NCBI GenBank assembly: GCA_003054655.1
Contig: QAYZ01000016.1
Coordinates: 806,001 to 870,000 of the forward strand
Length of the DNA: 64,000 bases
Source of the DNA: Spartobacteria bacterium LR76
Lineage (GTDB): Bacteria; Verrucomicrobiota; Verrucomicrobiia; Chthoniobacterales; Terrimicrobiaceae
Direction: 5' to 3'
Below, one piece after another: positions 1 through 64,000 of this stretch; position 1 is the stretch's first letter; every line of letters begins with the position of its first letter. The notes below the pieces were generated by a model. That model ran no database searches and was not told the origin of the DNA. It worked only from the letters and a program-made list of their open reading frames with translations. The position numbers and the translations under genes were made by a program.

Positions 1-696
1 TTCGCCCCCGGCGATGTCGTCTGCCTCGTCGGCCCGACCGGAGCCGGGAAGAGCCGCCTGCTGGCCGACATCGAGTGCCTCGCCCAGCGCGACACCCCGA
101 CAGGCCGCCAGGTGCTCATCAATGGCGAGCCGCCCGGCGACTCCGAGCGCTTCTCGGGGGAAAGCGGGCTGGTCGCGCAGATTTCGCAGAATATGAACTT
201 CGTCATCGACCTGCCCGTCGGCGAATTCCTCCATATGCACGCCGAGAGCCGGGCATTGACCGATCCCGCGCCGGTCGTCGATCAGGTCCTCCACGCCGCC
301 GTGGCCATGGCGGGCGAACCCTTCGACGCCGACACCCAGGTGACGCAGCTCAGCGGTGGCCAGTCCCGCGCCCTCATGATCGCCGACGCGGCCTTTCTCA
401 GCCCAAAGCCCGTCGTCCTCATCGACGAGATCGAGAATGCCGGGGTCGACCGCCGCGCTGCGCTCGATCTCTTTGTGCGCAAGGGCAAGATCGTCCTCCT
501 CTCCACCCACGACCCGCTGCTCGCGCTCTCGGGTTCCCGCCGCCTCGTCATCCGCCATGGCGCGGTGCAGGATGTCATCACTCCCGGGCCGGACGAACAG
601 GCCATGATCGCCCGGCTCGTGGAGATTGACGCCCGGCTGGCCGACCTCCGCGCCCGCCTGCGCAATGGCGAGCGAATTTCCGGCTTCCCCGCCTGA
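1..696 (+). CDS. ABC-type ATP-binding protein, 5' end outside the window
   Basis: The reading frame is already open at base 1, so the N-terminus lies upstream and 231 residues are visible. It carries Walker A (GPTGAGKS, visible residues 11-18), a Q-loop stretch (ISQNMNF), the signature LSGGQ, Walker B with catalytic Glu (VVLIDEIENAG) and an H-loop (LLSTHDP), so it should be a competent ATPase. The C-terminal part after the H-loop is a short Arg/Glu-rich helix and not a second domain. No permease is visible beside it; the next gene 99 bases on encodes an SPFH protein. The substrate and role cannot be told from this fragment. It could be a transporter subunit or a soluble ABC ATPase used in metal or cofactor handling, given LarC two genes on. 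The family call is firm; the function is unknown. Confidence 0.85.
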   Translation, partial: FAPGDVVCLVGPTGAGKSRLLADIECLAQRDTPTGRQVLINGEPPGDSERFSGESGLVAQISQNMNFVIDLPVGEFLHMHAESRALTDPAPVVDQVLHAAVAMAGEPFDADTQVTQLSGGQSRALMIADAAFLSPKPVVLIDEIENAGVDRRAALDLFVRKGKIVLLSTHDPLLALSGSRRLVIRHGAVQDVITPGPDEQAMIARLVEIDARLADLRARLRNGERISGFPA

Positions 697-795
697 CCGG
701 CGAAGGGCGGGGAGCATCGTTTTCTTGCCTCCCCCGCCCCGCTCTCTAAGCTTCCGGGACGCACGGGAGCCTCTCTCCGTGTCCACACCACTTTC

Positions 796-1593
796 ATGAA
801 AGCCGCCGGTACCCTCGTCATCATCGTCCTCATCATCGCCGCCATCCTGCTGATGAACTCCTTTTACGTGGTCAATCCCGGTCTCGCCGGGGTGAAGATC
901 ACCATGGGCAAGGTCGATCCCGACCCGCTCCCGAGCGGCACCGGGCTGCGCACGCCCTTTGTCACCCGCATCGTCGACATGCCCGTGAAGGTGCAGACGC
1001 TGAAGTTTCCCACCCAGTGCTTCAGCTCCGACCTCCAGACCGTCACCGCCACGATCACGGTGAATTACCAGTTCCCGCTCAACCAGGTCGTGAAGCTCTA
1101 TGTGGACTACGGCGGCAACGTGGAAAACTCCATCCTCAAGCCGCGCACCCAGGAGGCCATTAAAGAGGTCACCGCCCAGCGCACCGCCGAGAAGATCGTG
1201 AAGGAGCGCGAGCAGGTAAAGCGCGCCACCCTCGACCTCCTCCGCCAGAAGATCGGCGACATCGTCACCATCGACGACCTCGTGTTGGAGGACATCGCGC
1301 TTTCGTCGGAACTCGAAAAGGCCATCGAGCAAAAGATGGTCAGCGAGCAAAAGGCCGCCCAGGCGCGTTTCACCCAGGACCAGACCCGCATCGAGGCCGA
1401 GACCGCCATCATCAAGGCCGAGGGCGAGGCCAAGTCGATCAAGGTCATCGCCGACGCCCTTTCGCAAAATCCGAAGATCCTCGAACTCCGCGCCGTCGAC
1501 AAATGGAACGGCGTCGCTCCCACAACTGTCGTCACGGGCGGAGCCAATACCGTGCTCCCCCTCGCCACCGGCGTCATCAAGCCATCGAACTAA
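796..1593 (+). CDS. SPFH/prohibitin-family membrane protein
   Basis: A 265-residue protein with one hydrophobic segment at residues 4-21, then an SPFH (stomatin/prohibitin/flotillin) domain to about residue 180, and a charged coiled-coil tail containing the family's typical EAETAIIKAEGEAKSI stretch near residues 200-215. Proteins of this type form oligomeric rings on membranes and organise membrane microdomains or modulate membrane proteases. The single N-terminal anchor suggests that the bulk is periplasmic, or cytoplasmic if the anchor is inverted; the sequence does not decide this. It follows the ABC ATPase by 99 bases and precedes larC by 34 bases on the same strand, so co-transcription is likely. 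No specific partner can be named. Confidence 0.85.
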   Translation: MKAAGTLVIIVLIIAAILLMNSFYVVNPGLAGVKITMGKVDPDPLPSGTGLRTPFVTRIVDMPVKVQTLKFPTQCFSSDLQTVTATITVNYQFPLNQVVKLYVDYGGNVENSILKPRTQEAIKEVTAQRTAEKIVKEREQVKRATLDLLRQKIGDIVTIDDLVLEDIALSSELEKAIEQKMVSEQKAAQARFTQDQTRIEAETAIIKAEGEAKSIKVIADALSQNPKILELRAVDKWNGVAPTTVVTGGANTVLPLATGVIKPSN

Positions 1594-1627
1594 GGCCCGC
1601 TCAACCCCTCTCCGCCAATCTCCCGCC

Positions 1628-3001
1628 ATGCGCACCCTCTATCTCGATTGTTTTTCCGGCATCAGCGGCGACATGACGGTCGGCGCCTTGCGCGACCTCG
1701 GCGTGCCGGAGGAGGTCTTTCAGCAGGCCATCGCCTCGCTCGGGCTGGCCGATGAATTTCACATCCACTTCCAGCGCGGCCACAAGCAGAACATCGCCGG
1801 GTGGAAATTCGACGTTCACGCCGCCCACGGGCATTCCCACGAGGCGCACGAGCACTCGCATTCCCATGAGCATGGCGGGGAGCACCATCACGAGCATGGG
1901 CATTCGCACGAACACTCCCACAGCCACGAGCACGGCGGGCACACCCACTCGCATCCGCATGAGCATGGGGAGCACTCGCATGAGCATGGCCAAGAGCATC
2001 ACCATGGCGACCACGCCCACGGCCGCAGCTACCGCGAAATCCGCGCCCTGCTCGAGACCAGCACGCTCGCCGAGACGCCAAAGTCCCGTGCCCTCGCCGT
2101 CTTTCACCGCATCGCCATCGCGGAAGGGAAGATTCACGGCATCGACCCCGAGGAGATTACCTTTCACGAGGTGGGCGCGATTGATTCCATTGCCGACATC
2201 GTGGCCGCCTGCGCCGGTATTGACGCCCTCGGCATCGAGTGTGTCCTGGCCTCGCGGCTGGTCGAGGGTTCCGGATGGATCACCTGCGCCCACGGTCGTT
2301 TTCCCCTTCCCGCGCCCGCCACACTGGAGATCCTCGCGGGCATCCCGCTGAAGCAGGTCGACGAATCCACCGAGTACATCACGCCTACCGGCGCGGCGCT
2401 GCTCGCCGAGTATTGCTCCTCCTACGGCCCGATGCCCGAGATGCGCATCGAGAAGGTCGGCTACGGCCTCGGCACGCGCGACACCTACCCGCGCCCGAAT
2501 GTCCTTCGCGCCACGCTGGGCGAAACCACCAGCAACTCCAGCGCGGAAACCGACGAGATCGTGAAGATCGAGACCAACATCGACGACCTCACGCCCGAAC
2601 TGGCCGGAGCCACAATGGAACGCCTCTTCGCCGCCGGGGCGCTCGATGTCTTTTACACCGCCGCGCAGATGAAGAAGAACCGGCCCGGTTTTCTCCTGAC
2701 CGTGCTGGTGCAGCCGGAGAAGGTCGACGAGATCGCGACGATCATCCTGCGCGAAACCAGCGCCTTTGGCATCCGCCTCGACCGCATGCAGCGCATGAAG
2801 CTGCGCCGGGAATTCCGCGACGTGGAGACGCCCTATGGCACCGTGCGCATCAAGGTCGGCTTCCTCGGCGACGAGATCGTCCAGGCCGCGCCGGAATACG
2901 AATCCTGCCGCGAGGTCGCCCAGCGCGCCGGAGTCAGCGTGCGCGACGTCCATCTCGCCGCCTGGATCGGTAGCGTTCCCCTACCCTCGGCGGGAAGCTA
3001 A
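1628..3001 (+). CDS. larC: LarC, nickel insertion protein for the nickel-pincer cofactor
   Basis: A 457-residue LarC. The family uses CTP to insert nickel into pyridinium-3,5-bisthiocarboxylic acid mononucleotide, making the nickel-pincer cofactor of lactate racemase and related racemases or epimerases. Conserved stretches include DCFSGISGDM at residues 7-16, FHEVGAIDSIADI in the middle and ETNIDDLTPE in the C-terminal half. Residues 64-131 are an extreme His-rich insert, with 32 His in 68 residues mixed with Glu, Gly and Ser, a likely nickel reservoir. In Lactobacillus the protein is made by a programmed frameshift (LarC1/LarC2); here both halves lie in one continuous frame. No larA, larB or larE is in the window, so the enzyme served is unknown. 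A short GC hairpin at 3008-3020 separates it from the convergent lpxA. Confidence 0.95.
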   Translation: MRTLYLDCFSGISGDMTVGALRDLGVPEEVFQQAIASLGLADEFHIHFQRGHKQNIAGWKFDVHAAHGHSHEAHEHSHSHEHGGEHHHEHGHSHEHSHSHEHGGHTHSHPHEHGEHSHEHGQEHHHGDHAHGRSYREIRALLETSTLAETPKSRALAVFHRIAIAEGKIHGIDPEEITFHEVGAIDSIADIVAACAGIDALGIECVLASRLVEGSGWITCAHGRFPLPAPATLEILAGIPLKQVDESTEYITPTGAALLAEYCSSYGPMPEMRIEKVGYGLGTRDTYPRPNVLRATLGETTSNSSAETDEIVKIETNIDDLTPELAGATMERLFAAGALDVFYTAAQMKKNRPGFLLTVLVQPEKVDEIATIILRETSAFGIRLDRMQRMKLRREFRDVETPYGTVRIKVGFLGDEIVQAAPEYESCREVAQRAGVSVRDVHLAAWIGSVPLPSAGS

Positions 3002-3007
3002 CAGAAT

Positions 3008-3020
3008 GCCCCGCAGGGGC
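3008..3020. terminator. Short GC hairpin between convergent larC and lpxA
   Basis: GCCCC-GCA-GGGGC is a perfect 5-bp hairpin filling the 20-base gap between the two stop codons. It has no U-tract on either strand, so it is at best a weak bidirectional terminator; the position is the main argument. Confidence 0.3.
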
Positions 3021-3021
3021 C

Positions 3022-3837
3022 TTAGTCAATACTCTCGCCGCCCTCGTCGCGATCGCCCTTGCGCTGGTTGGCCGGGCAGATGCCGCGCTTGGATTCACGC
3101 ACAAAGTCGAAGAACGCCGTGGCCTCGGGTCCCCACTCCATCGTCGCCGCCTGCTCGACCGCCTGAGAGACGTTCAGCCCGGAGCGGAAGAGGAGCTTGA
3201 AGGCGCGGCGGATTTCCTGCCGCGTCTCCGCCTTCATTCCCGACCGGCGCAGGCCGATTACGTTGATGCCGGAGAGAAAATTATCCGCATCGGCCATCGC
3301 ATAGGGAACGATGTCCTTTCCGAAGCGTGTGCCTCCGCGCACCATGGCCTGGCGGCCGACGCGCATGAACTGGTGAAACACCGTGCCGCCGCCGAGCACC
3401 GCGCCCTCCTGCACCTCGACGTAGCCCGCGAGATGGCAGGCATTGGCGATGATGACGCGGTTGGCGATGCGCACATTGTGACCCAGATGCGAGCCGACCA
3501 TGAGATAACACCCGTCGCCCACTTCGGTGGCCGAGCCTTCCTTCGTGCCGCGATGAATCGTCACGTACTCGCGTAGCGTATTGCCATTTCCGATGCGCAC
3601 TTCGCTGACGGTTTCCTTCTTGAAGGCAAAATCCTGAGGCTCGGTGCCGATGATGGAGCCGTAGCCGACGAGGTTGCCCGTGCCTAACGTAGTCTTGCCC
3701 TCGATGATGGCATGAGCCTGCACGACGCAGCCTGCGCCGAGGGTGACTTCGTCGCCGATGATCACACCGGGGCCGATTTCCACATCATCGGCGAGGACAG
3801 CTTTGGGAGAGACAATGGCAGTGGGATGAATCTTCAT
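3022..3837 (-). CDS. lpxA: LpxA, acyl-ACP--UDP-N-acetylglucosamine O-acyltransferase
   Basis: A 271-residue left-handed beta-helix acyltransferase catalysing the first step of lipid A synthesis, transfer of a 3-hydroxyacyl chain from ACP to UDP-GlcNAc. It starts MKIHPTAIVSPKAVL and shows hexapeptide repeats through about residue 190. The stretch GSHLGHNVRIANR holds the position of the catalytic His (H125 in E. coli), and the C-terminal helical domain follows. The tail is charged (KRGICPANQRKGDRDEGG), unusual beyond the standard about 262 residues. Its start overlaps the radC stop by 4 bases. Other lipid A genes (lpxB, lpxC, lpxD) are not in the window, so lpxA sits apart from the usual lpxD-fabZ-lpxA-lpxB cluster. 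Confidence 0.93.
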   Translation of the reverse strand: MKIHPTAIVSPKAVLADDVEIGPGVIIGDEVTLGAGCVVQAHAIIEGKTTLGTGNLVGYGSIIGTEPQDFAFKKETVSEVRIGNGNTLREYVTIHRGTKEGSATEVGDGCYLMVGSHLGHNVRIANRVIIANACHLAGYVEVQEGAVLGGGTVFHQFMRVGRQAMVRGGTRFGKDIVPYAMADADNFLSGINVIGLRRSGMKAETRQEIRRAFKLLFRSGLNVSQAVEQAATMEWGPEATAFFDFVRESKRGICPANQRKGDRDEGGESID

Positions 3838-4523
3838 AGGAGACCGGAATCGCGAAAACTGAAATAGGGTGAGCGGCCGCCATCGGACGTGCCGCAGATG
3901 ACGTGATCGAGGAGCGTGATCTGCATGATCCGCGCGGCCTCGGCAAGCTGGACGGTAAGGCGGCGGTCGGCCTGGCTGGGCGACGGATCGCCCGAGGGAT
4001 GATTGTGCACCAGCACGACCGCGTAGGCCGAGTGCAGCAGAGCGGGGCGCAGGATCTCGCGCGGATGCGCCACGCTTTCATTGATGGACCCGAGCGAGAT
4101 GTCCTCCACGCGGATGAGGCGCAGCTTTGTATCGAGCAGGATCACCTTTACCGTCTCGCGGTTCATGGCCTGGAGATCGGCCCCGATATAGGAAAAGATG
4201 GCCTCCGCGCTGTCGAGCACCGGGCGCTCGATGCCACCACGCGCCAGGCGCTTGCCGAGTTCAAAGGCGGCGGCGAGTTCCGCAGCCTTGGCCGGGCCGA
4301 CTCCGGACGTGCCGCGCGAGAGTTCCGATGCGGTTGAGCGGGAAAGCCCGATCAGCCCGCCCTTTTGCTGGAGCAGGTCGGAGGCGACACTGATGGCACT
4401 CTTGCCGCGAATGCCCGTGCGTAGAAAGATCGCGAGCAGTTCGGCATCGGTGAGAGAACCCGCACCGCGCTCGGTGAGCTTTTCACGCGGGCGGTCGGAT
4501 TTCGGGATCTCCCGGATGCGCAT
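3834..4523 (-). CDS. radC: RadC-family JAB/MPN domain protein
   Basis: A 229-residue RadC protein of standard length. The N-terminal half has a helix-hairpin-helix-like region (SRGTSGVGPAKAAELAAAF) and the C-terminal half has the JAB1/MPN metalloprotease-like motif HNHPSGDPSPSQAD, which supplies the His, His and Asp metal ligands. Historically called a DNA repair protein, its actual biochemical role is unsettled. It begins six bases past the polyprenyl synthase stop and overlaps lpxA by 4 bases, so it sits inside an SDR-prenyl synthase-radC-lpxA operon. The family call is firm. Confidence 0.93.
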   Translation of the reverse strand: MRIREIPKSDRPREKLTERGAGSLTDAELLAIFLRTGIRGKSAISVASDLLQQKGGLIGLSRSTASELSRGTSGVGPAKAAELAAAFELGKRLARGGIERPVLDSAEAIFSYIGADLQAMNRETVKVILLDTKLRLIRVEDISLGSINESVAHPREILRPALLHSAYAVVLVHNHPSGDPSPSQADRRLTVQLAEAARIMQITLLDHVICGTSDGGRSPYFSFRDSGLL

Positions 4524-4528
4524 TTCTG

Positions 4529-5593
4529 TCAGGCGAGGAGGGCCTTGATCAACACCCCGACGTGGTTGGCGATGGCCTGCAACCCTTCGACGTACCGGTT
4601 CGACGGAATCGACGCGAGCTCCTGGGAGGCCTCGGCGATCAGCTTCTCAGCCACCTGTGCGGCGGCCGTGACGGAACCGCTCTTGCGAATCATCTCGCGA
4701 AGTTCCGCCTCGCCGCCCTCTTCACCGCTGACGAGCAGGGCGCGGAGGCGTTCGAGTTCGGCACCCTCAGGCCCCTGCAGCATGAGCAGGATCGGCAGGG
4801 TGAACTTGCCCTTGCGAATGTCGGTGCCGAGCGTCTTGCCAAATTCCTCCTCGGTGCCCGCGAGGTCGAGGCAGTCGTCGTAGATTTGATAAGCGACGCC
4901 GATCTTGGAACCAAACGCCTTGAGCGCGTCGATGACATTCTGGTCGGCCTTGCTGATGTAGGCCCCGAGTTCGCAGGCCACGGCAAAGAGCGCGGCTGTC
5001 TTCATCTCGATCACGCGGTAGTATTCCGCCGTCGTGAGATTCAGGTCGTAACGGCGTTGGGTCTGGATGATCTCGCCCGAGCAGACCTCGGCGGAGGCAT
5101 CGGCGATGCGCAGGCAGATGGTCGGGTCGCCGTATGCGGCAGCCAGCCGGAGCGCATGGGCAAAGAGACAGTCGCCGAGCAGCACGCTGAGCGAGTTGCC
5201 CCACTTTGCATTGGCCGTCGGCTGGTCACGGCGGATATCCGCGCCGTCCATGATGTCGTCGTGCACGAGCGTGGCGACGTGGATCAACTCCACCACCACC
5301 GCGAGATCAACGTGCCCGGAGGTGACTTCGCCCGAGGCTCCCCCCGCCAGCAGCGCGAGCACGGGGCGCAGGCGCTTGCCGCCCTTGTTGCTCACATAGG
5401 AGACATAACCTTCGATGGCCGGGTCAAACTCCAGCGCCTGGGCGCGGATTCGTTCCTCGACCGAGATCAGATGCGGATTGATCAGCTCCAGCGCGTCGGC
5501 AAAACGCGCGAGCCCGGGAACAGCCTTGGCTACCTCATGGACGAACGAGGATGGCGACTGGTCGACGGAGGTATCCTTATCGGTTGGTTTCAC
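4529..5593 (-). CDS. Trans-polyprenyl diphosphate synthase (IspB/HepT type)
   Basis: A 354-residue all-alpha prenyltransferase that condenses isopentenyl diphosphate onto an allylic primer to make the long chain for a respiratory quinone. The first Asp-rich motif is LVHDDIMD and the second is YQIYDDCLDLAG, both intact, with the following KTLGTDIRKGK stretch typical of the long-chain subgroup. The first 30 residues are an extra hydrophilic leader. The chain length made (hexa- to octaprenyl) depends on residues before the first motif and cannot be assigned by eye. Its start overlaps the upstream SDR stop by 4 bases, so the two are translationally coupled. Confidence 0.9.
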   Translation of the reverse strand: MKPTDKDTSVDQSPSSFVHEVAKAVPGLARFADALELINPHLISVEERIRAQALEFDPAIEGYVSYVSNKGGKRLRPVLALLAGGASGEVTSGHVDLAVVVELIHVATLVHDDIMDGADIRRDQPTANAKWGNSLSVLLGDCLFAHALRLAAAYGDPTICLRIADASAEVCSGEIIQTQRRYDLNLTTAEYYRVIEMKTAALFAVACELGAYISKADQNVIDALKAFGSKIGVAYQIYDDCLDLAGTEEEFGKTLGTDIRKGKFTLPILLMLQGPEGAELERLRALLVSGEEGGEAELREMIRKSGSVTAAAQVAEKLIAEASQELASIPSNRYVEGLQAIANHVGVLIKALLA

Positions 5594-6396
5594 AGCTTTT
5601 TGGAAAAGAGACGAAGAATTTCACGTGTGACGAAGAACGGAACCACCAGGGCCACGCCGACCGAGACGGCCAGCAGCAGACCCGGCACCACGCGGGCGCG
5701 ATCCTTCGCCACCGCTTCCAGTCCGGTGCGGACGGCTACGGCGGGAGTCACGACCACGGGACCCATGGTTTCGTAGTGAGCCGTGGCATCCTCGCCCCGG
5801 CGTGCGACGTCAAAGAATTCGGTGGGCACCGGACCCGGGCACAGCGCGGTCACGGTGATGCCCTTCGGGCGCAGCTCGATCGCGAGCGCCTCGGTGAGGC
5901 TGGTCACATAGGCCTTCGTGGCCGAGTAGACCGCCATGTTGGGCAGCGGGAAGAAGCTCGCCACGGAGCTGACGTTGAGAATCGCCGCCCGGCCCGAGCG
6001 CAGCATCGAAGGCAGGAGGAGATGCGTGAGGTGCGTGAGAGCGCTGATGTTCACATCGATCATCGCCCGCACCCTCCCCCAGTCGGAGGAATCAAAATGT
6101 CCGTGGTCTCCCAATCCCGCATTGTTGATCAGAAAATCGATGCCGATGGCGCGCTCCCCCAGCCATCCGGCCAGACGGGTGCGCTGTTCCTCGACCGCAA
6201 GATCCGCGCCATAAATCTCCACTTGGAGTGAGGGCTGAATCTCGAGGAGTTCCTCCCGCAGGGCCTCCAGGCGATCCTCCCGCCGTGCCACCAGCACGAG
6301 TCCCCTGGCCACCGGCGCAAGCTGCCGGGCAAATTCGGCTCCCAACCCGGACGATGCTCCGGTAATCAGTGCGGTACAGCCCTCGTAAAACTTCAT
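5590..6396 (-). CDS. Short-chain dehydrogenase/reductase (DltE-like)
   Basis: A classical SDR of about 268 residues. The nucleotide-binding motif is TALITGASSGLGAEFARQ near the N-terminus, the NNAG motif follows (FLINNAGLG), then the catalytic Ser (NVSSVAS) and YSATKAY with the active Tyr and Lys. The C-terminus is hydrophobic and basic (VGVALVVPFFVTREILRLF), suggesting membrane association. An ATG giving MKFYEGCTALITG at 6396 is preferred; a GTG four codons upstream is possible. The substrate is unknown. Only 17 bases separate this start from the divergent cupin gene, so the two promoters must overlap each other's coding sequence. Confidence 0.88.
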   Translation of the reverse strand: MKFYEGCTALITGASSGLGAEFARQLAPVARGLVLVARREDRLEALREELLEIQPSLQVEIYGADLAVEEQRTRLAGWLGERAIGIDFLINNAGLGDHGHFDSSDWGRVRAMIDVNISALTHLTHLLLPSMLRSGRAAILNVSSVASFFPLPNMAVYSATKAYVTSLTEALAIELRPKGITVTALCPGPVPTEFFDVARRGEDATAHYETMGPVVVTPAVAVRTGLEAVAKDRARVVPGLLLAVSVGVALVVPFFVTREILRLFSKKL

Positions 6397-6413
6397 AATC
6401 CTTTCCACCTTCG

Positions 6414-6767
6414 ATGATTGTCCAAAACCTATCCAGCCAAAAACCTTTTACGACCAAGGACGGTTCGCAGATTCGCAGCATTCTCGACCGCACCAACGCC
6501 CCTGTCGCCAACCAAAGCCTCGCAGAAGCCTCCGTACCAGCAGGTTGCGTGACGCAAAGGCATTACCACAAGCTGAGCGAGGAGTTCTACTTTATCCTCG
6601 AGGGTGAAGGTGAAATGGGCCTCGGCGAGGAAACCCGGCTGGTCGGCCCGGGCGACGCGATCCTCATCCCGCCCGGTCAATTCCACGACATCCGCGCGAC
6701 CACGTCGCTGCGGTTTTTGTGCTGTTGCGCTCCGCCGTATTCCCACGAGGACACTTATTTCGAGTAA
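6414..6767 (+). CDS. Single-domain cupin protein
   Basis: A 117-residue one-domain cupin. Motif 1 is HYHKLSEEFYFILEGEGEM with its metal-type His, His and Glu, and motif 2 is PGDAILIPPGQFHDI with the last His. Cupins of this size may be metal-dependent isomerases, dioxygenases or simple binding domains, and the ligand is not predictable here. It ends six bases from the convergent mrdA stop. It is the lone rightward gene between two long leftward operons. Confidence 0.85.
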   Translation: MIVQNLSSQKPFTTKDGSQIRSILDRTNAPVANQSLAEASVPAGCVTQRHYHKLSEEFYFILEGEGEMGLGEETRLVGPGDAILIPPGQFHDIRATTSLRFLCCCAPPYSHEDTYFE

Positions 6768-6773
6768 TCGCGC

Positions 6774-8675
6774 CTAGTTCGACTCGTCGACGGTCGGGGT
6801 TGCCGGTTCCTCGCTGGCCCCCGATTTTTCCTTCTGCGCCTCCGCCTGCTCGGCTTCCTTGCCCTCGGTCTTGAGCTTGAGGATGCGGCGAAACGCCTTG
6901 CCGACCATCGGAGCGGCGTGGGAACCGCCGTGCACGGTGTTGTCGTTGGGTTCACCCTCGTAGACCGCCGCAAAGGCGTACTGCGGATTTTCCACCGGCA
7001 GAAAGCCCGTGAACCACGCCGCCGTGCGCTGTTTGTTGGTCGGTCCCCATTGCGCCGTGCCGGTCTTGCCCGCCACGGTCGTCCCCTTGACCTGGGCGGA
7101 ATGCGCCGTGCCCTGCCCGTCGTAGACCACGTCCTTGAGCGCCGTCCGCAGCGTCTTGTCAACCAGCGGAGTCACCGGGATGTTCTCACGGATGCGATCA
7201 GGATACGCGGCTACCACCTTGTTATCGATGCTTTGAATCTGCGAAACGAGGCGCGTCAGGTGAAAATGTCCTCCCGCTGCCAGCACCCCCATGGCCTGCG
7301 CCATCTGCACCGGCGAGATCAGGATGTCGCCCTGGCCGATGGCCATGTTGGCGAGGTCGCCCTTCTTGATTTCCCGCCGATGGACGCGGAGCATGTAGTC
7401 ATCCGTCGGGATGTTGCCCTCCTGCTCGGCGCGCAGCGGGATGCCCGTGCGGCGACCCAGCCCGAGCTTGTGCGCGTAGTCGATGAGCGAGGGCGCTCCG
7501 AGCTTGATTCCGACCTGGTAAAACCACGTGTTGCAGGACTGCGTGAGGGCTTCGACAAAGTTCAGGTTGCCCGAGCCCGTCTTCTTCCAGTTCTTGAAGG
7601 TATGGTCGCCCACCGTGAACGCGGTCGGGCAGTCAAACTGGCTCTTCGGCGTGATCGTGTTCGTCTCCAGCGCCGCGAAGCCGACGAAGGTCTTGAACGT
7701 CGACCCCGGAGGATACGCCGCCCGGTACGCGCGCGGTATGAGCGGATTGGCCTCGTCGTTATTGTAACGGTCGAAGACATCGCGGCGCACGATCGGCACG
7801 AATTCATTGGGGTTGAAACCCGGCTGCGAGGCCATGGCGAGGATCTCGCCGGTGTTGGGGTCGATGATCACCATCGCGCCCCGCTTGCAGTTGGCTGCGA
7901 GCGTTTCCTCGCAAATGCGCTGGAGGTCGATGTCGAGCGTCGTGACGACATTGTAGCCGGGCACGGGCGGCTTCGCGATGCGCTCCGAGGTCTTGTTCCC
8001 GTTCGTATCGTAGGTCACGTAAAGCTGGCCGACCTGCCCGCGCAGTTCGTTGTCAAACATCTGCTCCAGGCCTTCGCGCCCCTCGCTGTCGGAGAAAATC
8101 AGGTCGCCGTTCTCGATCGGCCGGACCGAAAGAGGCGCCTCCCGCCCCGTGTAGCCGATGATGTGCCCCGCGAGCGATCCCTGCGGGTAGATACGTACGT
8201 ACGTCTGGCGGAGAATCAGGTTCGGCGTGAGTCCGCGCTGGACCACTCCCAGCTCCTGCGGCGAGAGATCCTCGACGATGTCCATCGGGAGCACGCCGCG
8301 GTTCTTGTAGTGATTCAGTATGGCCTCATCCGACACCTGGATGTCGCGCCCGAGCAGCCCCCTGGCCAGCGTGATCTGCTGGCGGGCAAAGGCGAGGATG
8401 CGGTTGTCCGTCCAGTCGAGCGGAGCGGGAAAGCTGACGGCGAGGTTGTAGCTCAGCCGCGTCTGAGCGAGCGGCCTTCCGTTGCGATCCACGATCTGCC
8501 CGCGGGGTGCGGGAATACCGAGCACAAACGTGCGCGCCTGCCTCTGGGTTTCCCAGGTCGGCTTGGGATTCTCGACCGACCCGGTGTTGTCAATGACCGG
8601 GGCCGCCACCTCCTGGGCGATCGACGATGATGCCAAAACGGCGGCCGTAAAAACGACCGCCGCAAGACTCAGCAC
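6774..8675 (-). CDS. mrdA: Penicillin-binding protein 2, peptidoglycan transpeptidase
   Basis: A class B PBP of about 633 residues that cross-links peptidoglycan, in the elongation (PBP2) family. The dimerisation region starts around PAPRGQIVDRNGRPLAQT. The transpeptidase motifs are all present: SxxK (PPGSTFKTFVG), SxN (TQSCNTWFY) and KTG (GKTGTAQW). No ATG lies near the N-terminus. A GTG at 8675 gives MLSLAAVVFTAAVL followed by a signal-like end (SIAQE), 13 bases after the infB stop. A TTG at 8714 would overlap infB but add a basic n-region ([12 protein letters not shown]) better suited to a membrane anchor. The C-terminus ends in a 35-residue Glu/Ala/Lys tail. Its place behind infB, and not beside mreBCD/rodA, is unusual. 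Confidence 0.9.
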   Translation of the reverse strand: MLSLAAVVFTAAVLASSSIAQEVAAPVIDNTGSVENPKPTWETQRQARTFVLGIPAPRGQIVDRNGRPLAQTRLSYNLAVSFPAPLDWTDNRILAFARQQITLARGLLGRDIQVSDEAILNHYKNRGVLPMDIVEDLSPQELGVVQRGLTPNLILRQTYVRIYPQGSLAGHIIGYTGREAPLSVRPIENGDLIFSDSEGREGLEQMFDNELRGQVGQLYVTYDTNGNKTSERIAKPPVPGYNVVTTLDIDLQRICEETLAANCKRGAMVIIDPNTGEILAMASQPGFNPNEFVPIVRRDVFDRYNNDEANPLIPRAYRAAYPPGSTFKTFVGFAALETNTITPKSQFDCPTAFTVGDHTFKNWKKTGSGNLNFVEALTQSCNTWFYQVGIKLGAPSLIDYAHKLGLGRRTGIPLRAEQEGNIPTDDYMLRVHRREIKKGDLANMAIGQGDILISPVQMAQAMGVLAAGGHFHLTRLVSQIQSIDNKVVAAYPDRIRENIPVTPLVDKTLRTALKDVVYDGQGTAHSAQVKGTTVAGKTGTAQWGPTNKQRTAAWFTGFLPVENPQYAFAAVYEGEPNDNTVHGGSHAAPMVGKAFRRILKLKTEGKEAEQAEAQKEKSGASEEPATPTVDESN

Positions 8676-8688
8676 ATTGGAGCGCCGA

Positions 8689-10824
8689 TCAGAGCTGCTG
8701 AGCGACTTTCTCAAGGGTGTAGCACTCGATGATGTCCTCGGCCAGGTACTCGGTGAAGTCGCCGAGGCGGATGCCGCACTCGAGACCCGCGCGCACTTCC
8801 TTGACCTCGTCCTGAAAGCGTCGCAGCGTCGCCATGCCGCCATCGTAGATCGGCTGGCGCTTGCGCAGCACGCGGGCGCGAGCCGTACGGGCGATGCGTC
8901 CGTCCGTGACGTAGCAACCGGCGACCTTGCCCTTGGTAAGGTCGAACACCTGGCGCACTTCGGCGTGACCGATCACGGTCTCGCGGAGCTCCGGGGCCAG
9001 CAGGCCCGCCATGGCTTCCTTCACCTGGTCGATCAGCTCGTAGATGATACTGTAGAGCTTGATCTGGACGCCTTCGCGCTTCGACACCGTGGAGGCGTTG
9101 TTCTCCACCTTCACGCTAAAGCCGATGATGACGGCATCCGAGGCGCTGGCCAGGAGCACGTCGGACTCCGTGACCGGGCCGACCGCCGAGTGAATGATGT
9201 CGAGGGTGATCTTTGCCTGCGGGATGTCCTTGAGCGCTCCGACAAGAGCCTCCAGCGAACCCTGCACGTCGCCCTTGAGGACGATGCGGAGCGTGGGCTT
9301 GTGGCCCTCGGCGATGTTGGCGAAAAGGTTCTCCAGCGTTGTCCGCTGGGGCGCGGCGAGCTTGTTCTGGCGGATGCCGAGCAGACGCTCTTCGCTCAGG
9401 GCGCGAGCGGCGCGCTCGTCGTCCATGACCACGAGTTCGTCTCCGGCATTGGGCAGGCCGCTCAGGCCGAGCACCTTGACCGGCATGGCCGGACCGGCCG
9501 ACTTGATGGGCTTGCCGAGGTCGTTGATGAGCTGCTTGATCTTGCCCCAGTAGTTGCCGCAGATAAAGGTGTCGCCCACGTGGAGCGTACCCATGCGGAC
9601 GATGACCGTGGCCGTCGGGCCGCGGCCCTGCTCGAGCTGCGCCTCGATGACGTTGCATCGGGCGAGAGCCTTCGGATCGGCCTTGAGCTCCAGCACTTCC
9701 GCCTGGAGGTTGATCATCTCCAGCAACTCGTCGATGCCCGTGCCCTTGATCGCGCTGACCGGTACGCAGATGATATCGCCGCCCCAGTCTTCCGGCGTGA
9801 GCCCCTTCTCCTGGAGCTGGGTCTTCACGCGGTCGGGGTTGGCTGCTGCAAGGTCCATCTTGTTGATGGCCACCATGATCTGCACCTTGGCCGCCTTGGC
9901 ATGGCTGATCGCCTCGATCGTCTGCGGCATGAGGCCGTCATCCGCCGCCACCACGATGACGACGATATCGGTCACATTCGCACCACGAGCGCGCATCGCG
10001 GTAAAGGCCGCGTGGCCCGGGGTGTCGAGGAAGGTAATCTCCTGCCCGTTGCGCTCAACGCTGTACGCGCCGATATGCTGGGTGATGCCGCCCGCCTCTC
10101 CCGCGGCAACGCGGGCTTTGCGAATGGCATCCAAAAGCGAGGTCTTGCCGTGGTCGACGTGGCCCATGAAGGTCACGATCGGGGCGCGCGGCTTGAGCGC
10201 CTCTTCCTTCGGCTTCTCCGGCTCCTTGGGAGCCTCGACCTTCACCTCGACCTTGTGATGGCCCTTGGAGGTGTCCTTCTTCTCGCGCTCGAGGATGAAG
10301 CCATGCTTCTCGCACAGCTTGGCCACCGTATCCAGCTCGAGAGTCTGGTTGATGTTGGCAAAAATCTGCAGCTCCATCAGGTCCTTGATGACCTGGAAGG
10401 GCTTGATGTTGATCAGCGGAGCCAGATCCTTCACGGCGATGGATGCCTTGAGATGGATCACGTTGATCGGCGTCTCCTCGACGGCTTCCTCGACCACTGG
10501 AGTCTCCTCGGCCACGGCTGCGGGAGCTTCCTCGACCGCGGGTTCTGGCTCGGGCTCGACGGGAGCCGGAGCGGGTGCAGGCTCCTGGCGGGCCTGGATC
10601 TTGGAAATGGGAGGAAGGATGCGGCGGATTCCGACGGAATCATCGCGCTTCTTGACCTTCTTCTTCGGTTCCAGGAGGTCCACAGCCTCCTGCTTCACCA
10701 CCGGCTCCTTGGGAGCCTCGGCGGCGGGTGGATTGGATGCGGGCGCGCCAGCGCCTCCGGGGCGCTTAGTGGTCTTTCCGGCTTTGTCTTCGGGTTTCTT
10801 GGCGGTCAATTTTGGTGTGGCCAT
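8689..10824 (-). CDS. infB: Translation initiation factor IF-2
   Basis: A 711-residue IF-2 GTPase that brings initiator fMet-tRNA to the 30S subunit. The first about 110 residues are a Lys/Pro/Ala/Glu-rich low-complexity leader, followed by the IF2N domain. The G domain shows G1 (GHVDHGKTS), G3 (DTPGHAAF) and G4 (NKMD). Domains II-IV, with fMet-tRNA-binding C2, follow. It is shorter than E. coli IF2-alpha (890) because the N-terminal region is reduced. It lies 28 bases after the nusA stop. The usual next gene rbfA is absent, replaced by mrdA. Confidence 0.96.
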
Positions 10825-10852
10825 TAAAGGGAGAAATTATCGTTTTCATGGC

Positions 10853-12118
10853 CTAGGAAGCGGCCGGTGCGTGCTCGGCGGCCGCTTTTGCCGCCTCGTA
10901 AATCTTCTGTCCCCGCTCTGCGTCGCAGCCGAGGAGCTCTGCGATGTCCGAGGCATCGCCCGTCAAGATAGCTTCGATGGAGTTCATTCCATTTTCGGCC
11001 AGGATACCAGCTTCTTCCTCGCTGATTCCCAAAGCCTCGGCCACGGAATGCGCGGCCTGGGCCTTCTGGCTGGCGAGCACTTGCTCAGCCGTCTTGTCTT
11101 CCTCGATGTCGACATTCCAGCCCGTGAGCTTGGAGGTCAGGCGGGCGTTCTGTCCGCGCTTGCCGATGGCGAGCGAAAGGTCTTCGCGTCCGACAAGCAC
11201 GCGGATGGTGTGCGTATTCTCATCGAGCGAAATGTTGCGGATGTTGGCCGGCTTCAACGCAGCGGCGGCAAACTTGAGCGGGTCCGGGTCCCAGCGGATG
11301 ATGTCCACTTTCTCATTGTTCAGCTCGCGCACGATGTTCTTTACGCGGGCACCGCGCATTCCGACGCAGGCTCCCACGGGATCGACCTTCGCGTCGGCGC
11401 TGTGCACCGCCACCTTCGTGCGGTAACCCGCCTCGCGGGCGATGACCTTGAGCTCGACCGTGCGGTCGGCGATTTCGCTGACCTCGATCTCAAAGAGGCG
11501 GCGAACGAAATTCGGATGGCTGCGGGAGAGGATGATCTCCGGGCCGCGGACGCCATTCTGCACCTCGACGACGTAAGCACGCACGCGGTCGCCGATGCTG
11601 TACTCTTCCGTCACGACACGCTCGGAGGACGGCATGGTGCCTTCAAATTTGCCAAGGTCGACGATGACGTTCGACTTCTCGAAACGGCGGACGGTGCCGC
11701 TCACGATCTCACCGGCACGATCCTTGAACTCCTCATAGATCATGTCCTTCTCGATCTGGCGGATGCGCTGATTGATCGCCTGGCGCGCAGCCTGGGCGGC
11801 GATACGGCCAAAGTCGCGTGGCGTGACCTCGACCTCGATCTCCTCGCCGAGCTGGATGTCGGCCTTGAGCGCCTTCGCCTTGGAGTGCAAAATCTCGTCG
11901 TGCGGGTTGGCCACCTTTTCGACGGCAATCAGCTTGGCCAGCGCACGGATCTCCCCATTCTTCGGATCGATGTCGATACGCAGTTCCCGGGTTCCCGAGG
12001 TGAAGCTCTTCTTTGACGCCGCGAGAAGGGCGCTGGAAATCGCCTCGACGAGAACTTCGCGTTTGATGCTACGTTCCCGCTCGAGGTAATCAAGCATGGC
12101 AATGAGTTCGGAATTCAT
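10853..12118 (-). CDS. nusA: Transcription termination/antitermination factor NusA
   Basis: A 421-residue NusA. The N-terminal RNA-polymerase-binding domain starts MNSELIAMLDYLERE, followed by S1 (EIVSGTVRRFEKSNVIVDLG) and two KH domains (DPVGACVGMRGARVKNIV and LAIGKRGQNARL). A single acidic helix-hairpin repeat (ISEEEAGILAENGMNSIEAI) sits at the C-terminus, where E. coli has two. NusA promotes pausing and hairpin-dependent termination and joins antitermination complexes. RimP, usually encoded just upstream, is absent. A terminator-like hairpin with a six-U run lies 20-44 bases before the start codon on the same strand, raising the possibility of autoregulated attenuation. Confidence 0.96.
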   Translation of the reverse strand: MNSELIAMLDYLERERSIKREVLVEAISSALLAASKKSFTSGTRELRIDIDPKNGEIRALAKLIAVEKVANPHDEILHSKAKALKADIQLGEEIEVEVTPRDFGRIAAQAARQAINQRIRQIEKDMIYEEFKDRAGEIVSGTVRRFEKSNVIVDLGKFEGTMPSSERVVTEEYSIGDRVRAYVVEVQNGVRGPEIILSRSHPNFVRRLFEIEVSEIADRTVELKVIAREAGYRTKVAVHSADAKVDPVGACVGMRGARVKNIVRELNNEKVDIIRWDPDPLKFAAAALKPANIRNISLDENTHTIRVLVGREDLSLAIGKRGQNARLTSKLTGWNVDIEEDKTAEQVLASQKAQAAHSVAEALGISEEEAGILAENGMNSIEAILTGDASDIAELLGCDAERGQKIYEAAKAAAEHAPAAS

Positions 12119-12137
12119 ATGTCAGGACCCCGAGATG

Positions 12138-12162
12138 AAAAAAGCGGGACTGTGCCCCGCTT
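12138..12162 (-). terminator. Intrinsic-terminator-like hairpin upstream of nusA
   Basis: On the minus strand AAGCGGG pairs with CCCGCTT (arms at 12142-12148 and 12156-12162, 7-base loop) and is followed by six T residues, the classic intrinsic terminator form. It points toward nusA, whose start is 20 bases further on. It could stop antisense read-through from the glycosyltransferase genes beyond 12887, or act as an attenuator in the nusA leader. Confidence 0.65.
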
Positions 12163-12187
12163 GCCGCATCGTTGGGAATAGAGGAAT

Positions 12188-12895
12188 ATGAGCGCCCGCC
12201 TGCCGAAGGTCAAGGGTCAACCCCGAGCCATTTTTTTTGACGCTGCCGGAACCCTGATCCGGCTCACTGCCCCTGTTGGAAGCACTTACGCAGAAATCGC
12301 CCAGGAGTTCGGAGCAAAGGCCGAACCCGCAAGGATGGATGCCGCCTTCCGTCAGGCATGGAAAGAGCAACCGCCCCGCGCAACGATTGCAGGGCCGCGC
12401 AAGGAGGATGACCGCCCATGGTGGCGGGCGCTGGCTCTGGCGACATTGCGGCGCGCCTGCGGCTCCCTTCCCCGGACTTTCGACGAGGACGGCTGGTTCG
12501 ACGCCGTCTATCGGCGCTACGCAGAGTCGGCAAGCTGGGAGCTTTTTCCCGAGGCGCACGGGTGCCTGGAGGCGCTGTCTTCGACGTTTCCCCTGGGCGT
12601 GATTTCCAACTTTGACCGCCGCCTGGAGACGATACTTTCCGGACTCGGAATCGCGCCGTATTTTCGATCCGTCACGATCTCCAGCGTCTGCGGAGCGGAC
12701 AAACCGGATGCCGCGATCTTTGAGGCAGCCGCATCCTCTCTCGGCCTGACCCCGCCGGATTGCCTGCACGTCGGCGACGATCCCGTGCGGGACAAACAGG
12801 GGGCGGAATCCGTCGGCATGAAGTGCTTCCTCGTCGACCGCCCCAAGGTGACCCTCCTCGCCCTCACCGCCCGGCTGGGCAGCTTTCTATCCTAG
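12188..12895 (+). CDS. HAD-superfamily hydrolase (HDHD3/REG-2-like)
   Basis: A 235-residue haloacid-dehalogenase-type phosphatase. Motif I is FFDAAGTL, with the nucleophile Asp at residue 18; the second Asp of the usual DxD is Ala, as in the REG-2/HDHD3-like group. Motif II is GVISNFD, motif III is the Lys in CGADKPDAAIFE, and motif IV is LHVGDDPVRD. The helical cap sits between residues 30 and 100. The substrate is not predictable from sequence. It converges on the glycosyltransferase gene and overlaps its end by 9 bases. A GpgS-like enzyme lies two genes away, so a sugar-phosphate phosphatase role is conceivable, but the opposite strand makes co-regulation uncertain. Confidence 0.85.
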   Translation: MSARLPKVKGQPRAIFFDAAGTLIRLTAPVGSTYAEIAQEFGAKAEPARMDAAFRQAWKEQPPRATIAGPRKEDDRPWWRALALATLRRACGSLPRTFDEDGWFDAVYRRYAESASWELFPEAHGCLEALSSTFPLGVISNFDRRLETILSGLGIAPYFRSVTISSVCGADKPDAAIFEAAASSLGLTPPDCLHVGDDPVRDKQGAESVGMKCFLVDRPKVTLLALTARLGSFLS

Positions 12896-14308
12896 CGCCC
12901 CATGCCGGAGGGAGGAGAAATTTCCAAAATCCAGCATTCCTAGCAACAGGGCGCGGGTATCGAGAAACTCGACGCCCGAGGTCGGCTGCAAGAGCAGGCT
13001 GCGATATGCCGCCTCAAGCTTTGCCGCATAGGCCGCAGGGGAATATTGGGAGGCAATCGTGGCGCGATTTTTTTCGATGATCTCCGGCTTTTCCTGGGAT
13101 AGGGCGATTCCCGGTCGAGTCCCCTCCTCCAGGATGCGCTCCTGCGCCGCCTCGGGCAGCCGCCCGAAATCCGCGACTTCTCCCTGAAAAACCGCCGCAC
13201 AGGCCTGCGCCGCCATCTCAGGGCGCAATGGCACATGATAACTCTCGCAGCTATGCCGCACCGCCGCGTGAATTGCCTGCTCCACAGCCTGCCGCCGCGC
13301 ATCCGACACCGGCACATCGCACCGCGCATAAAGGCGGGAAAACTCCACGCCGGAACCGCGGAAATCCCCTGTGACCTGGGGCAGATCACGCCCGGCCAGC
13401 GACACTCCCGCAAGCCAGGGCTCCAGAAAGGCCATGCCGAAACCCTCCGTCATGCTCGTCGTCAGGCAGAGGGAGGCACCGAGCAAAAAATCCACCGTCG
13501 TCCGCCCGAGCAGGGTCTGGCCTTCAAAGACAACCGGCAGCTTCAGCCGCTCCGCCTGCACCCTCCAGCGGGCGTAGAGCGCCTGATCCGAGGAGGTCAG
13601 GGGCGGCGCAGTCAGGATAAGCTTCTCTCCCGGTTCCAGTGCGGAAGCCAGGAGCAGGGCCTCGCCGATATTCTTGCGCCGGATGCCCCGGCACGGATAA
13701 ACGATCAGCCGCTCAGCCTGGAGCTCGCTGGCCGCCACCGGACGCTTTGAGTCCGGCAGGATCACCGGGTTTGGCAGCCAATGGCAGTTTCCCGCCGCCT
13801 GCATACGGTTCAGATCCTGTGTGTTCAACAGGCCATAGGCGACCTGTGAGGAAACGGGATAAAGCACGCCGCGCAGCCCCTCCTCGCCGCCCAGTTGATC
13901 GAGCAACTGGCGGTAGTTCTCCGGCCTGCCATTCTCGGCAAAGTCATGAATCTGGAGCAAGAGTCGCCCTCCCTCCCTCGCCCACGCCGCCACCGCCAGA
14001 GGCAGGGCGAAGTTCTTCCCCAGGGCATGATTGTGGAGATGCAGCACGTCCGCTCCATCTGTCCATCTCGCCTGCACGCAGGCCTCGACCTCCGCCTTCA
14101 GCTCCTTCCACCGGGAAGACGTCACCCCGTAGCGCAAGGCCGGAGCCACCGCGACCCGATCCAGGGGCAGGCGACCAGCCTCCGGCTGCGGTTCCCCGCT
14201 GACGATGAGCACCTCGTGCCCCGCCGCCACCAGCGCGTCGTGGGCCATTTCGATCACCCGGGTCACGCCGCCCGGGCGGAGATGAAAGTGCAGGATCGCG
14301 ATTCTCAT
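12887..14308 (-). CDS. Glycosyltransferase, GT4-like
   Basis: A glycosyltransferase of about 473 residues, starting MRIAILHFHLRPGG, where the GG loop after the first strand is typical of GT-B enzymes. A DVLHLHNHALG stretch follows, then YPCRGIRRKN in the C-terminal domain, where GT4 enzymes bind the nucleotide sugar, and TSMTEGFGMAFLEPW, the E-x7-E-like region of retaining GT4 transferases. The start at 14308 is chosen because it gives the expected N-terminus and sits 7 bases after the gpgS-like stop; a longer frame to 14359 only adds Arg/Cys-rich sequence. Paired with a GpgS-like gene, it may extend the same glycoside, for example as a mannosylglucosyl-phosphoglycerate-type synthase, but this is inference. 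Confidence 0.75.
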   Translation of the reverse strand: MRIAILHFHLRPGGVTRVIEMAHDALVAAGHEVLIVSGEPQPEAGRLPLDRVAVAPALRYGVTSSRWKELKAEVEACVQARWTDGADVLHLHNHALGKNFALPLAVAAWAREGGRLLLQIHDFAENGRPENYRQLLDQLGGEEGLRGVLYPVSSQVAYGLLNTQDLNRMQAAGNCHWLPNPVILPDSKRPVAASELQAERLIVYPCRGIRRKNIGEALLLASALEPGEKLILTAPPLTSSDQALYARWRVQAERLKLPVVFEGQTLLGRTTVDFLLGASLCLTTSMTEGFGMAFLEPWLAGVSLAGRDLPQVTGDFRGSGVEFSRLYARCDVPVSDARRQAVEQAIHAAVRHSCESYHVPLRPEMAAQACAAVFQGEVADFGRLPEAAQERILEEGTRPGIALSQEKPEIIEKNRATIASQYSPAAYAAKLEAAYRSLLLQPTSGVEFLDTRALLLGMLDFGNFSSLRHGALG

Positions 14309-14315
14309 GCCGCCA

Positions 14316-15296
14316 TCACCGCAAATACCCCGGCACCTCCCGCAGCGGCGGCCTTTCAAAGTCCTCCAGCCGCGCCTCGCTCAACCGCATCACCCCATCC
14401 TCGCGGACAAACGAACGGTAGATCTCCGGCAGCACCTCAGGAGCAGTTAATACACCATCCGCCTGCGCCCGGCGCAGGAACGCCTGGAGGATGGAGAAAC
14501 TCATCCGCCCGAGGGATGCCGTGTCCTGGTGGCGGTGAATGCGTTCATCGAGATCGCACTGAGCCAGCCCCTCCGCTCCATGCAGGCGATAGATATCCAG
14601 CAGCAGCGCCGTCTCGATCCCGTACCCGGTCGGCATTGGAATGCGCTCCAGGATGGCACGCCGCGCGGCATATTCCCCGGCCAGCGGCTGCACAAAGCCC
14701 GCCAGGGCCGGATAGAACAGGGAAAACAGCGGACGTACCAGCGCCTCGGTCACGCGCCCCCCTCCCGCCGGGCGCACGCCTAGCTCCACCGCCGCATGCG
14801 GGCGGTCATAGAAGCCCTTCGCATAAGCCACTCCCGACCTCGTCAAAAGGATGCCGAGCGGCCCGTACACAAACCGCGGGTGCATGTTGCGCACATCGCC
14901 ATCGACGAAGCAGATGATGTCTCCCTTGAGCCGGGCTGTCGCCTTCCAGATATTCTCGCCCTTCCCCCGGCCCAGCCCGCATTCCGGCAGGATTTCGCTC
15001 GCGAGATGAACCTCCGCCCCGGCTGCGGCTGCAACCTCGCGAGTCCGGTCGCTGGAGCCGGAATCCACCACCGCCACCTCGTCGAGCAGAGGCACGTCAT
15101 CATGCAACGCGGATTTCAGGCAGCGGACCACCTCGCCGATCGTGTCCTCCTCATTGAGTACCGGCACGCAGAGGGAAACTGTCAGCCCCTGGGAGCGCTT
15201 GAGGCGCACGAGTTCCCCGAGGTCGGCAAACTCTCCATGGTGGCAGGTGGCGATGTCGGGGATCATTCGGCGTACGTTCAAGCACTTAACGCTCAT
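14316..15296 (-). CDS. gpgS: Glucosyl-3-phosphoglycerate synthase-like GT81 transferase
   Basis: A 326-residue GT-A fold transferase resembling GpgS, which joins glucose from an NDP-glucose to 3-phosphoglycerate, the first step to glucosylglycerate. Visible marks are SLCVPVLNEEDTIGEV, VDSGSSDRT, GRGKGENIWKA, the metal site FVDGDVRN, and QPLAGEYAARR, which is highly typical of the GpgS group. The C-terminal HRHQD stretch also fits. Glucosylglycerate is a compatible solute or a primer for methylglucose polysaccharides. An alternative ATG ten codons in (15266) is possible. The adjacent GT4-like gene follows after 7 bases, probably in one operon. The family is well supported; the exact product is not proven. 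Confidence 0.8.
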   Translation of the reverse strand: MSVKCLNVRRMIPDIATCHHGEFADLGELVRLKRSQGLTVSLCVPVLNEEDTIGEVVRCLKSALHDDVPLLDEVAVVDSGSSDRTREVAAAAGAEVHLASEILPECGLGRGKGENIWKATARLKGDIICFVDGDVRNMHPRFVYGPLGILLTRSGVAYAKGFYDRPHAAVELGVRPAGGGRVTEALVRPLFSLFYPALAGFVQPLAGEYAARRAILERIPMPTGYGIETALLLDIYRLHGAEGLAQCDLDERIHRHQDTASLGRMSFSILQAFLRRAQADGVLTAPEVLPEIYRSFVREDGVMRLSEARLEDFERPPLREVPGYLR

Positions 15297-15352
15297 GGAG
15301 TCACGGATTGTCTGTCAGCGCCGTCATCTGCCGTCCTTTGGGCATCCCGTTG

Positions 15353-15370
15353 TTTTTGCAGTGGCAAAAA
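15353..15370. repeat. Inverted repeat in divergent promoter region
   Basis: TTTTTGC-AGTG-GCAAAAA is a perfect 7-bp inverted repeat between the divergent gpgS-like gene (start 15296) and the large TPR gene (start 15407), in a 110-base gap. It may be an operator. It also resembles a small terminator, but no gene ends here. Confidence 0.45.
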
Positions 15371-15406
15371 TGCCCCGATCCGAGTTATTGTCTCGCATTC
15401 GCCCCA

Positions 15407-18400
15407 ATGATCCGAGTCCTTCCCATTCTGCTGACCGCGGCCGTTCTGTTTTTCGGCGTCGCCGCTCCTCTCCAAGCTCAATCCCCCGGCGCGGCTCAGG
15501 CCAACTCTGCTGCGTACGACATCTACTCGACCGGCGACTACAAGGCTGCCTCCGCCGCGTATGAAAAACTGATCAAGGACTACCCGACGGATCTCGTCAT
15601 CCCGACGGCCCAGATCCAACTCGCCTTTACCTACTACTTCCTCGCCCGTTTCGACGACGCCCTCGCCATTCTCGACAAGGCCGTAAAGGGTCCGCCGCTC
15701 CCGGCCGAACTCAAGCAGGTCGTCGACAGCTTCATCCCGCAGATCCTCTCGGCCAAGGCCGCCGCGATGCCGATGAATGATCCCAAGCGCGTCACGACCT
15801 TCAACGACGCCATCAAGAAGTTCACCGACTTCATCAACGCCTACCCGCAGGCACCCGATCTCGAATCCGCAATCTACGGTCGCGCCATCGCCGAGTACCA
15901 GATCCAGAAATACGACGACGTGGTGAAGGACCTGGAGCTCAATATCCAGAAGTTCCCCAACAGCAGCACGATCCCGACCAGCAAGAACCTGCTCGCCATC
16001 GCCTACGCCACCCAGGGCAGCATCGAACTCAACAATCCCAGCGGCGACCGCGCCAAGGCTTTCGGCCTCTACCAGAAAGCCATCACCCTCCTCCGCAGCA
16101 TCATCGACAACAAGAAGGACGTCGCCCTCATCAACGAGGCCAACTTCCAGCTCGGCGAGATCCTCTTCAACCAGGCCGCCTTCAGCCCCGAGGCAGACCG
16201 GGCCGCCCTCTACCAGCAGGCTCTCGACGCCTATCGCGCCGTGGCCCCCAAGGACGCGATCGTCGCGCTCCAGCAGGCCAAGATCAAAGACTTCCCTTCC
16301 CGCCGCCTCGAGGCGATCAAGGCCCGCGACCAGGCAAAGCTGAAGCTGCTCGAAAAGGAAAACGAGCGTGAGCTCAAAAAGCTCGCCGAGCTCCAGGGCA
16401 AACCCGACCAGGTGGCCTCCGCCCTCGCCAAGATGGGCGAGATTTTCTTCGGCCAGCAGCAGCTCAACGCCGCCCGCGTGGTGTTCCAGCACGTCGATCC
16501 GTTCCTCACCACGGATGACGACAAGATGCGCGCCCTCTACTTCACCACCATGACCTACGCCCTGCAGGGCGTGACGGACAAGGCCGTGGCCGGGTACAAT
16601 GAGTTCCAGAGCAAGTACAAGGCCGACCCCGTCGCCGACAACCTGCCCGTCACCATCGGCAACATGTACCTCGCCCAGAACAACCTGCCCGAGGCGATCA
16701 AGTACTTCAACGAATCCCTCACCCTCTACCCCAAGGGCCGCTTCGTCGGCATCAGCGTGGTCAGCAAGGCCGCCGCCGAGGCCCGCACCGGCAAGTACGC
16801 CGAGGCGGAGGCGACCTTCAAGGACTACCTCTCGAAGAATCCTCCGCCAGAAGTCGGCGTCATCGCCCTCAGCGGCCTCGCCGGCGTCTACAAGGACACC
16901 CAGAAGTGGGACGACGCCATCAAGAGCTACCAGGAGGTGCGCAGCAAGTACCCCAACACTCCTCAGGCTGACGAAGCCTCCTACTGGATCGCCATCGGCA
17001 CCCAGCAAAAGGGCGACAATGCCGGGGCCATCCCGCTCCTCGACGAATACGTCAAGGCGCACCCCAAGACCGTCTTCGCTCCCCTCGCCCTCTACACCAA
17101 GGCCGCCGCTCAGCTCGCCGTCGGCCAGAAGGAAGAGGGCATCGCGACGATGGCCCAGGTGGCGGCGGACTACCCGGACAGCCAGCCCGCGCCATTCAGC
17201 TACTTCATCCGCGCCCAGCTTCGCGCCCAGGAAGCCAAGAACGACGAGGTCGTCGCTCTGATGAAAGCCTTCATCGAGAAGTATCCCAAGGACGACAAGG
17301 TCTATAATGCCTACGAGACCATCGCCCAGATCCAGACCAACGCGGGCCAGACGGATGACGCCCTCGCCACCTACCGCGAGTACGTTGCCAAGTACCCGGA
17401 TAACCCGCAGGCCGCACTCGCCCTCGTAAAAGTCGCCACCATGCAGCGCATGAAGGCCGAGGGCCTCGGTCGCTATGGCGCATTGAACGAGCAGGAGCGC
17501 GCCCTCTGGAAGATTTACATCGACGGCAGTATTGCCGCCTCCGAGGAACTGATCAAAAAATACCCGGACAGCCCGGCAGTTCCTGAAACGCTGCAAAACC
17601 TCCTCCGCATCCAGCGCACGATGCTGACCGCCGAGCTGAAAAAGGCTCCCGAGGTTGAGCAGTACTTCGAGGCTCTGGCGGAAAACGCCCCAAACGCCAA
17701 CGCCAAGAGCAAAATCCAGTTTGCCCTCGCGAACTACGTCTCCGAGAGCGACAAGGCCAAGGCGCTTGAGATCATGAATGCCGCGTACAATCCCGATGTC
17801 GTGTACGCCCCGCAGGATCTCGACGTCTACGGCCTCGCGCTGATCGACGCCAAAAAGCTCGACCAGGCCACCGCGGTCTTCCAGAAAATCGCCAAGGATT
17901 ACCCGACACCCGCGGGCACTCAGCCGCAGGCTGCACTCCCGCAGATCCAGGAGGCCCAGGCCATCTCGCTCTTCGGCCTCGGTCGCGTCGCCCAGGCAGG
18001 AGGCGACGCAGCCAAGGCTGGCCAGTTCTTCGAGCAGCTCAAGTTACTCTATGGCTGGTCGCCCAAGGTGCTCGAGGCCAACTACGGCATCGCCGTCGCC
18101 TTCAAGGACCAGGGCAAGCTGGATGAGGCCCAGAACCTCCTCCGCGGCGTCATCGCCGGTCAACAGGCCACCGCCGAGCTCCGCGCCAATGCCACGCTGC
18201 TCACCGGTTACATCCTCGTCGAGCGCGCCAAGGCCGAGACCGATCCCAAGAAGAAAAGCGACTTGCTGGGCTCCGCCATCGACACCTTCTCCAAGATCGG
18301 TGACTACTTCGAAGGCGTCCCCGTTGCCGCGGCCGAGGGTCTCTGGATGGCTGGCCAGTTGCTTGAGCAGCAGGCTGCAGGCATCACCGACCCGAAGCAG

Positions 18401-18529
18401 AAGTCCCTGCAGAACCAGCAGTTCAACCGCGCCCGCAGCACGTACGAGCAGTTGGTCAAAGATTACCCAAACAGCCAGTACGCGCCCAAGGCTCAGGAGC
18501 GTCTCACCGCTCTCGGTCCGAAGCAATGA
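15407..18529 (+). CDS. Very large periplasmic TPR-repeat protein
   Basis: A 1040-residue protein with a signal peptide (MIRVLPILLTAAVLFF, cleavage near PLQAQ) and then tetratricopeptide repeats almost throughout. Recognisable units include YSTGDYKAASAAYEKLIKDYP near the N-terminus and repeated ...KYP/DYP endings of second helices. No enzyme motif or transmembrane segment is seen after the signal. Long TPR solenoids in the periplasm act as protein-interaction scaffolds, for example in envelope assembly or gliding machinery; the partner is unknown. The ATG at 15407 is chosen because it begins the signal peptide. Its stop overlaps the nth start (ATGA), an odd coupling of an envelope scaffold to a DNA repair gene. 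Confidence 0.85.
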   Translation: MIRVLPILLTAAVLFFGVAAPLQAQSPGAAQANSAAYDIYSTGDYKAASAAYEKLIKDYPTDLVIPTAQIQLAFTYYFLARFDDALAILDKAVKGPPLPAELKQVVDSFIPQILSAKAAAMPMNDPKRVTTFNDAIKKFTDFINAYPQAPDLESAIYGRAIAEYQIQKYDDVVKDLELNIQKFPNSSTIPTSKNLLAIAYATQGSIELNNPSGDRAKAFGLYQKAITLLRSIIDNKKDVALINEANFQLGEILFNQAAFSPEADRAALYQQALDAYRAVAPKDAIVALQQAKIKDFPSRRLEAIKARDQAKLKLLEKENERELKKLAELQGKPDQVASALAKMGEIFFGQQQLNAARVVFQHVDPFLTTDDDKMRALYFTTMTYALQGVTDKAVAGYNEFQSKYKADPVADNLPVTIGNMYLAQNNLPEAIKYFNESLTLYPKGRFVGISVVSKAAAEARTGKYAEAEATFKDYLSKNPPPEVGVIALSGLAGVYKDTQKWDDAIKSYQEVRSKYPNTPQADEASYWIAIGTQQKGDNAGAIPLLDEYVKAHPKTVFAPLALYTKAAAQLAVGQKEEGIATMAQVAADYPDSQPAPFSYFIRAQLRAQEAKNDEVVALMKAFIEKYPKDDKVYNAYETIAQIQTNAGQTDDALATYREYVAKYPDNPQAALALVKVATMQRMKAEGLGRYGALNEQERALWKIYIDGSIAASEELIKKYPDSPAVPETLQNLLRIQRTMLTAELKKAPEVEQYFEALAENAPNANAKSKIQFALANYVSESDKAKALEIMNAAYNPDVVYAPQDLDVYGLALIDAKKLDQATAVFQKIAKDYPTPAGTQPQAALPQIQEAQAISLFGLGRVAQAGGDAAKAGQFFEQLKLLYGWSPKVLEANYGIAVAFKDQGKLDEAQNLLRGVIAGQQATAELRANATLLTGYILVERAKAETDPKKKSDLLGSAIDTFSKIGDYFEGVPVAAAEGLWMAGQLLEQQAAGITDPKQKSLQNQQFNRARSTYEQLVKDYPNSQYAPKAQERLTALGPKQ

Positions 18530-19179
18530 CCCGCGCGGCTGCCCGCGCTCAACACCTCACGCAGCGGCTTCCGGATATTTATCCGGACGCCCACTGCGAG
18601 CTGGACTACCGCACTCCGCTGGAACTGCTCGTAGCCACCATCCTCTCCGCCCAATGCACGGACAAACGGGTGAACATCGTCACGAAAGACCTGTTCGCCC
18701 GTTGTGAGACCGCGAAGGATTTCGCTGAAATTTCGCAGGAGGATCTTGAGGCCATCGTCCGCTCGACCGGATTCTATCGCAATAAGGCAAAGAACATCCG
18801 CGCCATGGCCGCCGTGCTCGTGGAGAAGTACGATGGAGAAGTTCCCCGTACCCTGGAAGAACTCGCCGCCCTCCCCGGCGTAGGCCGCAAAACGGCGAAT
18901 GTCGTACTCGGGAACGCCTTCGGCATCGACGAGGGAGTGGTCGTCGACACCCACGTGACCCGCCTTTCCAACCGCCTCGGCCTCACCCGTCACACCGACG
19001 CCGTGAAGATCGAGCAGGACCTGATGAAGCTCTTCCCGCGTACGGTCTGGACCGTGCTGAGCCACTGGCTCATCTGGCATGGCCGCCGCCGCTGCGTCGC
19101 CCGCAAACCCGACTGCGCCAACTGCGAAATCTACGACCTCTGCCCCACCGGGCCGAAGTTGCTCAAAGATATCGCCTGA
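18526..19179 (+). CDS. nth: Endonuclease III, DNA glycosylase/AP lyase
   Basis: A 217-residue Nth. It removes oxidised pyrimidines and cleaves the abasic site in base excision repair. The helix-hairpin-helix is LPGVGRKTANVV, with catalytic Lys122, and the catalytic Asp141 is in VVDTHVTR. The four cluster cysteines C190, C197, C200 and C206 have the C-x6-C-x2-C-x5-C spacing that binds [4Fe-4S]. Length matches E. coli Nth (211). It overlaps the upstream TPR gene by 4 bases, and a hairpin terminator lies just after the stop. Confidence 0.97.
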   Translation: MTRAAARAQHLTQRLPDIYPDAHCELDYRTPLELLVATILSAQCTDKRVNIVTKDLFARCETAKDFAEISQEDLEAIVRSTGFYRNKAKNIRAMAAVLVEKYDGEVPRTLEELAALPGVGRKTANVVLGNAFGIDEGVVVDTHVTRLSNRLGLTRHTDAVKIEQDLMKLFPRTVWTVLSHWLIWHGRRRCVARKPDCANCEIYDLCPTGPKLLKDIA

Positions 19180-19192
19180 TCCGAAAAGCAAA

Positions 19193-19221
19193 AAGGCGCT
19201 GACCAAACTGGCCAGCGCCTT
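19193..19221. terminator. Bidirectional terminator between nth and argG
   Basis: GGCGCTG at 19195-19201 pairs with CAGCGCC at 19213-19219, extended by AA/TT. It is preceded by an A-rich run and followed by a T-rich run (TTCGATATTTT), so it can terminate both convergent genes. Confidence 0.8.
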
Positions 19222-19244
19222 CGATATTTTAACTGCGGTAACCC

Positions 19245-20516
19245 TTACGCCCCGTGCACCTCGGCGGCCACTTTGAGCCGGAGGGCGTTGAGGTGGATGA
19301 AGCCGGTGGCGTCGTCCTGGTTGTAGGCCTGGGTCGGGTCGGCTTCCATCGTCGCGATGTGCGGATTGTAGAGGCTGACCGGGCTCTTGCGCCCGGCGGC
19401 GATGATGTTGCCCTTGTAGAGCTTCAGGCGCACCGTGCCGGTGACGTTCTTCTGCGACTCGGTGACGAGGGCCTGCAGGGCCTCGCGCTCGGGAGCGAAC
19501 CAGAAGCCGTTGTAAACCAGCGTGCTGTATTTCGGGATGAGCGAATCGCGCAGGTGCATCACCTCGCGGTCCATCGTGAGGGACTCCATCTGGCGATGGG
19601 CAAAGTGCAGGATCGCTCCGCCCGGGGTCTCATAGACGCCGCGGCTCTTCATGCCGACGAAGCGGTTTTCCACCATGTCGACCCGACCGACACCGTGCTG
19701 ACCGCCGAGCTTGTTGAGGACGCGCATGATCCAGAGCGGAGTCAGGCTGGCATCCTGCTCACCGTTATAATTCAGCTCGGCGAGGATTTCCCACAGGCGC
19801 GGATGGGCGAGTCCGGTACAGATGCCATGGTCAAAAACCAGCTCCAGGTACTCCGGAGCATCCGGCGCGTCCTCGGGCGATACGCTGAGCTTGTACATGC
19901 CCTTGTGCTCCGGCGCGCTGGCGTCGAACCACGGGTCTTCCAGGATGCCGCTCTCGTAGCTGATGTGCAGGAGGTTGCGATCCATCGAGTACGGTTTCTT
20001 GGCCGAGGCCTCGACGTTGATGCCGCGATCCGCGCAGTACGCAATCATCTCGGCACGGCCTGGGAATTCGGAACGAAAGCGCTCGTCACGCCATGGGGCG
20101 ATAACCTGGAGGCGCGGAGCCAGGGCGGCGGCAGTGAGTTCAAAGCGAATCTGGTCGTTGCCCTTGCCCGTCGCGCCGTGGGCGATGGCATCGGCCTCTT
20201 CGGCGAGGGCGATTTCCACCATGCGCTTGGCAATGAGGGGACGGGCAATGCTGGTGCCGAGGAAGTATTGTCCCTCGTAAAGCGCTCCGGCCTGGATCAT
20301 CGGAAAGATGAAATCGCGGGCGTATTCCTCCTGGAGATTGTCGACGTAGCAGCGGCTGGCACCCGTGTTGAGGGCCTTTTCCTCGAGGCCGTCGAGTTCC
20401 TCCTCCTGACCGACATCGGCGCAGAACGCAACGACTTCTGCCGAGTAGGTGTCCTTGAGCCAGTTCAAAATTACCGAGGTGTCGAGACCGCCGGAATACG
20501 CGACAACGATTTTCAT
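19245..20516 (-). CDS. argG: Argininosuccinate synthase
   Basis: A synthase of about 423 residues. It condenses citrulline and aspartate with ATP to argininosuccinate, the penultimate step of arginine synthesis. The N-type ATP-binding loop AYSGGLDTS begins at residue 5. Further conserved stretches are [13 protein letters not shown] and the [15 protein letters not shown] region. The ATG giving [10 protein letters not shown] is preferred; another ATG seven codons upstream (20537) has a GGGG stretch before it and cannot be excluded. argH lies about 3 kb away in a different operon, so the two arginine genes are not co-transcribed. Confidence 0.96.
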
Positions 20517-20611
20517 GTGGTCGTGGTGATACAACATCGCCCCGGTGACAATCCAGCCCGACGTTACGAAACCTCAGGCGATTCTCTATTGTCCCTCGCG
20601 CATTTTTCCCC

Positions 20612-21259
20612 ATGATCACGGGCATGGCCGACTTCATCCAAATCGTGATCACCACCTACGCGGCGCTGTTTCCGATCTGCAATCCGCTGGGCAACGCCCC
20701 GATTTTTCTCTCGATCACGGATGGTGAAAAACGCGCCACCCGCGCCGCCCAGGCGCTGAAGGGATCGCTTTACGTGTTCCTCATCCTGGCCGGTTTCTTG
20801 ATCGCCGGCACGTTCATCCTGAGCTTTTTCGGGATCTCGCTTCCCGGTGTGCGCATCGCTGGCGGATTCGTCGTGGCCACGGTCGGCATGAATCTCCTGC
20901 GCTCGGCGCATCACCAGACCCAGCAGCCGGATGAAAAGAGCGAGGCGGAGGACAAACCCGACATTTCATTCACCCCCCTCGCCCTCCCGCTCATCGCTGG
21001 GCCTGGTGCCATCGCCGTGGTCATGACCCGCAGCACGGAAAACCCTCACCTCCTGTCCATGGCGACGCTGGCCGCGCTGACCGGCATCCTCCTGCTCAGC
21101 CTGACGTGCTGGATTGTCCTCCGCGAGGCCGACAAGGTCCTGTCCGTCCTGGGCGTCAACGGCGCAAATGCTCTGACCAAGATCATGGCCTTCCTCCTGC
21201 TCTGCATCGGCGTGCAGCTCATCATCGACGGCATCAGGCCTGTTTTCGGCCTCCACTGA
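20612..21259 (+). CDS. MarC-family integral membrane protein
   Basis: A 215-residue protein with about six hydrophobic segments, the MarC/UPF0056 signature NPLGNAPIFLSIT near residue 25, and LALPLIAGPGAIAVVMT in the second half. The loop between helices three and four is acidic (QQPDEKSEAEDKPD). MarC was once linked to multiple antibiotic resistance, but its transport role is unproven. An internal ATG at 20624 (MADFIQ) is an alternative start. Its stop overlaps the start of the following TSUP gene (TGATG), so the two membrane proteins are translationally coupled. Confidence 0.9.
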   Translation: MITGMADFIQIVITTYAALFPICNPLGNAPIFLSITDGEKRATRAAQALKGSLYVFLILAGFLIAGTFILSFFGISLPGVRIAGGFVVATVGMNLLRSAHHQTQQPDEKSEAEDKPDISFTPLALPLIAGPGAIAVVMTRSTENPHLLSMATLAALTGILLLSLTCWIVLREADKVLSVLGVNGANALTKIMAFLLLCIGVQLIIDGIRPVFGLH

Positions 21260-22008
21260 TGTCTTTTCCAAATATCGGGGCTGAAGCCTGGACCCTCGCG
21301 CTGATCGCGGCGCTCTGCATCGGTCTGGCCAAGGGTGGATTTGGCGGCCTCGGCATGATTGCCGTTCTGCTCATGGCCCAGGTATTGCCCGCACGGGAAT
21401 CCACCGGCGCGATTCTGCCGATGCTCATCACGGCAGACATTTTTGCCGTAAAAGCCTACCACCAGCACGCCGACCGGCGGTTGGTCTTGCGTCTCCTCTG
21501 GCCTGCGCTGGCGGGTATCGTCTGCGGATGGCTCCTCATGCCGCTCATCCCGGCGCACGTCTTTGGCCGCGTCATCGGCTGGCTCACGCTCGGCCTCATC
21601 ATCCTGGTATTGCTCCAAAAGTACGGCGGCAACATGCTGAAATTCGCCGCCGAGCACCCGGGCTTTGCCTGGCCCTTTGGCTGGCTGGCGGGGGTCACTA
21701 CGATGCTGGCCAACGCCGCCGGCCCTGTGATGACGATCTACCTGCTCGCCTGCAAGCTGCCCAAGATGGAATTCGTCGGCACCGCCGCATGGTTTTTCCT
21801 CACGGTCAATCTCGTGAAGGTTCCCTTCAGCACCTCGCTGGGACTCATCAATGGAAGCAGCCTCACTCTCAACCTGATCCTCGCCCCGCTCGTCATCGGC
21901 GGTGTCTTTGCCGGGCGCTGGATGATCAGAAGGGTGAATCAACAGGTCTTTGAGTGGCTGATGATTCTCTTTTCCCTCGCCGGAGCCGTCCGGCTGATCC
22001 TGAAGTAA
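21259..22008 (+). CDS. TauE/SafE (TSUP) family exporter
   Basis: A 249-residue permease starting MSFPNIGAEAW, with seven to eight predicted transmembrane helices and the family's GLAKGGFGGLGMIAV near the N-terminus and AGVTTMLANAAGPVMTIYLL in the second half. TSUP proteins export sulfite, sulfoacetate or other organic anions, or take up related substrates; none can be assigned here. The frame is open further upstream, but that part runs over marC in another frame, and the TGATG overlap fixes the likely start. Confidence 0.88.
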   Translation: MSFPNIGAEAWTLALIAALCIGLAKGGFGGLGMIAVLLMAQVLPARESTGAILPMLITADIFAVKAYHQHADRRLVLRLLWPALAGIVCGWLLMPLIPAHVFGRVIGWLTLGLIILVLLQKYGGNMLKFAAEHPGFAWPFGWLAGVTTMLANAAGPVMTIYLLACKLPKMEFVGTAAWFFLTVNLVKVPFSTSLGLINGSSLTLNLILAPLVIGGVFAGRWMIRRVNQQVFEWLMILFSLAGAVRLILK

Positions 22009-22029
22009 ATCGCAGATCCTTCGCGAACG

Positions 22030-22836
22030 CTATTCGCCTTCCAGGCTCATGCGCTTCACCCGCTCCTTCTCATACCTGATCCGCTCGCGGCGATCGAGAT
22101 ACCAGGCGATCCAGATGCAGCCCTCGTAGAGCAGATACATCGGCCCGCCCATCAGGAGGAGGGTAAACACATCCGACGTCGGCGTGATGACCGCCGCGAA
22201 AAAGAAAATGACGATGACGGCAAAGGCACGGGTGCGGTTCAGAACGCGGTAATCAAGGATGCCAAGCTTCACCAGCAGCAACACGGCCAGCGGCAGTTCG
22301 AAGGCGAGGCCGAAGGAAATCACAAACTGCGACACGAAGGAAAAATACTCCCGCACGCTCCATTGCGGTTGCCAGTGCAGGTCCTTGGAGTAGTTGAAGA
22401 AGTAATTCAGGGTCGGAGGCAATACCGCCCAGTAGGCAAACGCCACCCCGAGGAGAAAGAGCCCCAGGGCCGCCCCTGCGGCGGGATAGAGCATGCGCCG
22501 CTCCGTCGCCGTCAGCGCCGGAACGATGAACTCGGCCAGGAAAAGCACGAGAAACGGAAAGGACAGGATGAGACCCGCGTAAAAGGAAAGTTCGATCGCG
22601 ATGGAAAGCGGATCGCTGACGCCGAGATTCACGAGCGACCGCGTCGCATCCACGGAAAGGAGCGGGTGCATGATGACCGAGATCAACTGCTCCTGAAAAA
22701 CAAACGACCCGCCCATCATCAGGACCAGGACGACGATCATCTTGATCAGCATCCGGCGCAGATCCTCGAGGTGCTCGAGAAACGGCTTCGGCTCGTCGTT
22801 GATCTCGCGAAAGTCGAAAAACTTGCGCCAGTTCAT
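22030..22836 (-). CDS. tatC: Twin-arginine translocase subunit TatC
   Basis: A 268-residue TatC with six transmembrane segments; it binds twin-arginine signal peptides and forms the core of the Tat export channel. The conserved N-terminal cytoplasmic motif FLEHLEDLRRMLIK and the first-loop region after helix one are present, and a charged tail ends the protein. No tatA or tatB is adjacent, so they must be encoded elsewhere. Its start overlaps the nudix stop by 4 bases, as the last gene of fur-argH-nudix-tatC. Confidence 0.95.
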   Translation of the reverse strand: MNWRKFFDFREINDEPKPFLEHLEDLRRMLIKMIVVLVLMMGGSFVFQEQLISVIMHPLLSVDATRSLVNLGVSDPLSIAIELSFYAGLILSFPFLVLFLAEFIVPALTATERRMLYPAAGAALGLFLLGVAFAYWAVLPPTLNYFFNYSKDLHWQPQWSVREYFSFVSQFVISFGLAFELPLAVLLLVKLGILDYRVLNRTRAFAVIVIFFFAAVITPTSDVFTLLLMGGPMYLLYEGCIWIAWYLDRRERIRYEKERVKRMSLEGE

Positions 22837-23399
22837 ACCAGCAGGCCACGAGCCGTCAGCCGGGCGAAGACAGACAGGGTGTTCGCGTCAAAAATCTCTC
22901 CAGTCGCCACCATCTGCCTCAACTCATCCGCCGAAAAGGCGCGAACTTCAAGGATCGCTTCGAGTTCGTCCGGCGATGCGCCCTTTTCATGCGGCACCAC
23001 ATCCGTGGCCAGAAAGAGAAAAGCGCGTTCATCGGTGAATCCCGCGGAGGAATAAAAAAAGTCCAGAGGGATCAACTCGCCGGTACAGTGCAGGCCGGTC
23101 TCCTCGATCAGCTCGCGAAAAGCCGTGGCGCGGATCGACTCCTCGGTAATCTCCCCCTCCACCTGCCCGGCGGGAAACTCCCACATGGCGCGCTGAATGG
23201 GAATCCGCTCCTGACGGATCAGAATATAGCGCCCTTCGGGTGTACGCGGAGCGACCACGGCAGCAGTCGGGCGGCGTGCGACGGTCCACTCGATCCCGTC
23301 GGGCCGGGTCGGCGTGGCAACGATCTCCTGCCAGACTGGCACGTAGGGAGACGGGCAGATGCGCTCCCGCTTCAGTGTCTTCCAGCCGGAGTCCGCCAT
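22833..23399 (-). CDS. Nudix hydrolase, ADP-ribose pyrophosphatase-like
   Basis: A 188-residue Nudix protein. The core RELIEETGL of the Nudix box, which supplies the metal-binding Glu residues, is intact and is preceded by PAGQVEGEITEES. The spacing between the first Gly and the first Glu is one shorter than the consensus (G-x5-E-x7-REUxEExGU). The layout, with a beta-rich N-terminal part (TVARRPTAAVVAPRT), matches the ADP-ribose/NDP-sugar hydrolase group. It starts five bases after the argH stop and overlaps tatC, so it is part of the same operon. Confidence 0.87.
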   Translation of the reverse strand: MADSGWKTLKRERICPSPYVPVWQEIVATPTRPDGIEWTVARRPTAAVVAPRTPEGRYILIRQERIPIQRAMWEFPAGQVEGEITEESIRATAFRELIEETGLHCTGELIPLDFFYSSAGFTDERAFLFLATDVVPHEKGASPDELEAILEVRAFSADELRQMVATGEIFDANTLSVFARLTARGLLV

Positions 23400-23404
23400 C
23401 GCTT

Positions 23405-24772
23405 CTAGGCCAGCACGGCGGCCCAGTGAGCCAGGCGGCGGGAAAGATTCTCCGGGGACGGAGCACCGGTTGCCTTGCGAGCTGCGAGGCCGGTTTGCAC
23501 GCTGAAAGTTTCAGCCACCACCTGCGCGGTCAGCACCTCGCTGGCGGCAAAGTAATCCTCCTCGGGCAGCTTGTGCAACCCGACTCCCCGCTCGGCAGCC
23601 AATGCCACCAGCTTGCCCACGATCTCGTGCGCCTGGCGGAAAGGCACCCCGCCCAGCACGAGGCGGTCAGCCAGATCGGTCGCCAGGAGGTTCGGGTCTT
23701 TCGTCGCCTCTGCCGTCACGGCGACGCGGAAGCTCGCCGCTTCCATCATCTCGGCAAAGATCGCGAGGGCGGCCTTGGCGGTATCAACAGAATCAAAAAT
23801 CGCCTCCTTGTCCTCCTGCATGTCGCGATTGTACGTAAGCGGCAGCCCCTTCATCGTGGTGAGGAGCGAAATGAGATTGCCGTACAGGCGTCCCGTCTTG
23901 CCACGGGTCAACTCCGCGATATCGGGATTCTTTTTCTGCGGCATCAGGCTCGAGCCCGTCGTGTGACGGTCGCTCAGCTCGATAAATCCAAACTCCGCCG
24001 AGGCCCAGAGAATCACGTCCTCACTGAGACGCGACAGATGCATACCGAGGATCGCCAGGGCGGAAAGCAGCTCTAGCGCGTAGTCGCGATCGGAAACCGC
24101 ATCCATGCTATTCTGCGTCACCCCGGAAAAGCCCAGTTCCCTGGCCACGGCCTCGCGGTCGAGAATGATCGTCGATCCGGCGATCGCGCCAGACCCAAGC
24201 GGCATCTGGTCGAGACGAGTCAATACATCCCCCAGCCTTCCATGATCGCGCTCCGCCATCTCGACATAGGCCAGCAGATGATGGCCGACGAGCACCGGCT
24301 GGGCGCGCTGAAGGTGGGTATAGCCCGGCATCACCGCATCCTCGTGACGGGCGGCAAGCCCGACGAGCGACCGCTGGAAACCACGCACCAGCCCGCGGAT
24401 TCCCTCGATCTCGTCACGGAGATAGAGGCGAAGGTCGAGCGCCACCTGGTCGTTGCGGCTGCGCGCCGTATGGAGCTTGGCCCCCGCCGCGCCGATGCGC
24501 TTCGTCAGCTCGGCCTCGATGTTCATGTGCACGTCCTCGAGGTCGATATCGAAGACAAACTCTCCCTCGGAGATTTCCTTCTCGATCTGGCGCAGGCCAG
24601 CCTCGATCTGCCCAAACTCACCGGGCGTCAGGATGCCCGCAGCAGTCAATGCACGGGCGTGGGCAATACTCCCGCGGATATCATGGCGATATAACCGAGC
24701 GTCGAACGATACAGATTCCCCGTAGGATTTGAGCAGACTCGACTGAGCCTGCTTGAAGCGGCCTTTCCACAT
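23405..24772 (-). CDS. argH: Argininosuccinate lyase
   Basis: A 455-residue lyase of the fumarase/aspartase superfamily, splitting argininosuccinate into arginine and fumarate. The superfamily signature TGSSLMPQKKNPD is present with its catalytic Ser loop. The N-terminus MWKGRFKQAQ and the region HTARSRNDQVALDLRLY are also typical. It follows the fur-type gene by 13 bases and precedes the Nudix gene by 5. The grouping of a metal regulator with an arginine gene is unusual and may reflect shared transcription only. Confidence 0.97.
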   Translation of the reverse strand: MWKGRFKQAQSSLLKSYGESVSFDARLYRHDIRGSIAHARALTAAGILTPGEFGQIEAGLRQIEKEISEGEFVFDIDLEDVHMNIEAELTKRIGAAGAKLHTARSRNDQVALDLRLYLRDEIEGIRGLVRGFQRSLVGLAARHEDAVMPGYTHLQRAQPVLVGHHLLAYVEMAERDHGRLGDVLTRLDQMPLGSGAIAGSTIILDREAVARELGFSGVTQNSMDAVSDRDYALELLSALAILGMHLSRLSEDVILWASAEFGFIELSDRHTTGSSLMPQKKNPDIAELTRGKTGRLYGNLISLLTTMKGLPLTYNRDMQEDKEAIFDSVDTAKAALAIFAEMMEAASFRVAVTAEATKDPNLLATDLADRLVLGGVPFRQAHEIVGKLVALAAERGVGLHKLPEEDYFAASEVLTAQVVAETFSVQTGLAARKATGAPSPENLSRRLAHWAAVLA

Positions 24773-24785
24773 GGCTGAAATGAAT

Positions 24786-25268
24786 TTAGGAGGCTTTGTC
24801 CTTCTGATGACGACAAGAGCCGTGAATCTTGAGTTCGTCGCAATGCCCCTCGATCTTCACTGCCTTCGACGCGGGCGAAAACCCGAGCCGGCGCGTGATG
24901 CAATTTTCCAGCAACTCCATGTTGGTGTCCTCAAACTCGATGATTTTATTGCAGTCCACGCAGATCAGGTGGTTGTGGGTCGGATGCTCGACGAAATTCG
25001 GATCGTACACCGTGACCTCCCCGCCGAGATCGAGCTCGCGAAGGAATCCGCTCTCCACCAGCAGCGGCAATGTCCGGTAAACTGTCGCACGGGAAACGGA
25101 TTTCTCAATCTGGCGCGCTTTTTCCAACAGCTCCTCCGCGGAAAAATGATCCTTCGTGGAAAAAGCAGCGGAAATAATGGCCTCCCGCTGGATCGTGCGA
25201 CGCAATCCCCGGGTGCCCAAAAAATCCATCAGGCTGCCACGCACGCGTTCTAGAGTTTCACAATCCAT
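24786..25268 (-). CDS. Fur-family metal-dependent repressor
   Basis: A 160-residue Fur/PerR-type regulator. The winged helix occupies residues 1-90, with the recognition region SRATVYRTLPLLVESGFL. The dimerisation domain contains HNHLICVDCNKIIEF, whose CxxC and His residues hold structural zinc or regulatory metal. A further Cys occurs in HGSCRHQK, so the second CxxC of PerR/Zur types is incomplete. This leans toward Fur, but the metal cannot be settled by sequence. It leads an operon with argH, nudix and tatC. The upstream AT-rich stretch (AATTATCTG, near 25280) could hold its own operator. Confidence 0.88.
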   Translation of the reverse strand: MDCETLERVRGSLMDFLGTRGLRRTIQREAIISAAFSTKDHFSAEELLEKARQIEKSVSRATVYRTLPLLVESGFLRELDLGGEVTVYDPNFVEHPTHNHLICVDCNKIIEFEDTNMELLENCITRRLGFSPASKAVKIEGHCDELKIHGSCRHQKDKAS

Positions 25269-25560
25269 TGAAATTCAGAGTAATTATCTGTCGGCGGCAG
25301 GTCAAGCCACCGCCGAGGAGCAGACTGGCCCGGAAAAGAAAAGTGCCAGAGAACTACGGCAAAGAGGAGCAAAATACCGTTGCTGCATTCCTGCCCTGGC
25401 GGGGTTCTTCCGTCCGCAGTCCATAGTCTCTGGCGATGAAGAACGTACCGATTAAAGAACTGGACGCAAACCCAAAGATTTGCCAAAGTAATTGCCTCTT
25501 GCTCATTGGGCTAACCCCTGCTAGCAAGAACCCTGCTGCCAAAATCGCCTCCAGTTAACT
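25269..25560. other. 292-base divergent intergenic region
   Basis: The gap between the fur-type gene and the coiled-coil gene, transcribed in opposite directions. It should contain both promoters. I see no clear hairpin terminator, tRNA or strong promoter match. A 40-codon frame at 25436-25558, ending two bases before the next start, is possible but weakly supported. Confidence 0.5.
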
Positions 25561-26343
25561 ATGGGAAAAATCCTGCTGTTCGCCTCCTTCGTGTTCGTCG
25601 TCGCTTCCGGAGTCCTCGGATTCCTGAACAAAACCAAACTCGACGCCGCTCGAGAATCGCTCGCCTCGGTTGAGTCAAAATCCACTCAAGCCCAACAGGC
25701 CATCGCTGCTGCCAAAAAAGATCTGAACGATGCCAATACGAGCCTCGCCACGGTCAAGGCCGAACGCGATCAGGCCACCAGCCAGGCCACCTCGCTCCAG
25801 AGCGACGTGGAAAAGGCCAAGGCCGAGGTCGCCTCGCTGACCACCCAGAAGACCGCTGCCGAAAGCCAGGTCGCCCAGCTTCAAGCGGACGTTCAGTCCA
25901 AGCAGCAGGAACTCGAGACCCTTCGCAATGCCCAGCAGACCCCGGCCGCCCAGGGTCCCTCGCAGGAGCAGCTCGCCATCCAGAAGGAGCAGGAAACACT
26001 TATCGCCCAGCTCCAGCAGAAGGTCGACAACCAGACGGCTGAACTGAGCAAGTACCGTCAGGCTGATGATGATCGCAAGCAGGGCCTCATGCGTCCCGGC
26101 ACCGAGGGCAAAATCCTCGCCGTCAATCCCGCCTGGAACTTCGTGGTTCTCAGCCTCGGTGACAAGAATGGCGTGGTAAACAACGCAGAACTGCTCATCA
26201 AGCGCGGTCGTCAGCTCATCGGCAAGGTTCGTGTGACCTCCGTCGAACCCTCGACCTCCATCGCCGACATCGTTTCGAACAGCGTTCCCCAGGGAGTTGT
26301 CATCAACCCCGGCGACCGCGTGATCTACCAGTCCGCCGAATAA
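25561..26343 (+). CDS. Membrane-anchored coiled-coil protein
   Basis: A 260-residue protein with an N-terminal hydrophobic anchor (ILLFASFVFVVASGVLGFL), then a long Ala/Gln/Lys-rich coiled coil covering roughly residues 28-170, and a small beta-rich domain from residue 180 (EGKILAVNPAWNFVVLSLG ... NPGDRVIYQSAE). The C-terminal domain resembles small beta-barrel modules of the kind found in rod-shape or adhesion proteins such as MreC, but this is only a shape resemblance. No enzyme motif is seen. It leads a unit with a small lipoprotein 20 bases on, suggesting an envelope role. I do not recognise a named family. Confidence 0.75.
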   Translation: MGKILLFASFVFVVASGVLGFLNKTKLDAARESLASVESKSTQAQQAIAAAKKDLNDANTSLATVKAERDQATSQATSLQSDVEKAKAEVASLTTQKTAAESQVAQLQADVQSKQQELETLRNAQQTPAAQGPSQEQLAIQKEQETLIAQLQQKVDNQTAELSKYRQADDDRKQGLMRPGTEGKILAVNPAWNFVVLSLGDKNGVVNNAELLIKRGRQLIGKVRVTSVEPSTSIADIVSNSVPQGVVINPGDRVIYQSAE

Positions 26344-26362
26344 GGACTCCTCTCGAGCGCTC

Positions 26363-26548
26363 ATGCTGCATCGTATTTTCGCCTTCCTCAGTGCCGTCGC
26401 CATCGCGGCGGCCATCTCAGGTTGCGCTCCGATGAGCGACGAGGATCGCACCGCCCAGGAAGCTGGCGGAACGGTTCCTTGGAACAAGCCCCAGAGCTGG
26501 GAAGGCGGTGGTGCCCTCGGCTCTCAGATGCAGCAGTTCAACCACTAG
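26363..26548 (+). CDS. Small lipoprotein
   Basis: A 61-residue protein with a signal peptide and the lipobox AISGC (Cys at residue 21), so it is predicted to be lipidated and membrane-anchored. The mature part is about 40 residues, rich in Gln, Gly and Trp (VPWNKPQSWEGGG). No family is recognised. It follows the coiled-coil gene by 20 bases and precedes the GT9 gene by 13, so all three probably share a transcript. A role with the coiled-coil protein is plausible, but no direct evidence exists. Confidence 0.75.
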   Translation: MLHRIFAFLSAVAIAAAISGCAPMSDEDRTAQEAGGTVPWNKPQSWEGGGALGSQMQQFNH

Positions 26549-26560
26549 CTCTCCGGCCTC

Positions 26561-27508
26561 ATGGCGGGCCGCATCCTGGTCATTCGCGGAGGAGCGATCG
26601 GGGATTTTATTCTCACTCTCCCCGCGATCGGTCTTCTCAGGGAAAGCTTCCCTGAAGCCCACGTCGAGATCCTCGGCTACCGGCACATCACCTCTCTGGC
26701 GGAGCGGCGGTACTACGCCAACGCCTCCCGTTCCATCGAGTACGGGCCACTGGCCGGATTCTTCAATCCCAAGTCCGATCTCGACCGCGATCTCTCCGAG
26801 TATTTTTCCGGATTCCATCAGGTCATCAGCTACATTTACGACCCAGACAAGCTCTTCGAGTCCAGCCTGCGCAAGGCGGGCGTGAAAAACCTGATCGCAA
26901 TCTCTCCCAAGCTCGACGACTCGGATCATGCCGCCCGGCAGCTCGCGCTGCCCTTGCAGCAAATGGCCCTCTGGCTTGAGGACCCGGCCGCCGAGTTCTT
27001 TCCGGCCGCGGAGGATCTCGACCAAGCCAGTCAATTTCTCTCCCCCCGGCCCGGCTCCCGCGTCCTCGCCGTGCATCCCGGCAGCGGCGGAGAACGAAAG
27101 AACTGGCCTCTCTCCGCCTGGCGCGAGTTTCTTTTCGCCGAGCAACGTTCCGCACGCTGGGAACGCATTTTTGTGGTTGGAGGAGAAGCCGACATCCCCC
27201 GCCTGGAAACGCTGAGGGGCACACTACCCTCCGATGGCATCACTTTTCTCGAAAGGATTCCTCTTCCCGCTCTCGGAGCCGTTCTCGGTCGCACTTCCCT
27301 CTTTGTCGGGCACGACTCCGGCATCTCCCACCTCGCCGCTGCCGCTGGAGCACAGTGCCTCCTGATGTTTGGGCCGACCGACCCGCAGATCTGGGCACCC
27401 GCCAACGAACACGTCACGGTTCTGCGCGCCCCGGGCGGCGATCTTTCGGCACTGGACGTTGCGACAGTTCGTCGTAGGGTGGACGAAATCCTGCAAGATG
27501 TCCGTTGA
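26561..27508 (+). CDS. GT9 heptosyltransferase-like glycosyltransferase
   Basis: A 315-residue GT-B enzyme of family GT9, the ADP-heptose:LPS heptosyltransferase group. The N-terminal strand and loop read ILVIRGGAIGDFILTLPAI, and the C-terminal donor-site marks are HPGSGGERKNWPLSAW and VGHDSGISHLAAAAGA. Such enzymes build the inner core of LPS from ADP-heptose, though the acceptor and sugar here are unknown. Its stop overlaps ruvC by 11 bases. A second GT9 gene lies at 52061. Confidence 0.85.
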   Translation: MAGRILVIRGGAIGDFILTLPAIGLLRESFPEAHVEILGYRHITSLAERRYYANASRSIEYGPLAGFFNPKSDLDRDLSEYFSGFHQVISYIYDPDKLFESSLRKAGVKNLIAISPKLDDSDHAARQLALPLQQMALWLEDPAAEFFPAAEDLDQASQFLSPRPGSRVLAVHPGSGGERKNWPLSAWREFLFAEQRSARWERIFVVGGEADIPRLETLRGTLPSDGITFLERIPLPALGAVLGRTSLFVGHDSGISHLAAAAGAQCLLMFGPTDPQIWAPANEHVTVLRAPGGDLSALDVATVRRRVDEILQDVR

Positions 27509-28010
27509 GAGAATTGTCGCCATTGACCCCGCGCTCCGGTCCACCGGATTTGCCATCCTGATTCGCGATGGAAAGAAGGTCTCCTGCCCCGAGCATGGCG
27601 TGATCCTCAACAAACCCCGGGTGAGCCAATCGGGCTGCCTACTCGCCATCCGCCAGTCCGTATCCGACCTGATCCGGAAACACTCGGTCGAGGCGATGGC
27701 GGTGGAGGGCATCATTTTTGTCCAGAGTTACCAGACAGCCATCACTCTCGGAGCCGCTCGCGGCGCGGCGGTGCTGGCCGCCGCCGAGATGGGACTGAGC
27801 ATTCACGAATACGCTCCCCGGCGGGTGAAGCAGGCGGTGGTGGGACGCGGCGGCGCGGACAAGCAGCAGGTCGCCTTCATGGTGCGCGTCCTCCTGGGTC
27901 TCACCGAGACTCCCCAGGCCGACGCCGCCGATGCCATCGCCATCGGTCTCGCCCACTTCCACGCGGTCGATGCCGCCAGGTTGAAAAAAGTCCCCTTGGA
28001 GACCATCTGA
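27498..28010 (+). CDS. ruvC: Crossover junction endodeoxyribonuclease RuvC
   Basis: A 170-residue Holliday-junction resolvase. The four catalytic acidic residues D10 (AIDPALRSTGFA), E70 (AVEGIIF), D142 and D145 (ADAADAIAIGLAH) are all in place. The ATG at 27498 gives the standard N-terminus MSVERIVAID, while a longer frame reaching into the GT9 gene does not match the family. It overlaps GT9 at one end and lipB at the other (TGATG). ruvA and ruvB are not in the window. Confidence 0.95.
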   Translation: MSVERIVAIDPALRSTGFAILIRDGKKVSCPEHGVILNKPRVSQSGCLLAIRQSVSDLIRKHSVEAMAVEGIIFVQSYQTAITLGAARGAAVLAAAEMGLSIHEYAPRRVKQAVVGRGGADKQQVAFMVRVLLGLTETPQADAADAIAIGLAHFHAVDAARLKKVPLETI

Positions 28011-28651
28011 TGAATATTTCCTTGTCCACACCCGGGGTCGAATGGCTCGACCGTATCGAGTACGCTGCCGCGCTCGATCTGCAAAACCAGATCGTCGACC
28101 GCTGCCAAGACGGCGGCCCGGAAAAACTCCTGCTCCTCGAGCACGAGCCCGTCTACACCATCGGCCGTACCCGGGATCAATCCAGCCTCAGGCAGCCGGA
28201 TTCACTCCCCCACCCGGTTTTTGAGATCAATCGCGGCGGTCAGGCGACCTGGCATGGCCCCGGGCAGCTCGTCGGCTATCCCATCCTGCGGCTCGCGGAC
28301 CGCGGACGCGACCTGCACCGGTACCTGCGATTTCTGGAGGAGGTTATTATCCAGACCTGCGCGGAGTGCGGCTTCTCCGCGAGCCGTCGCGAGGGCCTCA
28401 CCGGAGTGTGGGTCGCAGACCGCAAAATCGCCTCGCTCGGCGTGGGCGTTCGCAAATGGGTCTCGATGCACGGTCTCGCCCTCAATGTGACGATGGAATC
28501 TCTCGCCGCCTTCGATCACATCACTCCCTGCGGCATCGCCGGCGTACGGATGACCTGCATGGAAAAGGAGTCTGGGCGCTCGCTCTCCGTGCGAGAGGTC
28601 GGAGAGATCCTTTCGCGGATCTTCTTGCGCGACCTGCCGGCTCTCGTCTAG
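28010..28651 (+). CDS. lipB: Octanoyltransferase LipB
   Basis: A 213-residue lipoate-protein ligase B that moves octanoyl from ACP to the lipoyl domains of 2-oxoacid dehydrogenases. The LipB motif RGGQATWHGPGQLVGYP is present, and the catalytic residues K139 (DRKIASLGVGVRKW) and C174 (ITPCGIAGVRM) match the family. Its start overlaps the ruvC stop. The stop overlaps the convergent pepsin-like gene by 4 bases. lipA is not seen nearby. Confidence 0.96.
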   Translation: MNISLSTPGVEWLDRIEYAAALDLQNQIVDRCQDGGPEKLLLLEHEPVYTIGRTRDQSSLRQPDSLPHPVFEINRGGQATWHGPGQLVGYPILRLADRGRDLHRYLRFLEEVIIQTCAECGFSASRREGLTGVWVADRKIASLGVGVRKWVSMHGLALNVTMESLAAFDHITPCGIAGVRMTCMEKESGRSLSVREVGEILSRIFLRDLPALV

Positions 28652-29823
28652 CGCGACCGCACTGGACGGCGGAGCAAGGCCAGTACAAAAACTCCCAATC
28701 CCAACAGCCAGCTCACACCCGGCTCCGGAACCGCTCGCAGTCCGATGATCCCATTCTCCGTGTCGAAATAGACGTCGTAGTTATAGAACAGCGCGATGCC
28801 TGAGTTGAGGCTTCCGTCCCCACTGCCGGAGACAACGCCCACCTTGTCGACAAATTCCGTATCGCCTGTGGGACTGATCAGCCAGTCGAGAGCCTGGGAC
28901 AGCGTGATCCCGCCGACATACGTTTCGAAACTCGCGCCATCGACGATCCGCCCGTCACTTACCAGGGAACTCGTCGGGTCGATATCCGTCCCCGTCGTGA
29001 TATGAGTTCCGAGGCCGCCAGTATCGAGCAGGAGATTGGCCACCGCCGTATAGGTTTCCGCCCCTTTGATTATGGTGTAATTCGCGGTCGTCTGCGACTC
29101 CGGATAAAGATTGGCCGTCGTCCCATTGTCATTGGTCACCGTCCCAGTGGACGCATTCATCCGAATCTTGATCGGGAACAAGTCCATCTCCGTCTGACTC
29201 AGCCCGACCGTCAAAGTCGCCGAGGAGGAGGCCGCTCCCCCGGTATGAATCAGGAATCCCTTGGTCAATCCCGCATCGATCGGCATCTGGGCAAGCACGC
29301 TGACCAGCGAACCCGCTTCCGGCTTGGTCTGGTAAAGCCCGGCCCCCAGCGTACCGTAAAAAAGATGCGTCGTCGGGCTTTCTGGAGCGATGGGGTCCGC
29401 CACACCGCCGGTCATGTGATTGATGTCGGCATTCCAGCCCGTGTATGGCTCATTAGTTATGACACCCATCTTGACGTCGTTCACGGAATGATCGGTCCCA
29501 TTCACGTCGGTAAAGGTGATCTTGGTACTGGCCACCACGCCGCTATAGACAAGAGACCCCGTGCCATAGCTTACGGAAAAGGTCGTCGACGTCTCCGAGG
29601 TGATCGTGTCGTCCCACGCCGAGGTCGTTCCTTTCGCAGTAAAGAACCCCGCCGATCCCGTATCCAGGATGTAGGTGAAATACCGGGAATTTTCGCCCAG
29701 CTTGAGATTGATCCCAAGTTGTCCGCTGGCGGTTTCATTAATCAGCGGAATCACCGTTTGTGCTTTAAGAAGCCCGGGGAAACCCAATACCGCGAGCGCC
29801 AGAAATGCTGTGGAGGTGCGCAC
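28648..29823 (-). CDS. Pepsin-like aspartic protease candidate with PEP-CTERM tail
   Basis: A 391-residue secreted protein with a GTG start and a signal peptide (MRTSTAFLALAVLGFPGLLKAQ). Two DTG motifs are present, ILDTGSAGFF (Asp54) and LLLDTGGLGTH (Asp267), spaced as in two-lobed pepsins. A flap-like stretch SVSYGTGSLVYSGVV at residues 83-97 matches the pepsin Tyr75 flap. Near the C-terminus, YDVYFDTENGIIGLRAV resembles the last strands of pepsins. Residues 365-391 form a PEP-CTERM sorting tail: VPEPGVSW, a hydrophobic helix, then RRPVRSR. It would be exported, processed by an exosortase and possibly anchored or surface-released. Activity is inferred, not shown. Pepsin homologues are rare in bacteria, so a non-protease derivative is possible. 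Confidence 0.75.
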   Translation of the reverse strand: MRTSTAFLALAVLGFPGLLKAQTVIPLINETASGQLGINLKLGENSRYFTYILDTGSAGFFTAKGTTSAWDDTITSETSTTFSVSYGTGSLVYSGVVASTKITFTDVNGTDHSVNDVKMGVITNEPYTGWNADINHMTGGVADPIAPESPTTHLFYGTLGAGLYQTKPEAGSLVSVLAQMPIDAGLTKGFLIHTGGAASSSATLTVGLSQTEMDLFPIKIRMNASTGTVTNDNGTTANLYPESQTTANYTIIKGAETYTAVANLLLDTGGLGTHITTGTDIDPTSSLVSDGRIVDGASFETYVGGITLSQALDWLISPTGDTEFVDKVGVVSGSGDGSLNSGIALFYNYDVYFDTENGIIGLRAVPEPGVSWLLGLGVFVLALLRRPVRSR

Positions 29824-29914
29824 AAGAAAAGGCTAATGCCAGATTCCTAACGGCTGACAAGGACAAAACTCCGCCATCCCGCCGGGACACTGCGCCAGGC
29901 TATCCTGGACCAAT

Positions 29915-32321
<2,407 letters not shown>

Positions 32322-32325
<4 letters not shown>

Positions 32326-33257
32326 GAAGGTAATCCCACTCCTCCCGCGCAGAGGTAAAGCACGGCCATGCGCACGGCCAGTCCATTTGTCACCTGCTCG
32401 AGGATGACGCTCTGGTCGCCATCAGCCACGTCGCTGTCGATCTCGACGCCGCGATTGATCGGGCCGGGGTGCATGATGAGGCAGCCGGGCTTGAGGCGTT
32501 CCGCCCGGGCCTTCGTCAGGCCAAAGAGCTTGATGTACTCGCCGATGCCGGGGAAATACTCCTTGCGCTGCCGCTCGTGCTGAATGCGCAGCAGGTTCAC
32601 CACGTCGGCGGTCTCCAGGATGTCGTCAATACGATGAGCCACCTTGACGCCGAGCTTCTCGAAAGCCTTCGGCACCAGCGTCGACGGCCCGACGAGCGTC
32701 ACCTTCGCGCCGAGCTTGTTGAGGGCGTAAATATTGGAGCGGGCGACGCGGCTGAACAGGATGTCGCCAATGATAGCAACCTCGGCCCCTTCCAGGCTGC
32801 CTCGCTTCTCGATCATCGTGAAAATATCGAGGAGCCCCTGGGTGGGGTGCTCATGCGCACCGTCTCCTGCGTTGATGATGCTGGCTTTCAGTCGCTCGGC
32901 CAGGAACCTCGACGCACCAGCGGAACTGTGGCGCAGCACGATGATGTCGGCGCGCAAGGCCTCGAGATTCAGTGCCGTATCCTTGAGAGATTCGCCCTTC
33001 TGGAGGCTGGAGGCAGTGGCGGAAATATTCACCACGTCGGCGCTCAAGCGCATGGCGGCCAGCTCAAACGATGTCCGCGTGCGCGTGCTCGGCTCGACGA
33101 AGAAATTGACCATCGTGTGGCCGCGCAGGGCGGGCACCTTTTTCAGGCTGCGCTCGCCGACGCCTTTAAATGCCTTGGCCGTATCCAGGATGATGCGGAG
33201 TTCATCCGCGCTGAGTTCATCCAGACCGAGGAGATCCTTGCGAGTCCAGCCGCTCAT
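32322..33257 (-). CDS. pyrB: Aspartate carbamoyltransferase catalytic subunit
   Basis: A 311-residue ATCase catalytic chain forming carbamoyl-aspartate from aspartate and carbamoyl phosphate. The carbamoyl-phosphate loop [14 protein letters not shown] is intact near residue 55, and the later [12 protein letters not shown] stretch is typical of the aspartate-binding part. No pyrI regulatory-chain gene is near, so it is probably the unregulated type. Its start overlaps pyrR by 4 bases. Confidence 0.96.
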
Positions 33258-33814
33258 GATTTTACCGCACGAACAACCCGTACGCTGTCCGGTACGGAAT
33301 CGAGGTTTTCAAAACGAACCCGGATTTTCTCCTCCAGGGCCGTGGGAACATTCTTGCCAACATAATCGGCGCGGATCGGGAGTTCTCGATGCCCCCGGTC
33401 CACCAGCACCGCATACTGCACACGTGCGGGCCGGCCAAAGGAAGAAATCGCATCGAGCGCGGCCCGGCAGCTCCGGCCGGTAAAAAGCACATCGTCGACC
33501 AGCACGATCACCCGGTCATCGAGATCGACTGGCAGCTCGGTGGGCACCACCGCAGTCAGCCGCCCCCGGCGACGCAGGTCGTCGCGATGCATCGCCACGT
33601 CGACCACGCCAAACTCGGGTCGCACACCCTCGATCTGCTCGATGTGATCGAGGATTCGCTTGGCGACCTCCACCCCGCGGGTGGGAATTCCGGCAATAAC
33701 CAGCCGGGAAAGGTCTGTGTTTCGCTCGACGATCTCGTGAGCGATCCGCCGGATGGCCTTGCGGATCGCATCCGCATCCATCACGAGCAAGGTTTCAAGT
33801 TGTTCTTGGCTCAT
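33254..33814 (-). CDS. pyrR: PyrR, pyrimidine regulator and uracil phosphoribosyltransferase
   Basis: A 186-residue PyrR of normal length. The PRPP-binding motif [14 protein letters not shown] is intact, so the phosphoribosyltransferase fold is complete. In Bacillus PyrR binds a stem-loop in pyr mRNA in the presence of UMP and shifts it to termination; in mycobacteria it blocks translation. Here a matching loop sits directly before its own ribosome binding site AAGGAG. As first gene of pyrR-pyrB-pyrC-tgt, it probably controls the whole unit. Confidence 0.95.
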
Positions 33815-33819
33815 TAAGT

Positions 33820-33845
33820 CTCCTTGGCGGACTCTCCGGACCGCC
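33820..33845 (-). promoter_or_regulatory. PyrR-binding loop candidate abutting the pyrR ribosome binding site
   Basis: Minus-strand RNA reads GGCGG-UCCGGAGAGU-CCGCC (33845 to 33826), a 5-bp stem whose loop has an exact match to the UCCNGNGAG core of the published PyrR-binding-loop consensus (ARUCCNGNGAGGYU). The stem is immediately followed by AAGGAG (33825-33820), five bases before the pyrR ATG. No terminator follows, so translational repression is the likely mode. Confidence 0.7.
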
Positions 33846-33868
33846 TTAAAGGATCGCGACGCCGACTG

Positions 33869-34096
33869 TTAATTAGCCGGCATCCTCGGGGGTTGAGTTT
33901 TTGTCCGTTCGTTCCGCCAACCGGAGCGATACTTCACAATCCAATCCAGCAAAGCTCTTTCAAATCCAATATCCTTGCCGGCTTTTTCGCTCTCGATCCA
34001 CTTGTGTCGCAGGATCTCTTCACGCTCGGCCAGGAATTCCTTGTACAAGATCGAATTCTTTACCAGGTCGGTACCTTCGGTCTTCTGGGGATTCAT
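33869..34096 (-). CDS. Small conserved-looking acidic/basic protein, unknown function
   Basis: A 75-residue hydrophilic protein with a helix-rich core, SILYKEFLAEREEILRHKW followed by GKDIGFERALLDWIVKYR. The regular charge and aromatic pattern and clean in-frame ATG-TAA suggest a real gene and not a shadow. I do not recognise a named family. It has no signal peptide or metal motif. It lies 54 bases upstream of pyrR on the same strand with no clear terminator between, so it could share the pyr transcript. A role in pyrimidine metabolism is not implied. Confidence 0.6.
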   Translation of the reverse strand: MNPQKTEGTDLVKNSILYKEFLAEREEILRHKWIESEKAGKDIGFERALLDWIVKYRSGWRNERTKTQPPRMPAN

Positions 34097-34214
34097 GCGC
34101 GGTTAAGATAAGGGGCCATCATCGGCTTGCTGTCAAACGGAAATTACGTTTTTACCGTCAGTCCCGAAACATATTTCACTCAGAACAAGCATCTTACAAA
34201 AAAGGCAGAACTTC

Positions 34215-35270
34215 CTAACGTCCTAAAGCACTTTCGGCCTTCTGGCGAACTTGCGACGCAATCTTGATAAATTCCTGGGCGACAACGCCATTTGGCTCCG
34301 CGGTGACGATTGGCCTGCCAATGTCGCCCGATTCCCGCACGGCGATTTCGATCGGGATCTCTCCGAGGAGCGGCACCTTCAGTCTCGCCGCCTCACGCTG
34401 GCCACCGCCTTCACCGAAGATGTTGTACCGCACCCCGTCACTCGGGCAGAGGAAGTAGCTCATGTTTTCCACGATGCCGAGGACGGGCACATTCGTGCGC
34501 TCAAACATCCCGACTGCCTTGCGGGCATCGATCAATGCCACCTCCTGCGGCGTGGTTACGATCACAGCACCGCTCAGGGCGATGGTCTGCACGATCGTAA
34601 GCTGGATGTCTCCAGTCCCGGGAGGCAGGTCGAGGACCAGGTAATCGAGCGGTGCCCAGTTCACCTGCCGGAGAAACTGCTGGGTGTAGCGCGTAACGAT
34701 TGGCCCGCGCAGCACCGCCGGGGAATCATCCTCCAGCAGGAAGCCCATCGACATGAGCTTCAACCCCTCTCGCTCGACCGGAATGATATTATTGTCATCA
34801 TCTGCCGTCGGTCGTTCGTTGCTGCCAAACATCATCGCGATGCTCGGGCCGTAAAAATCACAGTCGAGCAGACCGACTTTCGCTCCTGTCGACGAGAGAG
34901 CCAGCGCCAGATTGGCCGCCACAGTGGATTTCCCCACCCCGCCCTTGCCGCTCGCCACGGCGATCACGTGCTTCACACCCGGGATGTGAGCCGGTCCCGG
35001 TACGCCGGCAGCCTGTGCAGGGGCCTGGACATCAATCTTCACCTCGACGGCGCGCACCCCTGGGAGGCGCTTCAGCGCCGCCTCGGCTTCATCATGGATC
35101 ATCCGTGCAACTTTGGGGTCAGCCGTGGTGAGCGTCATCTGCACCTGCACATCCTGCCCGTCGGCCTGGATATCTTTTACCAGACCAAATGAGACGATAT
35201 CCCGCGAAAATCCCGGGTACTTGACGGTTTGCAGCGCTTCACGCAACGCCGTGACATCGATGGAAGACAT
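34215..35270 (-). CDS. Mrp/NBP35-family Fe-S carrier ATPase
   Basis: A protein of about 351 residues with an N-terminal MIP18 (DUF59) domain at residues 1-85 and a P-loop ATPase of the MRP/ApbC type. The deviant Walker A is ASGKGGVGKSTVAANL, with LDCDFYGPS and DYLVLDLPPGTGD further on. Family members hold and transfer [4Fe-4S] clusters with a C-terminal CxxC at a dimer interface. Here the motif reads MSYFLCPSDGVRYNIFG, so the second Cys is Asp. Starts at 35288 or 35315 are also open; MSSIDVTALREAL at 35270 fits the family best. Confidence 0.85.
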   Translation of the reverse strand: MSSIDVTALREALQTVKYPGFSRDIVSFGLVKDIQADGQDVQVQMTLTTADPKVARMIHDEAEAALKRLPGVRAVEVKIDVQAPAQAAGVPGPAHIPGVKHVIAVASGKGGVGKSTVAANLALALSSTGAKVGLLDCDFYGPSIAMMFGSNERPTADDDNNIIPVEREGLKLMSMGFLLEDDSPAVLRGPIVTRYTQQFLRQVNWAPLDYLVLDLPPGTGDIQLTIVQTIALSGAVIVTTPQEVALIDARKAVGMFERTNVPVLGIVENMSYFLCPSDGVRYNIFGEGGGQREAARLKVPLLGEIPIEIAVRESGDIGRPIVTAEPNGVVAQEFIKIASQVRQKAESALGR

Positions 35271-35446
35271 AGAAGGGGCATTATGCATACCGCGGCCCGC
35301 CCTACCAAGGGTCAACTGAAGGAGATTCGACTCGTCCCTCTATTTCAGTTTCCCCGGGCGCTGCCAAACCCGTACTCAAGCGATGATTACCGCCGAAGGC
35401 CCGGCCCGTGGTGATTTCCCTCATCATGCGATTCCCGGGGAGGCTT

Positions 35447-35468
35447 GGCGGGGTCGACCATCCCCGCC
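35447..35468 (-). terminator. Strong GC hairpin after rpoN
   Basis: GGCGGGG at 35447-35453 pairs with CCCCGCC at 35462-35468 around an 8-base loop, 12 bases past the rpoN stop. It has no following U-run on the minus strand, so it may stabilise the 3' end or act as a weak terminator. Confidence 0.4.
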
Positions 35469-35479
35469 CGGCCCGGTCA

Positions 35480-36865
35480 CTAAAATGACTTCCGCAAGTG
35501 GCTGGGCAGGATGCCGAGCTGCTCGCGGTATTTTGCCACCGTGCGCCGTGCGATGGGCACGCCGCGCTCGCTGAGCAGCTTCACGATATCCTGATCGCTG
35601 GGCGGCTTGCGCGGATCTTCATTTTTAATGATCTCTGCGATTGACTGCCGCACGCTCTCGTTGCTGACCGCCTCGCCCTCGGAGGTCGTGTACCCGGAGG
35701 TGAAAAAGTACTTCAGTTCGAAGAGCCCCCGCGGCGTGGACATGTACTTGCCCGACACGGCACGGCTCACCGTCGTCTCGTGCACGCCGACAGCCTGCGC
35801 GACCTGACTCATCGTCATGGGATGAAGGTGGGACGGCCCGAGGTCAAAAAATTCCCGCTGCCGGTTCACGATCTCGCGGGCGATATTGAGCAGAGTGTGC
35901 TGGCGCTGCTCGATGCACTTGATGAAGAAACGCCCTCCCCGGATTTTTTCACGCAGGTATTCCTTCACCTCACGGTTCGCCCCCGGTTGCGACAGCATGT
36001 CCTTGTAGTCATTGCCGATGCGCAGCGAGGGAATCTCGGAGTTATTGAGCGACAGGGTATATTCGTCGCCATCCCGCTCCATGATGATATCGGCGATGAC
36101 CGTCTGTTCTTCCTCGGCGGAAAAGGGACGCCCGGGGCGAGGCTCCAGATGAGATATCTCCTCTGCGGCACGCTGGACCTCCGCCAGAGGCACCCGGAGC
36201 TGGCGGGCGATATCCCCCAGCTTTCTGCGGCCCAGCTCCTCCAGGTAGTGCTGCGCAATACGGCTGGCGATGCCGTACTGCTGTCCCTGCCTCTTCAGTT
36301 GGAGAAACAAACACTCGGAGAGCGAGCGGGCACCCACGCCGGGAGGATCGAGCTCCTGAATGATCCCGATCACCTCTTCTGCTTCCCCCTCGGTACACCC
36401 CGCCTGCGCCGCGATCTCCGCCGCCTCCGACCGCAGATACCCCCGATCGTCGATGTTCCCCACCACGACCATGGCGATCCCCTTGCGGTTCGCCGACAAC
36501 CCGGTCGCGCCAAGCTGCTCCAGCAGATGCTGCTGCAAGGTTTGCGGGCGGGTATGCGAATCAAAAAAATGCTGACGCCGCTCCAGGGCCTCCGCCGTCC
36601 ATTGCTCCGTGGACCCTCTCTGGCTGTAAACCTCCCTCCACTCGTCTTCCAGCGTTGACGGCTGCTGGTGAGATGCTTCGTCCAGCGAAGGCGACGTAGT
36701 GCGGTTCTCTTCCTCCAGCACCGGATTCGCCTGAAGCTCCGACGCCACCAACTGGCGCAACTCCATCAGGGGTGCCTGCAGGATATGCAGACTCTGCTGC
36801 ATCTGCGGCGACAGGGTTTGCTGAAGCGCCAACCCTTGAACCTGTTCCATGCCGATCATCGGCAT
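35480..36865 (-). CDS. rpoN: RNA polymerase sigma-54 factor
   Basis: A 461-residue sigma-54. Region I is Gln/Leu-rich (LQQTLSPQMQQSLHIL) and binds bacterial enhancer proteins, region II is acidic, and region III has the core-binding part. The C-terminal RpoN box ARRTVAKYREQLGI and the helix-turn-helix around AQAVGVHETTVSRAVSGK recognise -24/-12 promoters. An ATG at 36850 (MEQVQG) is an alternative start. A near-consensus sigma-54 promoter lies just upstream, suggesting self-control. No enhancer-binding activator is in the window. Confidence 0.96.
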   Translation of the reverse strand: MPMIGMEQVQGLALQQTLSPQMQQSLHILQAPLMELRQLVASELQANPVLEEENRTTSPSLDEASHQQPSTLEDEWREVYSQRGSTEQWTAEALERRQHFFDSHTRPQTLQQHLLEQLGATGLSANRKGIAMVVVGNIDDRGYLRSEAAEIAAQAGCTEGEAEEVIGIIQELDPPGVGARSLSECLFLQLKRQGQQYGIASRIAQHYLEELGRRKLGDIARQLRVPLAEVQRAAEEISHLEPRPGRPFSAEEEQTVIADIIMERDGDEYTLSLNNSEIPSLRIGNDYKDMLSQPGANREVKEYLREKIRGGRFFIKCIEQRQHTLLNIAREIVNRQREFFDLGPSHLHPMTMSQVAQAVGVHETTVSRAVSGKYMSTPRGLFELKYFFTSGYTTSEGEAVSNESVRQSIAEIIKNEDPRKPPSDQDIVKLLSERGVPIARRTVAKYREQLGILPSHLRKSF

Positions 36866-36883
36866 CCAAAATCAGGCACTCGA

Positions 36884-36911
36884 CTTGCTGGAGCAAGCAA
36901 TTTTCGCGCCA
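36884..36911 (-). promoter_or_regulatory. Sigma-54 promoter candidate with overlapping palindrome, upstream of rpoN
   Basis: Minus strand TGGCGCG-AAAA-TTGCT (36911 to 36896) matches the -24/-12 consensus TGGCACG-N4-TTGCW with one mismatch and exact spacing. The predicted start at about 36885 gives a 20-base leader to the rpoN ATG. A perfect palindrome CTTGCT-GG-AGCAAG (36884-36897) covers -12 to +1 and could bind a repressor. Confidence 0.6.
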
Positions 36912-36970
36912 ATTATTTAGGCCCCAGCGCATTTTCTCAAAAAACACACAATTTCTCACCCAGAAGAACG

Positions 36971-37861
36971 CTAGGAAAAGAGATCCGCCTGAGCGGGCAT
37001 GGCCCTGGCCGCCTCGTCCTCCACCTCTTTGAGCAAGCCCTTGAACTCGCATTCCCGCAGAGCGGCGATCAGTTCCGGATAGCGGGGGCGGATCTCCAGA
37101 TCCTGCCACCGGACTGGCATCGGAAGGTCCAGGTCGAGGGCCACCATCTGTCGATTACTGACAATTTGATCGCGATGTGTGGCGATTTTTTCCTGGAGAC
37201 GTGCAGGCGTGATCGCCGCGATATTGGCCAGCATCTGCTCGGTCGTGCCATGAGCCTGCACGAGCTGCGCCGCGGTTTTTTCCCCGATTCCCGGCACGCC
37301 GGGGATATTGTCGGAGGAGTCTCCAGTGAGAGCGAGGACGTCGGCAATGAACGCAGGAGGCACGCCCCATTTCTTTTCGACGTCCTCACTCCCGAGGAGG
37401 GCAAACGCCTCCTTGATCGTGGTGTAGATCGAGACCTGCCCGCAGACCATTTGCATGATGTCCTTGTCGTTGGTGGCGATCACAACATCCGCCCCTTCCG
37501 CAATGGCCGCCTTGGCATATGAGGCGATGAGGTCATCGGCCTCGGTGTTCGGAGTTTTCAGGCTGGCGAGGCCAAAGAGCGGGACATTCCTCTGCAGCCA
37601 GCCTTCCTGGGGACGAAGGTCGTCCGGCATTTCCGTCCGATTCTGCTTGTACTCGGGCTGGAGTTCCGTACGCCGCGCAGGCAATCCGCAATCCCAGATC
37701 ACCGCCGCCCGGTCCGGCTTCGTATCCGCGATCATGCGTCGAATGGCCTTGGAAAAGCCGTAAATCGCATTGGTCGGTTCTCCCTTGGAGTTCGAGAGGC
37801 CCCGGATGGCAAAAAAGGACCTGTAGAGGTAGTAGTGACCGTCGATCAAAAGCAGACGCAT
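36971..37861 (-). CDS. Stand-alone 5'-3' exonuclease (PolI N-terminal/flap type)
   Basis: A 296-residue protein like the 5'-nuclease domain of DNA polymerase I, with no polymerase part. MRLLLIDGHYYLYRSFFAI opens the fold. The metal-binding acidic cluster is in NTEADDLIASYAK and ATNDKD, and the helix-hairpin-helix is VPGIGEKTAAQLV. Related stand-alone enzymes (E. coli Xni/ExoIX, phage FENs) remove flaps in replication and repair. It lies upstream of rpoN on the same strand with a 105-base gap, so the promoter for rpoN sits after it. The exact role next to PolI is unknown. Confidence 0.9.
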   Translation of the reverse strand: MRLLLIDGHYYLYRSFFAIRGLSNSKGEPTNAIYGFSKAIRRMIADTKPDRAAVIWDCGLPARRTELQPEYKQNRTEMPDDLRPQEGWLQRNVPLFGLASLKTPNTEADDLIASYAKAAIAEGADVVIATNDKDIMQMVCGQVSIYTTIKEAFALLGSEDVEKKWGVPPAFIADVLALTGDSSDNIPGVPGIGEKTAAQLVQAHGTTEQMLANIAAITPARLQEKIATHRDQIVSNRQMVALDLDLPMPVRWQDLEIRPRYPELIAALRECEFKGLLKEVEDEAARAMPAQADLFS

Positions 37862-37978
37862 CGCCTCAGGTTAGCCGCCAACCGGACGGATGCCAGCAGG
37901 AATCAGAATTTCCCCGGAACTCCCGGGGACTATTGCAGTTGACGCCAGCCGGGATGTTTCCTACGTTGCGCCGCCTGC

Positions 37979-39136
37979 ATGTTATCCAAAATCTTCGCGC
38001 CCATTTTGATCGTGGCACTGCTCATCGCGCGCCCCGTCGCGGCGCAGGAAAGGCGTGAGACGCAAGCATCTACGCCGAGCGATGCCGCGGCGGCCCTTGC
38101 CTCAGCCAAGCAATACGACGAAGCCGGGCAATACGAAAACGCCCTCGCCTCCTACCGGAATCTGCTAAAAAACTTCCCGGCTGCCCCCCAGGCTTCCAAG
38201 GCGCAGTTCCGAATCGCCCAGATCCTCGAGGAGCAGGGCAATGCCAGCAAGGCATTCGATGCCTACCAGACTCTCGTGAGCCGATACCCGGACACACCGG
38301 AGTTTGAGCAGGCGGTCGCTCAGCAGGTCATCATCGCCAACCAGTACCTCCAGGGTAAACGAGTCGTCTTCCTTGGTTTGCCAGTCATTCCCGGCACCGA
38401 ACGCGCCCAGCAGATGTATCGCTCGATCCTGAACAACGCGCCTTACAGCAAGCATGCTCCAGTCGCTCAATTCAACCTCGGCCTCACCTATGAGCGCCAG
38501 AAGATGCTCGTCGATGCCCGCGACGCCTACCAGACCGTACTCGACAAGTATCCGAACAGCGACGTAGCCGACGACGCGCTCTACCAGATCGGCTACATCT
38601 ACATGCAGGCTGGAACGACCGGCGATACCCGCGACCTTTCGGCCATCGTGCAGGCTCGCGAGACCTTCGAAGATTTCCTGCTCCAGTTTCCCAAGAGCGA
38701 GAAGGCCGCCCAGGCTCGCGACAATCTCATTACCCTCGGTCAATCCGAAGCCGGCGACCTGATGACCATCGCGAAGTACTATGACTGGGCCCGCAACTAC
38801 AAAGCCGCCGTCATCTACTACAACGACGTAATCCGCAAGCAGCCCAAGACTCCCGATGCAGAGTACGCAAAGACTCGCCTGAACGAGCTCCGCAACTCGG
38901 TCGGTGAAGACGCCCTCCGTGTCGGCTCCGAACGCGCCGAGTCCGGCGAGCAGCAAGCCCTCCGCCGTCGCTTGCAGGCCCAGGTGGAAACCTCCGCTCT
39001 CGCCGACTACTCCGGCCCCTCCAAGCGGGACATCGTCCCGGATGAGCTCCCGATCTCACGCGCTCCGAAGCTCCGGACCAACGTCCGCGACGTCCAGCCG
39101 CTTCCCGCCGTCGAACCCGCCCTGCCCAATCAATGA
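37979..39136 (+). CDS. BamD/YfiO-like periplasmic TPR protein
   Basis: A 385-residue protein with a signal peptide (MLSKIFAPILIVALLIARPVAAQE) and TPR repeats in the first 250 residues, beginning AKQYDEAGQYENALASYRNLL; the NLGLTYERQKMLVDARDAYQ unit is typical of the BamD/YfiO group. BamD is normally a lipoprotein of the outer-membrane assembly machine. Here no lipobox Cys is present, so the protein would be soluble in the periplasm. Its C-terminal 80 residues are Pro/Arg-rich and atypical. Its stop overlaps lptE (ATGA), supporting an outer-membrane role. A weak promoter (TTGACG, 17 bases, TACGTT) lies about 40 bases upstream. Confidence 0.75.
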   Translation: MLSKIFAPILIVALLIARPVAAQERRETQASTPSDAAAALASAKQYDEAGQYENALASYRNLLKNFPAAPQASKAQFRIAQILEEQGNASKAFDAYQTLVSRYPDTPEFEQAVAQQVIIANQYLQGKRVVFLGLPVIPGTERAQQMYRSILNNAPYSKHAPVAQFNLGLTYERQKMLVDARDAYQTVLDKYPNSDVADDALYQIGYIYMQAGTTGDTRDLSAIVQARETFEDFLLQFPKSEKAAQARDNLITLGQSEAGDLMTIAKYYDWARNYKAAVIYYNDVIRKQPKTPDAEYAKTRLNELRNSVGEDALRVGSERAESGEQQALRRRLQAQVETSALADYSGPSKRDIVPDELPISRAPKLRTNVRDVQPLPAVEPALPNQ

Positions 39137-39633
39137 GAACTGTCAGCCTTCTTCTTGTCGCCATCCTTCTCAGCGGTTGCGGATACAAGCTGGGAGAGAT
39201 TCGCCCCACCCCGATGCGCTCCGTAAGGACGCTCGCCATTCCCACGTTTAAGAACAACACCTACGAGCCGCGCATCGAGGTGCTCATGGCCGACACGGTC
39301 ATCAAGCAGTTCCAGCAGGACGGCACCTACACGATCGTCTCCGATGATACGGCTGACGCCATCCTGTATGGCACGGTCACCAAGATCGAACGCCGCTCGC
39401 TCCGCTCCGTGCAGAACAACGTGCTCGCGACGAGTGAATTCGGCCTCACGGTCACCGTCAGCTACCAGGTGGTCGACCGCGTCACCGGTGCGATACTGAT
39501 GAAGAGCGTCGTCCAGGGTGAAACCTCCTTCTTCTCGTCAAACGACCTCCAAACCACCGAACGCCAGGCCATTCCGCTCGCCGCTCAACGGCTGGCAGTC
39601 GACCTGTCCGCCGCTCTCAGCGAAGGCTGGTAA
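39133..39633 (+). CDS. lptE: LptE-like LPS-assembly lipoprotein
   Basis: A 166-residue lipoprotein with lipobox LLSGC (Cys near residue 16). The core shows the LptE layout: AIPTFKNNTYEPRIEVLMAD, then beta strands such as DAILYGTVTKIERRS and LTVTVSYQVVDRVTG. LptE plugs the LptD barrel that delivers LPS to the outer surface. It follows the BamD-like gene with a 4-base overlap and precedes rsmI by 6 bases. The similarity is to the general family rather than the well-studied E. coli protein, so the role is likely but not certain. Confidence 0.8.
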   Translation: MRTVSLLLVAILLSGCGYKLGEIRPTPMRSVRTLAIPTFKNNTYEPRIEVLMADTVIKQFQQDGTYTIVSDDTADAILYGTVTKIERRSLRSVQNNVLATSEFGLTVTVSYQVVDRVTGAILMKSVVQGETSFFSSNDLQTTERQAIPLAAQRLAVDLSAALSEGW

Positions 39634-39639
39634 GACGCT

Positions 39640-40302
39640 TTGCTGACCGTCATCCCGACTCCGATTGGGAACCTGCAGGATATCACCCTGCGCGCTCTCG
39701 AAGCGTTGCGCGCTGCCGACGTGATCGCCGCCGAGGATACCCGGCACTCCGGCATCCTGCTCCACCATCACGGCATCAGCAAACCGATGATCAGCTTCCA
39801 CGAGCACAACGAAACGGGGAAGACCGCCTCCCTGGTGGAGGAGATCGCCCAGGGCCGCAAAGTCGCGCTTATCACCGACGCGGGCATGCCGGGAATCTCC
39901 GATCCGGGGTTCCGCCTCGTCCGCGCCTGCCGTGAGCGCGACCTCCCTGTCACCGTATTGCCTGGCCCCAGCGCCGTGGTCACCGCCCTGGCCGGCTCGG
40001 GCCTGCCCAGCGACTCGTTTTATTTCGGAGGATTCCTGCCCGTCAAAAGCGGCCAGCGCCGCAATGAACTGGAGGCCGCCACCACCCGCGAAGAGACGAG
40101 TATCTACTTCGAGTCTCCCTATCGGCTGGCCAAAAGCCTCGGCGTCCTGGCCGAGGTGGCTCCCGACGCATCAGTGTGCGTCGCACGTGAACTCAGCAAG
40201 AAATTTGAGGAATACCGGCGAGGGAAGCCTGCCGATCTCGCAGCTCACTACGACGCTCACCCTCCAAAAGGCGAAATCACACTGCTGATCTCGACCAAAT
40301 GA
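39640..40302 (+). CDS. rsmI: 16S rRNA (cytidine-1402-2'-O)-methyltransferase RsmI
   Basis: A 220-residue SAM-dependent methyltransferase of the tetrapyrrole methylase fold. It methylates the 2'-O of C1402 in 16S rRNA, improving decoding fidelity. TPIGNLQDITLRALEAL, AAEDTRHSGILL, ALITDAGMPGISDPG and LPGPSAVVTALAGSGLP are family blocks. No ATG fits; a TTG at 39640 gives the correct N-terminus. The protein is shorter than E. coli RsmI (286) because the C-terminal extra domain is missing. It overlaps the next gene by 4 bases. Confidence 0.92.
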   Translation: MLTVIPTPIGNLQDITLRALEALRAADVIAAEDTRHSGILLHHHGISKPMISFHEHNETGKTASLVEEIAQGRKVALITDAGMPGISDPGFRLVRACRERDLPVTVLPGPSAVVTALAGSGLPSDSFYFGGFLPVKSGQRRNELEAATTREETSIYFESPYRLAKSLGVLAEVAPDASVCVARELSKKFEEYRRGKPADLAAHYDAHPPKGEITLLISTK

Positions 40303-40793
40303 GCGCCGAGCCTCCGTTCCTTCCGGGCGGACGCTCGGTAAGAATCCTGGTCGGCGTCGCCCTTCTTGCCTTTCTTGCGCTCCTGCCCCTCCTGCCGCTC
40401 GGCGGCGGATGGTCTCCGACGTCCTGCACCTTTTATACGCTTACCGGACTCCCCTGCCCGCTTTGCGGCGGCACTCGTGCGGCCAAAGCCTTCCTTCAAG
40501 GAGATCTTCCCGACGCCATCCGCCTCAACGCCCTGGCCATCCCCGCCGTGATCGCCATAGCGACGGTGGCAGCGATCATGATCATCGAGGGACTCCGCGG
40601 CAGACCGCTGCACCCCTGGCAAGCCCTCGTTCAACGCTACGGAAGGTTTCTTCCCTGGCTCCTTCTCGTCCTCATAATCTGGTGGATTCCCCAGATCATA
40701 GGTGCGCTCAGGGGTTCGAAGGCCGAACTGCTGGACTCCAGAAATCCCATTGCCGCCTTCCTCCAGCGTCATGCAGGCAATCAGAATCCTTGA
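40299..40793 (+). CDS. DUF2752 membrane protein
   Basis: A 164-residue protein with three hydrophobic segments. The family mark is TGLPCPLCGGTRAAKAFLQGD, with paired Cys, followed by the conserved RLNALA stretch. DUF2752 proteins are small membrane proteins of unknown function. It sits in the lptE-rsmI unit by a 4-base overlap. The C-terminal 30 residues are hydrophilic. Confidence 0.85.
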   Translation: MSAEPPFLPGGRSVRILVGVALLAFLALLPLLPLGGGWSPTSCTFYTLTGLPCPLCGGTRAAKAFLQGDLPDAIRLNALAIPAVIAIATVAAIMIIEGLRGRPLHPWQALVQRYGRFLPWLLLVLIIWWIPQIIGALRGSKAELLDSRNPIAAFLQRHAGNQNP

Positions 40794-40838
40794 TTTGCGC
40801 TCGACGAAGAGATCGTAAAAACGCTACACGCTCGGACC

Positions 40839-41354
40839 ATGAACTGGTTCTACTCCAAGGACGGCCAACAAGTCGGCCCCGTGGCTTTCACGGAAATCGA
40901 GCGTCTGTACAGCGAAGGTCAGTTGAACGATGACTCGCTCATCTGGCAACAAGGCACCACGAACTGGGTCAAACTGTCCGCCGCCCGCGCGGCCGCCAGC
41001 GAACCAGTACCGGCCGCAGTGCCCGCCCCGGCGATTCCCGTCGCGGAATCCGCTCCCGCCGCCGCGATCCCGGCAGCCAAGGGAAAGACCAGCGGATTTG
41101 CCATCACCTCGCTGGTCCTCGGCATCCTCGGCCTGATCTGCTGCTCGATGTTTCTGGTCAACATCGGCGCAATCGTCTTCGGCCACCTCGCCTTCAACCA
41201 ACTGGCCAAAGATCCTTCCCTGGAAGGTCAGAAGCTGGCCAAGGTCGGTTTGATTCTGGGCTATGTCGGCCTGGTGCTGGGCGTTGTCGTCTGGATCCTC
41301 CAGATCGCCTTCGGCGTCCTGAACTACGCCGCACCGCAGAGTCCGACGTACTAG
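40839..41354 (+). CDS. GYF_2 and DUF4190-type membrane protein
   Basis: A 171-residue protein. Residues 1-50 form a GYF_2 domain (WFYSKDGQQVGPVAFTEI with the later LIWQQGTTNW), which often binds proline-rich peptides. Residues 52-88 are an Ala/Pro linker, and residues 92-160 hold two transmembrane segments of the DUF4190 type (AITSLVLGILGLICCSMFL, VGLILGYVGLVLG). The function is unknown, and the architecture suggests a membrane-bound interaction module. It ends overlapping the convergent der stop by 4 bases. Confidence 0.85.
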   Translation: MNWFYSKDGQQVGPVAFTEIERLYSEGQLNDDSLIWQQGTTNWVKLSAARAAASEPVPAAVPAPAIPVAESAPAAAIPAAKGKTSGFAITSLVLGILGLICCSMFLVNIGAIVFGHLAFNQLAKDPSLEGQKLAKVGLILGYVGLVLGVVVWILQIAFGVLNYAAPQSPTY

Positions 41355-42712
41355 GCCTTCTCCTCCGTCTTCTTCTCTCTCCCGCGCTGCCGTATGATCA
41401 GCGGCAGCCCGGGAAACTCCCATTTCTCACGCAGGCGTGCGCTGAGATAGGTCAGATAGTTGTCCGTGAGCAGGCGGGTATCATTGCCGAAAAGCACGAT
41501 CTGCGGCGGCTCAAAAGCGGATGGTCTCTCTGCCGCCACCTGGGTGGCGTAGAGGAGCTTGAAGCGCCGGGTGCCGCGCATCGGCGGCTGCTGCTTTTCC
41601 ATGACCATGCGCAGGAGCCGGTTCAGTTCACCCGTGCCGGCGCGGCGGGACGCATGCTGGCGCACCTTTTCGATCATGGTGAACAGACGGCGCACGTTCT
41701 CGCCAGTCTTGGCGGACAAAACGACGACCGGAGCATAAGGAAGGAAAAACAATTCATCCCGCACCCGCGCAATGTGTTCCTTCAGCGACTCGGCTTCCGT
41801 CATGTCGGGATCGGAAATCAGATCCCACTTGTTCAGCACGATGATCGCCGCCTTGTAGGATTTCTGAATCAAGCCCGCGATCTTCTTGTCCTGGGCGGTA
41901 ACCCCAGAGGTCACGTCGATCACCAGCACACAGAGATCCGCACGGCGAATCGTCTCCTCGGACCGCATCACGCTGAAGACCTCGACGGACGTGTTGTGCT
42001 TGGAGCGATGACGGATGCCCGCCGTGTCGCAGAGCACGTATTTGCGCCCTTCGCGCTCGCACAGGATGTCGACCGCATCGCGCGTCGTGCCTGGGATGTC
42101 GCTCACGATGGCTCGCTTGTCGTCCAGAATGGCGTTGATCAGCGAGGACTTGCCGACATTGGGCCGTCCCACCAGGGCCAGCTTCGGAAGCCGGGCAAAA
42201 TCTTCCTCGCCTTCCTGCGGAGGCGGCAGCAGGCGATCCACGGCCTCGATCAATTCATCAATCCCACGGCCATGAGCCGCACTGACATCCCGCACCTCCG
42301 CAAAGCCAAGGGAGGCAAAATCGAGGACAAAATCCTCGTGAGCATCGGTATCGACCTTGTTGACGACCAGAATGACCGGGCGACCGGAGCTGCGAATCTT
42401 GGCGGCCAGCGTCTGGTCGAGAGGGGTCACGCCATTTTGTCCATCGACCACGAAAAGGAGGACATTGGCACCCGCAATGGCGATTTCCGCCGCTTCCTGC
42501 GTCGGCTCCGCAAAATCCGGGTCCGGATCGGCACCGATGCCTCCGGTGTCCACGATTTCAAAAGGCTGTCGGCCGAGCCTGCACTTGGCTGTGATTCGGT
42601 CCCGGGTGACTCCTGGCTGATCGTGGACAATAGAAATCCTCCGTCCTGCGAGACGGTTAAAGAGTGCTGATTTTCCTACGTTCGGTCGTCCTACGATGGC
42701 AACGCTATGCAT
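41351..42712 (-). CDS. der: Ribosome biogenesis GTPase Der (EngA)
   Basis: A 453-residue Der with its hallmark two tandem G domains. G1 motifs are GRPNVGKSALFNRL and GRPNVGKSSLINAI; G3 motifs DTGG and DTAG occur in each, and NKVD/NKWD are the G4 motifs. A C-terminal KH-like domain follows. Der is needed for 50S assembly. Its start overlaps the pgsA end by 8 bases. The basic tail (RQRGREKKTEEKA) is normal. Confidence 0.97.
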   Translation of the reverse strand: MHSVAIVGRPNVGKSALFNRLAGRRISIVHDQPGVTRDRITAKCRLGRQPFEIVDTGGIGADPDPDFAEPTQEAAEIAIAGANVLLFVVDGQNGVTPLDQTLAAKIRSSGRPVILVVNKVDTDAHEDFVLDFASLGFAEVRDVSAAHGRGIDELIEAVDRLLPPPQEGEEDFARLPKLALVGRPNVGKSSLINAILDDKRAIVSDIPGTTRDAVDILCEREGRKYVLCDTAGIRHRSKHNTSVEVFSVMRSEETIRRADLCVLVIDVTSGVTAQDKKIAGLIQKSYKAAIIVLNKWDLISDPDMTEAESLKEHIARVRDELFFLPYAPVVVLSAKTGENVRRLFTMIEKVRQHASRRAGTGELNRLLRMVMEKQQPPMRGTRRFKLLYATQVAAERPSAFEPPQIVLFGNDTRLLTDNYLTYLSARLREKWEFPGLPLIIRQRGREKKTEEKA

Positions 42713-43295
42713 GGGGCGTGTCGTGATGCCTGAGCTGGCTCACTCCATCAAGCACATAACCGAGTCCGCTGAGAAGGGTAAACGCTCCGGCGGCGTAAAT
42801 CGGGTACAAATGACCGGGTAATTGGAGCATCACCCAGGCCAGTGCCACCATCTGGGTGGCGGTGGCGGTTTTGCCGATCAGGCTCGGGCGTACTTCGAGC
42901 TTCCCGTTGAGATGCTTGACCACGAGACAGCCTGTCATGATGACGATATCCCGTGCGATCACCAGGACGAGAAACCACAGGGGGAACGCATAGGTCCACT
43001 TGCTGAATGTCAGCGTAATGAGCGCAGTGAGGAGGAGCCCCTTGTCGGCGATGGGATCAAGCACCGCCCCCACCCGGCTCATCTGCCCAAACTTGCGAGC
43101 CACCCAGCCATCGAGCATGTCGGTGACCGACGCGGTGATGAAGACAATGATGGAGGCGATGCGCAGCCACTCCTCTGGCCTGCCGTCCGCAATGCTCCGC
43201 CCGTAGTAAACGGCAAACAGGACAAAAACCGGGATGAGGAGGATCCGCACCACGGTGATGTGGTTTGCGAGTGTCATGATCTTCATTTTCATCAT
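42705..43295 (-). CDS. pgsA: CDP-diacylglycerol--glycerol-3-phosphate 3-phosphatidyltransferase
   Basis: A protein of about 196 residues with a CDP-alcohol phosphatidyltransferase motif, DMLDGWVARKFGQMSRV followed by GAVLDPIADK, giving D-x2-DG-x2-AR-x8-G-x3-D-x3-D. It makes phosphatidylglycerol phosphate, precursor of phosphatidylglycerol and cardiolipin. Four to five hydrophobic segments follow. The ATG at 43295 has AGAGGA just upstream and is preferred over the frame start at 43319. The specificity (PgsA versus other CDP-alcohol transferases) rests on motif spacing and length. It overlaps der. Confidence 0.9.
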   Translation of the reverse strand: MMKMKIMTLANHITVVRILLIPVFVLFAVYYGRSIADGRPEEWLRIASIIVFITASVTDMLDGWVARKFGQMSRVGAVLDPIADKGLLLTALITLTFSKWTYAFPLWFLVLVIARDIVIMTGCLVVKHLNGKLEVRPSLIGKTATATQMVALAWVMLQLPGHLYPIYAAGAFTLLSGLGYVLDGVSQLRHHDTPHA

Positions 43296-43339
43296 CAGTT
43301 CCTCTCGTTCCCAGCGCAAATTTATGCCTCACTCTGCGG

Positions 43340-44491
43340 ATGGATTCGCGCGTTTGGTTGATCGGCATCCCTGTCGTGCTGTTGGTGCTGGCTTCCGGAG
43401 TACCTTCGTTGCGACGCGCCTATCTGGATGGATGGCGGTGTGTACTGCGCCACGGGGCGCTCTGGAAGGTCCCCGCCGGATTTGCCCTCGCCTACGGGGT
43501 GTTCGCTGGCGCACTGGAAATGTGGCTGCTGAACCTGGCCGGCCGCGACTTGCGCCCTGTGTTTCACTTCAATACAGCTCCGCCCGACCTTTCGCCGCTG
43601 ATTGGCGCGGGCCTCGTTCCGGCCGCAGAGCAACTGGCCGCCACCCTGACCTGTCTTGTCTCGGTATTCCCTCTTTCCTGCATCGCCGCCCTGCTCCTGC
43701 TGGTGAACTATCGCGGGCTGGCTCGGGAAATATTCAGGATGGCGCGGGCGCGCTATGGACGGGGCGTCTGGATCATCCTGCCCATCGCCCTGATATGTAC
43801 CTTGTCGGCGCTGATAAAACCGGTTTCGTTCCTCGCTCTCCCCTTTGTTTCCAGGGTGCTGGACACGCCCTCCATTCTCGGTCTGGGTGCGACGATCAAT
43901 CTTCTTTCCTTCATCTTCGAGTTCCTGCTCGGGACGACGATCCAGCTCTGCCTGCTCTTCACCGCCTATGGCTGGGTGCGCGGCCTGAGCCTCAATGATG
44001 AGAGGCTTTTGCCTTTCGCTGTGCGCCGTTTGGGCTACGTATTGAAGTGGTCGCTTGTGATCGTCGCCGCCACACTTCTCATCTTTCACCTGCCCTTCCT
44101 CTGGGATTCGCTGCACTCGGGCAGCATGACATGGAATCCCGAGCTTTGGGCGCGCCCGTTTCTTTCCGTCGCCACGTTGCTTTTCGGAACCGTGCAGATC
44201 CACCTCGCCTTTCACAACACGACGCTCAAGGGTGCCGTCATCGCCAACTTCCGCTTCCTGCGAACCAGCGGCCTGCACTACCTGGGCTTCCTTCTCACCG
44301 CATTTGGATTTCTCCTCATCGCGCAGGTCGTACCGACATTCGGCCTGGAGATTTTCGGCGGCTCTCTCGCGGGTGTCGCGTGGGCCATCCTCGCCCAGAC
44401 GCTGGCTGCGGGCATCGGCGGCTGGCTGCTCGCATCGTGGGTTTGTTTCTTCAAGCAACGTTCCAACGGCGGAAAGGAAATCGCGTATTGA
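43340..44491 (+). CDS. Polytopic membrane protein, unknown function
   Basis: A 383-residue protein with roughly eight to ten hydrophobic segments and no recognisable catalytic motif. Hydrophilic loops are short. It starts 44 bases from the divergent pgsA. It is followed by a degenerate ABC ATPase through a TTGA overlap and then by a squalene/phytoene-synthase-type enzyme by a GTGA overlap. The architecture does not match the FtsX/LolE-type permeases that would normally pair with such an ATPase. It could be a lipid-related membrane protein, but that is inference. Confidence 0.7.
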   Translation: MDSRVWLIGIPVVLLVLASGVPSLRRAYLDGWRCVLRHGALWKVPAGFALAYGVFAGALEMWLLNLAGRDLRPVFHFNTAPPDLSPLIGAGLVPAAEQLAATLTCLVSVFPLSCIAALLLLVNYRGLAREIFRMARARYGRGVWIILPIALICTLSALIKPVSFLALPFVSRVLDTPSILGLGATINLLSFIFEFLLGTTIQLCLLFTAYGWVRGLSLNDERLLPFAVRRLGYVLKWSLVIVAATLLIFHLPFLWDSLHSGSMTWNPELWARPFLSVATLLFGTVQIHLAFHNTTLKGAVIANFRFLRTSGLHYLGFLLTAFGFLLIAQVVPTFGLEIFGGSLAGVAWAILAQTLAAGIGGWLLASWVCFFKQRSNGGKEIAY

Positions 44492-45165
44492 AACCGCTCG
44501 CCCTCGCCTGTCAGCAGATCACGTGTCATCGCCCGGCCTGGAATGAAGCCGGACCGGCCTCGGTTCATGACGTGACCGCGTCCTTCGCCTTCGGCGAGTT
44601 TTGCGCCATCACCGGCCCCGATGGAAGCGGCAAGGGCCTCCTCATGAATGTCCTCGGCCTCATGGAGCAGCCCGACTGCGGGGCTGTCGCCGTAGGGGAG
44701 TACGATGCCTCCGCTCTCGCGCTTGAGGAAATGCGCCAGTTGCGCAATGAGGCCTTCGGGTTTCTCTTCAATCACCCCTGCCTGCTCCCATCCTTCTCCG
44801 TCGCGGAAAATGTCGCCATGCCGCTTTTCCGCATCTGCGGAGGGGATGCGAAGGGCGTGCGCGCCCGTACGCTGGAGGTGCTCGAGTTTTGCGGCATCGC
44901 TCATCTGGAGGGCGATCTGGCCGGCCGTCTGGACTTTTCCCAGCGCCGCACGGTTGCGCTGGCGCGAGCGCTGGCGCATGACCCGGATATCCTCCTGATC
45001 CTCTCTCCCTCCGCGTCCGAAGACCTCCTCCATCTGGCTCGCCGCGCCGCGGTGGAGCTCAACCGCTGCGTGATCTGGGCGGGAGGAGAGGAGCAGTTGC
45101 AACACCACGCCCATCGCCTCATCCAGATGGATCGCGGCAGAATCCTCAGCGACTACCGCCAGTGA
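44488..45165 (+). CDS. Degenerate ABC ATPase (LolD-like scaffold), likely pseudo-ATPase
   Basis: A 225-residue protein from a TTG start that overlaps the upstream stop (TTGA), preceded by GGAAAGGAAA. The LolD-type frame is clear (LLPSFSVAENVAMPL, VALARALAHDPD), yet each nucleotide motif is broken. Walker A is GPDGSGKG (Ser/Thr to Gly). The Q-loop Gln is Asn95 (FLFNHPC). The signature is LDFSQ for LSGGQ. Walker B and catalytic Glu read ILLILSP where LLLADEP is expected. The H-loop His is Gly near residue 199. The reading frame is intact, so it is a pseudoenzyme and not a pseudogene. It may act as a structural partner. Confidence 0.75.
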   Translation: MKPLALACQQITCHRPAWNEAGPASVHDVTASFAFGEFCAITGPDGSGKGLLMNVLGLMEQPDCGAVAVGEYDASALALEEMRQLRNEAFGFLFNHPCLLPSFSVAENVAMPLFRICGGDAKGVRARTLEVLEFCGIAHLEGDLAGRLDFSQRRTVALARALAHDPDILLILSPSASEDLLHLARRAAVELNRCVIWAGGEEQLQHHAHRLIQMDRGRILSDYRQ

Positions 45166-45989
45166 ACTCACCCACCCTCACCCTGGCCTCCGACAGCGGC
45201 GCAAAAAACTCCAACCTCGCCTTTGCCCTCGGCAGCCTCCCGGCCCCGCGGCGGCGGGACGCCATGGTTTTCTACGCATTCTGCCGGGAGATCGACGACA
45301 TTGCCGACGAGGCGGGCAGGACGGCAGAGGAAAGACACCGGCTTCTCAATGCCTGGAAGGACGGCTTGCGCGGGAAGCAGCCAATACCCGACAGTCTGCA
45401 GGACATCATCACCCGCCACCGCCTCGATCCGGAACTGCTTGTGCAAATCGTCGAAGGGGTCGAGATGGATATTGAGCCGGGCGACTTCGAGACCTTCACC
45501 CACCTGCGCACCTACTGCTGGCATGTCGCCAGCGCCGTGGGCCTGGCCAGCATCAAGCTCTTCGGCTGCACCGATGCCAAGAGCTCCCGCTACGCGGAGG
45601 ACCTTGGCTACGCCCTGCAAATCACCAACATCATCCGCGATGTCGGCGAGGATGCCGCCCTGGGCAGGATTTATCTTCCCATCGAGGATACCGAGCGCTT
45701 CGGCGTTGATCGAACCCAGCTCCGCCATGGAGTCGCGACCGGACGCTTCCGGGAACTCCTCGAGTTTGAAGCCGCCCGCGCCCGGGAATATTTTGCCGGG
45801 GCCCGCCAATCCATCACCTCCCAGGACGCCCGGGCTCTGCTGCCCGCCGAAACCATGCGCGAAATCTACTCCCGACTGCTCGACCGCATGGAAAGCGACG
45901 GCTTCCGCGTGCTGGAAACCCGCTACCGGCTTTCCAAGATGGAAAAGCTCGCGATTTTGCTCAAGAAGCGAATCGGTTTTCCTTGGTGA
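45162..45989 (+). CDS. Squalene/phytoene synthase-family enzyme (HpnC/HpnD-like)
   Basis: A 275-residue trans-isoprenyl diphosphate synthase, head-to-head type. The first Asp motif is FCREIDDIADE (Asp45-Asp49). The second is ITNIIRDVGEDAALGRIYLP, with Asp160 and Asp164. Members condense two farnesyl or geranylgeranyl diphosphates to presqualene, squalene or phytoene. The closest look is HpnD/CrtB. A GTG start overlaps the preceding stop (GTGA). No hopanoid cyclase or desaturase is near, so the final product is open. It overlaps the convergent USP gene by 29 bases. Confidence 0.85.
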   Translation: MNSPTLTLASDSGAKNSNLAFALGSLPAPRRRDAMVFYAFCREIDDIADEAGRTAEERHRLLNAWKDGLRGKQPIPDSLQDIITRHRLDPELLVQIVEGVEMDIEPGDFETFTHLRTYCWHVASAVGLASIKLFGCTDAKSSRYAEDLGYALQITNIIRDVGEDAALGRIYLPIEDTERFGVDRTQLRHGVATGRFRELLEFEAARAREYFAGARQSITSQDARALLPAETMREIYSRLLDRMESDGFRVLETRYRLSKMEKLAILLKKRIGFPW

Positions 45990-46746
45990 CGAGCAATCTC
46001 GTCGGGATCACGCTGTAGAGCCAGTCGAGGTGCATCGGCAGAGGATTTCCCGCCGAGCCTCCCCGGACCACGAAAAGATCGGCCCCGATCCCCTGGACGG
46101 CGTCGAGCACGGCGTATCCCGTGTTGGATGCGACGATCCAGGTGTCCACCTCAATATTGCAGCGTGTCCGCAAGCCCTCGGCGACTTCCTCGCTCCATGT
46201 CCGAGGATCGGGCGCGGTTTCCCCCCGCGATGCGGCCAGAGCCGCGGCAAACGGCGTCTCTGCCGCCACGATGGTCACCTTTTTGGGCCGGAGAGCGCCT
46301 ACCGCATCGGCCAGGAAATTTGCGCAATCCTCGCCGGGTTCAAAGGCAAAGATCGCATGCTCGATGGAGCGCCCCTCCATCGAGGCCCCGGGGATGAGCA
46401 GCAGATCGGACGATACCCGCTTCATCAGGTCGCGGGCCACGCCGCTCGTGAACGGTTTATCACTATCCTCCCGGTGCAAGGCTCCGGCAATGAGCAGATC
46501 GTAGCCAAACTCCTCCACCACCCGCGCAATCGCCTCGGCCGGGGTATCGGCCACGGACCAGCGTATCGGCACGTCGGGACCCACGATCTCACGAAAACTC
46601 ATTTCCTTCCCGGCATCGAAAGCCGAGGCATGGATCACATCGAGTTTGGCCGAGCACCGCGCTGCCACTCGCTTTGCCTCCTCCAGGAGGGCGGCATAGG
46701 TCGGCGTAAATGCCGAAGCAACAGCAATGCGACCGTATCTTTTCAC
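45961..46746 (-). CDS. Tandem universal stress protein
   Basis: A 261-residue protein with two UspA-type domains. The first, residues 1-120, starts GRIAVASAFTPTYAALLEEA and ends SSDLLLIPG. The second has DLFVVRGGSAG. The G-2x-G-9x-G(S/T) ATP-binding motif is not clearly intact in the first domain, where SGVARDLMKRVSSDLLLIP sits in its place. Such proteins respond to stress and sometimes bind ATP; the specific task is not known. It converges on the squalene-synthase-type gene with a 29-base overlap. Confidence 0.8.
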   Translation of the reverse strand: MKRYGRIAVASAFTPTYAALLEEAKRVAARCSAKLDVIHASAFDAGKEMSFREIVGPDVPIRWSVADTPAEAIARVVEEFGYDLLIAGALHREDSDKPFTSGVARDLMKRVSSDLLLIPGASMEGRSIEHAIFAFEPGEDCANFLADAVGALRPKKVTIVAAETPFAAALAASRGETAPDPRTWSEEVAEGLRTRCNIEVDTWIVASNTGYAVLDAVQGIGADLFVVRGGSAGNPLPMHLDWLYSVIPTRLLVTKENRFAS

Positions 46747-46792
46747 GGCAGGGAACTTCGTTTGAGACGAGAAAGAGCGCCAGAAAGAAATT

Positions 46793-47200
46793 CTAGCCCT
46801 GTCCCATCGAGGTGATGAGTTCGTATTCCGCAGGCTGAAGCGGCATCACGCTGAGCCGGGACTGCCGGAGCAGGCCGATCTCCTTGAGCTTCGGCTCCGC
46901 CTTGATTTCATCGAGCGAGACCGGGCGCAGGAAGGGCTTGCGCGGCTTCAGTTCGACACAGGACCAATCGCCTTCTGTCGCCGTGGGGTCTGGCAAGGCA
47001 GCCCGGACCACCTCGGCCTCCCCGACCACGCACTTCCCGGTGACGCTATGGTAGAAAAGGACGCGGTCTTTCACCTTCATCGCTCGCAGATGATTGCGAG
47101 CCTGGAAGTTGCGCACGCCCGTCCAGAGCGTCTTGCCATCGCGGACAAAGTCGTCCCACGAGTACGCGGAGGGTTCCTGCTTAACGAGCCAATAGTTCAT
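46793..47200 (-). CDS. EVE domain protein
   Basis: A 135-residue stand-alone EVE domain, starting MNYWLVKQEPSAYSWDDF with the family's WxxKxEPxxYS layout. It continues VRNFQARNHLRAMKVKDRVLFYHS. EVE is a PUA-like fold that reads modified bases or RNA. A GAGGGG stretch precedes the ATG by seven bases. It is encoded divergently from tmk, with 103 bases between starts. A partner or target is unknown. Confidence 0.88.
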   Translation of the reverse strand: MNYWLVKQEPSAYSWDDFVRDGKTLWTGVRNFQARNHLRAMKVKDRVLFYHSVTGKCVVGEAEVVRAALPDPTATEGDWSCVELKPRKPFLRPVSLDEIKAEPKLKEIGLLRQSRLSVMPLQPAEYELITSMGQG

Positions 47201-47303
47201 GAATATCCCCTCTTTCCTATCGGGAAATCGCAAGAACTTCAGCAAAATCCGATTTCCTGCTTTGCACAGCGGGGCGAGTCGTCGAAAATTCCCCGTTTCC
47301 AGC

Positions 47304-47969
47304 ATGTCGTCGGAGAGTCCAAACGGTTTTTTCATCAGCTTTGAAGGTTCGGAAGGGTGCGGCAAAAGCACACAGATCGCCCTGCTGGTGAATACTTTGC
47401 GCAACGAGGGACGCGATATCCTCCTGGTACGTGAACCGGGCGGCACTCCGCTCGGCGAGCAGATCCGCCACCTTCTCAAGCATGCGCCGGAGGGGCAGAA
47501 CATGACCCCCGAGGCCGAACTCCTGTTGTTTGCCGCCAGCCGGGCCCAGCTCGCCCGGGAGATCATTCAGCCCGCCCTCGCCGCTGGCCGCATCGTGATC
47601 TCGGACCGCTTTCTGGATTCCACCACGGTCTATCAGGGGGTCGCCCGCAGGATTCCTGCGGAAACCGTCGACCTCATCAATCACTTTGCCGCGGGCGACC
47701 GCCTTCCCGACGTCACCTTCCTCCTCGATATGGACCCGGTCGCCGCCATGGCGCGAGCCCGTAGCCGCAATGAAACCATCGATCGCATGGAGCAGGAGCC
47801 GCTCGATTTCTTCCATGCCGTGCGCCACGGCTATCTCGCCCTCGCCGAGCGCCAGCCCGGCCGCATCTGCGTGATCGATGCGAGCCAGGACCCATCCGCC
47901 GTCTCAACCTCCATCCGTCAGGAACTGCTGCAACGCTGTCATGGCCTTTTCGCATCAAACGGCATTTGA
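47304..47969 (+). CDS. tmk: Thymidylate kinase
   Basis: A 221-residue dTMP kinase producing dTDP. The P-loop is FEGSEGCGKST, the DR motif ISDRFLDSTTVYQG, and the lid region MARARSRNETIDRME follows. The ATG at 47304 (MSSESPNGFFISFEG) is chosen over a frame start at 47199 that adds non-homologous sequence running over the EVE leader. Its end overlaps the holB start by 29 bases, so tmk-holB are coupled as in many bacteria. Confidence 0.95.
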   Translation: MSSESPNGFFISFEGSEGCGKSTQIALLVNTLRNEGRDILLVREPGGTPLGEQIRHLLKHAPEGQNMTPEAELLLFAASRAQLAREIIQPALAAGRIVISDRFLDSTTVYQGVARRIPAETVDLINHFAAGDRLPDVTFLLDMDPVAAMARARSRNETIDRMEQEPLDFFHAVRHGYLALAERQPGRICVIDASQDPSAVSTSIRQELLQRCHGLFASNGI

Positions 47970-48900
47970 ACGCCTCCAGGCCGCCCACGCCAACGGTCGG
48001 CTGGCCCATGCGTACCTGATCACAGGCCCTATCGGATCTGGGAAACGCGAGCTGGCCATCGCGCTGGCAGGCATGATCCTTGGCTGCCGTCCAGACGAGG
48101 TGCCGCACCATCCGGATGCCCATTTTGTCCAGCCGGAGTCCAAATCCCGCCGCATCGTCATCGACCAGATCCGCGAGCTGGAGCAGGCCATACAGAGGAA
48201 GCCGCTCATCTCAAATAATAAGGCCGTCATTATCTCCGATGCCGAGCGCATGCAGCCCCAGGCAGCCAACGCGTTTCTGAAAACCCTGGAGGAGCCGCCC
48301 CCGGGCTCACTCATCCTGCTGCTGAGCGCCCTGCCCGAGGCCATCCTGGAAACGGTCCTCTCCCGTTGCGTGGAAACCTCCCTCCGGCCGACCACGGCCA
48401 TGGTGGCCGCTCCCGAGCACGCGCCTGTCATCTCCGCCCTGGAGCAGGCATTGCTGCAACCCCACCCGCCCACGGCAGGAGATGCCTTCCGCTTCACCCG
48501 CGTCATCCAGGCGCTCATCGTCTCGGCCAAGGAGCGCATATCCGACGAAAACGACTCCCTGCTCAAACAGGAAACCTCAAAGTACAAGCAGGCCTCGGAA
48601 GGTTCCGGCTGGCTCCAGGAACGGGCCGAGCAGGTCAAGGCCATGACCGAGGCAGGGTCCGTCCGGGAACGCGACCGCATCCTGCAAATCGTCGTCGATG
48701 TGCTGGGACAGGCCCTGCGTGCTCAGCATGGAGCTCCAGCGTCGCATCCGGTCATCCAGAAATTGGCTGAGAAATTTTCCCCCACCAACATTCTGAAGCG
48801 GCTGGACGCCATGGAAACGCTCCGCCGCCGCCTCGCCCTCGGGGTGCAGGAAGCGCTTTCGCTGGAAGGAAGCTTCCTGGAAATGATAATGATCAAGTGA
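47941..48900 (+). CDS. holB: DNA polymerase III subunit delta'
   Basis: A 319-residue clamp-loader subunit. The AAA+ N-terminal part opens MAFSHQTAFERLQAAHANG and has a Walker A-like loop ITGPIGSGKRELAIALA, with Lys but Arg for the usual Ser/Thr, fitting the nucleotide-free delta' role. SRRIVIDQIREL, ISDAERMQPQAANAFLKTLE and EEPPPGSLILLLS are family blocks. The zinc-binding Cys cluster of E. coli delta' is absent. The C-terminal part is a helical collar. It overlaps tmk and its stop adjoins proB. Confidence 0.88.
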   Translation: MAFSHQTAFERLQAAHANGRLAHAYLITGPIGSGKRELAIALAGMILGCRPDEVPHHPDAHFVQPESKSRRIVIDQIRELEQAIQRKPLISNNKAVIISDAERMQPQAANAFLKTLEEPPPGSLILLLSALPEAILETVLSRCVETSLRPTTAMVAAPEHAPVISALEQALLQPHPPTAGDAFRFTRVIQALIVSAKERISDENDSLLKQETSKYKQASEGSGWLQERAEQVKAMTEAGSVRERDRILQIVVDVLGQALRAQHGAPASHPVIQKLAEKFSPTNILKRLDAMETLRRRLALGVQEALSLEGSFLEMIMIK

Positions 48901-48908
48901 GTCTCTCT

Positions 48909-49682
48909 ATGTCCCGTATCGTCTTGAAGTTTGGCACTGGTGTGCTTTCCCGTCTCGATGGCCGCGCTCTCGACGCGGCCCAGTTTCGCCGTATCGCCGA
49001 CGAGGTCTCCGTCCTGGTGAAATCCGGCAAATCCATCGTCATCGTCAGCAGCGCCGCCATCGCGGCAGGCATCCCGGTCCTCGGGCTTTCCAAGCGCCCG
49101 GACGACCTGCCCGGCAAGCAGGCCTGCGCTGCGGCCGGTCAACCCGAACTCATGCGCATGTGGTCGACGGCTTTTCGCCGCCATGGCCTGAACGTCGCCC
49201 AGATGCTCCTCACCCACGAGGACGTCGACAGCCGCATGCGTCGCAAAAACGCCCGCAACACCATCGAGCGCCTGCTGAGCAGCCATGAAATCATCCCCAT
49301 CGTGAACGAAAACGACTCCGTGGCGGTGGAGGAGCTGCGTTTCGGCGACAACGACCGCCTTTCCGCCGAGGTCGCCCTCCTCGTGCGCGCCAAACGCCTG
49401 ATCATTCTCACCAGTTCCAACGGCCTGACCGACAACTCCGGCCACCGTCTCCCGATCATCCGCAAGATGGAGGACGCGCTGCGCCATGTCCGCCCCGAGA
49501 AAGGCGAGCTTTCCGTCGGCGGCATGAAGACAAAACTCGAAGCCGTCCAGCTTGCCCTCTCCGGCAACATCCCCGTCAGCATCATCGACGGAAAGAAACG
49601 CGGACAGATTGCCGAAGCCGCAGTTTTCGGCGATGTTGGCACCCGGTTCCCGGTCCCCCGGGCACCCCGCAAGGCATCCTAA
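48909..49682 (+). CDS. proB: Glutamate 5-kinase
   Basis: A 257-residue kinase, the first step of proline synthesis. The amino-acid-kinase fold shows LKFGTGVLSRLDGR, VSSAAIAAG, NENDSVAVEELRFGDND and LSVGGMKTKLEA. The C-terminal PUA domain of longer ProB proteins is missing. The ATG at 48909 gives MSRIVLKFG; a GTG at 48897 overlapping the holB stop (GTGA) is equally possible and would add four residues. proA is not in the window. Confidence 0.92.
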   Translation: MSRIVLKFGTGVLSRLDGRALDAAQFRRIADEVSVLVKSGKSIVIVSSAAIAAGIPVLGLSKRPDDLPGKQACAAAGQPELMRMWSTAFRRHGLNVAQMLLTHEDVDSRMRRKNARNTIERLLSSHEIIPIVNENDSVAVEELRFGDNDRLSAEVALLVRAKRLIILTSSNGLTDNSGHRLPIIRKMEDALRHVRPEKGELSVGGMKTKLEAVQLALSGNIPVSIIDGKKRGQIAEAAVFGDVGTRFPVPRAPRKAS

Positions 49683-49691
49683 ATCACCCAC

Positions 49692-50552
49692 ATGCTGAAC
49701 TCCGTCCTCCCCATCGCGAAGAATACCCTGACGGATCTGATCCGGCAGAAAGTCTTCAACATTCTCCTCGTCTTCGCACTTTGCGCCATCGGCAGTTCGA
49801 TTTTCATGGCGAAGCTGACCTTCCAGGAGGAGTTTCAAATGCTCAAGGATGTGTGCCTCGGCGCGATGTCGATCTTCACGTCGCTCCTGGCCATCCTCGC
49901 GACGGCGGGTTTTTTGCCGAAAGACCTGGAGGACCGAACCATCTACACGCTCCTCTCCAAGCCCGTGCCCCGGTACGCCTACCTCATGGGCAAACTGCTC
50001 GGCATCATCTCGCTCCTCTTCGTTTTCACCGTGCTGATGAGCGCCGTATTCTGCGTGGTTCTCTGGACACGAGAGCAGACGGTCCTGGCCGAGACCCGCA
50101 ATGCCACCGCCGGGATGTCGGCCGAGGAGATCAAGGCCGCCCTCAAGCAGATCACCGACGCCACCTTCAACATCAACCTGCTGCCCGGCATCGCAATCAT
50201 CTTCATCAAAGCCGCCCTGCTCGCCTCGATGACGTTGCTCATTTCCACCTTTGCCACCTCCCAGCTCTTTACCGTGATGGCGGCAGCCGCGGTCTACTTC
50301 ATCGGCCATCTCCAGGCAACCGCCCGGGAAGCCTGGGTCGGAGATGTGACCAGCCAGTGGTGGAGCAAAATCCTCGTGGCGATCGTCGCCCTGCTTTTCC
50401 CTGATCTCCAGGCCTTCAACCTGACCGACGACGTCATCGCCGGAGCCGCCATCCCGCTCGGCATTTTTCTCCAGACCTTCGGCCTCGGCGTGTTTTACGT
50501 CACGCTCTACTACGCTGTGTCGGCCTTCATTTTCTCCGGACGCGAGCTATGA
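49692..50552 (+). CDS. ABC-2 type transporter permease
   Basis: A 286-residue permease with about six transmembrane segments. It starts LPIAKNTLTDLIRQKVFNIL, the typical first elbow and helix of ABC-2 subunits. The central stretch is LEDRTIYTLLSKPVPRYAY, a common family feature. No ATP-binding subunit is encoded beside it, so it must pair with one elsewhere or with an unlinked ATPase. It overlaps the next TPR-like gene by 4 bases. Confidence 0.82.
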   Translation: MLNSVLPIAKNTLTDLIRQKVFNILLVFALCAIGSSIFMAKLTFQEEFQMLKDVCLGAMSIFTSLLAILATAGFLPKDLEDRTIYTLLSKPVPRYAYLMGKLLGIISLLFVFTVLMSAVFCVVLWTREQTVLAETRNATAGMSAEEIKAALKQITDATFNINLLPGIAIIFIKAALLASMTLLISTFATSQLFTVMAAAAVYFIGHLQATAREAWVGDVTSQWWSKILVAIVALLFPDLQAFNLTDDVIAGAAIPLGIFLQTFGLGVFYVTLYYAVSAFIFSGREL

Positions 50553-51295
50553 TTCGCAAAGGCGTTGCGATTTTGATCCTGCTGGCGATCGGAGCGCTGC
50601 TCATGCCGGTCGAGCGCCGAATCGACGCCGACCAGCGGGCCGTCCATCTCCGCAAGCCGACGCTGAACCTGGAGTTGCGCGAGCGCATCGGCCAGATGGG
50701 ATTTCTCGCCGCCCTGAGCGGCTTTCGCTCCCCCCTGGCGGCCATCCTGTGGATCGAGGCGCACAATGCCTGGGAGCGTACCGAATGGGGCCGCATGGCC
50801 GGTTTGTTCGATACAGTCACCACGCTCCAGCCACGCTCCCCCCTCTACTGGGACATGGCATCGTGGCACATGGCCTACAATGCCTCGGTCGCCGCGCGCG
50901 AAGACCCCAAGCAGCCCAGCGAGATCCTCCGCCAGCGTGCTGAGCGTCAATACATCCAGCTCGGCAAGGAGATCCTCGAGCGTGGCATCCGCAACAACCC
51001 GGACAATGCCTATCTCCAGAACCAGCTCGGGATCATTCTGCGGGACAAGCTGAGCGACGACTGCGCTGCGGCGAACGCTTTTCTCAAGGCGTCCGAGCTG
51101 CCGGGAGCTCCGCCGTTTTACGCACGGGCGGCCGGATATTCCATGGCAAAATGCCCGGGAAAGGAGAAACAGGCGTACGAATTGCTGAAGCATTTGTACG
51201 ACAAGGGAGAGGATGAGAGGAAGCCCAGCCTCATCTCCAACATCAAGGATCTCGAAAAGAAACTGGATGTCCCCCCGGCGGAAAGGATACCGTAG
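50549..51295 (+). CDS. Membrane-anchored TPR-like protein, unknown function
   Basis: A 248-residue protein with an N-terminal hydrophobic segment (GVAILILLAIGALLMP) and then a helical, periplasm-facing domain. The middle (WIEAHNAWERTEWGRMAGLF) and later stretches such as NPDNAYLQNQLGIILRD look TPR-like. No enzyme motif is visible. Coupled by ATGA overlap to the ABC-2 permease, it may be its periplasmic partner. The family is not recognised. Confidence 0.7.
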   Translation: MIRKGVAILILLAIGALLMPVERRIDADQRAVHLRKPTLNLELRERIGQMGFLAALSGFRSPLAAILWIEAHNAWERTEWGRMAGLFDTVTTLQPRSPLYWDMASWHMAYNASVAAREDPKQPSEILRQRAERQYIQLGKEILERGIRNNPDNAYLQNQLGIILRDKLSDDCAAANAFLKASELPGAPPFYARAAGYSMAKCPGKEKQAYELLKHLYDKGEDERKPSLISNIKDLEKKLDVPPAERIP

Positions 51296-51328
51296 GAACC
51301 CTTAGTTTTAGCTGTCCTCTCTCCTTCC

Positions 51329-52051
51329 ATGCGATTTGCGATTTTCGGCGATATTCACGCCAATCTCCATGCCCTCGAGACCGTTTTGGCCGATGCCAAA
51401 GCCCAAGCCTGCACCCACTATGTCTGCATGGGGGATATCGTCGGGTACAATGCCTTTCCCAAGCAGTGCCTCGACATTGTCCGCAACCTTGAGTGTCCGT
51501 CCGTCAAGGGCAACCATGACGAGCAAGCCTCAATGATCGGTGAACAAGAGGGTTTCAATCCCCTCGCGGAGGAGGCCATGCACTGGACCCGGGAGCAGCT
51601 CAGCCGCGAGGACAAGGACTGGCTGCGTTCCCTGCGCCTCCAGCGTCAGGTGCGCGATTTCACCATCGTCCATGCCACGCTCGATACCCCGCACAAGTGG
51701 GGATATGTTTTCAACCAGCTCGACGCCGCAGCCAGCTTCAGCTACCAGCATACCACCGTGTGCTTCATCGGCCACACCCATACGCCCAAGGCCTACATAC
51801 GCGATGGCAGTGTGCGCACCACCCCGCTGGACGTGCTCGCCATCCAGCAGGGAAAAAAATACCTCGTGAATGTGGGAAGCGTCGGCCAGCCGCGCGATGG
51901 AGACTGGCGCTCCGCCTACTGCATCTACGACACGAATACCAACGAGATTCACCTGCGCCGCCTCGAGTACGATATCGAGGGAGCCCAGCGTGCCATCCTC
52001 GATGCCGGGCTGCCCCGGCGGCTCGCGGAGCGTCTCGCCGTCGGGCGGTAG
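51329..52051 (+). CDS. Calcineurin-like metallophosphoesterase
   Basis: A 240-residue phosphoesterase with the complete metal motif set: FGDIHANLHAL (Asp, His), MGDIVGYNAFP, KGNHDE, VHATLDTP and IGHTHTPKAY. The size and GDIVGYN stretch match the YfcE/MJ0936-like group that acts on phosphodiesters or as protein phosphatases. The substrate is unknown. It precedes the GT9 gene by 9 bases and follows the TPR-like gene by 33. Confidence 0.88.
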   Translation: MRFAIFGDIHANLHALETVLADAKAQACTHYVCMGDIVGYNAFPKQCLDIVRNLECPSVKGNHDEQASMIGEQEGFNPLAEEAMHWTREQLSREDKDWLRSLRLQRQVRDFTIVHATLDTPHKWGYVFNQLDAAASFSYQHTTVCFIGHTHTPKAYIRDGSVRTTPLDVLAIQQGKKYLVNVGSVGQPRDGDWRSAYCIYDTNTNEIHLRRLEYDIEGAQRAILDAGLPRRLAERLAVGR

Positions 52052-52060
52052 GATCGGCCC

Positions 52061-53038
52061 ATGACTTCCAAGGGCCAGGCACCGCAGGACATCCTCTTTA
52101 TCAAGCCCGGCTCCATGGGCGACGTAATCCATGCCCTGCCCTGCGCCGTCGCCATCAAGAATCACTGGCCAGAGGCCAGGCTGACATGGCTCATCGACGA
52201 TCGCTGGCAGCCGCTGCTCGGCGGGTTTTCCTCGCTCGACGCCGAGGTCGTGTTTCCCCGCCGGAAATTCCGGGGAGTTTTCGGTATCCTAAAATCCCTC
52301 CCTTGGATCGCCAGTCTGAGCCGCCTGTCGCCCGATCTGGTGCTGGACCTGCAAGGTTTGCTCCGCAGTGCGCTCATGGCGAGATTCAGCGGCGGAAGGC
52401 GAATCGTTGGTCTCTCGGATGCCCGGGAGGGAGCCACCGGCTTCTACCACGAGATCGCTCCGGTGGGAGAGCCGTGCCACGCTGTCACTCGCTATCTTCG
52501 CTCGCTTCCAACTCTGGGAGTCCCGATTCCGGAGAAAACGGAATTCCCCCTTCCCTCTGGAATCGAACCCGAGGGTGCCCCCCAGCAGGGATTCGTACTC
52601 CTGCATCCGTATTCCCGCGGAGCAGGCAAATCGTTAACGCCAGTTCAGGTCACCGAGTTTTGTCACGCCCTCCCTCACCGCAAAATTATCATCGTCGGAG
52701 GCGGGATATCGCCTGATCCCCTGCCCTCCAACGCCATCTCCCTCCTGAATCGCACGAGTCTGGACGAGTTGATCTGGCTGACCCGACGTGCGGATTTCGT
52801 CGTAAGCGTCGATAGCGGTCCCATGCACATTGCCGCCGCATTGACCGACCGTTTGCTTTCGATCCACACGTGGAGCGACCCGGGCCTCGTCGGTCCGTAC
52901 AATCCGGCAGCTCACATCTGGAAAGATGGCCGTATCCTTGCTCAGGATTTCGTTGTCGGTCGAGCAGGCAGCCACCGCACGCCGACCTCCGAGGATATGC
53001 AGACGATCTCCGCCTGGGTGGACAGCCAGCTCAGCTAA
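52061..53038 (+). CDS. GT9 heptosyltransferase-like glycosyltransferase (second copy)
   Basis: A 325-residue GT-B protein of the WaaC/RfaC-like group. ILFIKPGSMGDVIHALP is the family start, with DLVLDLQGLLRSAL then LLHPYSRGAGKSLTPVQV and VSVDSGPMHIAAAL in the donor site. It would add heptose to LPS core or a related sugar. It differs in detail from the GT9 at 26561, so two different acceptors are likely. Its stop overlaps the convergent SHOCT gene by 4 bases. Confidence 0.85.
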   Translation: MTSKGQAPQDILFIKPGSMGDVIHALPCAVAIKNHWPEARLTWLIDDRWQPLLGGFSSLDAEVVFPRRKFRGVFGILKSLPWIASLSRLSPDLVLDLQGLLRSALMARFSGGRRIVGLSDAREGATGFYHEIAPVGEPCHAVTRYLRSLPTLGVPIPEKTEFPLPSGIEPEGAPQQGFVLLHPYSRGAGKSLTPVQVTEFCHALPHRKIIIVGGGISPDPLPSNAISLLNRTSLDELIWLTRRADFVVSVDSGPMHIAAALTDRLLSIHTWSDPGLVGPYNPAAHIWKDGRILAQDFVVGRAGSHRTPTSEDMQTISAWVDSQLS

Positions 53039-53547
53039 ACGCCCGAGAGAATCCGTTTTTTCGTACTTTCAAAGTCCTCTTCGCTGATCAGCCCGTCGTC
53101 GCGCAGCTTTTGCAGACGGCGCAGCTTTTCATCAAAAGCCAGGTCTTCCCCTTCCGTTTTGCCGCCGAGGGAGATACCAGCCTCGTCCAGAGCATCCTTC
53201 ACCACGCCGCCTCCCATACGCGCCCAAGGTTCGACATCGCGCCGGGCCTCTTCGGGATCCAGCTTTAATCCGGAACCAGCCAGCCCGGCTCGACCGATGG
53301 ACTGAAGAACGACTCCAGCAACCGCCAGCACTGCCCCAATGACCGTTCTCAAGACCATCGACCGGGAACGATCGGTGAAGTTTGAAAAATCTCCAAAATG
53401 CAAGGCCGCCGAAAGAAATGTCGACAAAAAGAGCAACACCCCGACAACAAGCATCGCCATACCGACGTAAAACACCACCTTTCTCTGTGGGGAAATCTGT
53501 CTCCGCACCATGTCACGGGCCTTATAGATTGCCATGTAAGGTTGCAC
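53035..53547 (-). CDS. Membrane protein with C-terminal SHOCT domain
   Basis: A 170-residue protein with two hydrophobic helices (VVFYVGMAMLVVGVLLFLST and VIGAVLAVAGVVLQSIG), a linker, and a C-terminal SHOCT domain (LQKLRDDGLISEEDFESTKK), a short oligomerisation helix pair. The family is of unknown function. A start four residues on (53535, MAIYKARD) is also possible. It converges on the GT9 gene by a 4-base overlap. Confidence 0.8.
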   Translation of the reverse strand: MQPYMAIYKARDMVRRQISPQRKVVFYVGMAMLVVGVLLFLSTFLSAALHFGDFSNFTDRSRSMVLRTVIGAVLAVAGVVLQSIGRAGLAGSGLKLDPEEARRDVEPWARMGGGVVKDALDEAGISLGGKTEGEDLAFDEKLRRLQKLRDDGLISEEDFESTKKRILSGV

Positions 53548-53622
53548 AATCCTTAATGCATAGCGCCGTTCCCCTCTGGCACTCGAACATAGCGGCGCGG
53601 GAAATTCCTTCAGAACTTCAGC

Positions 53623-54021
53623 ATGGCTCTCTTTGGAAAACTCTATCTATCGGCGGTGGCCGGAGTGCTTCTGGTCTCAGCGATCATCTTTGCTTATAAC
53701 CGGATTAAGTTTTACCTCAACAGCGTGAAAACGACCGGCCGGATCATCGCCATCGAAGCAAGGCCAGGTCTCCGCAAGACCTACTATTATCCCTTGATCG
53801 CGTATACCGATGAAGCCGGGGCATCAGTCACATTTATTGACGGAATCGGATCAAGCACACCCCATGACGGGTGCGTCGGTCGCAAGGTGACTGTTCGTTA
53901 TCAGCCTGGTGCAAAAGAGAGGAAATCTCAGTTGTGGACGATTCCCAGCCTCACGCTCGCTCCGGCAAGCTTCCTTCTTTTAGCCGGGGGCTGTCTTCTT
54001 GCGATCTTCCACGCCAGATAG
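53623..54021 (+). CDS. DUF3592-type membrane protein
   Basis: A 132-residue protein with a membrane segment at each end (SAVAGVLLVSAIIFAY and LAPASFLLLAGGCLLAIF) around a beta-rich domain. That domain holds TTGRIIAIEARPGLRKTYYY, with SSTPHDGCVGRKVTVRYQPG, typical of DUF3592. The function is unknown. It starts 75 bases from the divergent SHOCT gene and ends 147 bases from the convergent TRIC gene. Confidence 0.8.
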   Translation: MALFGKLYLSAVAGVLLVSAIIFAYNRIKFYLNSVKTTGRIIAIEARPGLRKTYYYPLIAYTDEAGASVTFIDGIGSSTPHDGCVGRKVTVRYQPGAKERKSQLWTIPSLTLAPASFLLLAGGCLLAIFHAR

Positions 54022-54168
54022 CGCGGATGTCTTCCTTCAGGCCGCCCGGCTCGTGTGCCACATCTTCTGTGCCGGATACCATTCAATAACCGGCATTACA
54101 TCCTCAGAGCAGACTCCCCATCTGTTCATTCCGATACATTATACATACGCGCACGCGGATCACGTGAC

Positions 54169-54822
54169 TTAGTGATTATTTCCTCCGTCTGCCGAGTCCT
54201 GCACCATCACGGGAACCATCCATCTCCAGCGGATCGCGGCCAGACGCAGGAGTAACACCGTGGCCATGCAGACCGCAGGAATGACCCACGGAGGCTGAAC
54301 CTTGAATGCGTGCAGCACCACGTACAGAACGGCTCCCGGGATACTGGCCGCGGCATAGAGTTCGCCTTTGCGCATGATGTTCGGAATCTGTGCACTCAGC
54401 ACATCGCGAATCAAACCACCCGCCGTGCCTGTAACGACTCCGAACAACGCCACGATGATCCCAGAAAAACCCAGCAGGGCCACCTTTTCGCATCCCAGCC
54501 AGGTAAAGAGCGCCAGTCCCACAGCGTCGGGAAAAACCAGCACCCTTTCCGGAAACCGGATACGATTCAGGATCGGAAGCATCACCAGCGCCGTACCCAC
54601 GGCCACCCAGAGATAAAGCGGCTGGCGAATCCAAAATACCGGCAACTGCCCCGTGAGCAAATCGCGCAGCGTGCCTCCACCGATGGAGGTCACTATGGCG
54701 AGCACGATGGCACCCACCCAGTCCATCTGCCTCCGCGACGAGGCCAAGACTCCGGTGGCGGCAAAAACCGCCACGCCTGCGTAATCAGCAATCGTCAGTA
54801 TCCCGTTTTCAAAAAGCCCCAT
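54169..54822 (-). CDS. TRIC-family cation channel (UPF0126)
   Basis: A 217-residue protein with seven hydrophobic helices in two repeats of three. Each repeat has the glycine-rich loop typical of bacterial TRIC channels: IVTSIGGGTLRDLLTG and VVTGTAGGLIRDVLS. Trimeric intracellular cation channel relatives conduct K+ or Na+. The ends are hydrophobic with a short polar tail. The family is clear; the in vivo role is not. Confidence 0.9.
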   Translation of the reverse strand: MGLFENGILTIADYAGVAVFAATGVLASSRRQMDWVGAIVLAIVTSIGGGTLRDLLTGQLPVFWIRQPLYLWVAVGTALVMLPILNRIRFPERVLVFPDAVGLALFTWLGCEKVALLGFSGIIVALFGVVTGTAGGLIRDVLSAQIPNIMRKGELYAAASIPGAVLYVVLHAFKVQPPWVIPAVCMATVLLLRLAAIRWRWMVPVMVQDSADGGNNH

Positions 54823-54987
54823 GAACTCCCTTTAGCCTATCCGGGTATCGCAGACTTGGCAACGCGAACTCCCTCGCTCACTGATCACCGCATGGCCGGA
54901 GTCCTCGACGGGACGGTAATGTCGCCGGCATTGGGAGGTTCCGCTCGCTGGCTGGGCATTCGCCGCCGCAGAAATTCCTGAAGCTTA

Positions 54988-55006
54988 CACCTCGGCGAGC
55001 GAGGTG
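54988..55006 (-). terminator. Hairpin after the VOC gene
   Basis: CACCTCG and CGAGGTG form a perfect 7-bp stem with a 5-base loop, one base past the VOC stop. There is no U-tract, so termination is only a possibility. Confidence 0.4.
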
Positions 55007-55007
55007 C

Positions 55008-55406
55008 CTAAAGCACTTCGTTTTGGAACAGCTCGACAATCTCGCCGCTCGGCCCCTTGAAGAAGGCAATGCGTACCGGCACCGGACCGATGCTCGACGG
55101 GATATCGAGATCCTTCGTCTCCATCGTCACTTCCATGCCTGCGGAGCGGACCTTTTCCAGGATGTCAGCACAGTCATCCGTTCGCAGTGCAAAGTGCAGA
55201 ATCGCGCCCTCCTCGCGCGAAGCCTCGGCCCGCTCAAAGATCTCGACGTAATTTCCATCGCCCGCATCGATCATGATCGCCCGCGAAGGTTTCTCGCCCC
55301 ACGTGATCTTTTGCGTCATCCCCAGCACCTCAATGTAAAACTTGACGCTCGCTTCGAAATCGAGGGACGGGATCGCTGCGTGATGGAAACCGGAGATTTT
55401 AGCCAT
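55008..55406 (-). CDS. VOC-family (glyoxalase/bleomycin resistance) protein
   Basis: A 132-residue protein with two VOC beta-alpha-beta-beta-beta units: ISGFHHAAIPSLDFEASVKF then LHFALRTDDCADILEKVRSA. Potential metal ligands are His in FHHAAI, Glu in YVEIFERA, His in ILHFAL and Glu in EIVELF, so a metal-dependent isomerase or dioxygenase is feasible. The substrate is unknown. A hairpin with 7-bp arms (CACCTCG/CGAGGTG, 54988-55006) follows the stop and may terminate it. Confidence 0.83.
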   Translation of the reverse strand: MAKISGFHHAAIPSLDFEASVKFYIEVLGMTQKITWGEKPSRAIMIDAGDGNYVEIFERAEASREEGAILHFALRTDDCADILEKVRSAGMEVTMETKDLDIPSSIGPVPVRIAFFKGPSGEIVELFQNEVL

Positions 55407-55477
55407 GCATCGAAATGGCAGATTTTCCCCGCCCGACCAAGAAAATGTCTCGGGCTTCGCGCGGGATCACAGACTGT

Positions 55478-56065
55478 TCAGCGAACAATCTCGACCGGAG
55501 TACCGATTTGAACCCGGTCAAAAAGCGCCTCCGCCATTTCATCCGGCAGGCGGATGCAGCCATGCGAGGCAGGCGTGCCCGGCTGGGGAATCGGCCCCGC
55601 ATGCATGCCGATGCCCGTCCACGTCAGCCGCATCCAGTTTGGCATCGGGGCAAAGACAAACTGCCCGCCCGGCGGCGGACGATCCCGTCGGACATCGGCG
55701 TCGGGATTCACGGTGTTGCCGTAGGCATCGACGATCTTGCCATAGATCGTGGAGTGCTTGTCAGCCACCTTCTCCACGATGGTATAATCGCCCGCCGGGG
55801 TGCCAAATCCCGCCTTGCCCGTCGCGACTGCGGTCCATCCGGCGTATTGGCCGCCAATGTAAATATCGGCGCGCTGCGTCGTAAGGTTGATCACGATCTT
55901 GACCGGCCCCGTGAGTCCATACCCCTGCCAGTCAAACAGATCGGCCTGCGAGGGCTGAGCATAGACACCGGGGGTGTATGCCACCTCGTCGGATGCACAG
56001 GAGCAAAGCATCAGTGCTCCGAGCAAACCCGCCAACCCACGCATCGAGAAAAAATCACCCTTCAT
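55478..56065 (-). CDS. L,D-transpeptidase (YkuD) lipoprotein
   Basis: A YkuD-type transpeptidase of about 195 residues. The catalytic region GMHAGPIPQPG and SHGCIRLP has the active Cys and His. It can form 3-3 cross-links in peptidoglycan or attach proteins to it. The N-terminus has a short signal with lipobox-like LMLCSCAS. A start at 56065 (MKGDFFSMRGLAG) or at 56044 is likely. The frame is open to 56191 but adds no homologous sequence. It lies after the DUF3185-type gene on the same strand. Confidence 0.88.
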   Translation of the reverse strand: MKGDFFSMRGLAGLLGALMLCSCASDEVAYTPGVYAQPSQADLFDWQGYGLTGPVKIVINLTTQRADIYIGGQYAGWTAVATGKAGFGTPAGDYTIVEKVADKHSTIYGKIVDAYGNTVNPDADVRRDRPPPGGQFVFAPMPNWMRLTWTGIGMHAGPIPQPGTPASHGCIRLPDEMAEALFDRVQIGTPVEIVR

Positions 56066-56162
56066 GCTGCACGCAAAAACACTCTTCGTTGAGGATACTA
56101 CGTCGCCCGACGGGTGACTGGTCGCAGGTAATGACAGGTTTTTTCGCGAAAACAAGCTCCAG

Positions 56163-56384
56163 CTAGCGCTTCTTCGTGATGAACTGGGCAAAGATCATCG
56201 CCCCCCCGGCGGCGATGGCTACGACACCGAGCAGGGGAAAGAGCGACATGCTCTCCCCGTTTTCCGCACGGATCTCGAGGGGATCAAGCCGGCGCTGTTT
56301 GTCGTGATTCGCGACGGAAAGGACGACCGGAGTGACGAAAGCCAGCACGCCGACCACGACCATGATAATGCCAAAGATCCTCAT
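56163..56384 (-). CDS. Small two-helix membrane protein (DUF3185-like)
   Basis: A 73-residue protein with two hydrophobic helices (RIFGIIMVVVGVLAFVTPVV and LFPLLGVVAIAAGGAMIFAQ) separated by a charged loop (DKQRRLDPLEIRAENGES). It resembles DUF3185-type proteins in length and layout. The basic tail FITKKR suggests a cytoplasmic C-terminus. The function is unknown. It starts three bases after the helical protein at 56388 ends. Confidence 0.72.
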   Translation of the reverse strand: MRIFGIIMVVVGVLAFVTPVVLSVANHDKQRRLDPLEIRAENGESMSLFPLLGVVAIAAGGAMIFAQFITKKR

Positions 56385-56387
56385 GGC

Positions 56388-56792
56388 TCAGGCCGACTTG
56401 AGAAACGCCTGCAGGGCGGGTATCTTTGCGATGACGCCATCGATCACTTCCGGACCCGCCACTTCGCGTGATTTTTCCACAAACGACTGGACGAACGCCG
56501 TGATCTGCGGAGTGGAAAGGCCTGCCGCCTGGAGATTGGCAAAGGCTTTCGCGGCATCGGCAGTCTGGCCGCCGAGGAAACCACCGAGAAGTCCGCCCAG
56601 GGGATTTGAACCCTCGGATTTGACGGGTTCGCTGAGAAGCTCGGGGGCGCCGGGAATCTGGGCGATCAGTTTCTCGAAGTCCGTTCCGGCTGCGTATTTC
56701 TGGGCAAATTGAAGGAGAATCTTGACGGCTTCGCGCGCCGCTTCGGGAGCCACGTTGAGACGGGTGCTCAGGGATTCGATGAACTGGTCCAT
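56388..56792 (-). CDS. Small helical protein, unknown function
   Basis: A 134-residue soluble, all-helical protein. It has two amphipathic helical halves split by a Gly-rich loop (NPLGGLLGGFLGGQT). The N-terminal part FIESLSTRLNVAPEAAREAV resembles DUF2267/DUF2780-type helices, but no family is certain. No signal or metal site is seen. It precedes the DUF3185-like gene by three bases, so both are expressed together. Confidence 0.65.
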   Translation of the reverse strand: MDQFIESLSTRLNVAPEAAREAVKILLQFAQKYAAGTDFEKLIAQIPGAPELLSEPVKSEGSNPLGGLLGGFLGGQTADAAKAFANLQAAGLSTPQITAFVQSFVEKSREVAGPEVIDGVIAKIPALQAFLKSA

Positions 56793-56891
56793 GGCCTTAT
56801 ATGCGGCGGAAAGCGGTCCGTGGCAAGGGCTGGCTGAAAGTGAATCTTACCGCTTGCCATTCCCGGCGCGGCACCCCATGTATCACCGGCG

Positions 56892-57824
56892 ATGGGAACT
56901 GACCGCCAGAAGTCACAGGGAGACTTGGAATCCGGCATCGCGCTGATTACGGCGGCATTCTTCTGCGCGTCGGTCATGAGCGCCTTCAGCAAGGAGGCCA
57001 CCGGCGTGTCTCCCCTGCTCCTCCTCTTTCTGCAATATGGCATCAGCTTTCTCGTCTTCGTGCCTCCCGTCCTCAAGCAGGGGCCGGGGCTGCTGAAGAC
57101 GTCGCACCTCGGGCTGCACGCCTTTCGCAGCATTGCGGGCTCGATCTGCCAGCTCCTCTTTTTCATCGCGGTGAAGTCGATCTCGCTCCTCGACGCCGTG
57201 CTGCTCTCCAATGCCGCTCCGCTCTTCATCCCGCTGGTCGTCCTGATCTGGTTCCGCAAAACCGTGCAGCCGCTCGTGTGGCTCAGCCTGTTCATCGGCC
57301 TCATCGGCATCTGCCTCATCATCAAGCCGGGCCCGGAGATGTTTCGCAATCCAGCCTCCCTCATCGCGCTGGCCGCCGCCGTCTTCTCGGCCATCGCGCT
57401 CGTCGCGACGAACAAGCTCTCGGAAACCGAGCCGCCAACGCGCATCCTGTTCTATAACTTTGGCATCTCCACCGTGCTTCTCGCCCCGGTCTGCGCCTTT
57501 GCCTGGAAGCCGCCAACGGCTCATGAGTGGATGCTGCTCGTCGCGGTGGGCCTCTCGTATGCCCTCACCCAGTACCTGATCATCCTCGCCTATCGCCACG
57601 CCAGCGCGGCGCAGATTTCGCCCTTCAACTACACGGTCGTAATTTTCTCCGGCATCCTCGGCTGGATTTTCTTCGGCAATGTCCCGGATTTCATCTCGCT
57701 CCTCGGCACGCTCCTTATCTGCGCGGGCGGCATTCTCAGCATCCGCGCCGGACACCCGGAGGGCCGGGGCCACGCGATGGGCAGCGGCCACTGGCATCTT
57801 TTCGGCAAACCCAAGACCTCATGA
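56892..57824 (+). CDS. EamA/DMT-superfamily transporter
   Basis: A 310-residue transporter with ten hydrophobic segments in two five-helix EamA repeats. LDAVLLSNAAPLFIPLVVLI is a typical mid-domain block, and SPFNYTVVIFSGILGWIFFG belongs to the second repeat. Members export amino acids, nucleobases or metabolites; the cargo cannot be told. The C-terminus is His/Gly-rich (GHPEGRGHAMGSGHWHLF), unusual for the family. Its stop overlaps the next start by 4 bases. Confidence 0.88.
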   Translation: MGTDRQKSQGDLESGIALITAAFFCASVMSAFSKEATGVSPLLLLFLQYGISFLVFVPPVLKQGPGLLKTSHLGLHAFRSIAGSICQLLFFIAVKSISLLDAVLLSNAAPLFIPLVVLIWFRKTVQPLVWLSLFIGLIGICLIIKPGPEMFRNPASLIALAAAVFSAIALVATNKLSETEPPTRILFYNFGISTVLLAPVCAFAWKPPTAHEWMLLVAVGLSYALTQYLIILAYRHASAAQISPFNYTVVIFSGILGWIFFGNVPDFISLLGTLLICAGGILSIRAGHPEGRGHAMGSGHWHLFGKPKTS

Positions 57825-58735
57825 AACTCGACCCCCGTTCGCTCCCCTCCGTCTCCACCCTGCGCGCCGATCTGGTGCATCAGCATGACTCGATCCTCGG
57901 CGAATCGCCGCTCTGGGAAGAACGCGAGCAGGTTCTTTATTGGGTCGACATCGACCGCGGGCAGATTCATCGCTTTGATCCCGCAAAGCGCACGAATACG
58001 ACGCACACCCTGCCCACCAAGGTCAGCTCCATCGTGCGGCGTGCGTCGGGCGGCCTCGCCGTGACCTTGAAGAAAAACTTTGGTTTCTTCGATCCAGCCT
58101 CCGGCAAGCTGGAGGAACTCGACGTGGTCGAGGGCGATCAACCGGAGAACCGCTTCAACGATGGCAAGGTCGACCGCCAGGGGCGCTACTGGGCCGGTAC
58201 GATGAACGAAGTGCATGTCGGCAGACCCGACGCGGGGCTGTACCGCTTTGAGGGGCCGGGCCGTCTGCAAAAGATGGTTCCCGAGGTCACGATTTCCAAC
58301 GGCACGGGATGGAGCCCGGATGGTCGTATCATGTACTACACGGACACGCTCCGGCACACGGTGTTTGCCTACGATTTCGACACGGAAACCGGCGCGATTT
58401 CCAACCGCCGCCCGTTCCTGGAGATCGAGCCCGCCAGTGAGGGCCTGCCCGATGGCCTGACCGTCGATGCGGAGGGCCATGTCTGGAGCGCGCTGGTGAA
58501 CTACGGCTGCATGCTGCGTCTCGACCCGTCGGGAAACCTGGAGCGCATCGTGGATTTCCCGGCCACCCGCGGCACGTGCTGCACCTTCGGCGGGCCGAAC
58601 TACGAGCATCTCTACATCACCACCGCGCGCGAATGCCTCGATGAGATGCAGATTGCCGCGCAGCCGCTGGCCGGAAGCATCTTCCGCTGCGAACCCGGCG
58701 TTCGCGGCCTGGCCGAGACTCCGTTCAACGGTTAA
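57821..58735 (+). CDS. SMP-30/gluconolactonase-family lactonase
   Basis: A 304-residue six-bladed beta-propeller. The metal-binding residues are in GESPLW (Glu), RFNDGKVD (Asn) and LPDGLTVDAEG (Asp). The typical TISNGTGWSPDGRIMYYTDT block is present. The group hydrolyses sugar lactones with a divalent ion. The ATG at 57821 overlaps the EamA stop, and a longer frame merely runs over EamA. Coupling suggests that the transporter and lactonase handle one sugar acid pathway. Confidence 0.9.
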   Translation: MKLDPRSLPSVSTLRADLVHQHDSILGESPLWEEREQVLYWVDIDRGQIHRFDPAKRTNTTHTLPTKVSSIVRRASGGLAVTLKKNFGFFDPASGKLEELDVVEGDQPENRFNDGKVDRQGRYWAGTMNEVHVGRPDAGLYRFEGPGRLQKMVPEVTISNGTGWSPDGRIMYYTDTLRHTVFAYDFDTETGAISNRRPFLEIEPASEGLPDGLTVDAEGHVWSALVNYGCMLRLDPSGNLERIVDFPATRGTCCTFGGPNYEHLYITTARECLDEMQIAAQPLAGSIFRCEPGVRGLAETPFNG

Positions 58736-60516
58736 GTCGCCCAGTCCGGCGCGGGGGCCTCAAAGGTCACGCGCTTGCGGCTGACCGGATGCGTGAACTC
58801 CATGCGCCATGCGTGGAGACAGAGCGGAACATCCCCGACCGCCAGCGTCATCGCGTCCCCCAGCCTGCCGTCAGGCAGATACGCCGGATCGCCCACGACC
58901 GGCCATCCGAGGCTCCAGAGATGGACGCGAATCTGGTTGGTCCGCCCGGTAAGCGGGCGAGCCTCGACCAGCGACGTTCCATCGGGAAAACGGGCTTTGA
59001 CGGCAAACTCCGTGCGGGCCGAAAGACCGCCCTCATCCACCACGCGGGAACCGAGTTCCCCCGGCTCCGCGCTGATGGGCGCAGTGCAGACAAAGCGCTC
59101 CTCCGCTGGCGTGCCCTGGATGCGCGCCAGATAAACCTTTCCCACCTCGCCCCGCTCAAACTGCGGCTGAAGCAAACGCGCAAAATGCCGGGTCCGCGCA
59201 CAAACCAGCACCCCGGTCGTATTGGCATCGAGCCGATGCGCCGGGCGGATCTTTTGGGGATCGTAGGTACGGTCGAGGAAATACTGGAGCGTGTTGCGAT
59301 TAAACCTCCCGCACGGGTGCATGGGCAGCGGCGCGGGTTTGTCCAGGATGACGATCGCCTCGTCCTCGTGCAGCACGACCACATCCGACGCGACATCCGG
59401 CTCCGCCGCCATCGGGAGACGGTGATAAATGCGCTGCCCGGCAAAGACCGGCGTTTCCGCGGTCAGCGCAACTCCGTTGGCATCCTCCATCCGCCCTGCG
59501 GCGCAAATCGTCTGCCAGTGTTCAACGGATTCATGGGCGAACAGCGCAGTCAATACACCAAGCAGCCTCCCGCCATCATGCTCCTGCGGAACAATGAAGG
59601 GACGGCGATTTTCGTAGGGCGTGCTCCCCGGCAATGGCGTCGCCGCCTGCTGCAATCGAAGCGTGCCGGCCTGCGCCGCCTCCCGCATCAATTCCTCCGG
59701 GGCGCGATAGCAATGCGGGCAGGATTTTCCCGGCACATAGCGCGGGTCGCTCTGCTCGTCGTCGGTCAGCGGAGCCTGACAGGCAAAGCACTGGGCCGTA
59801 CCCGTCTCATGCAGCGCCGGGTCCACCCCCACCCGCTGGTCAAAGACGAAACACTCGCCATCATAATGCGCCGAGCCGCAATCCTCGAAATACTTCAGGA
59901 TGCCGCCCTCAAGCTGGAAGATTTTCCGAAAGCCCCGGCTCTCCATGTACAGCCCCGCCTTCTCGCATCGAATCCCTCCGGTGCAAAACATCACGATCGG
60001 CTCGTCTTTCATCTCCTCGGGGAGCGTGTCGACCGCCGCCGGGAAGTTGCGAAAATGGTCGAGGTCGAATGTCTTCGCCCCGTGGAAGGTCCCGAGCTTC
60101 ACCTCGTAGTCGTTGCGCGTATCCAGCAGGGTCACGGGGCGCCCCTCATCGAGCCATTGCTTGAGCGTGTGAGGCGGCAGCTTTTCCGAGGTGCGTGTCG
60201 CCGGGTCGATGCCCTCCACGCCAAAGGCGATGATCTCCTTCTTGATCCGCACCAGCATGCGGTTGAACGGCTGGGCGTCGCTCTCGCTGTACTTGGCCTT
60301 CAGCTCCTCCAGGCCGGGAAGGGAGCGGAGTTCCGCGAGCAATTCCTCGATTGCCTCACGTCCGCCCGCGACGAACAAATTGATCCCCTCGGCGCTGATC
60401 AGGATCGTGCCGCGCAGCTTGCGGGCTTTGCAGAAATCCAGGAGCCGCTGGCGGAGGGGCTTGAGGTTTTCCAGCCGGGCAAACTTGTAGGCGGCGATGT
60501 TCGTGATCGGAAGCAT
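58732..60516 (-). CDS. Fusion of tRNA U34 hydroxylase TrhO and RluA pseudouridine synthase
   Basis: A 594-residue two-enzyme fusion. Residues 1-230 match TrhO/YceA with a rhodanese domain; the catalytic Cys178 is in CTGGIRCEKA, and TrhO hydroxylates U34 of tRNA. Residues 243-269 hold a zinc-type Cys set (CFAC, CPHC) as in TrhO. Residues 312-368 resemble an S4 RNA-binding domain (GRLLGVLTALF). Residues 378-594 are an RluA-type pseudouridine synthase with HRLDANTTG and catalytic Asp430. The frame is continuous. Both halves act on RNA, so a joint tRNA or rRNA modification role is plausible. It converges on the lactonase gene by a 4-base overlap. Confidence 0.9.
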   Translation of the reverse strand: MLPITNIAAYKFARLENLKPLRQRLLDFCKARKLRGTILISAEGINLFVAGGREAIEELLAELRSLPGLEELKAKYSESDAQPFNRMLVRIKKEIIAFGVEGIDPATRTSEKLPPHTLKQWLDEGRPVTLLDTRNDYEVKLGTFHGAKTFDLDHFRNFPAAVDTLPEEMKDEPIVMFCTGGIRCEKAGLYMESRGFRKIFQLEGGILKYFEDCGSAHYDGECFVFDQRVGVDPALHETGTAQCFACQAPLTDDEQSDPRYVPGKSCPHCYRAPEELMREAAQAGTLRLQQAATPLPGSTPYENRRPFIVPQEHDGGRLLGVLTALFAHESVEHWQTICAAGRMEDANGVALTAETPVFAGQRIYHRLPMAAEPDVASDVVVLHEDEAIVILDKPAPLPMHPCGRFNRNTLQYFLDRTYDPQKIRPAHRLDANTTGVLVCARTRHFARLLQPQFERGEVGKVYLARIQGTPAEERFVCTAPISAEPGELGSRVVDEGGLSARTEFAVKARFPDGTSLVEARPLTGRTNQIRVHLWSLGWPVVGDPAYLPDGRLGDAMTLAVGDVPLCLHAWRMEFTHPVSRKRVTFEAPAPDWAT

Positions 60517-60619
60517 GGGAGCGGAGCATCATTCCTGCTTCATTTCGCGCGCGCAAGTCGTCCGCCGCTTTTCTGTCGCATTTACGGGCCGCTCTGGGGC
60601 ATGGTCGTCGATTCGTTCC

Positions 60620-62497
60620 ATGAGTATCCCGCTGCTCTCCGCCACTGACCTGTCGCTTTCCTACGGTTCCCAGCACCTGCTGGAGTCCGTCACCATCGCC
60701 GTGGCGGCAGCCGAGAAGGTCGGCCTGGTGGGACGCAATGGGTGCGGAAAAACCAGCCTGCTCAAGATCCTCGCGGGCGACCAGGCCCCGGACTCCGGGG
60801 AGGTTTCCAGCCGCCGGGGGTTGCGCGTGGGCTACCTGCCGCAGGAATTCGAACTCGATGACTCGCGCACGGTGCGCGAAAACATCGAGTCCGGCGCGGC
60901 GGACCTCGTCGCGGCCCTGCAACGCTACGGCAGCGGAGCTGGAACAGAAGCCCAGCTCGCCGATGACCTCAAGCTCATCGAGGCAGCGGATGGCTGGAAT
61001 CTCGACACCCGCATCCGCGCCGACGCCACCGCCCTCCGGGTTCCCGACCTCGATCTGCCCGTCGGCCCGCTCTCCGGCGGAGAAAAGCGCCGCGTCGCCC
61101 TCTGCCGCGCTCTCGTCGCCCAGCCCGACCTGCTGCTTCTCGACGAACCGACCAACCATCTCGACGCGGAATCCATCCGCTGGCTGGAAAGCTTTCTCGC
61201 CTCTTTCAAAGGCGCGGTCATCTTCGTGACGCACGACCGGTATTTCCTCGATGTCATCGCCACCCGCATCATCGAGGTGGCCGATGGAAGGGCGTTCTCG
61301 CATCCGGGCAATTACACCGCCTATCTGGAGGCCAAGGCCCTGCGCCAGCAGATCGCCGAGCAGACCGAGCGGCGCAGGCAGCGGTTTATCCGCGCCGAGT
61401 TGGAGTATGTCCGCGCGGGGGTGCGCGCCCAGCGGTCAAAGAGCCGCCATCGCCTCGACACCTTTTACGAGATAGCCGGTCTGGAAGCTCCGCCGGAGGA
61501 GCGCGAGATGGACCTTATCCTTCCGCCTGCGCCGGAACTCGGCAACACCGCCATCGAGCTTTCCAATGTGGGGGCGCGGGCCGGAGGTGATGGACGCTGG
61601 CTCTTCCGGGGGCTGAATCTCAGCATCAAACCCGGCGAGTGCACCGGCATCGTCGGGCGCAACGGCGTCGGCAAGACCTCGCTGCTCAGGATTTGCCTCG
61701 GGGAATCCGCTCCCGCCGAGGGCGATGTCACCATCGGGAAGCGCGTCGTTTTCAACTACATCGACCAGGGCCGTCTCCAGCTCGACGGAACCAAATCCGT
61801 CATCGACGAAGTCGCCGATCTCGGCGGCGAGACGGTCACATTTGGCGAAACCAAGATCAGCGTGCGTGCTTATCTTCGCCGGTTCCTCTTCACCGACGAC
61901 CGAGTCCGCGAGCGCATCGACCGGCTTTCCGGCGGCGAACGCGCCCGCCTCCTCCTGGCGAAAACGCTCAAGCGCGGCGGCAATCTCATCGTCCTGGACG
62001 AACCGACGAACGACCTCGATCTGCAAAGCCTGCGCATCCTGGAAGAGGCGCTGGTGCATTTTGACGGCAGCGCCGTGGTGGTCAGCCACGACCGCTATTT
62101 CCTCGACCGGGTTTGCGACCAGATTGTCGCCTTTGAAGACGATGGACGGGTTCACGTCCAGCCGGGCAATTACTCGTACTATCTGGAGAAACGCAAGGAT
62201 CTGGAGCGCCCCGCCCAGTGGGACGTCCCGGCGGAAGCCAAGACCCAGCGCACCACGCGCCAACGGAAGCTCTCCTTCAAGGAACAGCGCGAGTACGAAA
62301 CCATGGAGGCCACCATTCTGGAAGCGGAGTCCCTCGTCGACGAACTCGATAACCTCCTGAACGACCCGCAGTTCTTCGTCACCCGCGCCCAGGAGGCTCC
62401 GGTCAAGGTGCAGGAACTCGAGGCCGCCAAGGCGCGAGTCGCCGAACTTTATCAACGCTGGGCCGAGTTGGAGGAAATCGCCGCCGGGCAGAAGTAA
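60620..62497 (+). CDS. ABC-F family ATPase (Uup-like)
   Basis: A 625-residue protein with two full ABC domains and no membrane part. Walker A motifs are VGRNGCGKTSLLKI and VGRNGVGKTSLLRI. Signatures are LSGGEKRR and LSGGERAR. Walker B motifs are LLLLDEPTNHLD and LIVLDEPTNDLD. The linker between is long and Arg/Glu-rich. A C-terminal coiled coil (EQREYETMEATILEAE on) matches Uup. ABC-F proteins act on ribosomes or, for Uup, affect transposon excision and replication. An ATG at 60620 is chosen over the frame start at 60497. Confidence 0.93.
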   Translation: MSIPLLSATDLSLSYGSQHLLESVTIAVAAAEKVGLVGRNGCGKTSLLKILAGDQAPDSGEVSSRRGLRVGYLPQEFELDDSRTVRENIESGAADLVAALQRYGSGAGTEAQLADDLKLIEAADGWNLDTRIRADATALRVPDLDLPVGPLSGGEKRRVALCRALVAQPDLLLLDEPTNHLDAESIRWLESFLASFKGAVIFVTHDRYFLDVIATRIIEVADGRAFSHPGNYTAYLEAKALRQQIAEQTERRRQRFIRAELEYVRAGVRAQRSKSRHRLDTFYEIAGLEAPPEEREMDLILPPAPELGNTAIELSNVGARAGGDGRWLFRGLNLSIKPGECTGIVGRNGVGKTSLLRICLGESAPAEGDVTIGKRVVFNYIDQGRLQLDGTKSVIDEVADLGGETVTFGETKISVRAYLRRFLFTDDRVRERIDRLSGGERARLLLAKTLKRGGNLIVLDEPTNDLDLQSLRILEEALVHFDGSAVVVSHDRYFLDRVCDQIVAFEDDGRVHVQPGNYSYYLEKRKDLERPAQWDVPAEAKTQRTTRQRKLSFKEQREYETMEATILEAESLVDELDNLLNDPQFFVTRAQEAPVKVQELEAAKARVAELYQRWAELEEIAAGQK

Positions 62498-62523
62498 CAT
62501 TTCCGCCCTCGCCAGAGCAGGGA

Positions 62524-63396
62524 ATGCGGTGTATCGTTTTTCCGGAACGGATGTTAAAACCCTGGATGATACCCGGTGATCTCGCCCCGGGCGACCGCAA
62601 ATGCCTGGAACGAGATTGGTCGGACGTTGAGCTCTCCCGCGTCGAAAGCGCGGATGACCCCGGCTTTGATATCGCCTTTGGGGCGCTCTGGGCGGAGTTC
62701 GGGGCCAAGGGGGAGATCGAGCAGGCGGCGGTTCTTTCCCGGCGCCTCCGCTGGCACGGCCAGTTGCAGGAGAATGGGTACGGACTTCGCTATCGCCTGA
62801 TGCTCGTCACCTCCGGCGGAAAGTTTGTCGCCGTCCGCGACCACACCGCCATCGTGCCGAAGGACGAAGACGCCGCGTACGTCCATCTTTCCCACAATCT
62901 CGTCTCGCCGGAGTGGCGCAGGACCGGGATTGCCGGGTGGCTCCGCGCCCTGCCCGTCCAGACCGCCCGCCATGGTCTCGCCGCGCTCAACAAGCCCGAG
63001 TCGTCCCCGATCACACTGATTGCCGAGATGGAATATCCCGATCCGACAGTCGAGGCCACGGCGATCCGGCTCGGCGCGTATGAAAAAGCCGGTTATCTCA
63101 AGGTCGATCCGGACCGCATTTCCTACCTTCAGCCGGATTTTGGCTCGCCGGACCAAATCGATTTTGCCGGCGGCCCCAGGCCGCTTCCCCTCACCCTCAT
63201 GGTTCGGCGGGTCGGTCGGGAATCGGAACGTCAAATCACGGGCCGCGAGGTGAAGTCCATCGTCACAGCCCTCTACAAGATGTACGAAGGCACCTTCCGC
63301 GCCCGCGACATGGCCGAGGTCTGGAAGACCCTCGACAGCTATCCCGGAGATGACGAAATAATCGACTTGGTCTCGCCGACCCGGGGAATTTCATGA
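62524..63396 (+). CDS. GNAT-type acetyltransferase
   Basis: A 290-residue protein with a GNAT-like core. VHLSHNLVSPEWRRTGIAGW holds the R-x-x-G-x-A-type acetyl-CoA loop. EATAIRLGAYEKAGY is the later helix. Its first 50 residues and last 60 are extra and not recognised. Other starts (62551, 62566) are possible. It overlaps the following histone-deacetylase-type gene by ATGA, suggesting an acetylation/deacetylation pair similar in idea to AcuA/AcuC. The substrate is unknown. Confidence 0.72.
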   Translation: MRCIVFPERMLKPWMIPGDLAPGDRKCLERDWSDVELSRVESADDPGFDIAFGALWAEFGAKGEIEQAAVLSRRLRWHGQLQENGYGLRYRLMLVTSGGKFVAVRDHTAIVPKDEDAAYVHLSHNLVSPEWRRTGIAGWLRALPVQTARHGLAALNKPESSPITLIAEMEYPDPTVEATAIRLGAYEKAGYLKVDPDRISYLQPDFGSPDQIDFAGGPRPLPLTLMVRRVGRESERQITGREVKSIVTALYKMYEGTFRARDMAEVWKTLDSYPGDDEIIDLVSPTRGIS

Positions 63397-64000
63397 GTCT
63401 GCAGCTTTTCTATGATCCCGGTTTTGCCGCCCCGATCGGCGACCATATCATGCCGATCCGCAAGTTTGGCCTGGTGGCCGACCAGGCCGCTGCTCTTCCC
63501 GGCATGGATCTCACGAACGTCACGCCCGTCACCGAGGAGGATTTGCAGCGTGTCCATGCACCAGCCTACATCGAGGCGGTAAAGACGGGGGAACCGCGCG
63601 ACCTGGCCGAGTCGCAGAAGTTCCCCTGGTCGCCCCAGCTTTTCCCGAGCGTCTGCCTGACCAATGGCGCCGTGCGCGACGCCGCGCGCCATGCCTTGCA
63701 AGCCGGAGCCGCCGGAGCGCTGGCCAGCGGGTTTCACCATTCGTGCCCCGATCACGGGGAGGGTTTCTGCACCTTCAACGGCCTCATCGTCGCCCTGGAG
63801 TGGCTGAAAGCCCATGGTTTCATCCGCACCGCCGCCATCCTCGACATGGATCTGCATTACGGCAACGGCACGGCTCTGCTCGCCGCCACACGTCCCTGGA
63901 TCAGGGCGCTTTCTCTGTACGGCAATGACTACTGGGACAACATCCCCTACCGCGATGTGACCGAGCGCCATCACGACGACGGCCCCAATCACCGCTCAGC
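63393..64000 (+). CDS. Histone deacetylase-family protein, 3' end outside the window
   Basis: A partial class II-type deacetylase, 202 residues visible. The active-site pair His115-His116 is in GFHHSCPDHGEGFCTFNG. The metal site is LDMDLHYGNGT, with Asp153 and His155 as zinc ligands; a Tyr replaces the second His of DxHHGNG, which is not a ligand. Bacterial members deacetylate proteins, polyamines or acetoin-pathway enzymes (AcuC). It starts by ATGA overlap with the GNAT gene. The missing end should hold the second Asp ligand and the active Tyr. Confidence 0.9.
   Translation, partial: MSLQLFYDPGFAAPIGDHIMPIRKFGLVADQAAALPGMDLTNVTPVTEEDLQRVHAPAYIEAVKTGEPRDLAESQKFPWSPQLFPSVCLTNGAVRDAARHALQAGAAGALASGFHHSCPDHGEGFCTFNGLIVALEWLKAHGFIRTAAILDMDLHYGNGTALLAATRPWIRALSLYGNDYWDNIPYRDVTERHHDDGPNHRS

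Follow-up and report, generated by a model that had tools for sequence, protein, structure and literature searches.

The gene described here is located on the minus strand of the window, the 64,000 bp stretch of the Spartobacteria bacterium LR76 genome that was analysed, and consists of an open reading frame with a GTG start (28648-29823) encoding a pepsin-fold protein of 391 amino acids; its strand was absent from the first-pass annotation of this DNA. It is flanked by tgt (29915-31420, minus strand) and by lipB (28010-28651, plus strand), the latter being convergent with the pepsin-fold gene and overlapping it by four bases. The following features were recognised:

28648..29823, minus strand: open reading frame comprising probable signal peptide, pepsin-fold core and PEP-CTERM tail, supported by orthologues and dN/dS
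29761..29823, minus strand: signal-peptide-like N-terminus, residues 1-21 (MRTSTAFLALAVLGFPGLLKA), read by eye and similar in PEP-tailed relatives
29656..29664, minus strand: first active-site motif, D54-T-G56, in the N-lobe; DTG in 29/29 homologues
29554..29568, minus strand: flap-like YGTGS, residues 86-90, at the turn of a modelled hairpin
29344..29361, minus strand: FYGTLG, residues 155-160, N-lobe psi-loop; pepsin counterpart FDGILG, family form FxGDFG
29017..29025, minus strand: second active-site motif, D267-T-G269, in the C-lobe; D[T/S]G in 29/29 homologues
28798..28806, minus strand: N340-S-G342, at the place of the pepsin C-lobe Ile-Leu-Gly; family form N-T-G
28738..28779, minus strand: C-terminal YDVYFDTENGIIGL, residues 349-362; pepsin counterpart YYTVFDRANNKVGL
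28651..28731, minus strand: PEP-CTERM tail, residues 365-391, recognised by TIGR02595 and present in both congeners

The first-pass annotation had reported a secretion signal and four pepsin hallmarks, and its residue numbers are right throughout (DTG 54-56, YGTGS 86-90, DTG 267-269 and the C-terminal block 349-362); the signal-peptide-like segment occupies residues 1-21, with a probable SPase I site at A21/Q22. Two orthologues from other species of the same genus share 83-86% identity with the protein, and the order tgt, pepsin-fold gene, lipB is retained in L027, the one congener checked. The core displays a dN/dS (NG86) of approximately 0.07-0.09, which indicates purifying selection on the gene, while the PEP-CTERM tail evolves faster by the same measure. 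Based on these orthologues, the retained synteny, the low dN/dS of the core and the invariant Asp motifs, the open reading frame is real and not a chance occurrence. In G014, a more distant genome of the same family, a relative of the window gene that is not its nearest homologue is found directly downstream of tgt. A simple scan for a sigma-70-like promoter found none.

From 18 aligned sequences, AF2 modelled the core of the window protein with a pTM of 0.83 and a pLDDT of 79, part of an N-lobe loop (core residues 109-135) being poorly modelled. The best 50 Foldseek matches in the PDB all have the pepsin fold and are nearly all aspartic proteases, chymosin being on top (E 2e-13). VIA-align gave Z scores of 23.2 with rat cathepsin D and 23.1 with human pepsin, over core residues 2-345 (274-276 residues aligned, rmsd 3.1-3.4), at a sequence identity with pepsin of about 17%. 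Both lobes span the core and each carries one D[T/S]G, which bears out the pepsin-like architecture that had been proposed from the motifs; this full-length match implies that D54 and D267 would be opposed across the cleft. The model of a Mycolicibacterium member (pTM 0.89, Z 23.2 to penicillopepsin) was built from the same 18 sequences with that member placed first, and the two models are not mutually independent. Searching the PDB with the family profile, by sequence only, placed candidapepsin, cardosin and plasmepsin on top with E values of at least 0.02, while the single window sequence retrieved only a chance match to a restriction enzyme and its hhalign comparison with porcine pepsin gave no confident alignment. 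A single-lobe homodimer of the retropepsin (A2-like) type was also considered and ruled out: retropepsin-type enzymes such as Rickettsia APRc and those of P. aeruginosa (PMC12239564) are likewise bacterial aspartic proteases, some of them secreted, but they are single-lobed, whereas the window chain has both lobes and both Asp motifs.

Motif conservation was followed in 29 homologues from five phyla, most of which share only 22-30% identity with the core of the window protein. The flap aromatic is Tyr or Phe in 29/29 and G89 is present in nearly all, the surrounding hairpin strands of the model being core residues 55-67 and 72-86; at the N340-S-G342 site, Asn occurs in 29/29 and Gly in 28/29. 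Pepsin folds without catalysis exist, for example the plant TAXi xylanase inhibitors and basic 7S globulin, and the window protein might serve at the surface in adhesion or in carbohydrate or protein binding. The altered hhG motifs of the psi-loops, a weak, sub-threshold TAXi_N match of the window protein and the GH26-like genes that adjoin some relatives would fit such a role, as would the observation that PEP-CTERM proteins usually are not recognisable enzymes (PMC1569441). Loss of catalysis, however, is usually followed by motif drift, comparable to the D-I/M-G second motif of a companion subfamily, whereas in this family both Asp motifs show no drift at all and an aromatic flap residue is retained throughout; we consider a non-catalytic binding protein unlikely.

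The first-pass annotation had called the protein an A1-type pepsin. Like family A1 (pepsin, cathepsin D, renin), it has a two-lobed fold over the full core, the DTG...DTG order, a flap-like aromatic (Y86 for the A1 flap tyrosine, Tyr75 of pepsin; Tyr or Phe in the homologues), an FxGxxG motif and the C-terminal V-x-F-D...G-L block. Unlike A1, it stays under the PF00026 gathering score, with an N-lobe match only (E 0.011, 15.7 bits versus 19.9), and the hydrophobic-hydrophobic-Gly (hhG) of each psi-loop, placed by eye against pepsin, is replaced, in the N-lobe by T-L-G (window protein) or D-F-G and in the C-lobe by N-S/T-G. Rawlings and Bateman regard hhG as present in every A1 sequence that is known or predicted to be active, and take its loss to indicate inactivity (PMC2761423). 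Since the residues that replace it are in turn conserved in five phyla, we read the altered hhG as a family variant, which still counts against strict A1 membership. Also unlike A1, the protein is bacterial and PEP-CTERM-tailed, contains zero cysteines and has about 33 residues between the probable signal peptide and D54, and therefore no room for a pepsin-type prosegment. A true A1 member of eukaryotic origin, to which a PEP-CTERM tail was added, would account for the both-lobe fold match (Z about 23) and for the one orthologue marginally over the PF00026 cut-off (20 versus 19.9), but is very improbable given the absence of A1-style hhG motifs, prosegment and cysteines, the low identity with pepsin, the sub-threshold score of the window protein itself, and a branching so deep over five bacterial phyla that it does not resemble a recent eukaryotic transfer. 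The lobes, Asp motifs and flap of the original assignment thus stand, while its A1 label does not, and the protein is better placed in a family of pepsin fold (clan AA-like) that falls outside PF00026. Having neither space for a prosegment nor any cysteine, it is probably not a classical zymogen. Nor should an acid optimum be taken for granted, because a prosegment is absent and the second DTG is directly followed by Ala or Gly in most of the wider family; Ala at this position of renin and retropepsin has been linked to near-neutral activity (PMC2761423).

The PEP-CTERM tail that had been assigned to residues 365-391 passes NCBIfam TIGR02595 with a modest score (18.0 bits, cut-off 16) and is marginally below the cut-off of Pfam PF07589 (19.2 versus 20.7). 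It is composed of VPEP, a hydrophobic helix and an RR-rich end, and starts directly after the last core strand. The signal peptide of the window protein looks clear by eye, and signal-like N-termini were found in 16/16 PEP-tailed members. The search for an exosortase, suggested together with the tail, was successful: the window genome (contigs C1-C16) encodes a single clear one at C10:566938-567723 (PF09721 E 1e-44; TIGR02602 133.7 bits, cut-off 105.55), beside a gene that reads as EpsI-like, and possesses about 100 PEP-CTERM ORFs. Putative signal peptide, VPEP-helix-RR tail, large number of tailed proteins per genome and presence of an exosortase are all as described for PEP-CTERM cargo (PMC1569441, TIGR02595), among which, unlike here, recognisable enzyme homologues are rare (PMC1569441). 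Among 15 family-bearing genomes, an exosortase is present in every one having a PEP-tailed copy, and in none of three genomes (Mycolicibacterium, Rhodospirillales, Acidisoma) in which the untailed copies form part of beta-helix or Hint_2 fusions. Untailed copies are also found in exosortase-bearing genomes (G032, G205, G217 and G425), which argues that the core family does not itself include the tail, and that the tail was added to it. In one relative, roughly 4 kb separates the gene from that of an exosortase.

Profile and protein searches identified four diverged copies in the window genome, all PEP-tailed. The family is rare and patchily spread, with relatives in 5/388 genomes of the phylum sample (window genome counted), family matches in 5/244 cyanobacterial genomes, some of them partial, and a profile match in 1/201 genomes of the taxonomic family of Mycolicibacterium. 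A scan of genome contigs with a 6-row alignment yielded 18 loci, distributed over Verrucomicrobia, Planctomycetes, Actinomycetota (Mycobacterium, Mycolicibacterium rhodesiae), Cyanobacteria and Alphaproteobacteria (Acidisoma, Rhodospirillales). No model matching the core was found in Pfam and NCBIfam, and no family match in a plasmid search; a PHROGs match was at chance level only. Kinship with floc_PepA (NCBIfam, full protein, E 6e-7) was rejected, since this match vanishes when the tail is omitted and thus reflects the tail.

PEP-CTERM is one carrier among several: beta-helix, AIDA or Hint_2 modules take its place in relatives from Mycobacterium, Planctomycetes and Acetobacteria. In three alphaproteobacterial loci (L029, L035, L038) a Hint_2 domain directly follows the core, preceded in L035 and L038 by AIDA-type stalk repeats before the core, while in L030, L031, L037, L040 and L043 the core lies inside large repeat-flanked proteins, with Pfam beta-helix/NosD confirmed in L031 and L037. 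Two verrucomicrobial loci, L018 and L019, are without obvious signal peptide or PEP-CTERM tail, and several exosortases are present in their genomes. In the family tree, whose internal branches run deep and span five bacterial phyla, delivery types cluster and few changes are needed, and the four copies of the window genome do not form one clade.

Hint_2 is a self-processing type of domain. Its presence raises the alternative of an autoproteolytic module that cuts only its own polypeptide or an immediate partner during surface display, in line with the embedding of the core, in other phyla, in giant surface-type proteins with AIDA stalks plus Hint_2 or with beta-helix repeats, and with the cleavage by PecA of itself and of other PE_PGRS proteins (PMC6819658). 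The window core, however, amounts to approximately the whole mature protein and runs into the tail, leaving little to self-process, and four diverged copies in one genome argue for several substrates, so that purely autoproteolytic function appears improbable.

Bacterial aspartic proteases are generally regarded as cytoplasmic (PMC6819658), and a 2009 survey predicted an intracellular location for every bacterial pepsin homologue that it covered (PMC2761423). Proteins of the shewasin A/D group are also bacterial and two-lobed, shewasin A likewise being without a prosegment, and activity of the shewasins has been shown (PMC2761423, PMC4814920); unlike the window family, which is predicted to be mostly exported and surface-sorted, they are cytosolic, have no signal peptide and most retain hhG. 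The PecA / PE_PGRS16 aspartic protease domain of mycobacteria (PMC6819658) resembles the window family in being bacterial, surface-delivered and equipped with DTG/DSG motifs, and the sorting module of PecA is common to its substrates. PecA differs, from its description, in being delivered by type VII secretion via a PE domain. PE_PGRS16 (4EHC) is not among the structure and profile matches listed, which says nothing either way on kinship with PecA. PecA is the nearest functional precedent, and a bacterial surface aspartic protease is not unprecedented (PMC6819658). The first-pass annotation had suggested an undescribed surface protease class. As to the class, the tail does not define it, relatives being carried by beta-helix, AIDA and Hint_2 modules, and PecA precedes it at the surface; the family itself is not described in the literature searched. 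The statement in the first-pass annotation that no exosortase-sorted pepsin was known to be described agrees with our search, in which no open-access paper was found with both 'PEP-CTERM' and 'pepsin', and none reporting pepsin-like exosortase cargo, which is not proof of absence.

The protein thus has a genuine pepsin fold with two Asp motifs, a PEP-CTERM tag and a predicted export signal, and is most likely an active surface protease. Its fold and mechanism have precedents; no description of the family or of its sorting was found in the open-access sources searched, which again does not prove their absence. We consider it quite likely that the protein is a secreted, monomeric, disulphide-free, two-lobed pepsin-fold aspartic endopeptidase that is sorted by exosortase and cuts surface proteins. 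It would be exported by Sec and trimmed at about A21, after which the C-terminal helix would hold it in the inner membrane until handover to the genome's single exosortase, which would cut at the PEP motif and allow release or attachment at the cell surface or exopolysaccharide. Catalysis would rely on a water between the lobes, activated by D54 and D267, with the Tyr86-bearing hairpin closed over the peptide. The likeliest role would be surface proteolysis, with neighbouring PEP-CTERM proteins, the protein itself or food proteins as examples of putative substrates.

More tentatively, and as a possibility that we hold somewhat short of probable, the family may represent a new group of bacterial secreted two-lobed aspartic proteases outside A1 as drawn by PF00026, with its own psi-loop signature (FxGDFG and N-T-G), fitted to delivery by exosortase/PEP-CTERM, AIDA/Hint_2 or beta-helix and occurring in some Verrucomicrobia and Planctomycetes as sets of two or three paralogues, including the D-I/M-G subfamily; some members would mature a PEP-CTERM surface proteome, a role like that of PecA towards PE_PGRS proteins. 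Such a family, secreted, two-lobed and thinly scattered across at least five phyla, is relevant to the timing of the pepsin gene duplication, because it forms a two-lobed bacterial branch without an obvious origin in eukaryotic A1. Exosortase systems would gain one cargo with a testable enzymatic activity, the approximately 100 cargo proteins of this genome being mostly without known function.

Profile comparisons tie two further subfamilies to the pepsin-like core, B (the L003 type) with an E value of 1.8e-21 and the companion subfamily C with 1.4e-7. Subfamily C, in which the first DTG is kept and is followed by a D-I/M-G second motif and then NTG, adjoins the core or is fused to it; to judge from these motifs it is possibly a half-active partner. 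It was sought in the window genome and not found, which places it outside the system of the window. The pepsin-like gene of G014 shares a four-base overlap with another PEP-CTERM gene, whose product has LDTGS, VVVDIGI replacing the second DTG, and then NTG, and in two Planctomycetes proteins subfamily C-like proteins are fused to the core. Subfamily C loci are L055:6257-7654 (minus strand), L041:1180-2604 (minus strand) and the second modules of L037 and L043. GH26-like glycosidase genes are found near companion clusters; at L041:1180-5242, from a Spartobacteria MAG, a cluster of three diverged genes of the pepsin-like type, belonging to subfamilies C, B and A and all with PEP-CTERM-like tails, lies beside such a GH26-like gene.

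Follow-up and report, generated by a model that had tools for sequence, protein, structure and literature searches.

We found that a gene in the window (the whole stretch of 64,000 nucleotides analysed here) encodes a pseudo-ATPase, an ABC-type protein that has lost the ATP-hydrolysing parts of a motor yet is preserved by selection, and that therefore probably serves in docking or regulation instead of acting as a motor. Its status as selected and non-catalytic is well supported by sequence comparison, namely by motif loss in 49 orthologues and low dN/dS, which upholds the original prediction of a retained pseudo-ATPase with a non-catalytic role. On balance, we lean toward the notion that this LolD-derived protein was repurposed as a groove-binding adaptor that would place or regulate, at the membrane, the squalene-synthase-type enzyme encoded next to it (SQS).

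The pseudo-ATPase gene and its product

The features of the locus are as follows (positions in the window).

42705..43319, minus strand: pgsA-like CDP-alcohol phosphatidyltransferase, a divergent neighbour that is retained in the genus and also in several family members, f9 and f12
43340..44491, plus strand: MEM, multi-helix membrane protein with a CTL/PNS1- and CysZ-like predicted structure; overlaps the pseudo-ATPase gene by 4 nt
44488..45165, plus strand: pseudo-ABC-ATPase, predicted LolD-derived NBD fold, 225 aa (open frame, ABC_tran match, AF2 model, clade of degenerate orthologues)
44614..44637, plus strand: former Walker A, residues 43-50, GPDGSGKG, with Ser/Thr50 replaced by Gly and Lys49 retained (alignment to canonical ATPases)
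44758..44832, plus strand: residues 91-115, GFLFNHPCLLPSFSVAENVAMPLFR, the most constrained segment, with no loss other than that of the Q-loop Gln (residue 95) (pN/pS, column conservation, LolD alignment)
44929..44946, plus strand: former signature, residues 148-153, LDFSQR replacing LSGGQQ (alignment to canonical ATPases)
44989..45012, plus strand: former Walker B and catalytic Glu, residues 168-175, ILLILSPS, after which the D-loop is lost through a 6-residue deletion (alignment)
45082..45087, plus strand: former H-loop, residues 199-200, GG replacing TH (alignment)
45162..45989, plus strand: SQS, squalene/phytoene-synthase family, HpnD-like, with both Asp-rich motifs; overlaps the pseudo-ATPase gene by 4 nt (PF00494, HpnD model)

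The reading frame at 44488-45165 (+) is open, as had been predicted. It runs uninterrupted from a TTG start to a TGA stop and encodes 225 amino acids. The coupling to both neighbours that had been proposed was also found, as a 4-nt overlap on each side: TTGA at 44488-44491, where the start lies inside the MEM stop codon, and GTGA at 45162-45165, shared with SQS.

The product has a LolD-like scaffold, in agreement with the original prediction. It matched ABC_tran (PF00005) with 58 bits (Pfam cutoff 25), and its top NCBIfam model was LolD (TIGR02211) with 89.6 bits, far below the equivalog cutoff of 307.75. The AF2 model (pLDDT 92.3, pTM 0.90) most resembled MJ0796 (Z 29), Aquifex Aq_297 (Z 28.9) and the MacB NBD (Z 28.7); by sequence, the nearest relative among solved structures was LolD. 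The predicted structure is thus an ABC NBD fold, with RecA-like and helical subdomains, of the ABC_tran family.

Loss of the catalytic motifs

The window protein was aligned with canonical ATPases from its own and other genomes. At the Q-loop it reads FLFN (Gln replaced by Asn), at the signature LDFSQ instead of LSGGQ, at Walker B and the catalytic Glu LILSP compared with canonical LLADEP, and at the H-loop AGG compared with VTH; a six-residue deletion covers the D-loop. We scored eight core residues, which include the Walker A Lys and Ser/Thr, the Q-loop Gln, LSGGQ, the Walker B Asp, the catalytic Glu and the H-loop His. Only Lys49 is kept (1/8). Judged by these residues, the window protein would not be an active ABC ATPase. 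The earlier statement that every nucleotide-handling motif is lost thus stands for all core residues but one: the Walker A pattern GxxGxGK survives with Lys49.

Independently assembled genomes of the genus show the same losses, as do other members of the order, and we therefore rejected chance and sequencing or assembly error. Among 49 aligned orthologues from seven families, 0-4 of the eight core residues were canonical, with 39 of the 49 having 0 or 1, compared with 6-8 of eight in 75 canonical relatives. The H-loop His and Walker B Asp were canonical in none of the 49. We looked for orthologues with intact motifs, a check proposed with the original prediction, and found none in this set; even in the two best-preserved (in genomes G042 and G038) most motifs are missing. 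About two thirds of the 49 orthologues, but none of the 75 canonical relatives, have a clearly shorter stretch after Walker B. The Walker A lysine is retained in 32/49, so weak nucleotide or phosphate binding may persist.

Purifying selection and a conserved segment

Between congeners, dN/dS (Nei-Gojobori) of the pseudo-ATPase gene was 0.044 (G000, the window's genome, with G002), 0.071 (G000 with G001) and 0.077 (G002 with G001), which is not near the value of 1 that the original prediction had named as a sign of decay. The corresponding values were 0.11-0.14 for MEM and 0.06-0.09 for SQS, so that the pseudo-ATPase gene lies below MEM and is similar to SQS. We also pooled twelve close pairs and calculated pN/pS for parts of the protein: 0.244 at the former catalytic sites, 0.235 for the rest and 0.045 for residues 91-115. 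Several gene pairs are close or saturated, which makes individual dN/dS or pN/pS values approximate, but pooling gives a clear contrast. The former catalytic sites now drift at the same rate as other residues of the protein, and residues 91-115 (GFLFxHPxLLPSFTVAENVAMPxF) are about five times more constrained than the remainder.

Column entropy gave the same contrast. At the former catalytic sites it was mostly 1.3-3.4 bits in the pseudo-ATPase set, whereas these sites are nearly invariant in canonical relatives. F94, L99, E107, N108, A110, R160 and P166 are invariant in the pseudo-ATPase set, and several columns of residues 91-115 are better conserved there than in the canonical relatives.

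These measurements bear on whether the gene might be a decaying pseudogene that is still open by chance. Its catalytic motifs are gone and it has been lost repeatedly in the order, but frames are intact across seven families, the 25-residue segment is better conserved than in active relatives, and no half-decayed remnants were found beside SQS in genomes that lack the gene. Taken with the dN/dS of 0.04-0.08, the open frames and the conserved segment led us to reject decay for the genus, and for the gene in general we consider it very improbable.

The drift of the former catalytic positions also argues against an explanation in which the protein, as the degenerate partner in a heterodimeric ABC transporter, binds ATP without hydrolysis, like Pdr5 NBD1 or the TM287/288 site. 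ATP-binding degenerate sites are well documented [PMC7756269], and the lysine kept in 32 of 49 orthologues would suit such a role. However, known degenerate sites are conserved among orthologues [PMC7756269], the D-loop is deleted in most orthologues of the pseudo-ATPase, and neither a canonical NBD nor a permease is adjacent. We regard this explanation as improbable.

Residues 91-115 align with the last part of the Q-loop and the first part of the helical subdomain in E. coli LolD. This is the side of the helical subdomain that receives the coupling helix in ABC transporters. By analogy, the segment would be expected to line a LolD-type coupling-helix groove, an assignment that rests on homology rather than on the structure of a complex. 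Its conservation may come partly from packing of the fold rather than from a partner surface.

A groove of this kind raises the possibility that the protein acts on an unlinked LolCE/MacB-type (FtsX-family) permease as a decoy or regulator, rivalling true LolD for the coupling helix and dampening transport. LolD would be expected to hold LolC/LolE through the very segment that is conserved here, the protein descends from the LolD/MacB/FtsE branch, and canonical LolD-like ATPases are encoded in the same genome. On the other hand, no permease gene adjoins the pseudo-ATPase gene in any locus examined and synteny indicates SQS. The groove also has a consensus of its own (HP, SFTVAENVAMP), which suggests a partner of its own. 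We think a decoy of this kind quite unlikely.

Distribution and history

The pseudo-ATPase was found in Chthoniobacterales, an order of soil and freshwater bacteria. Copies in congeners are 95% and 87-88% identical to the window protein and those in other family members 37-59%. When 84,980 named genomes were scanned with a sequence pattern, matches came from Verrucomicrobia of Chthoniobacterales/Terrimicrobiaceae/Spartobacteria type. Of 197 genomes of the order searched with a profile, 65 had matches of at least 146 bits, and orthologues occur in seven families (f1, f5, f6, f7, f9, f10 and f12). In a search of 387 genomes of the phylum, no match from outside the order exceeded 134 bits. Of these outside matches, the highest-scoring ones that were aligned group with canonical relatives, and we rejected spread beyond the order. 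The weaker members in f5 and f6 reach no more than 116-187 bits with such profiles, so the search could have overlooked an outgroup copy of similar divergence.

In a quick single-gene tree, which has some long branches, all the orthologues fall together in a single clade (SH-aLRT 100). Mapped on a tree of SQS, also a single-gene tree, presence and absence require about 10 changes, of which at least 7 are forced by well-supported branches. A single clade with scattered presence fits one early gain followed by repeated losses.

Two loci, L255 (G007) and L028 (G004), carry a pseudo-ATPase and an SQS that are both on unusually long branches. Genome G021 has another, partial pseudo-ATPase copy in locus L073 (1800-2701), with a further SQS-like match after it. 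These are 39% and 45% identical to their counterparts in the window and may be a duplicate or contamination.

Linkage to SQS

The gene downstream of the pseudo-ATPase encodes a squalene/phytoene-synthase family protein. SQS scored 216 bits with PF00494 and 247 bits with the HpnD model, below its cutoff of 278.6. Its translation contains both Asp-rich motifs (DDIAD and NIIRDVGEDA), which are also present in the orthologues of the genus, and the gene is single-copy. In G007 the second Asp-rich motif of SQS is altered (NIARDVRSDAEEGRCY).

We found that this linkage is conserved. SQS lies directly downstream of the pseudo-ATPase gene in 59 of the 60 genomes in which both positions are known, so that orthologues sit beside the same SQS gene, a comparison that had been proposed with the original prediction. 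Of 48 pseudo-ATPase gene ends examined, 45 have the start-stop overlap form NTGA (ATGA 34, GTGA 10, TTGA 1). The exception to the linkage is G092 (L256 2955-3659), where the pseudo-ATPase gene is still behind MEM and SQS is elsewhere on the contig. This locus is useful for telling SQS and MEM apart as partners.

SQS also occurs without the pseudo-ATPase, in f8, f13, f4 and other families. The pseudo-ATPase is thus accessory to SQS, which many lineages keep without it. Two 0.9-Mb single-contig genomes of the order, G030 (L163) and G039 (L189), retain SQS. Neither showed a pseudo-ATPase next to SQS, MEM was not seen beside it in G039, and a search of G030 for squalene-hopene cyclase gave no match.

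The window's own genome encodes a squalene-hopene cyclase (G000:C13:449687). It also encodes a full-length HpnE-like protein, a weak match in a search that gave matches in every control genome and is uninformative save for a few full-length matches. Squalene-hopene cyclase was not detected in four carriers of the pseudo-ATPase (G005, G006, G033 and G046), and, with the caveat that draft genomes may be incomplete, we rejected an obligate link to hopanoids.

MEM and the upstream genes

A Pfam search with MEM gave no match. Its predicted structure, a shallow model (pLDDT 75), matched PNS1 (Z 14.7, 265 aligned residues, rmsd 4.5), CTL1 (Z 14.5) and CysZ (Z 10.0), and the next unrelated structure had Z 5.5. 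MEM may be a bacterial relative of the CTL/CysZ fold. Neither its sequence nor its predicted fold agrees with an ABC permease, including the FtsX type, and we rejected that assignment.

MEM could still be what the pseudo-ATPase binds. In this explanation the pseudo-ATPase is the non-catalytic subunit of a membrane complex with MEM, and the groove holds a cytoplasmic helix of MEM. The genes overlap by 4 nt in the window, the order MEM-pseudo-ATPase recurs in f5, f6, f7 (G046), f9 and part of f1, and in G092 the pseudo-ATPase remains with MEM though SQS has moved. However, MEM was not detected in the listed genomes of f1 genera g2, g3 and g4, nor found beside the f12 copies, although the pseudo-ATPase is kept there. 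Conversely, many f8 and f4 genomes without a pseudo-ATPase are among the 105 of 197 genomes of the order that have MEM. The predicted CTL/CysZ-like fold of MEM and the lack of significant rate covariation (below) also count against such a complex, and we judge it unlikely, if worth keeping in mind.

Beyond pgsA lies der, and this divergent upstream pair recurs in the genus, in some family members and in f9 and f12. Elsewhere in the window, at 40299-41354 (+), a DUF2752 gene and a GYF/DUF4190 gene are 60% and 44% identical between G000 and G002, compared with 90-99% for the genes flanking them; for this pair G001 is closer (79%). This suggests that the pair was replaced or has diverged fast.

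A proposed groove-binding adaptor of the SQS operon

We return to the adaptor reading. A LolD-type NBD would have been captured once, beside a squalene/presqualene synthase gene, before or early in the radiation of Chthoniobacterales. ATP hydrolysis would then have been lost; canonical ATP-driven NBD dimerisation would almost certainly, and ATP binding probably, have gone as well. The NBD fold would have been kept, above all the groove by which LolD grips the short coupling helix of its membrane partner. The protein would now serve as a stable docking adaptor whose groove binds a partner helix, and docking would place or regulate the squalene-synthase-type enzyme at the membrane. We infer both the use of the groove as a binding site, by analogy with LolD, and the effect, recruitment or regulation.

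Three candidates for the partner have different grounds in their favour: synteny points to SQS, the G092 locus and the shared operon to MEM, and descent to an unlinked LolCE-type permease. With the rate of Der removed, the rate of the pseudo-ATPase covaried with that of SQS (partial r 0.33, p 0.018). Covariation with MEM was not significant (partial r 0.16-0.22; for 0.22, with Der removed, p 0.15). This weakly favours SQS over MEM. SQS covaries equally with the unrelated control ProB, so covariation does not decide the partner. Adjacency to a housekeeping gene can also last without interaction. That SQS is the direct partner is a serious possibility, to which we give somewhat less than an even chance. 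The broader proposal, that a family of stand-alone ABC pseudo-ATPases is a dedicated adaptor of a triterpenoid-forming SQS, with a groove that holds a helix from the enzyme or from a membrane partner and determines where squalene or hopanoids are made, is more tentative still.

If it is true that the pseudo-ATPase serves SQS, it would point to a previously unrecognised layer of control of bacterial squalene/hopanoid synthesis in a widespread order. Such a role is testable in the cultured genus Terrimicrobium.

Comparison with known systems

The pseudo-ATPase shares with LolD, the ATPase of LolCDE (type VII, with MacB and FtsE), the NBD fold, the best sequence match among solved structures and the segment LLPxFTxxENVAMPL. 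In contrast to LolD, it lacks the Walker A Ser/Thr, Q-loop Gln, LSGGQ, Walker B Asp and Glu, H-loop His and D-loop, and its score with the LolD model (89.6 bits compared with 307.75) places it outside that equivalog. Nor does a LolC/LolE-type (FtsX-family) permease adjoin it; its neighbours in the loci examined are MEM, SQS and pgsA.

Degenerate sites of heterodimeric ABC exporters (TM287/288, TAP, Pdr5 and CFTR) likewise have lost catalytic residues in an NBD under selection. There, the altered form is kept among orthologues and paired with an active site [PMC7756269]. These sites thus have a fixed altered form, a canonical NBD as partner and a transporter to serve. In the pseudo-ATPase, by contrast, the motifs drift, with former catalytic columns scattered and their pN/pS equal to that of the rest. 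The protein of 225 aa stands alone, with no TMD or canonical NBD fused or encoded alongside, and it is linked to a terpenoid enzyme.

The squalene genes HpnC, HpnD and HpnE belong to the same family as the downstream SQS, and a squalene-hopene cyclase is encoded in the same genome. The SQS studied here differs in being single-copy and HpnD-like but below the HpnD cutoff, and HpnE-like matches are weak. We know of no ABC-like gene in the HpnC/HpnD/HpnE pathway.

A stand-alone ABC pseudo-ATPase or LolD-like pseudoenzyme had no described counterpart in the open-access literature searched. Among pseudoenzymes the pseudokinases are well known, but the same search yielded no free-standing ABC domain that is strongly selected yet devoid of nucleotide chemistry. 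Conserved loss of catalysis together with purifying selection marks a pseudoenzyme, and both are found here. As in the pseudokinases and other pseudoenzymes [PMC8141879], the fold is kept, catalysis is lost and a surface for docking or allostery appears to be under selection. The pseudo-ATPase would be a natural separation of the grip of an ABC domain on its partner helix from the ATP cycle, so that the coupling groove can be studied alone.
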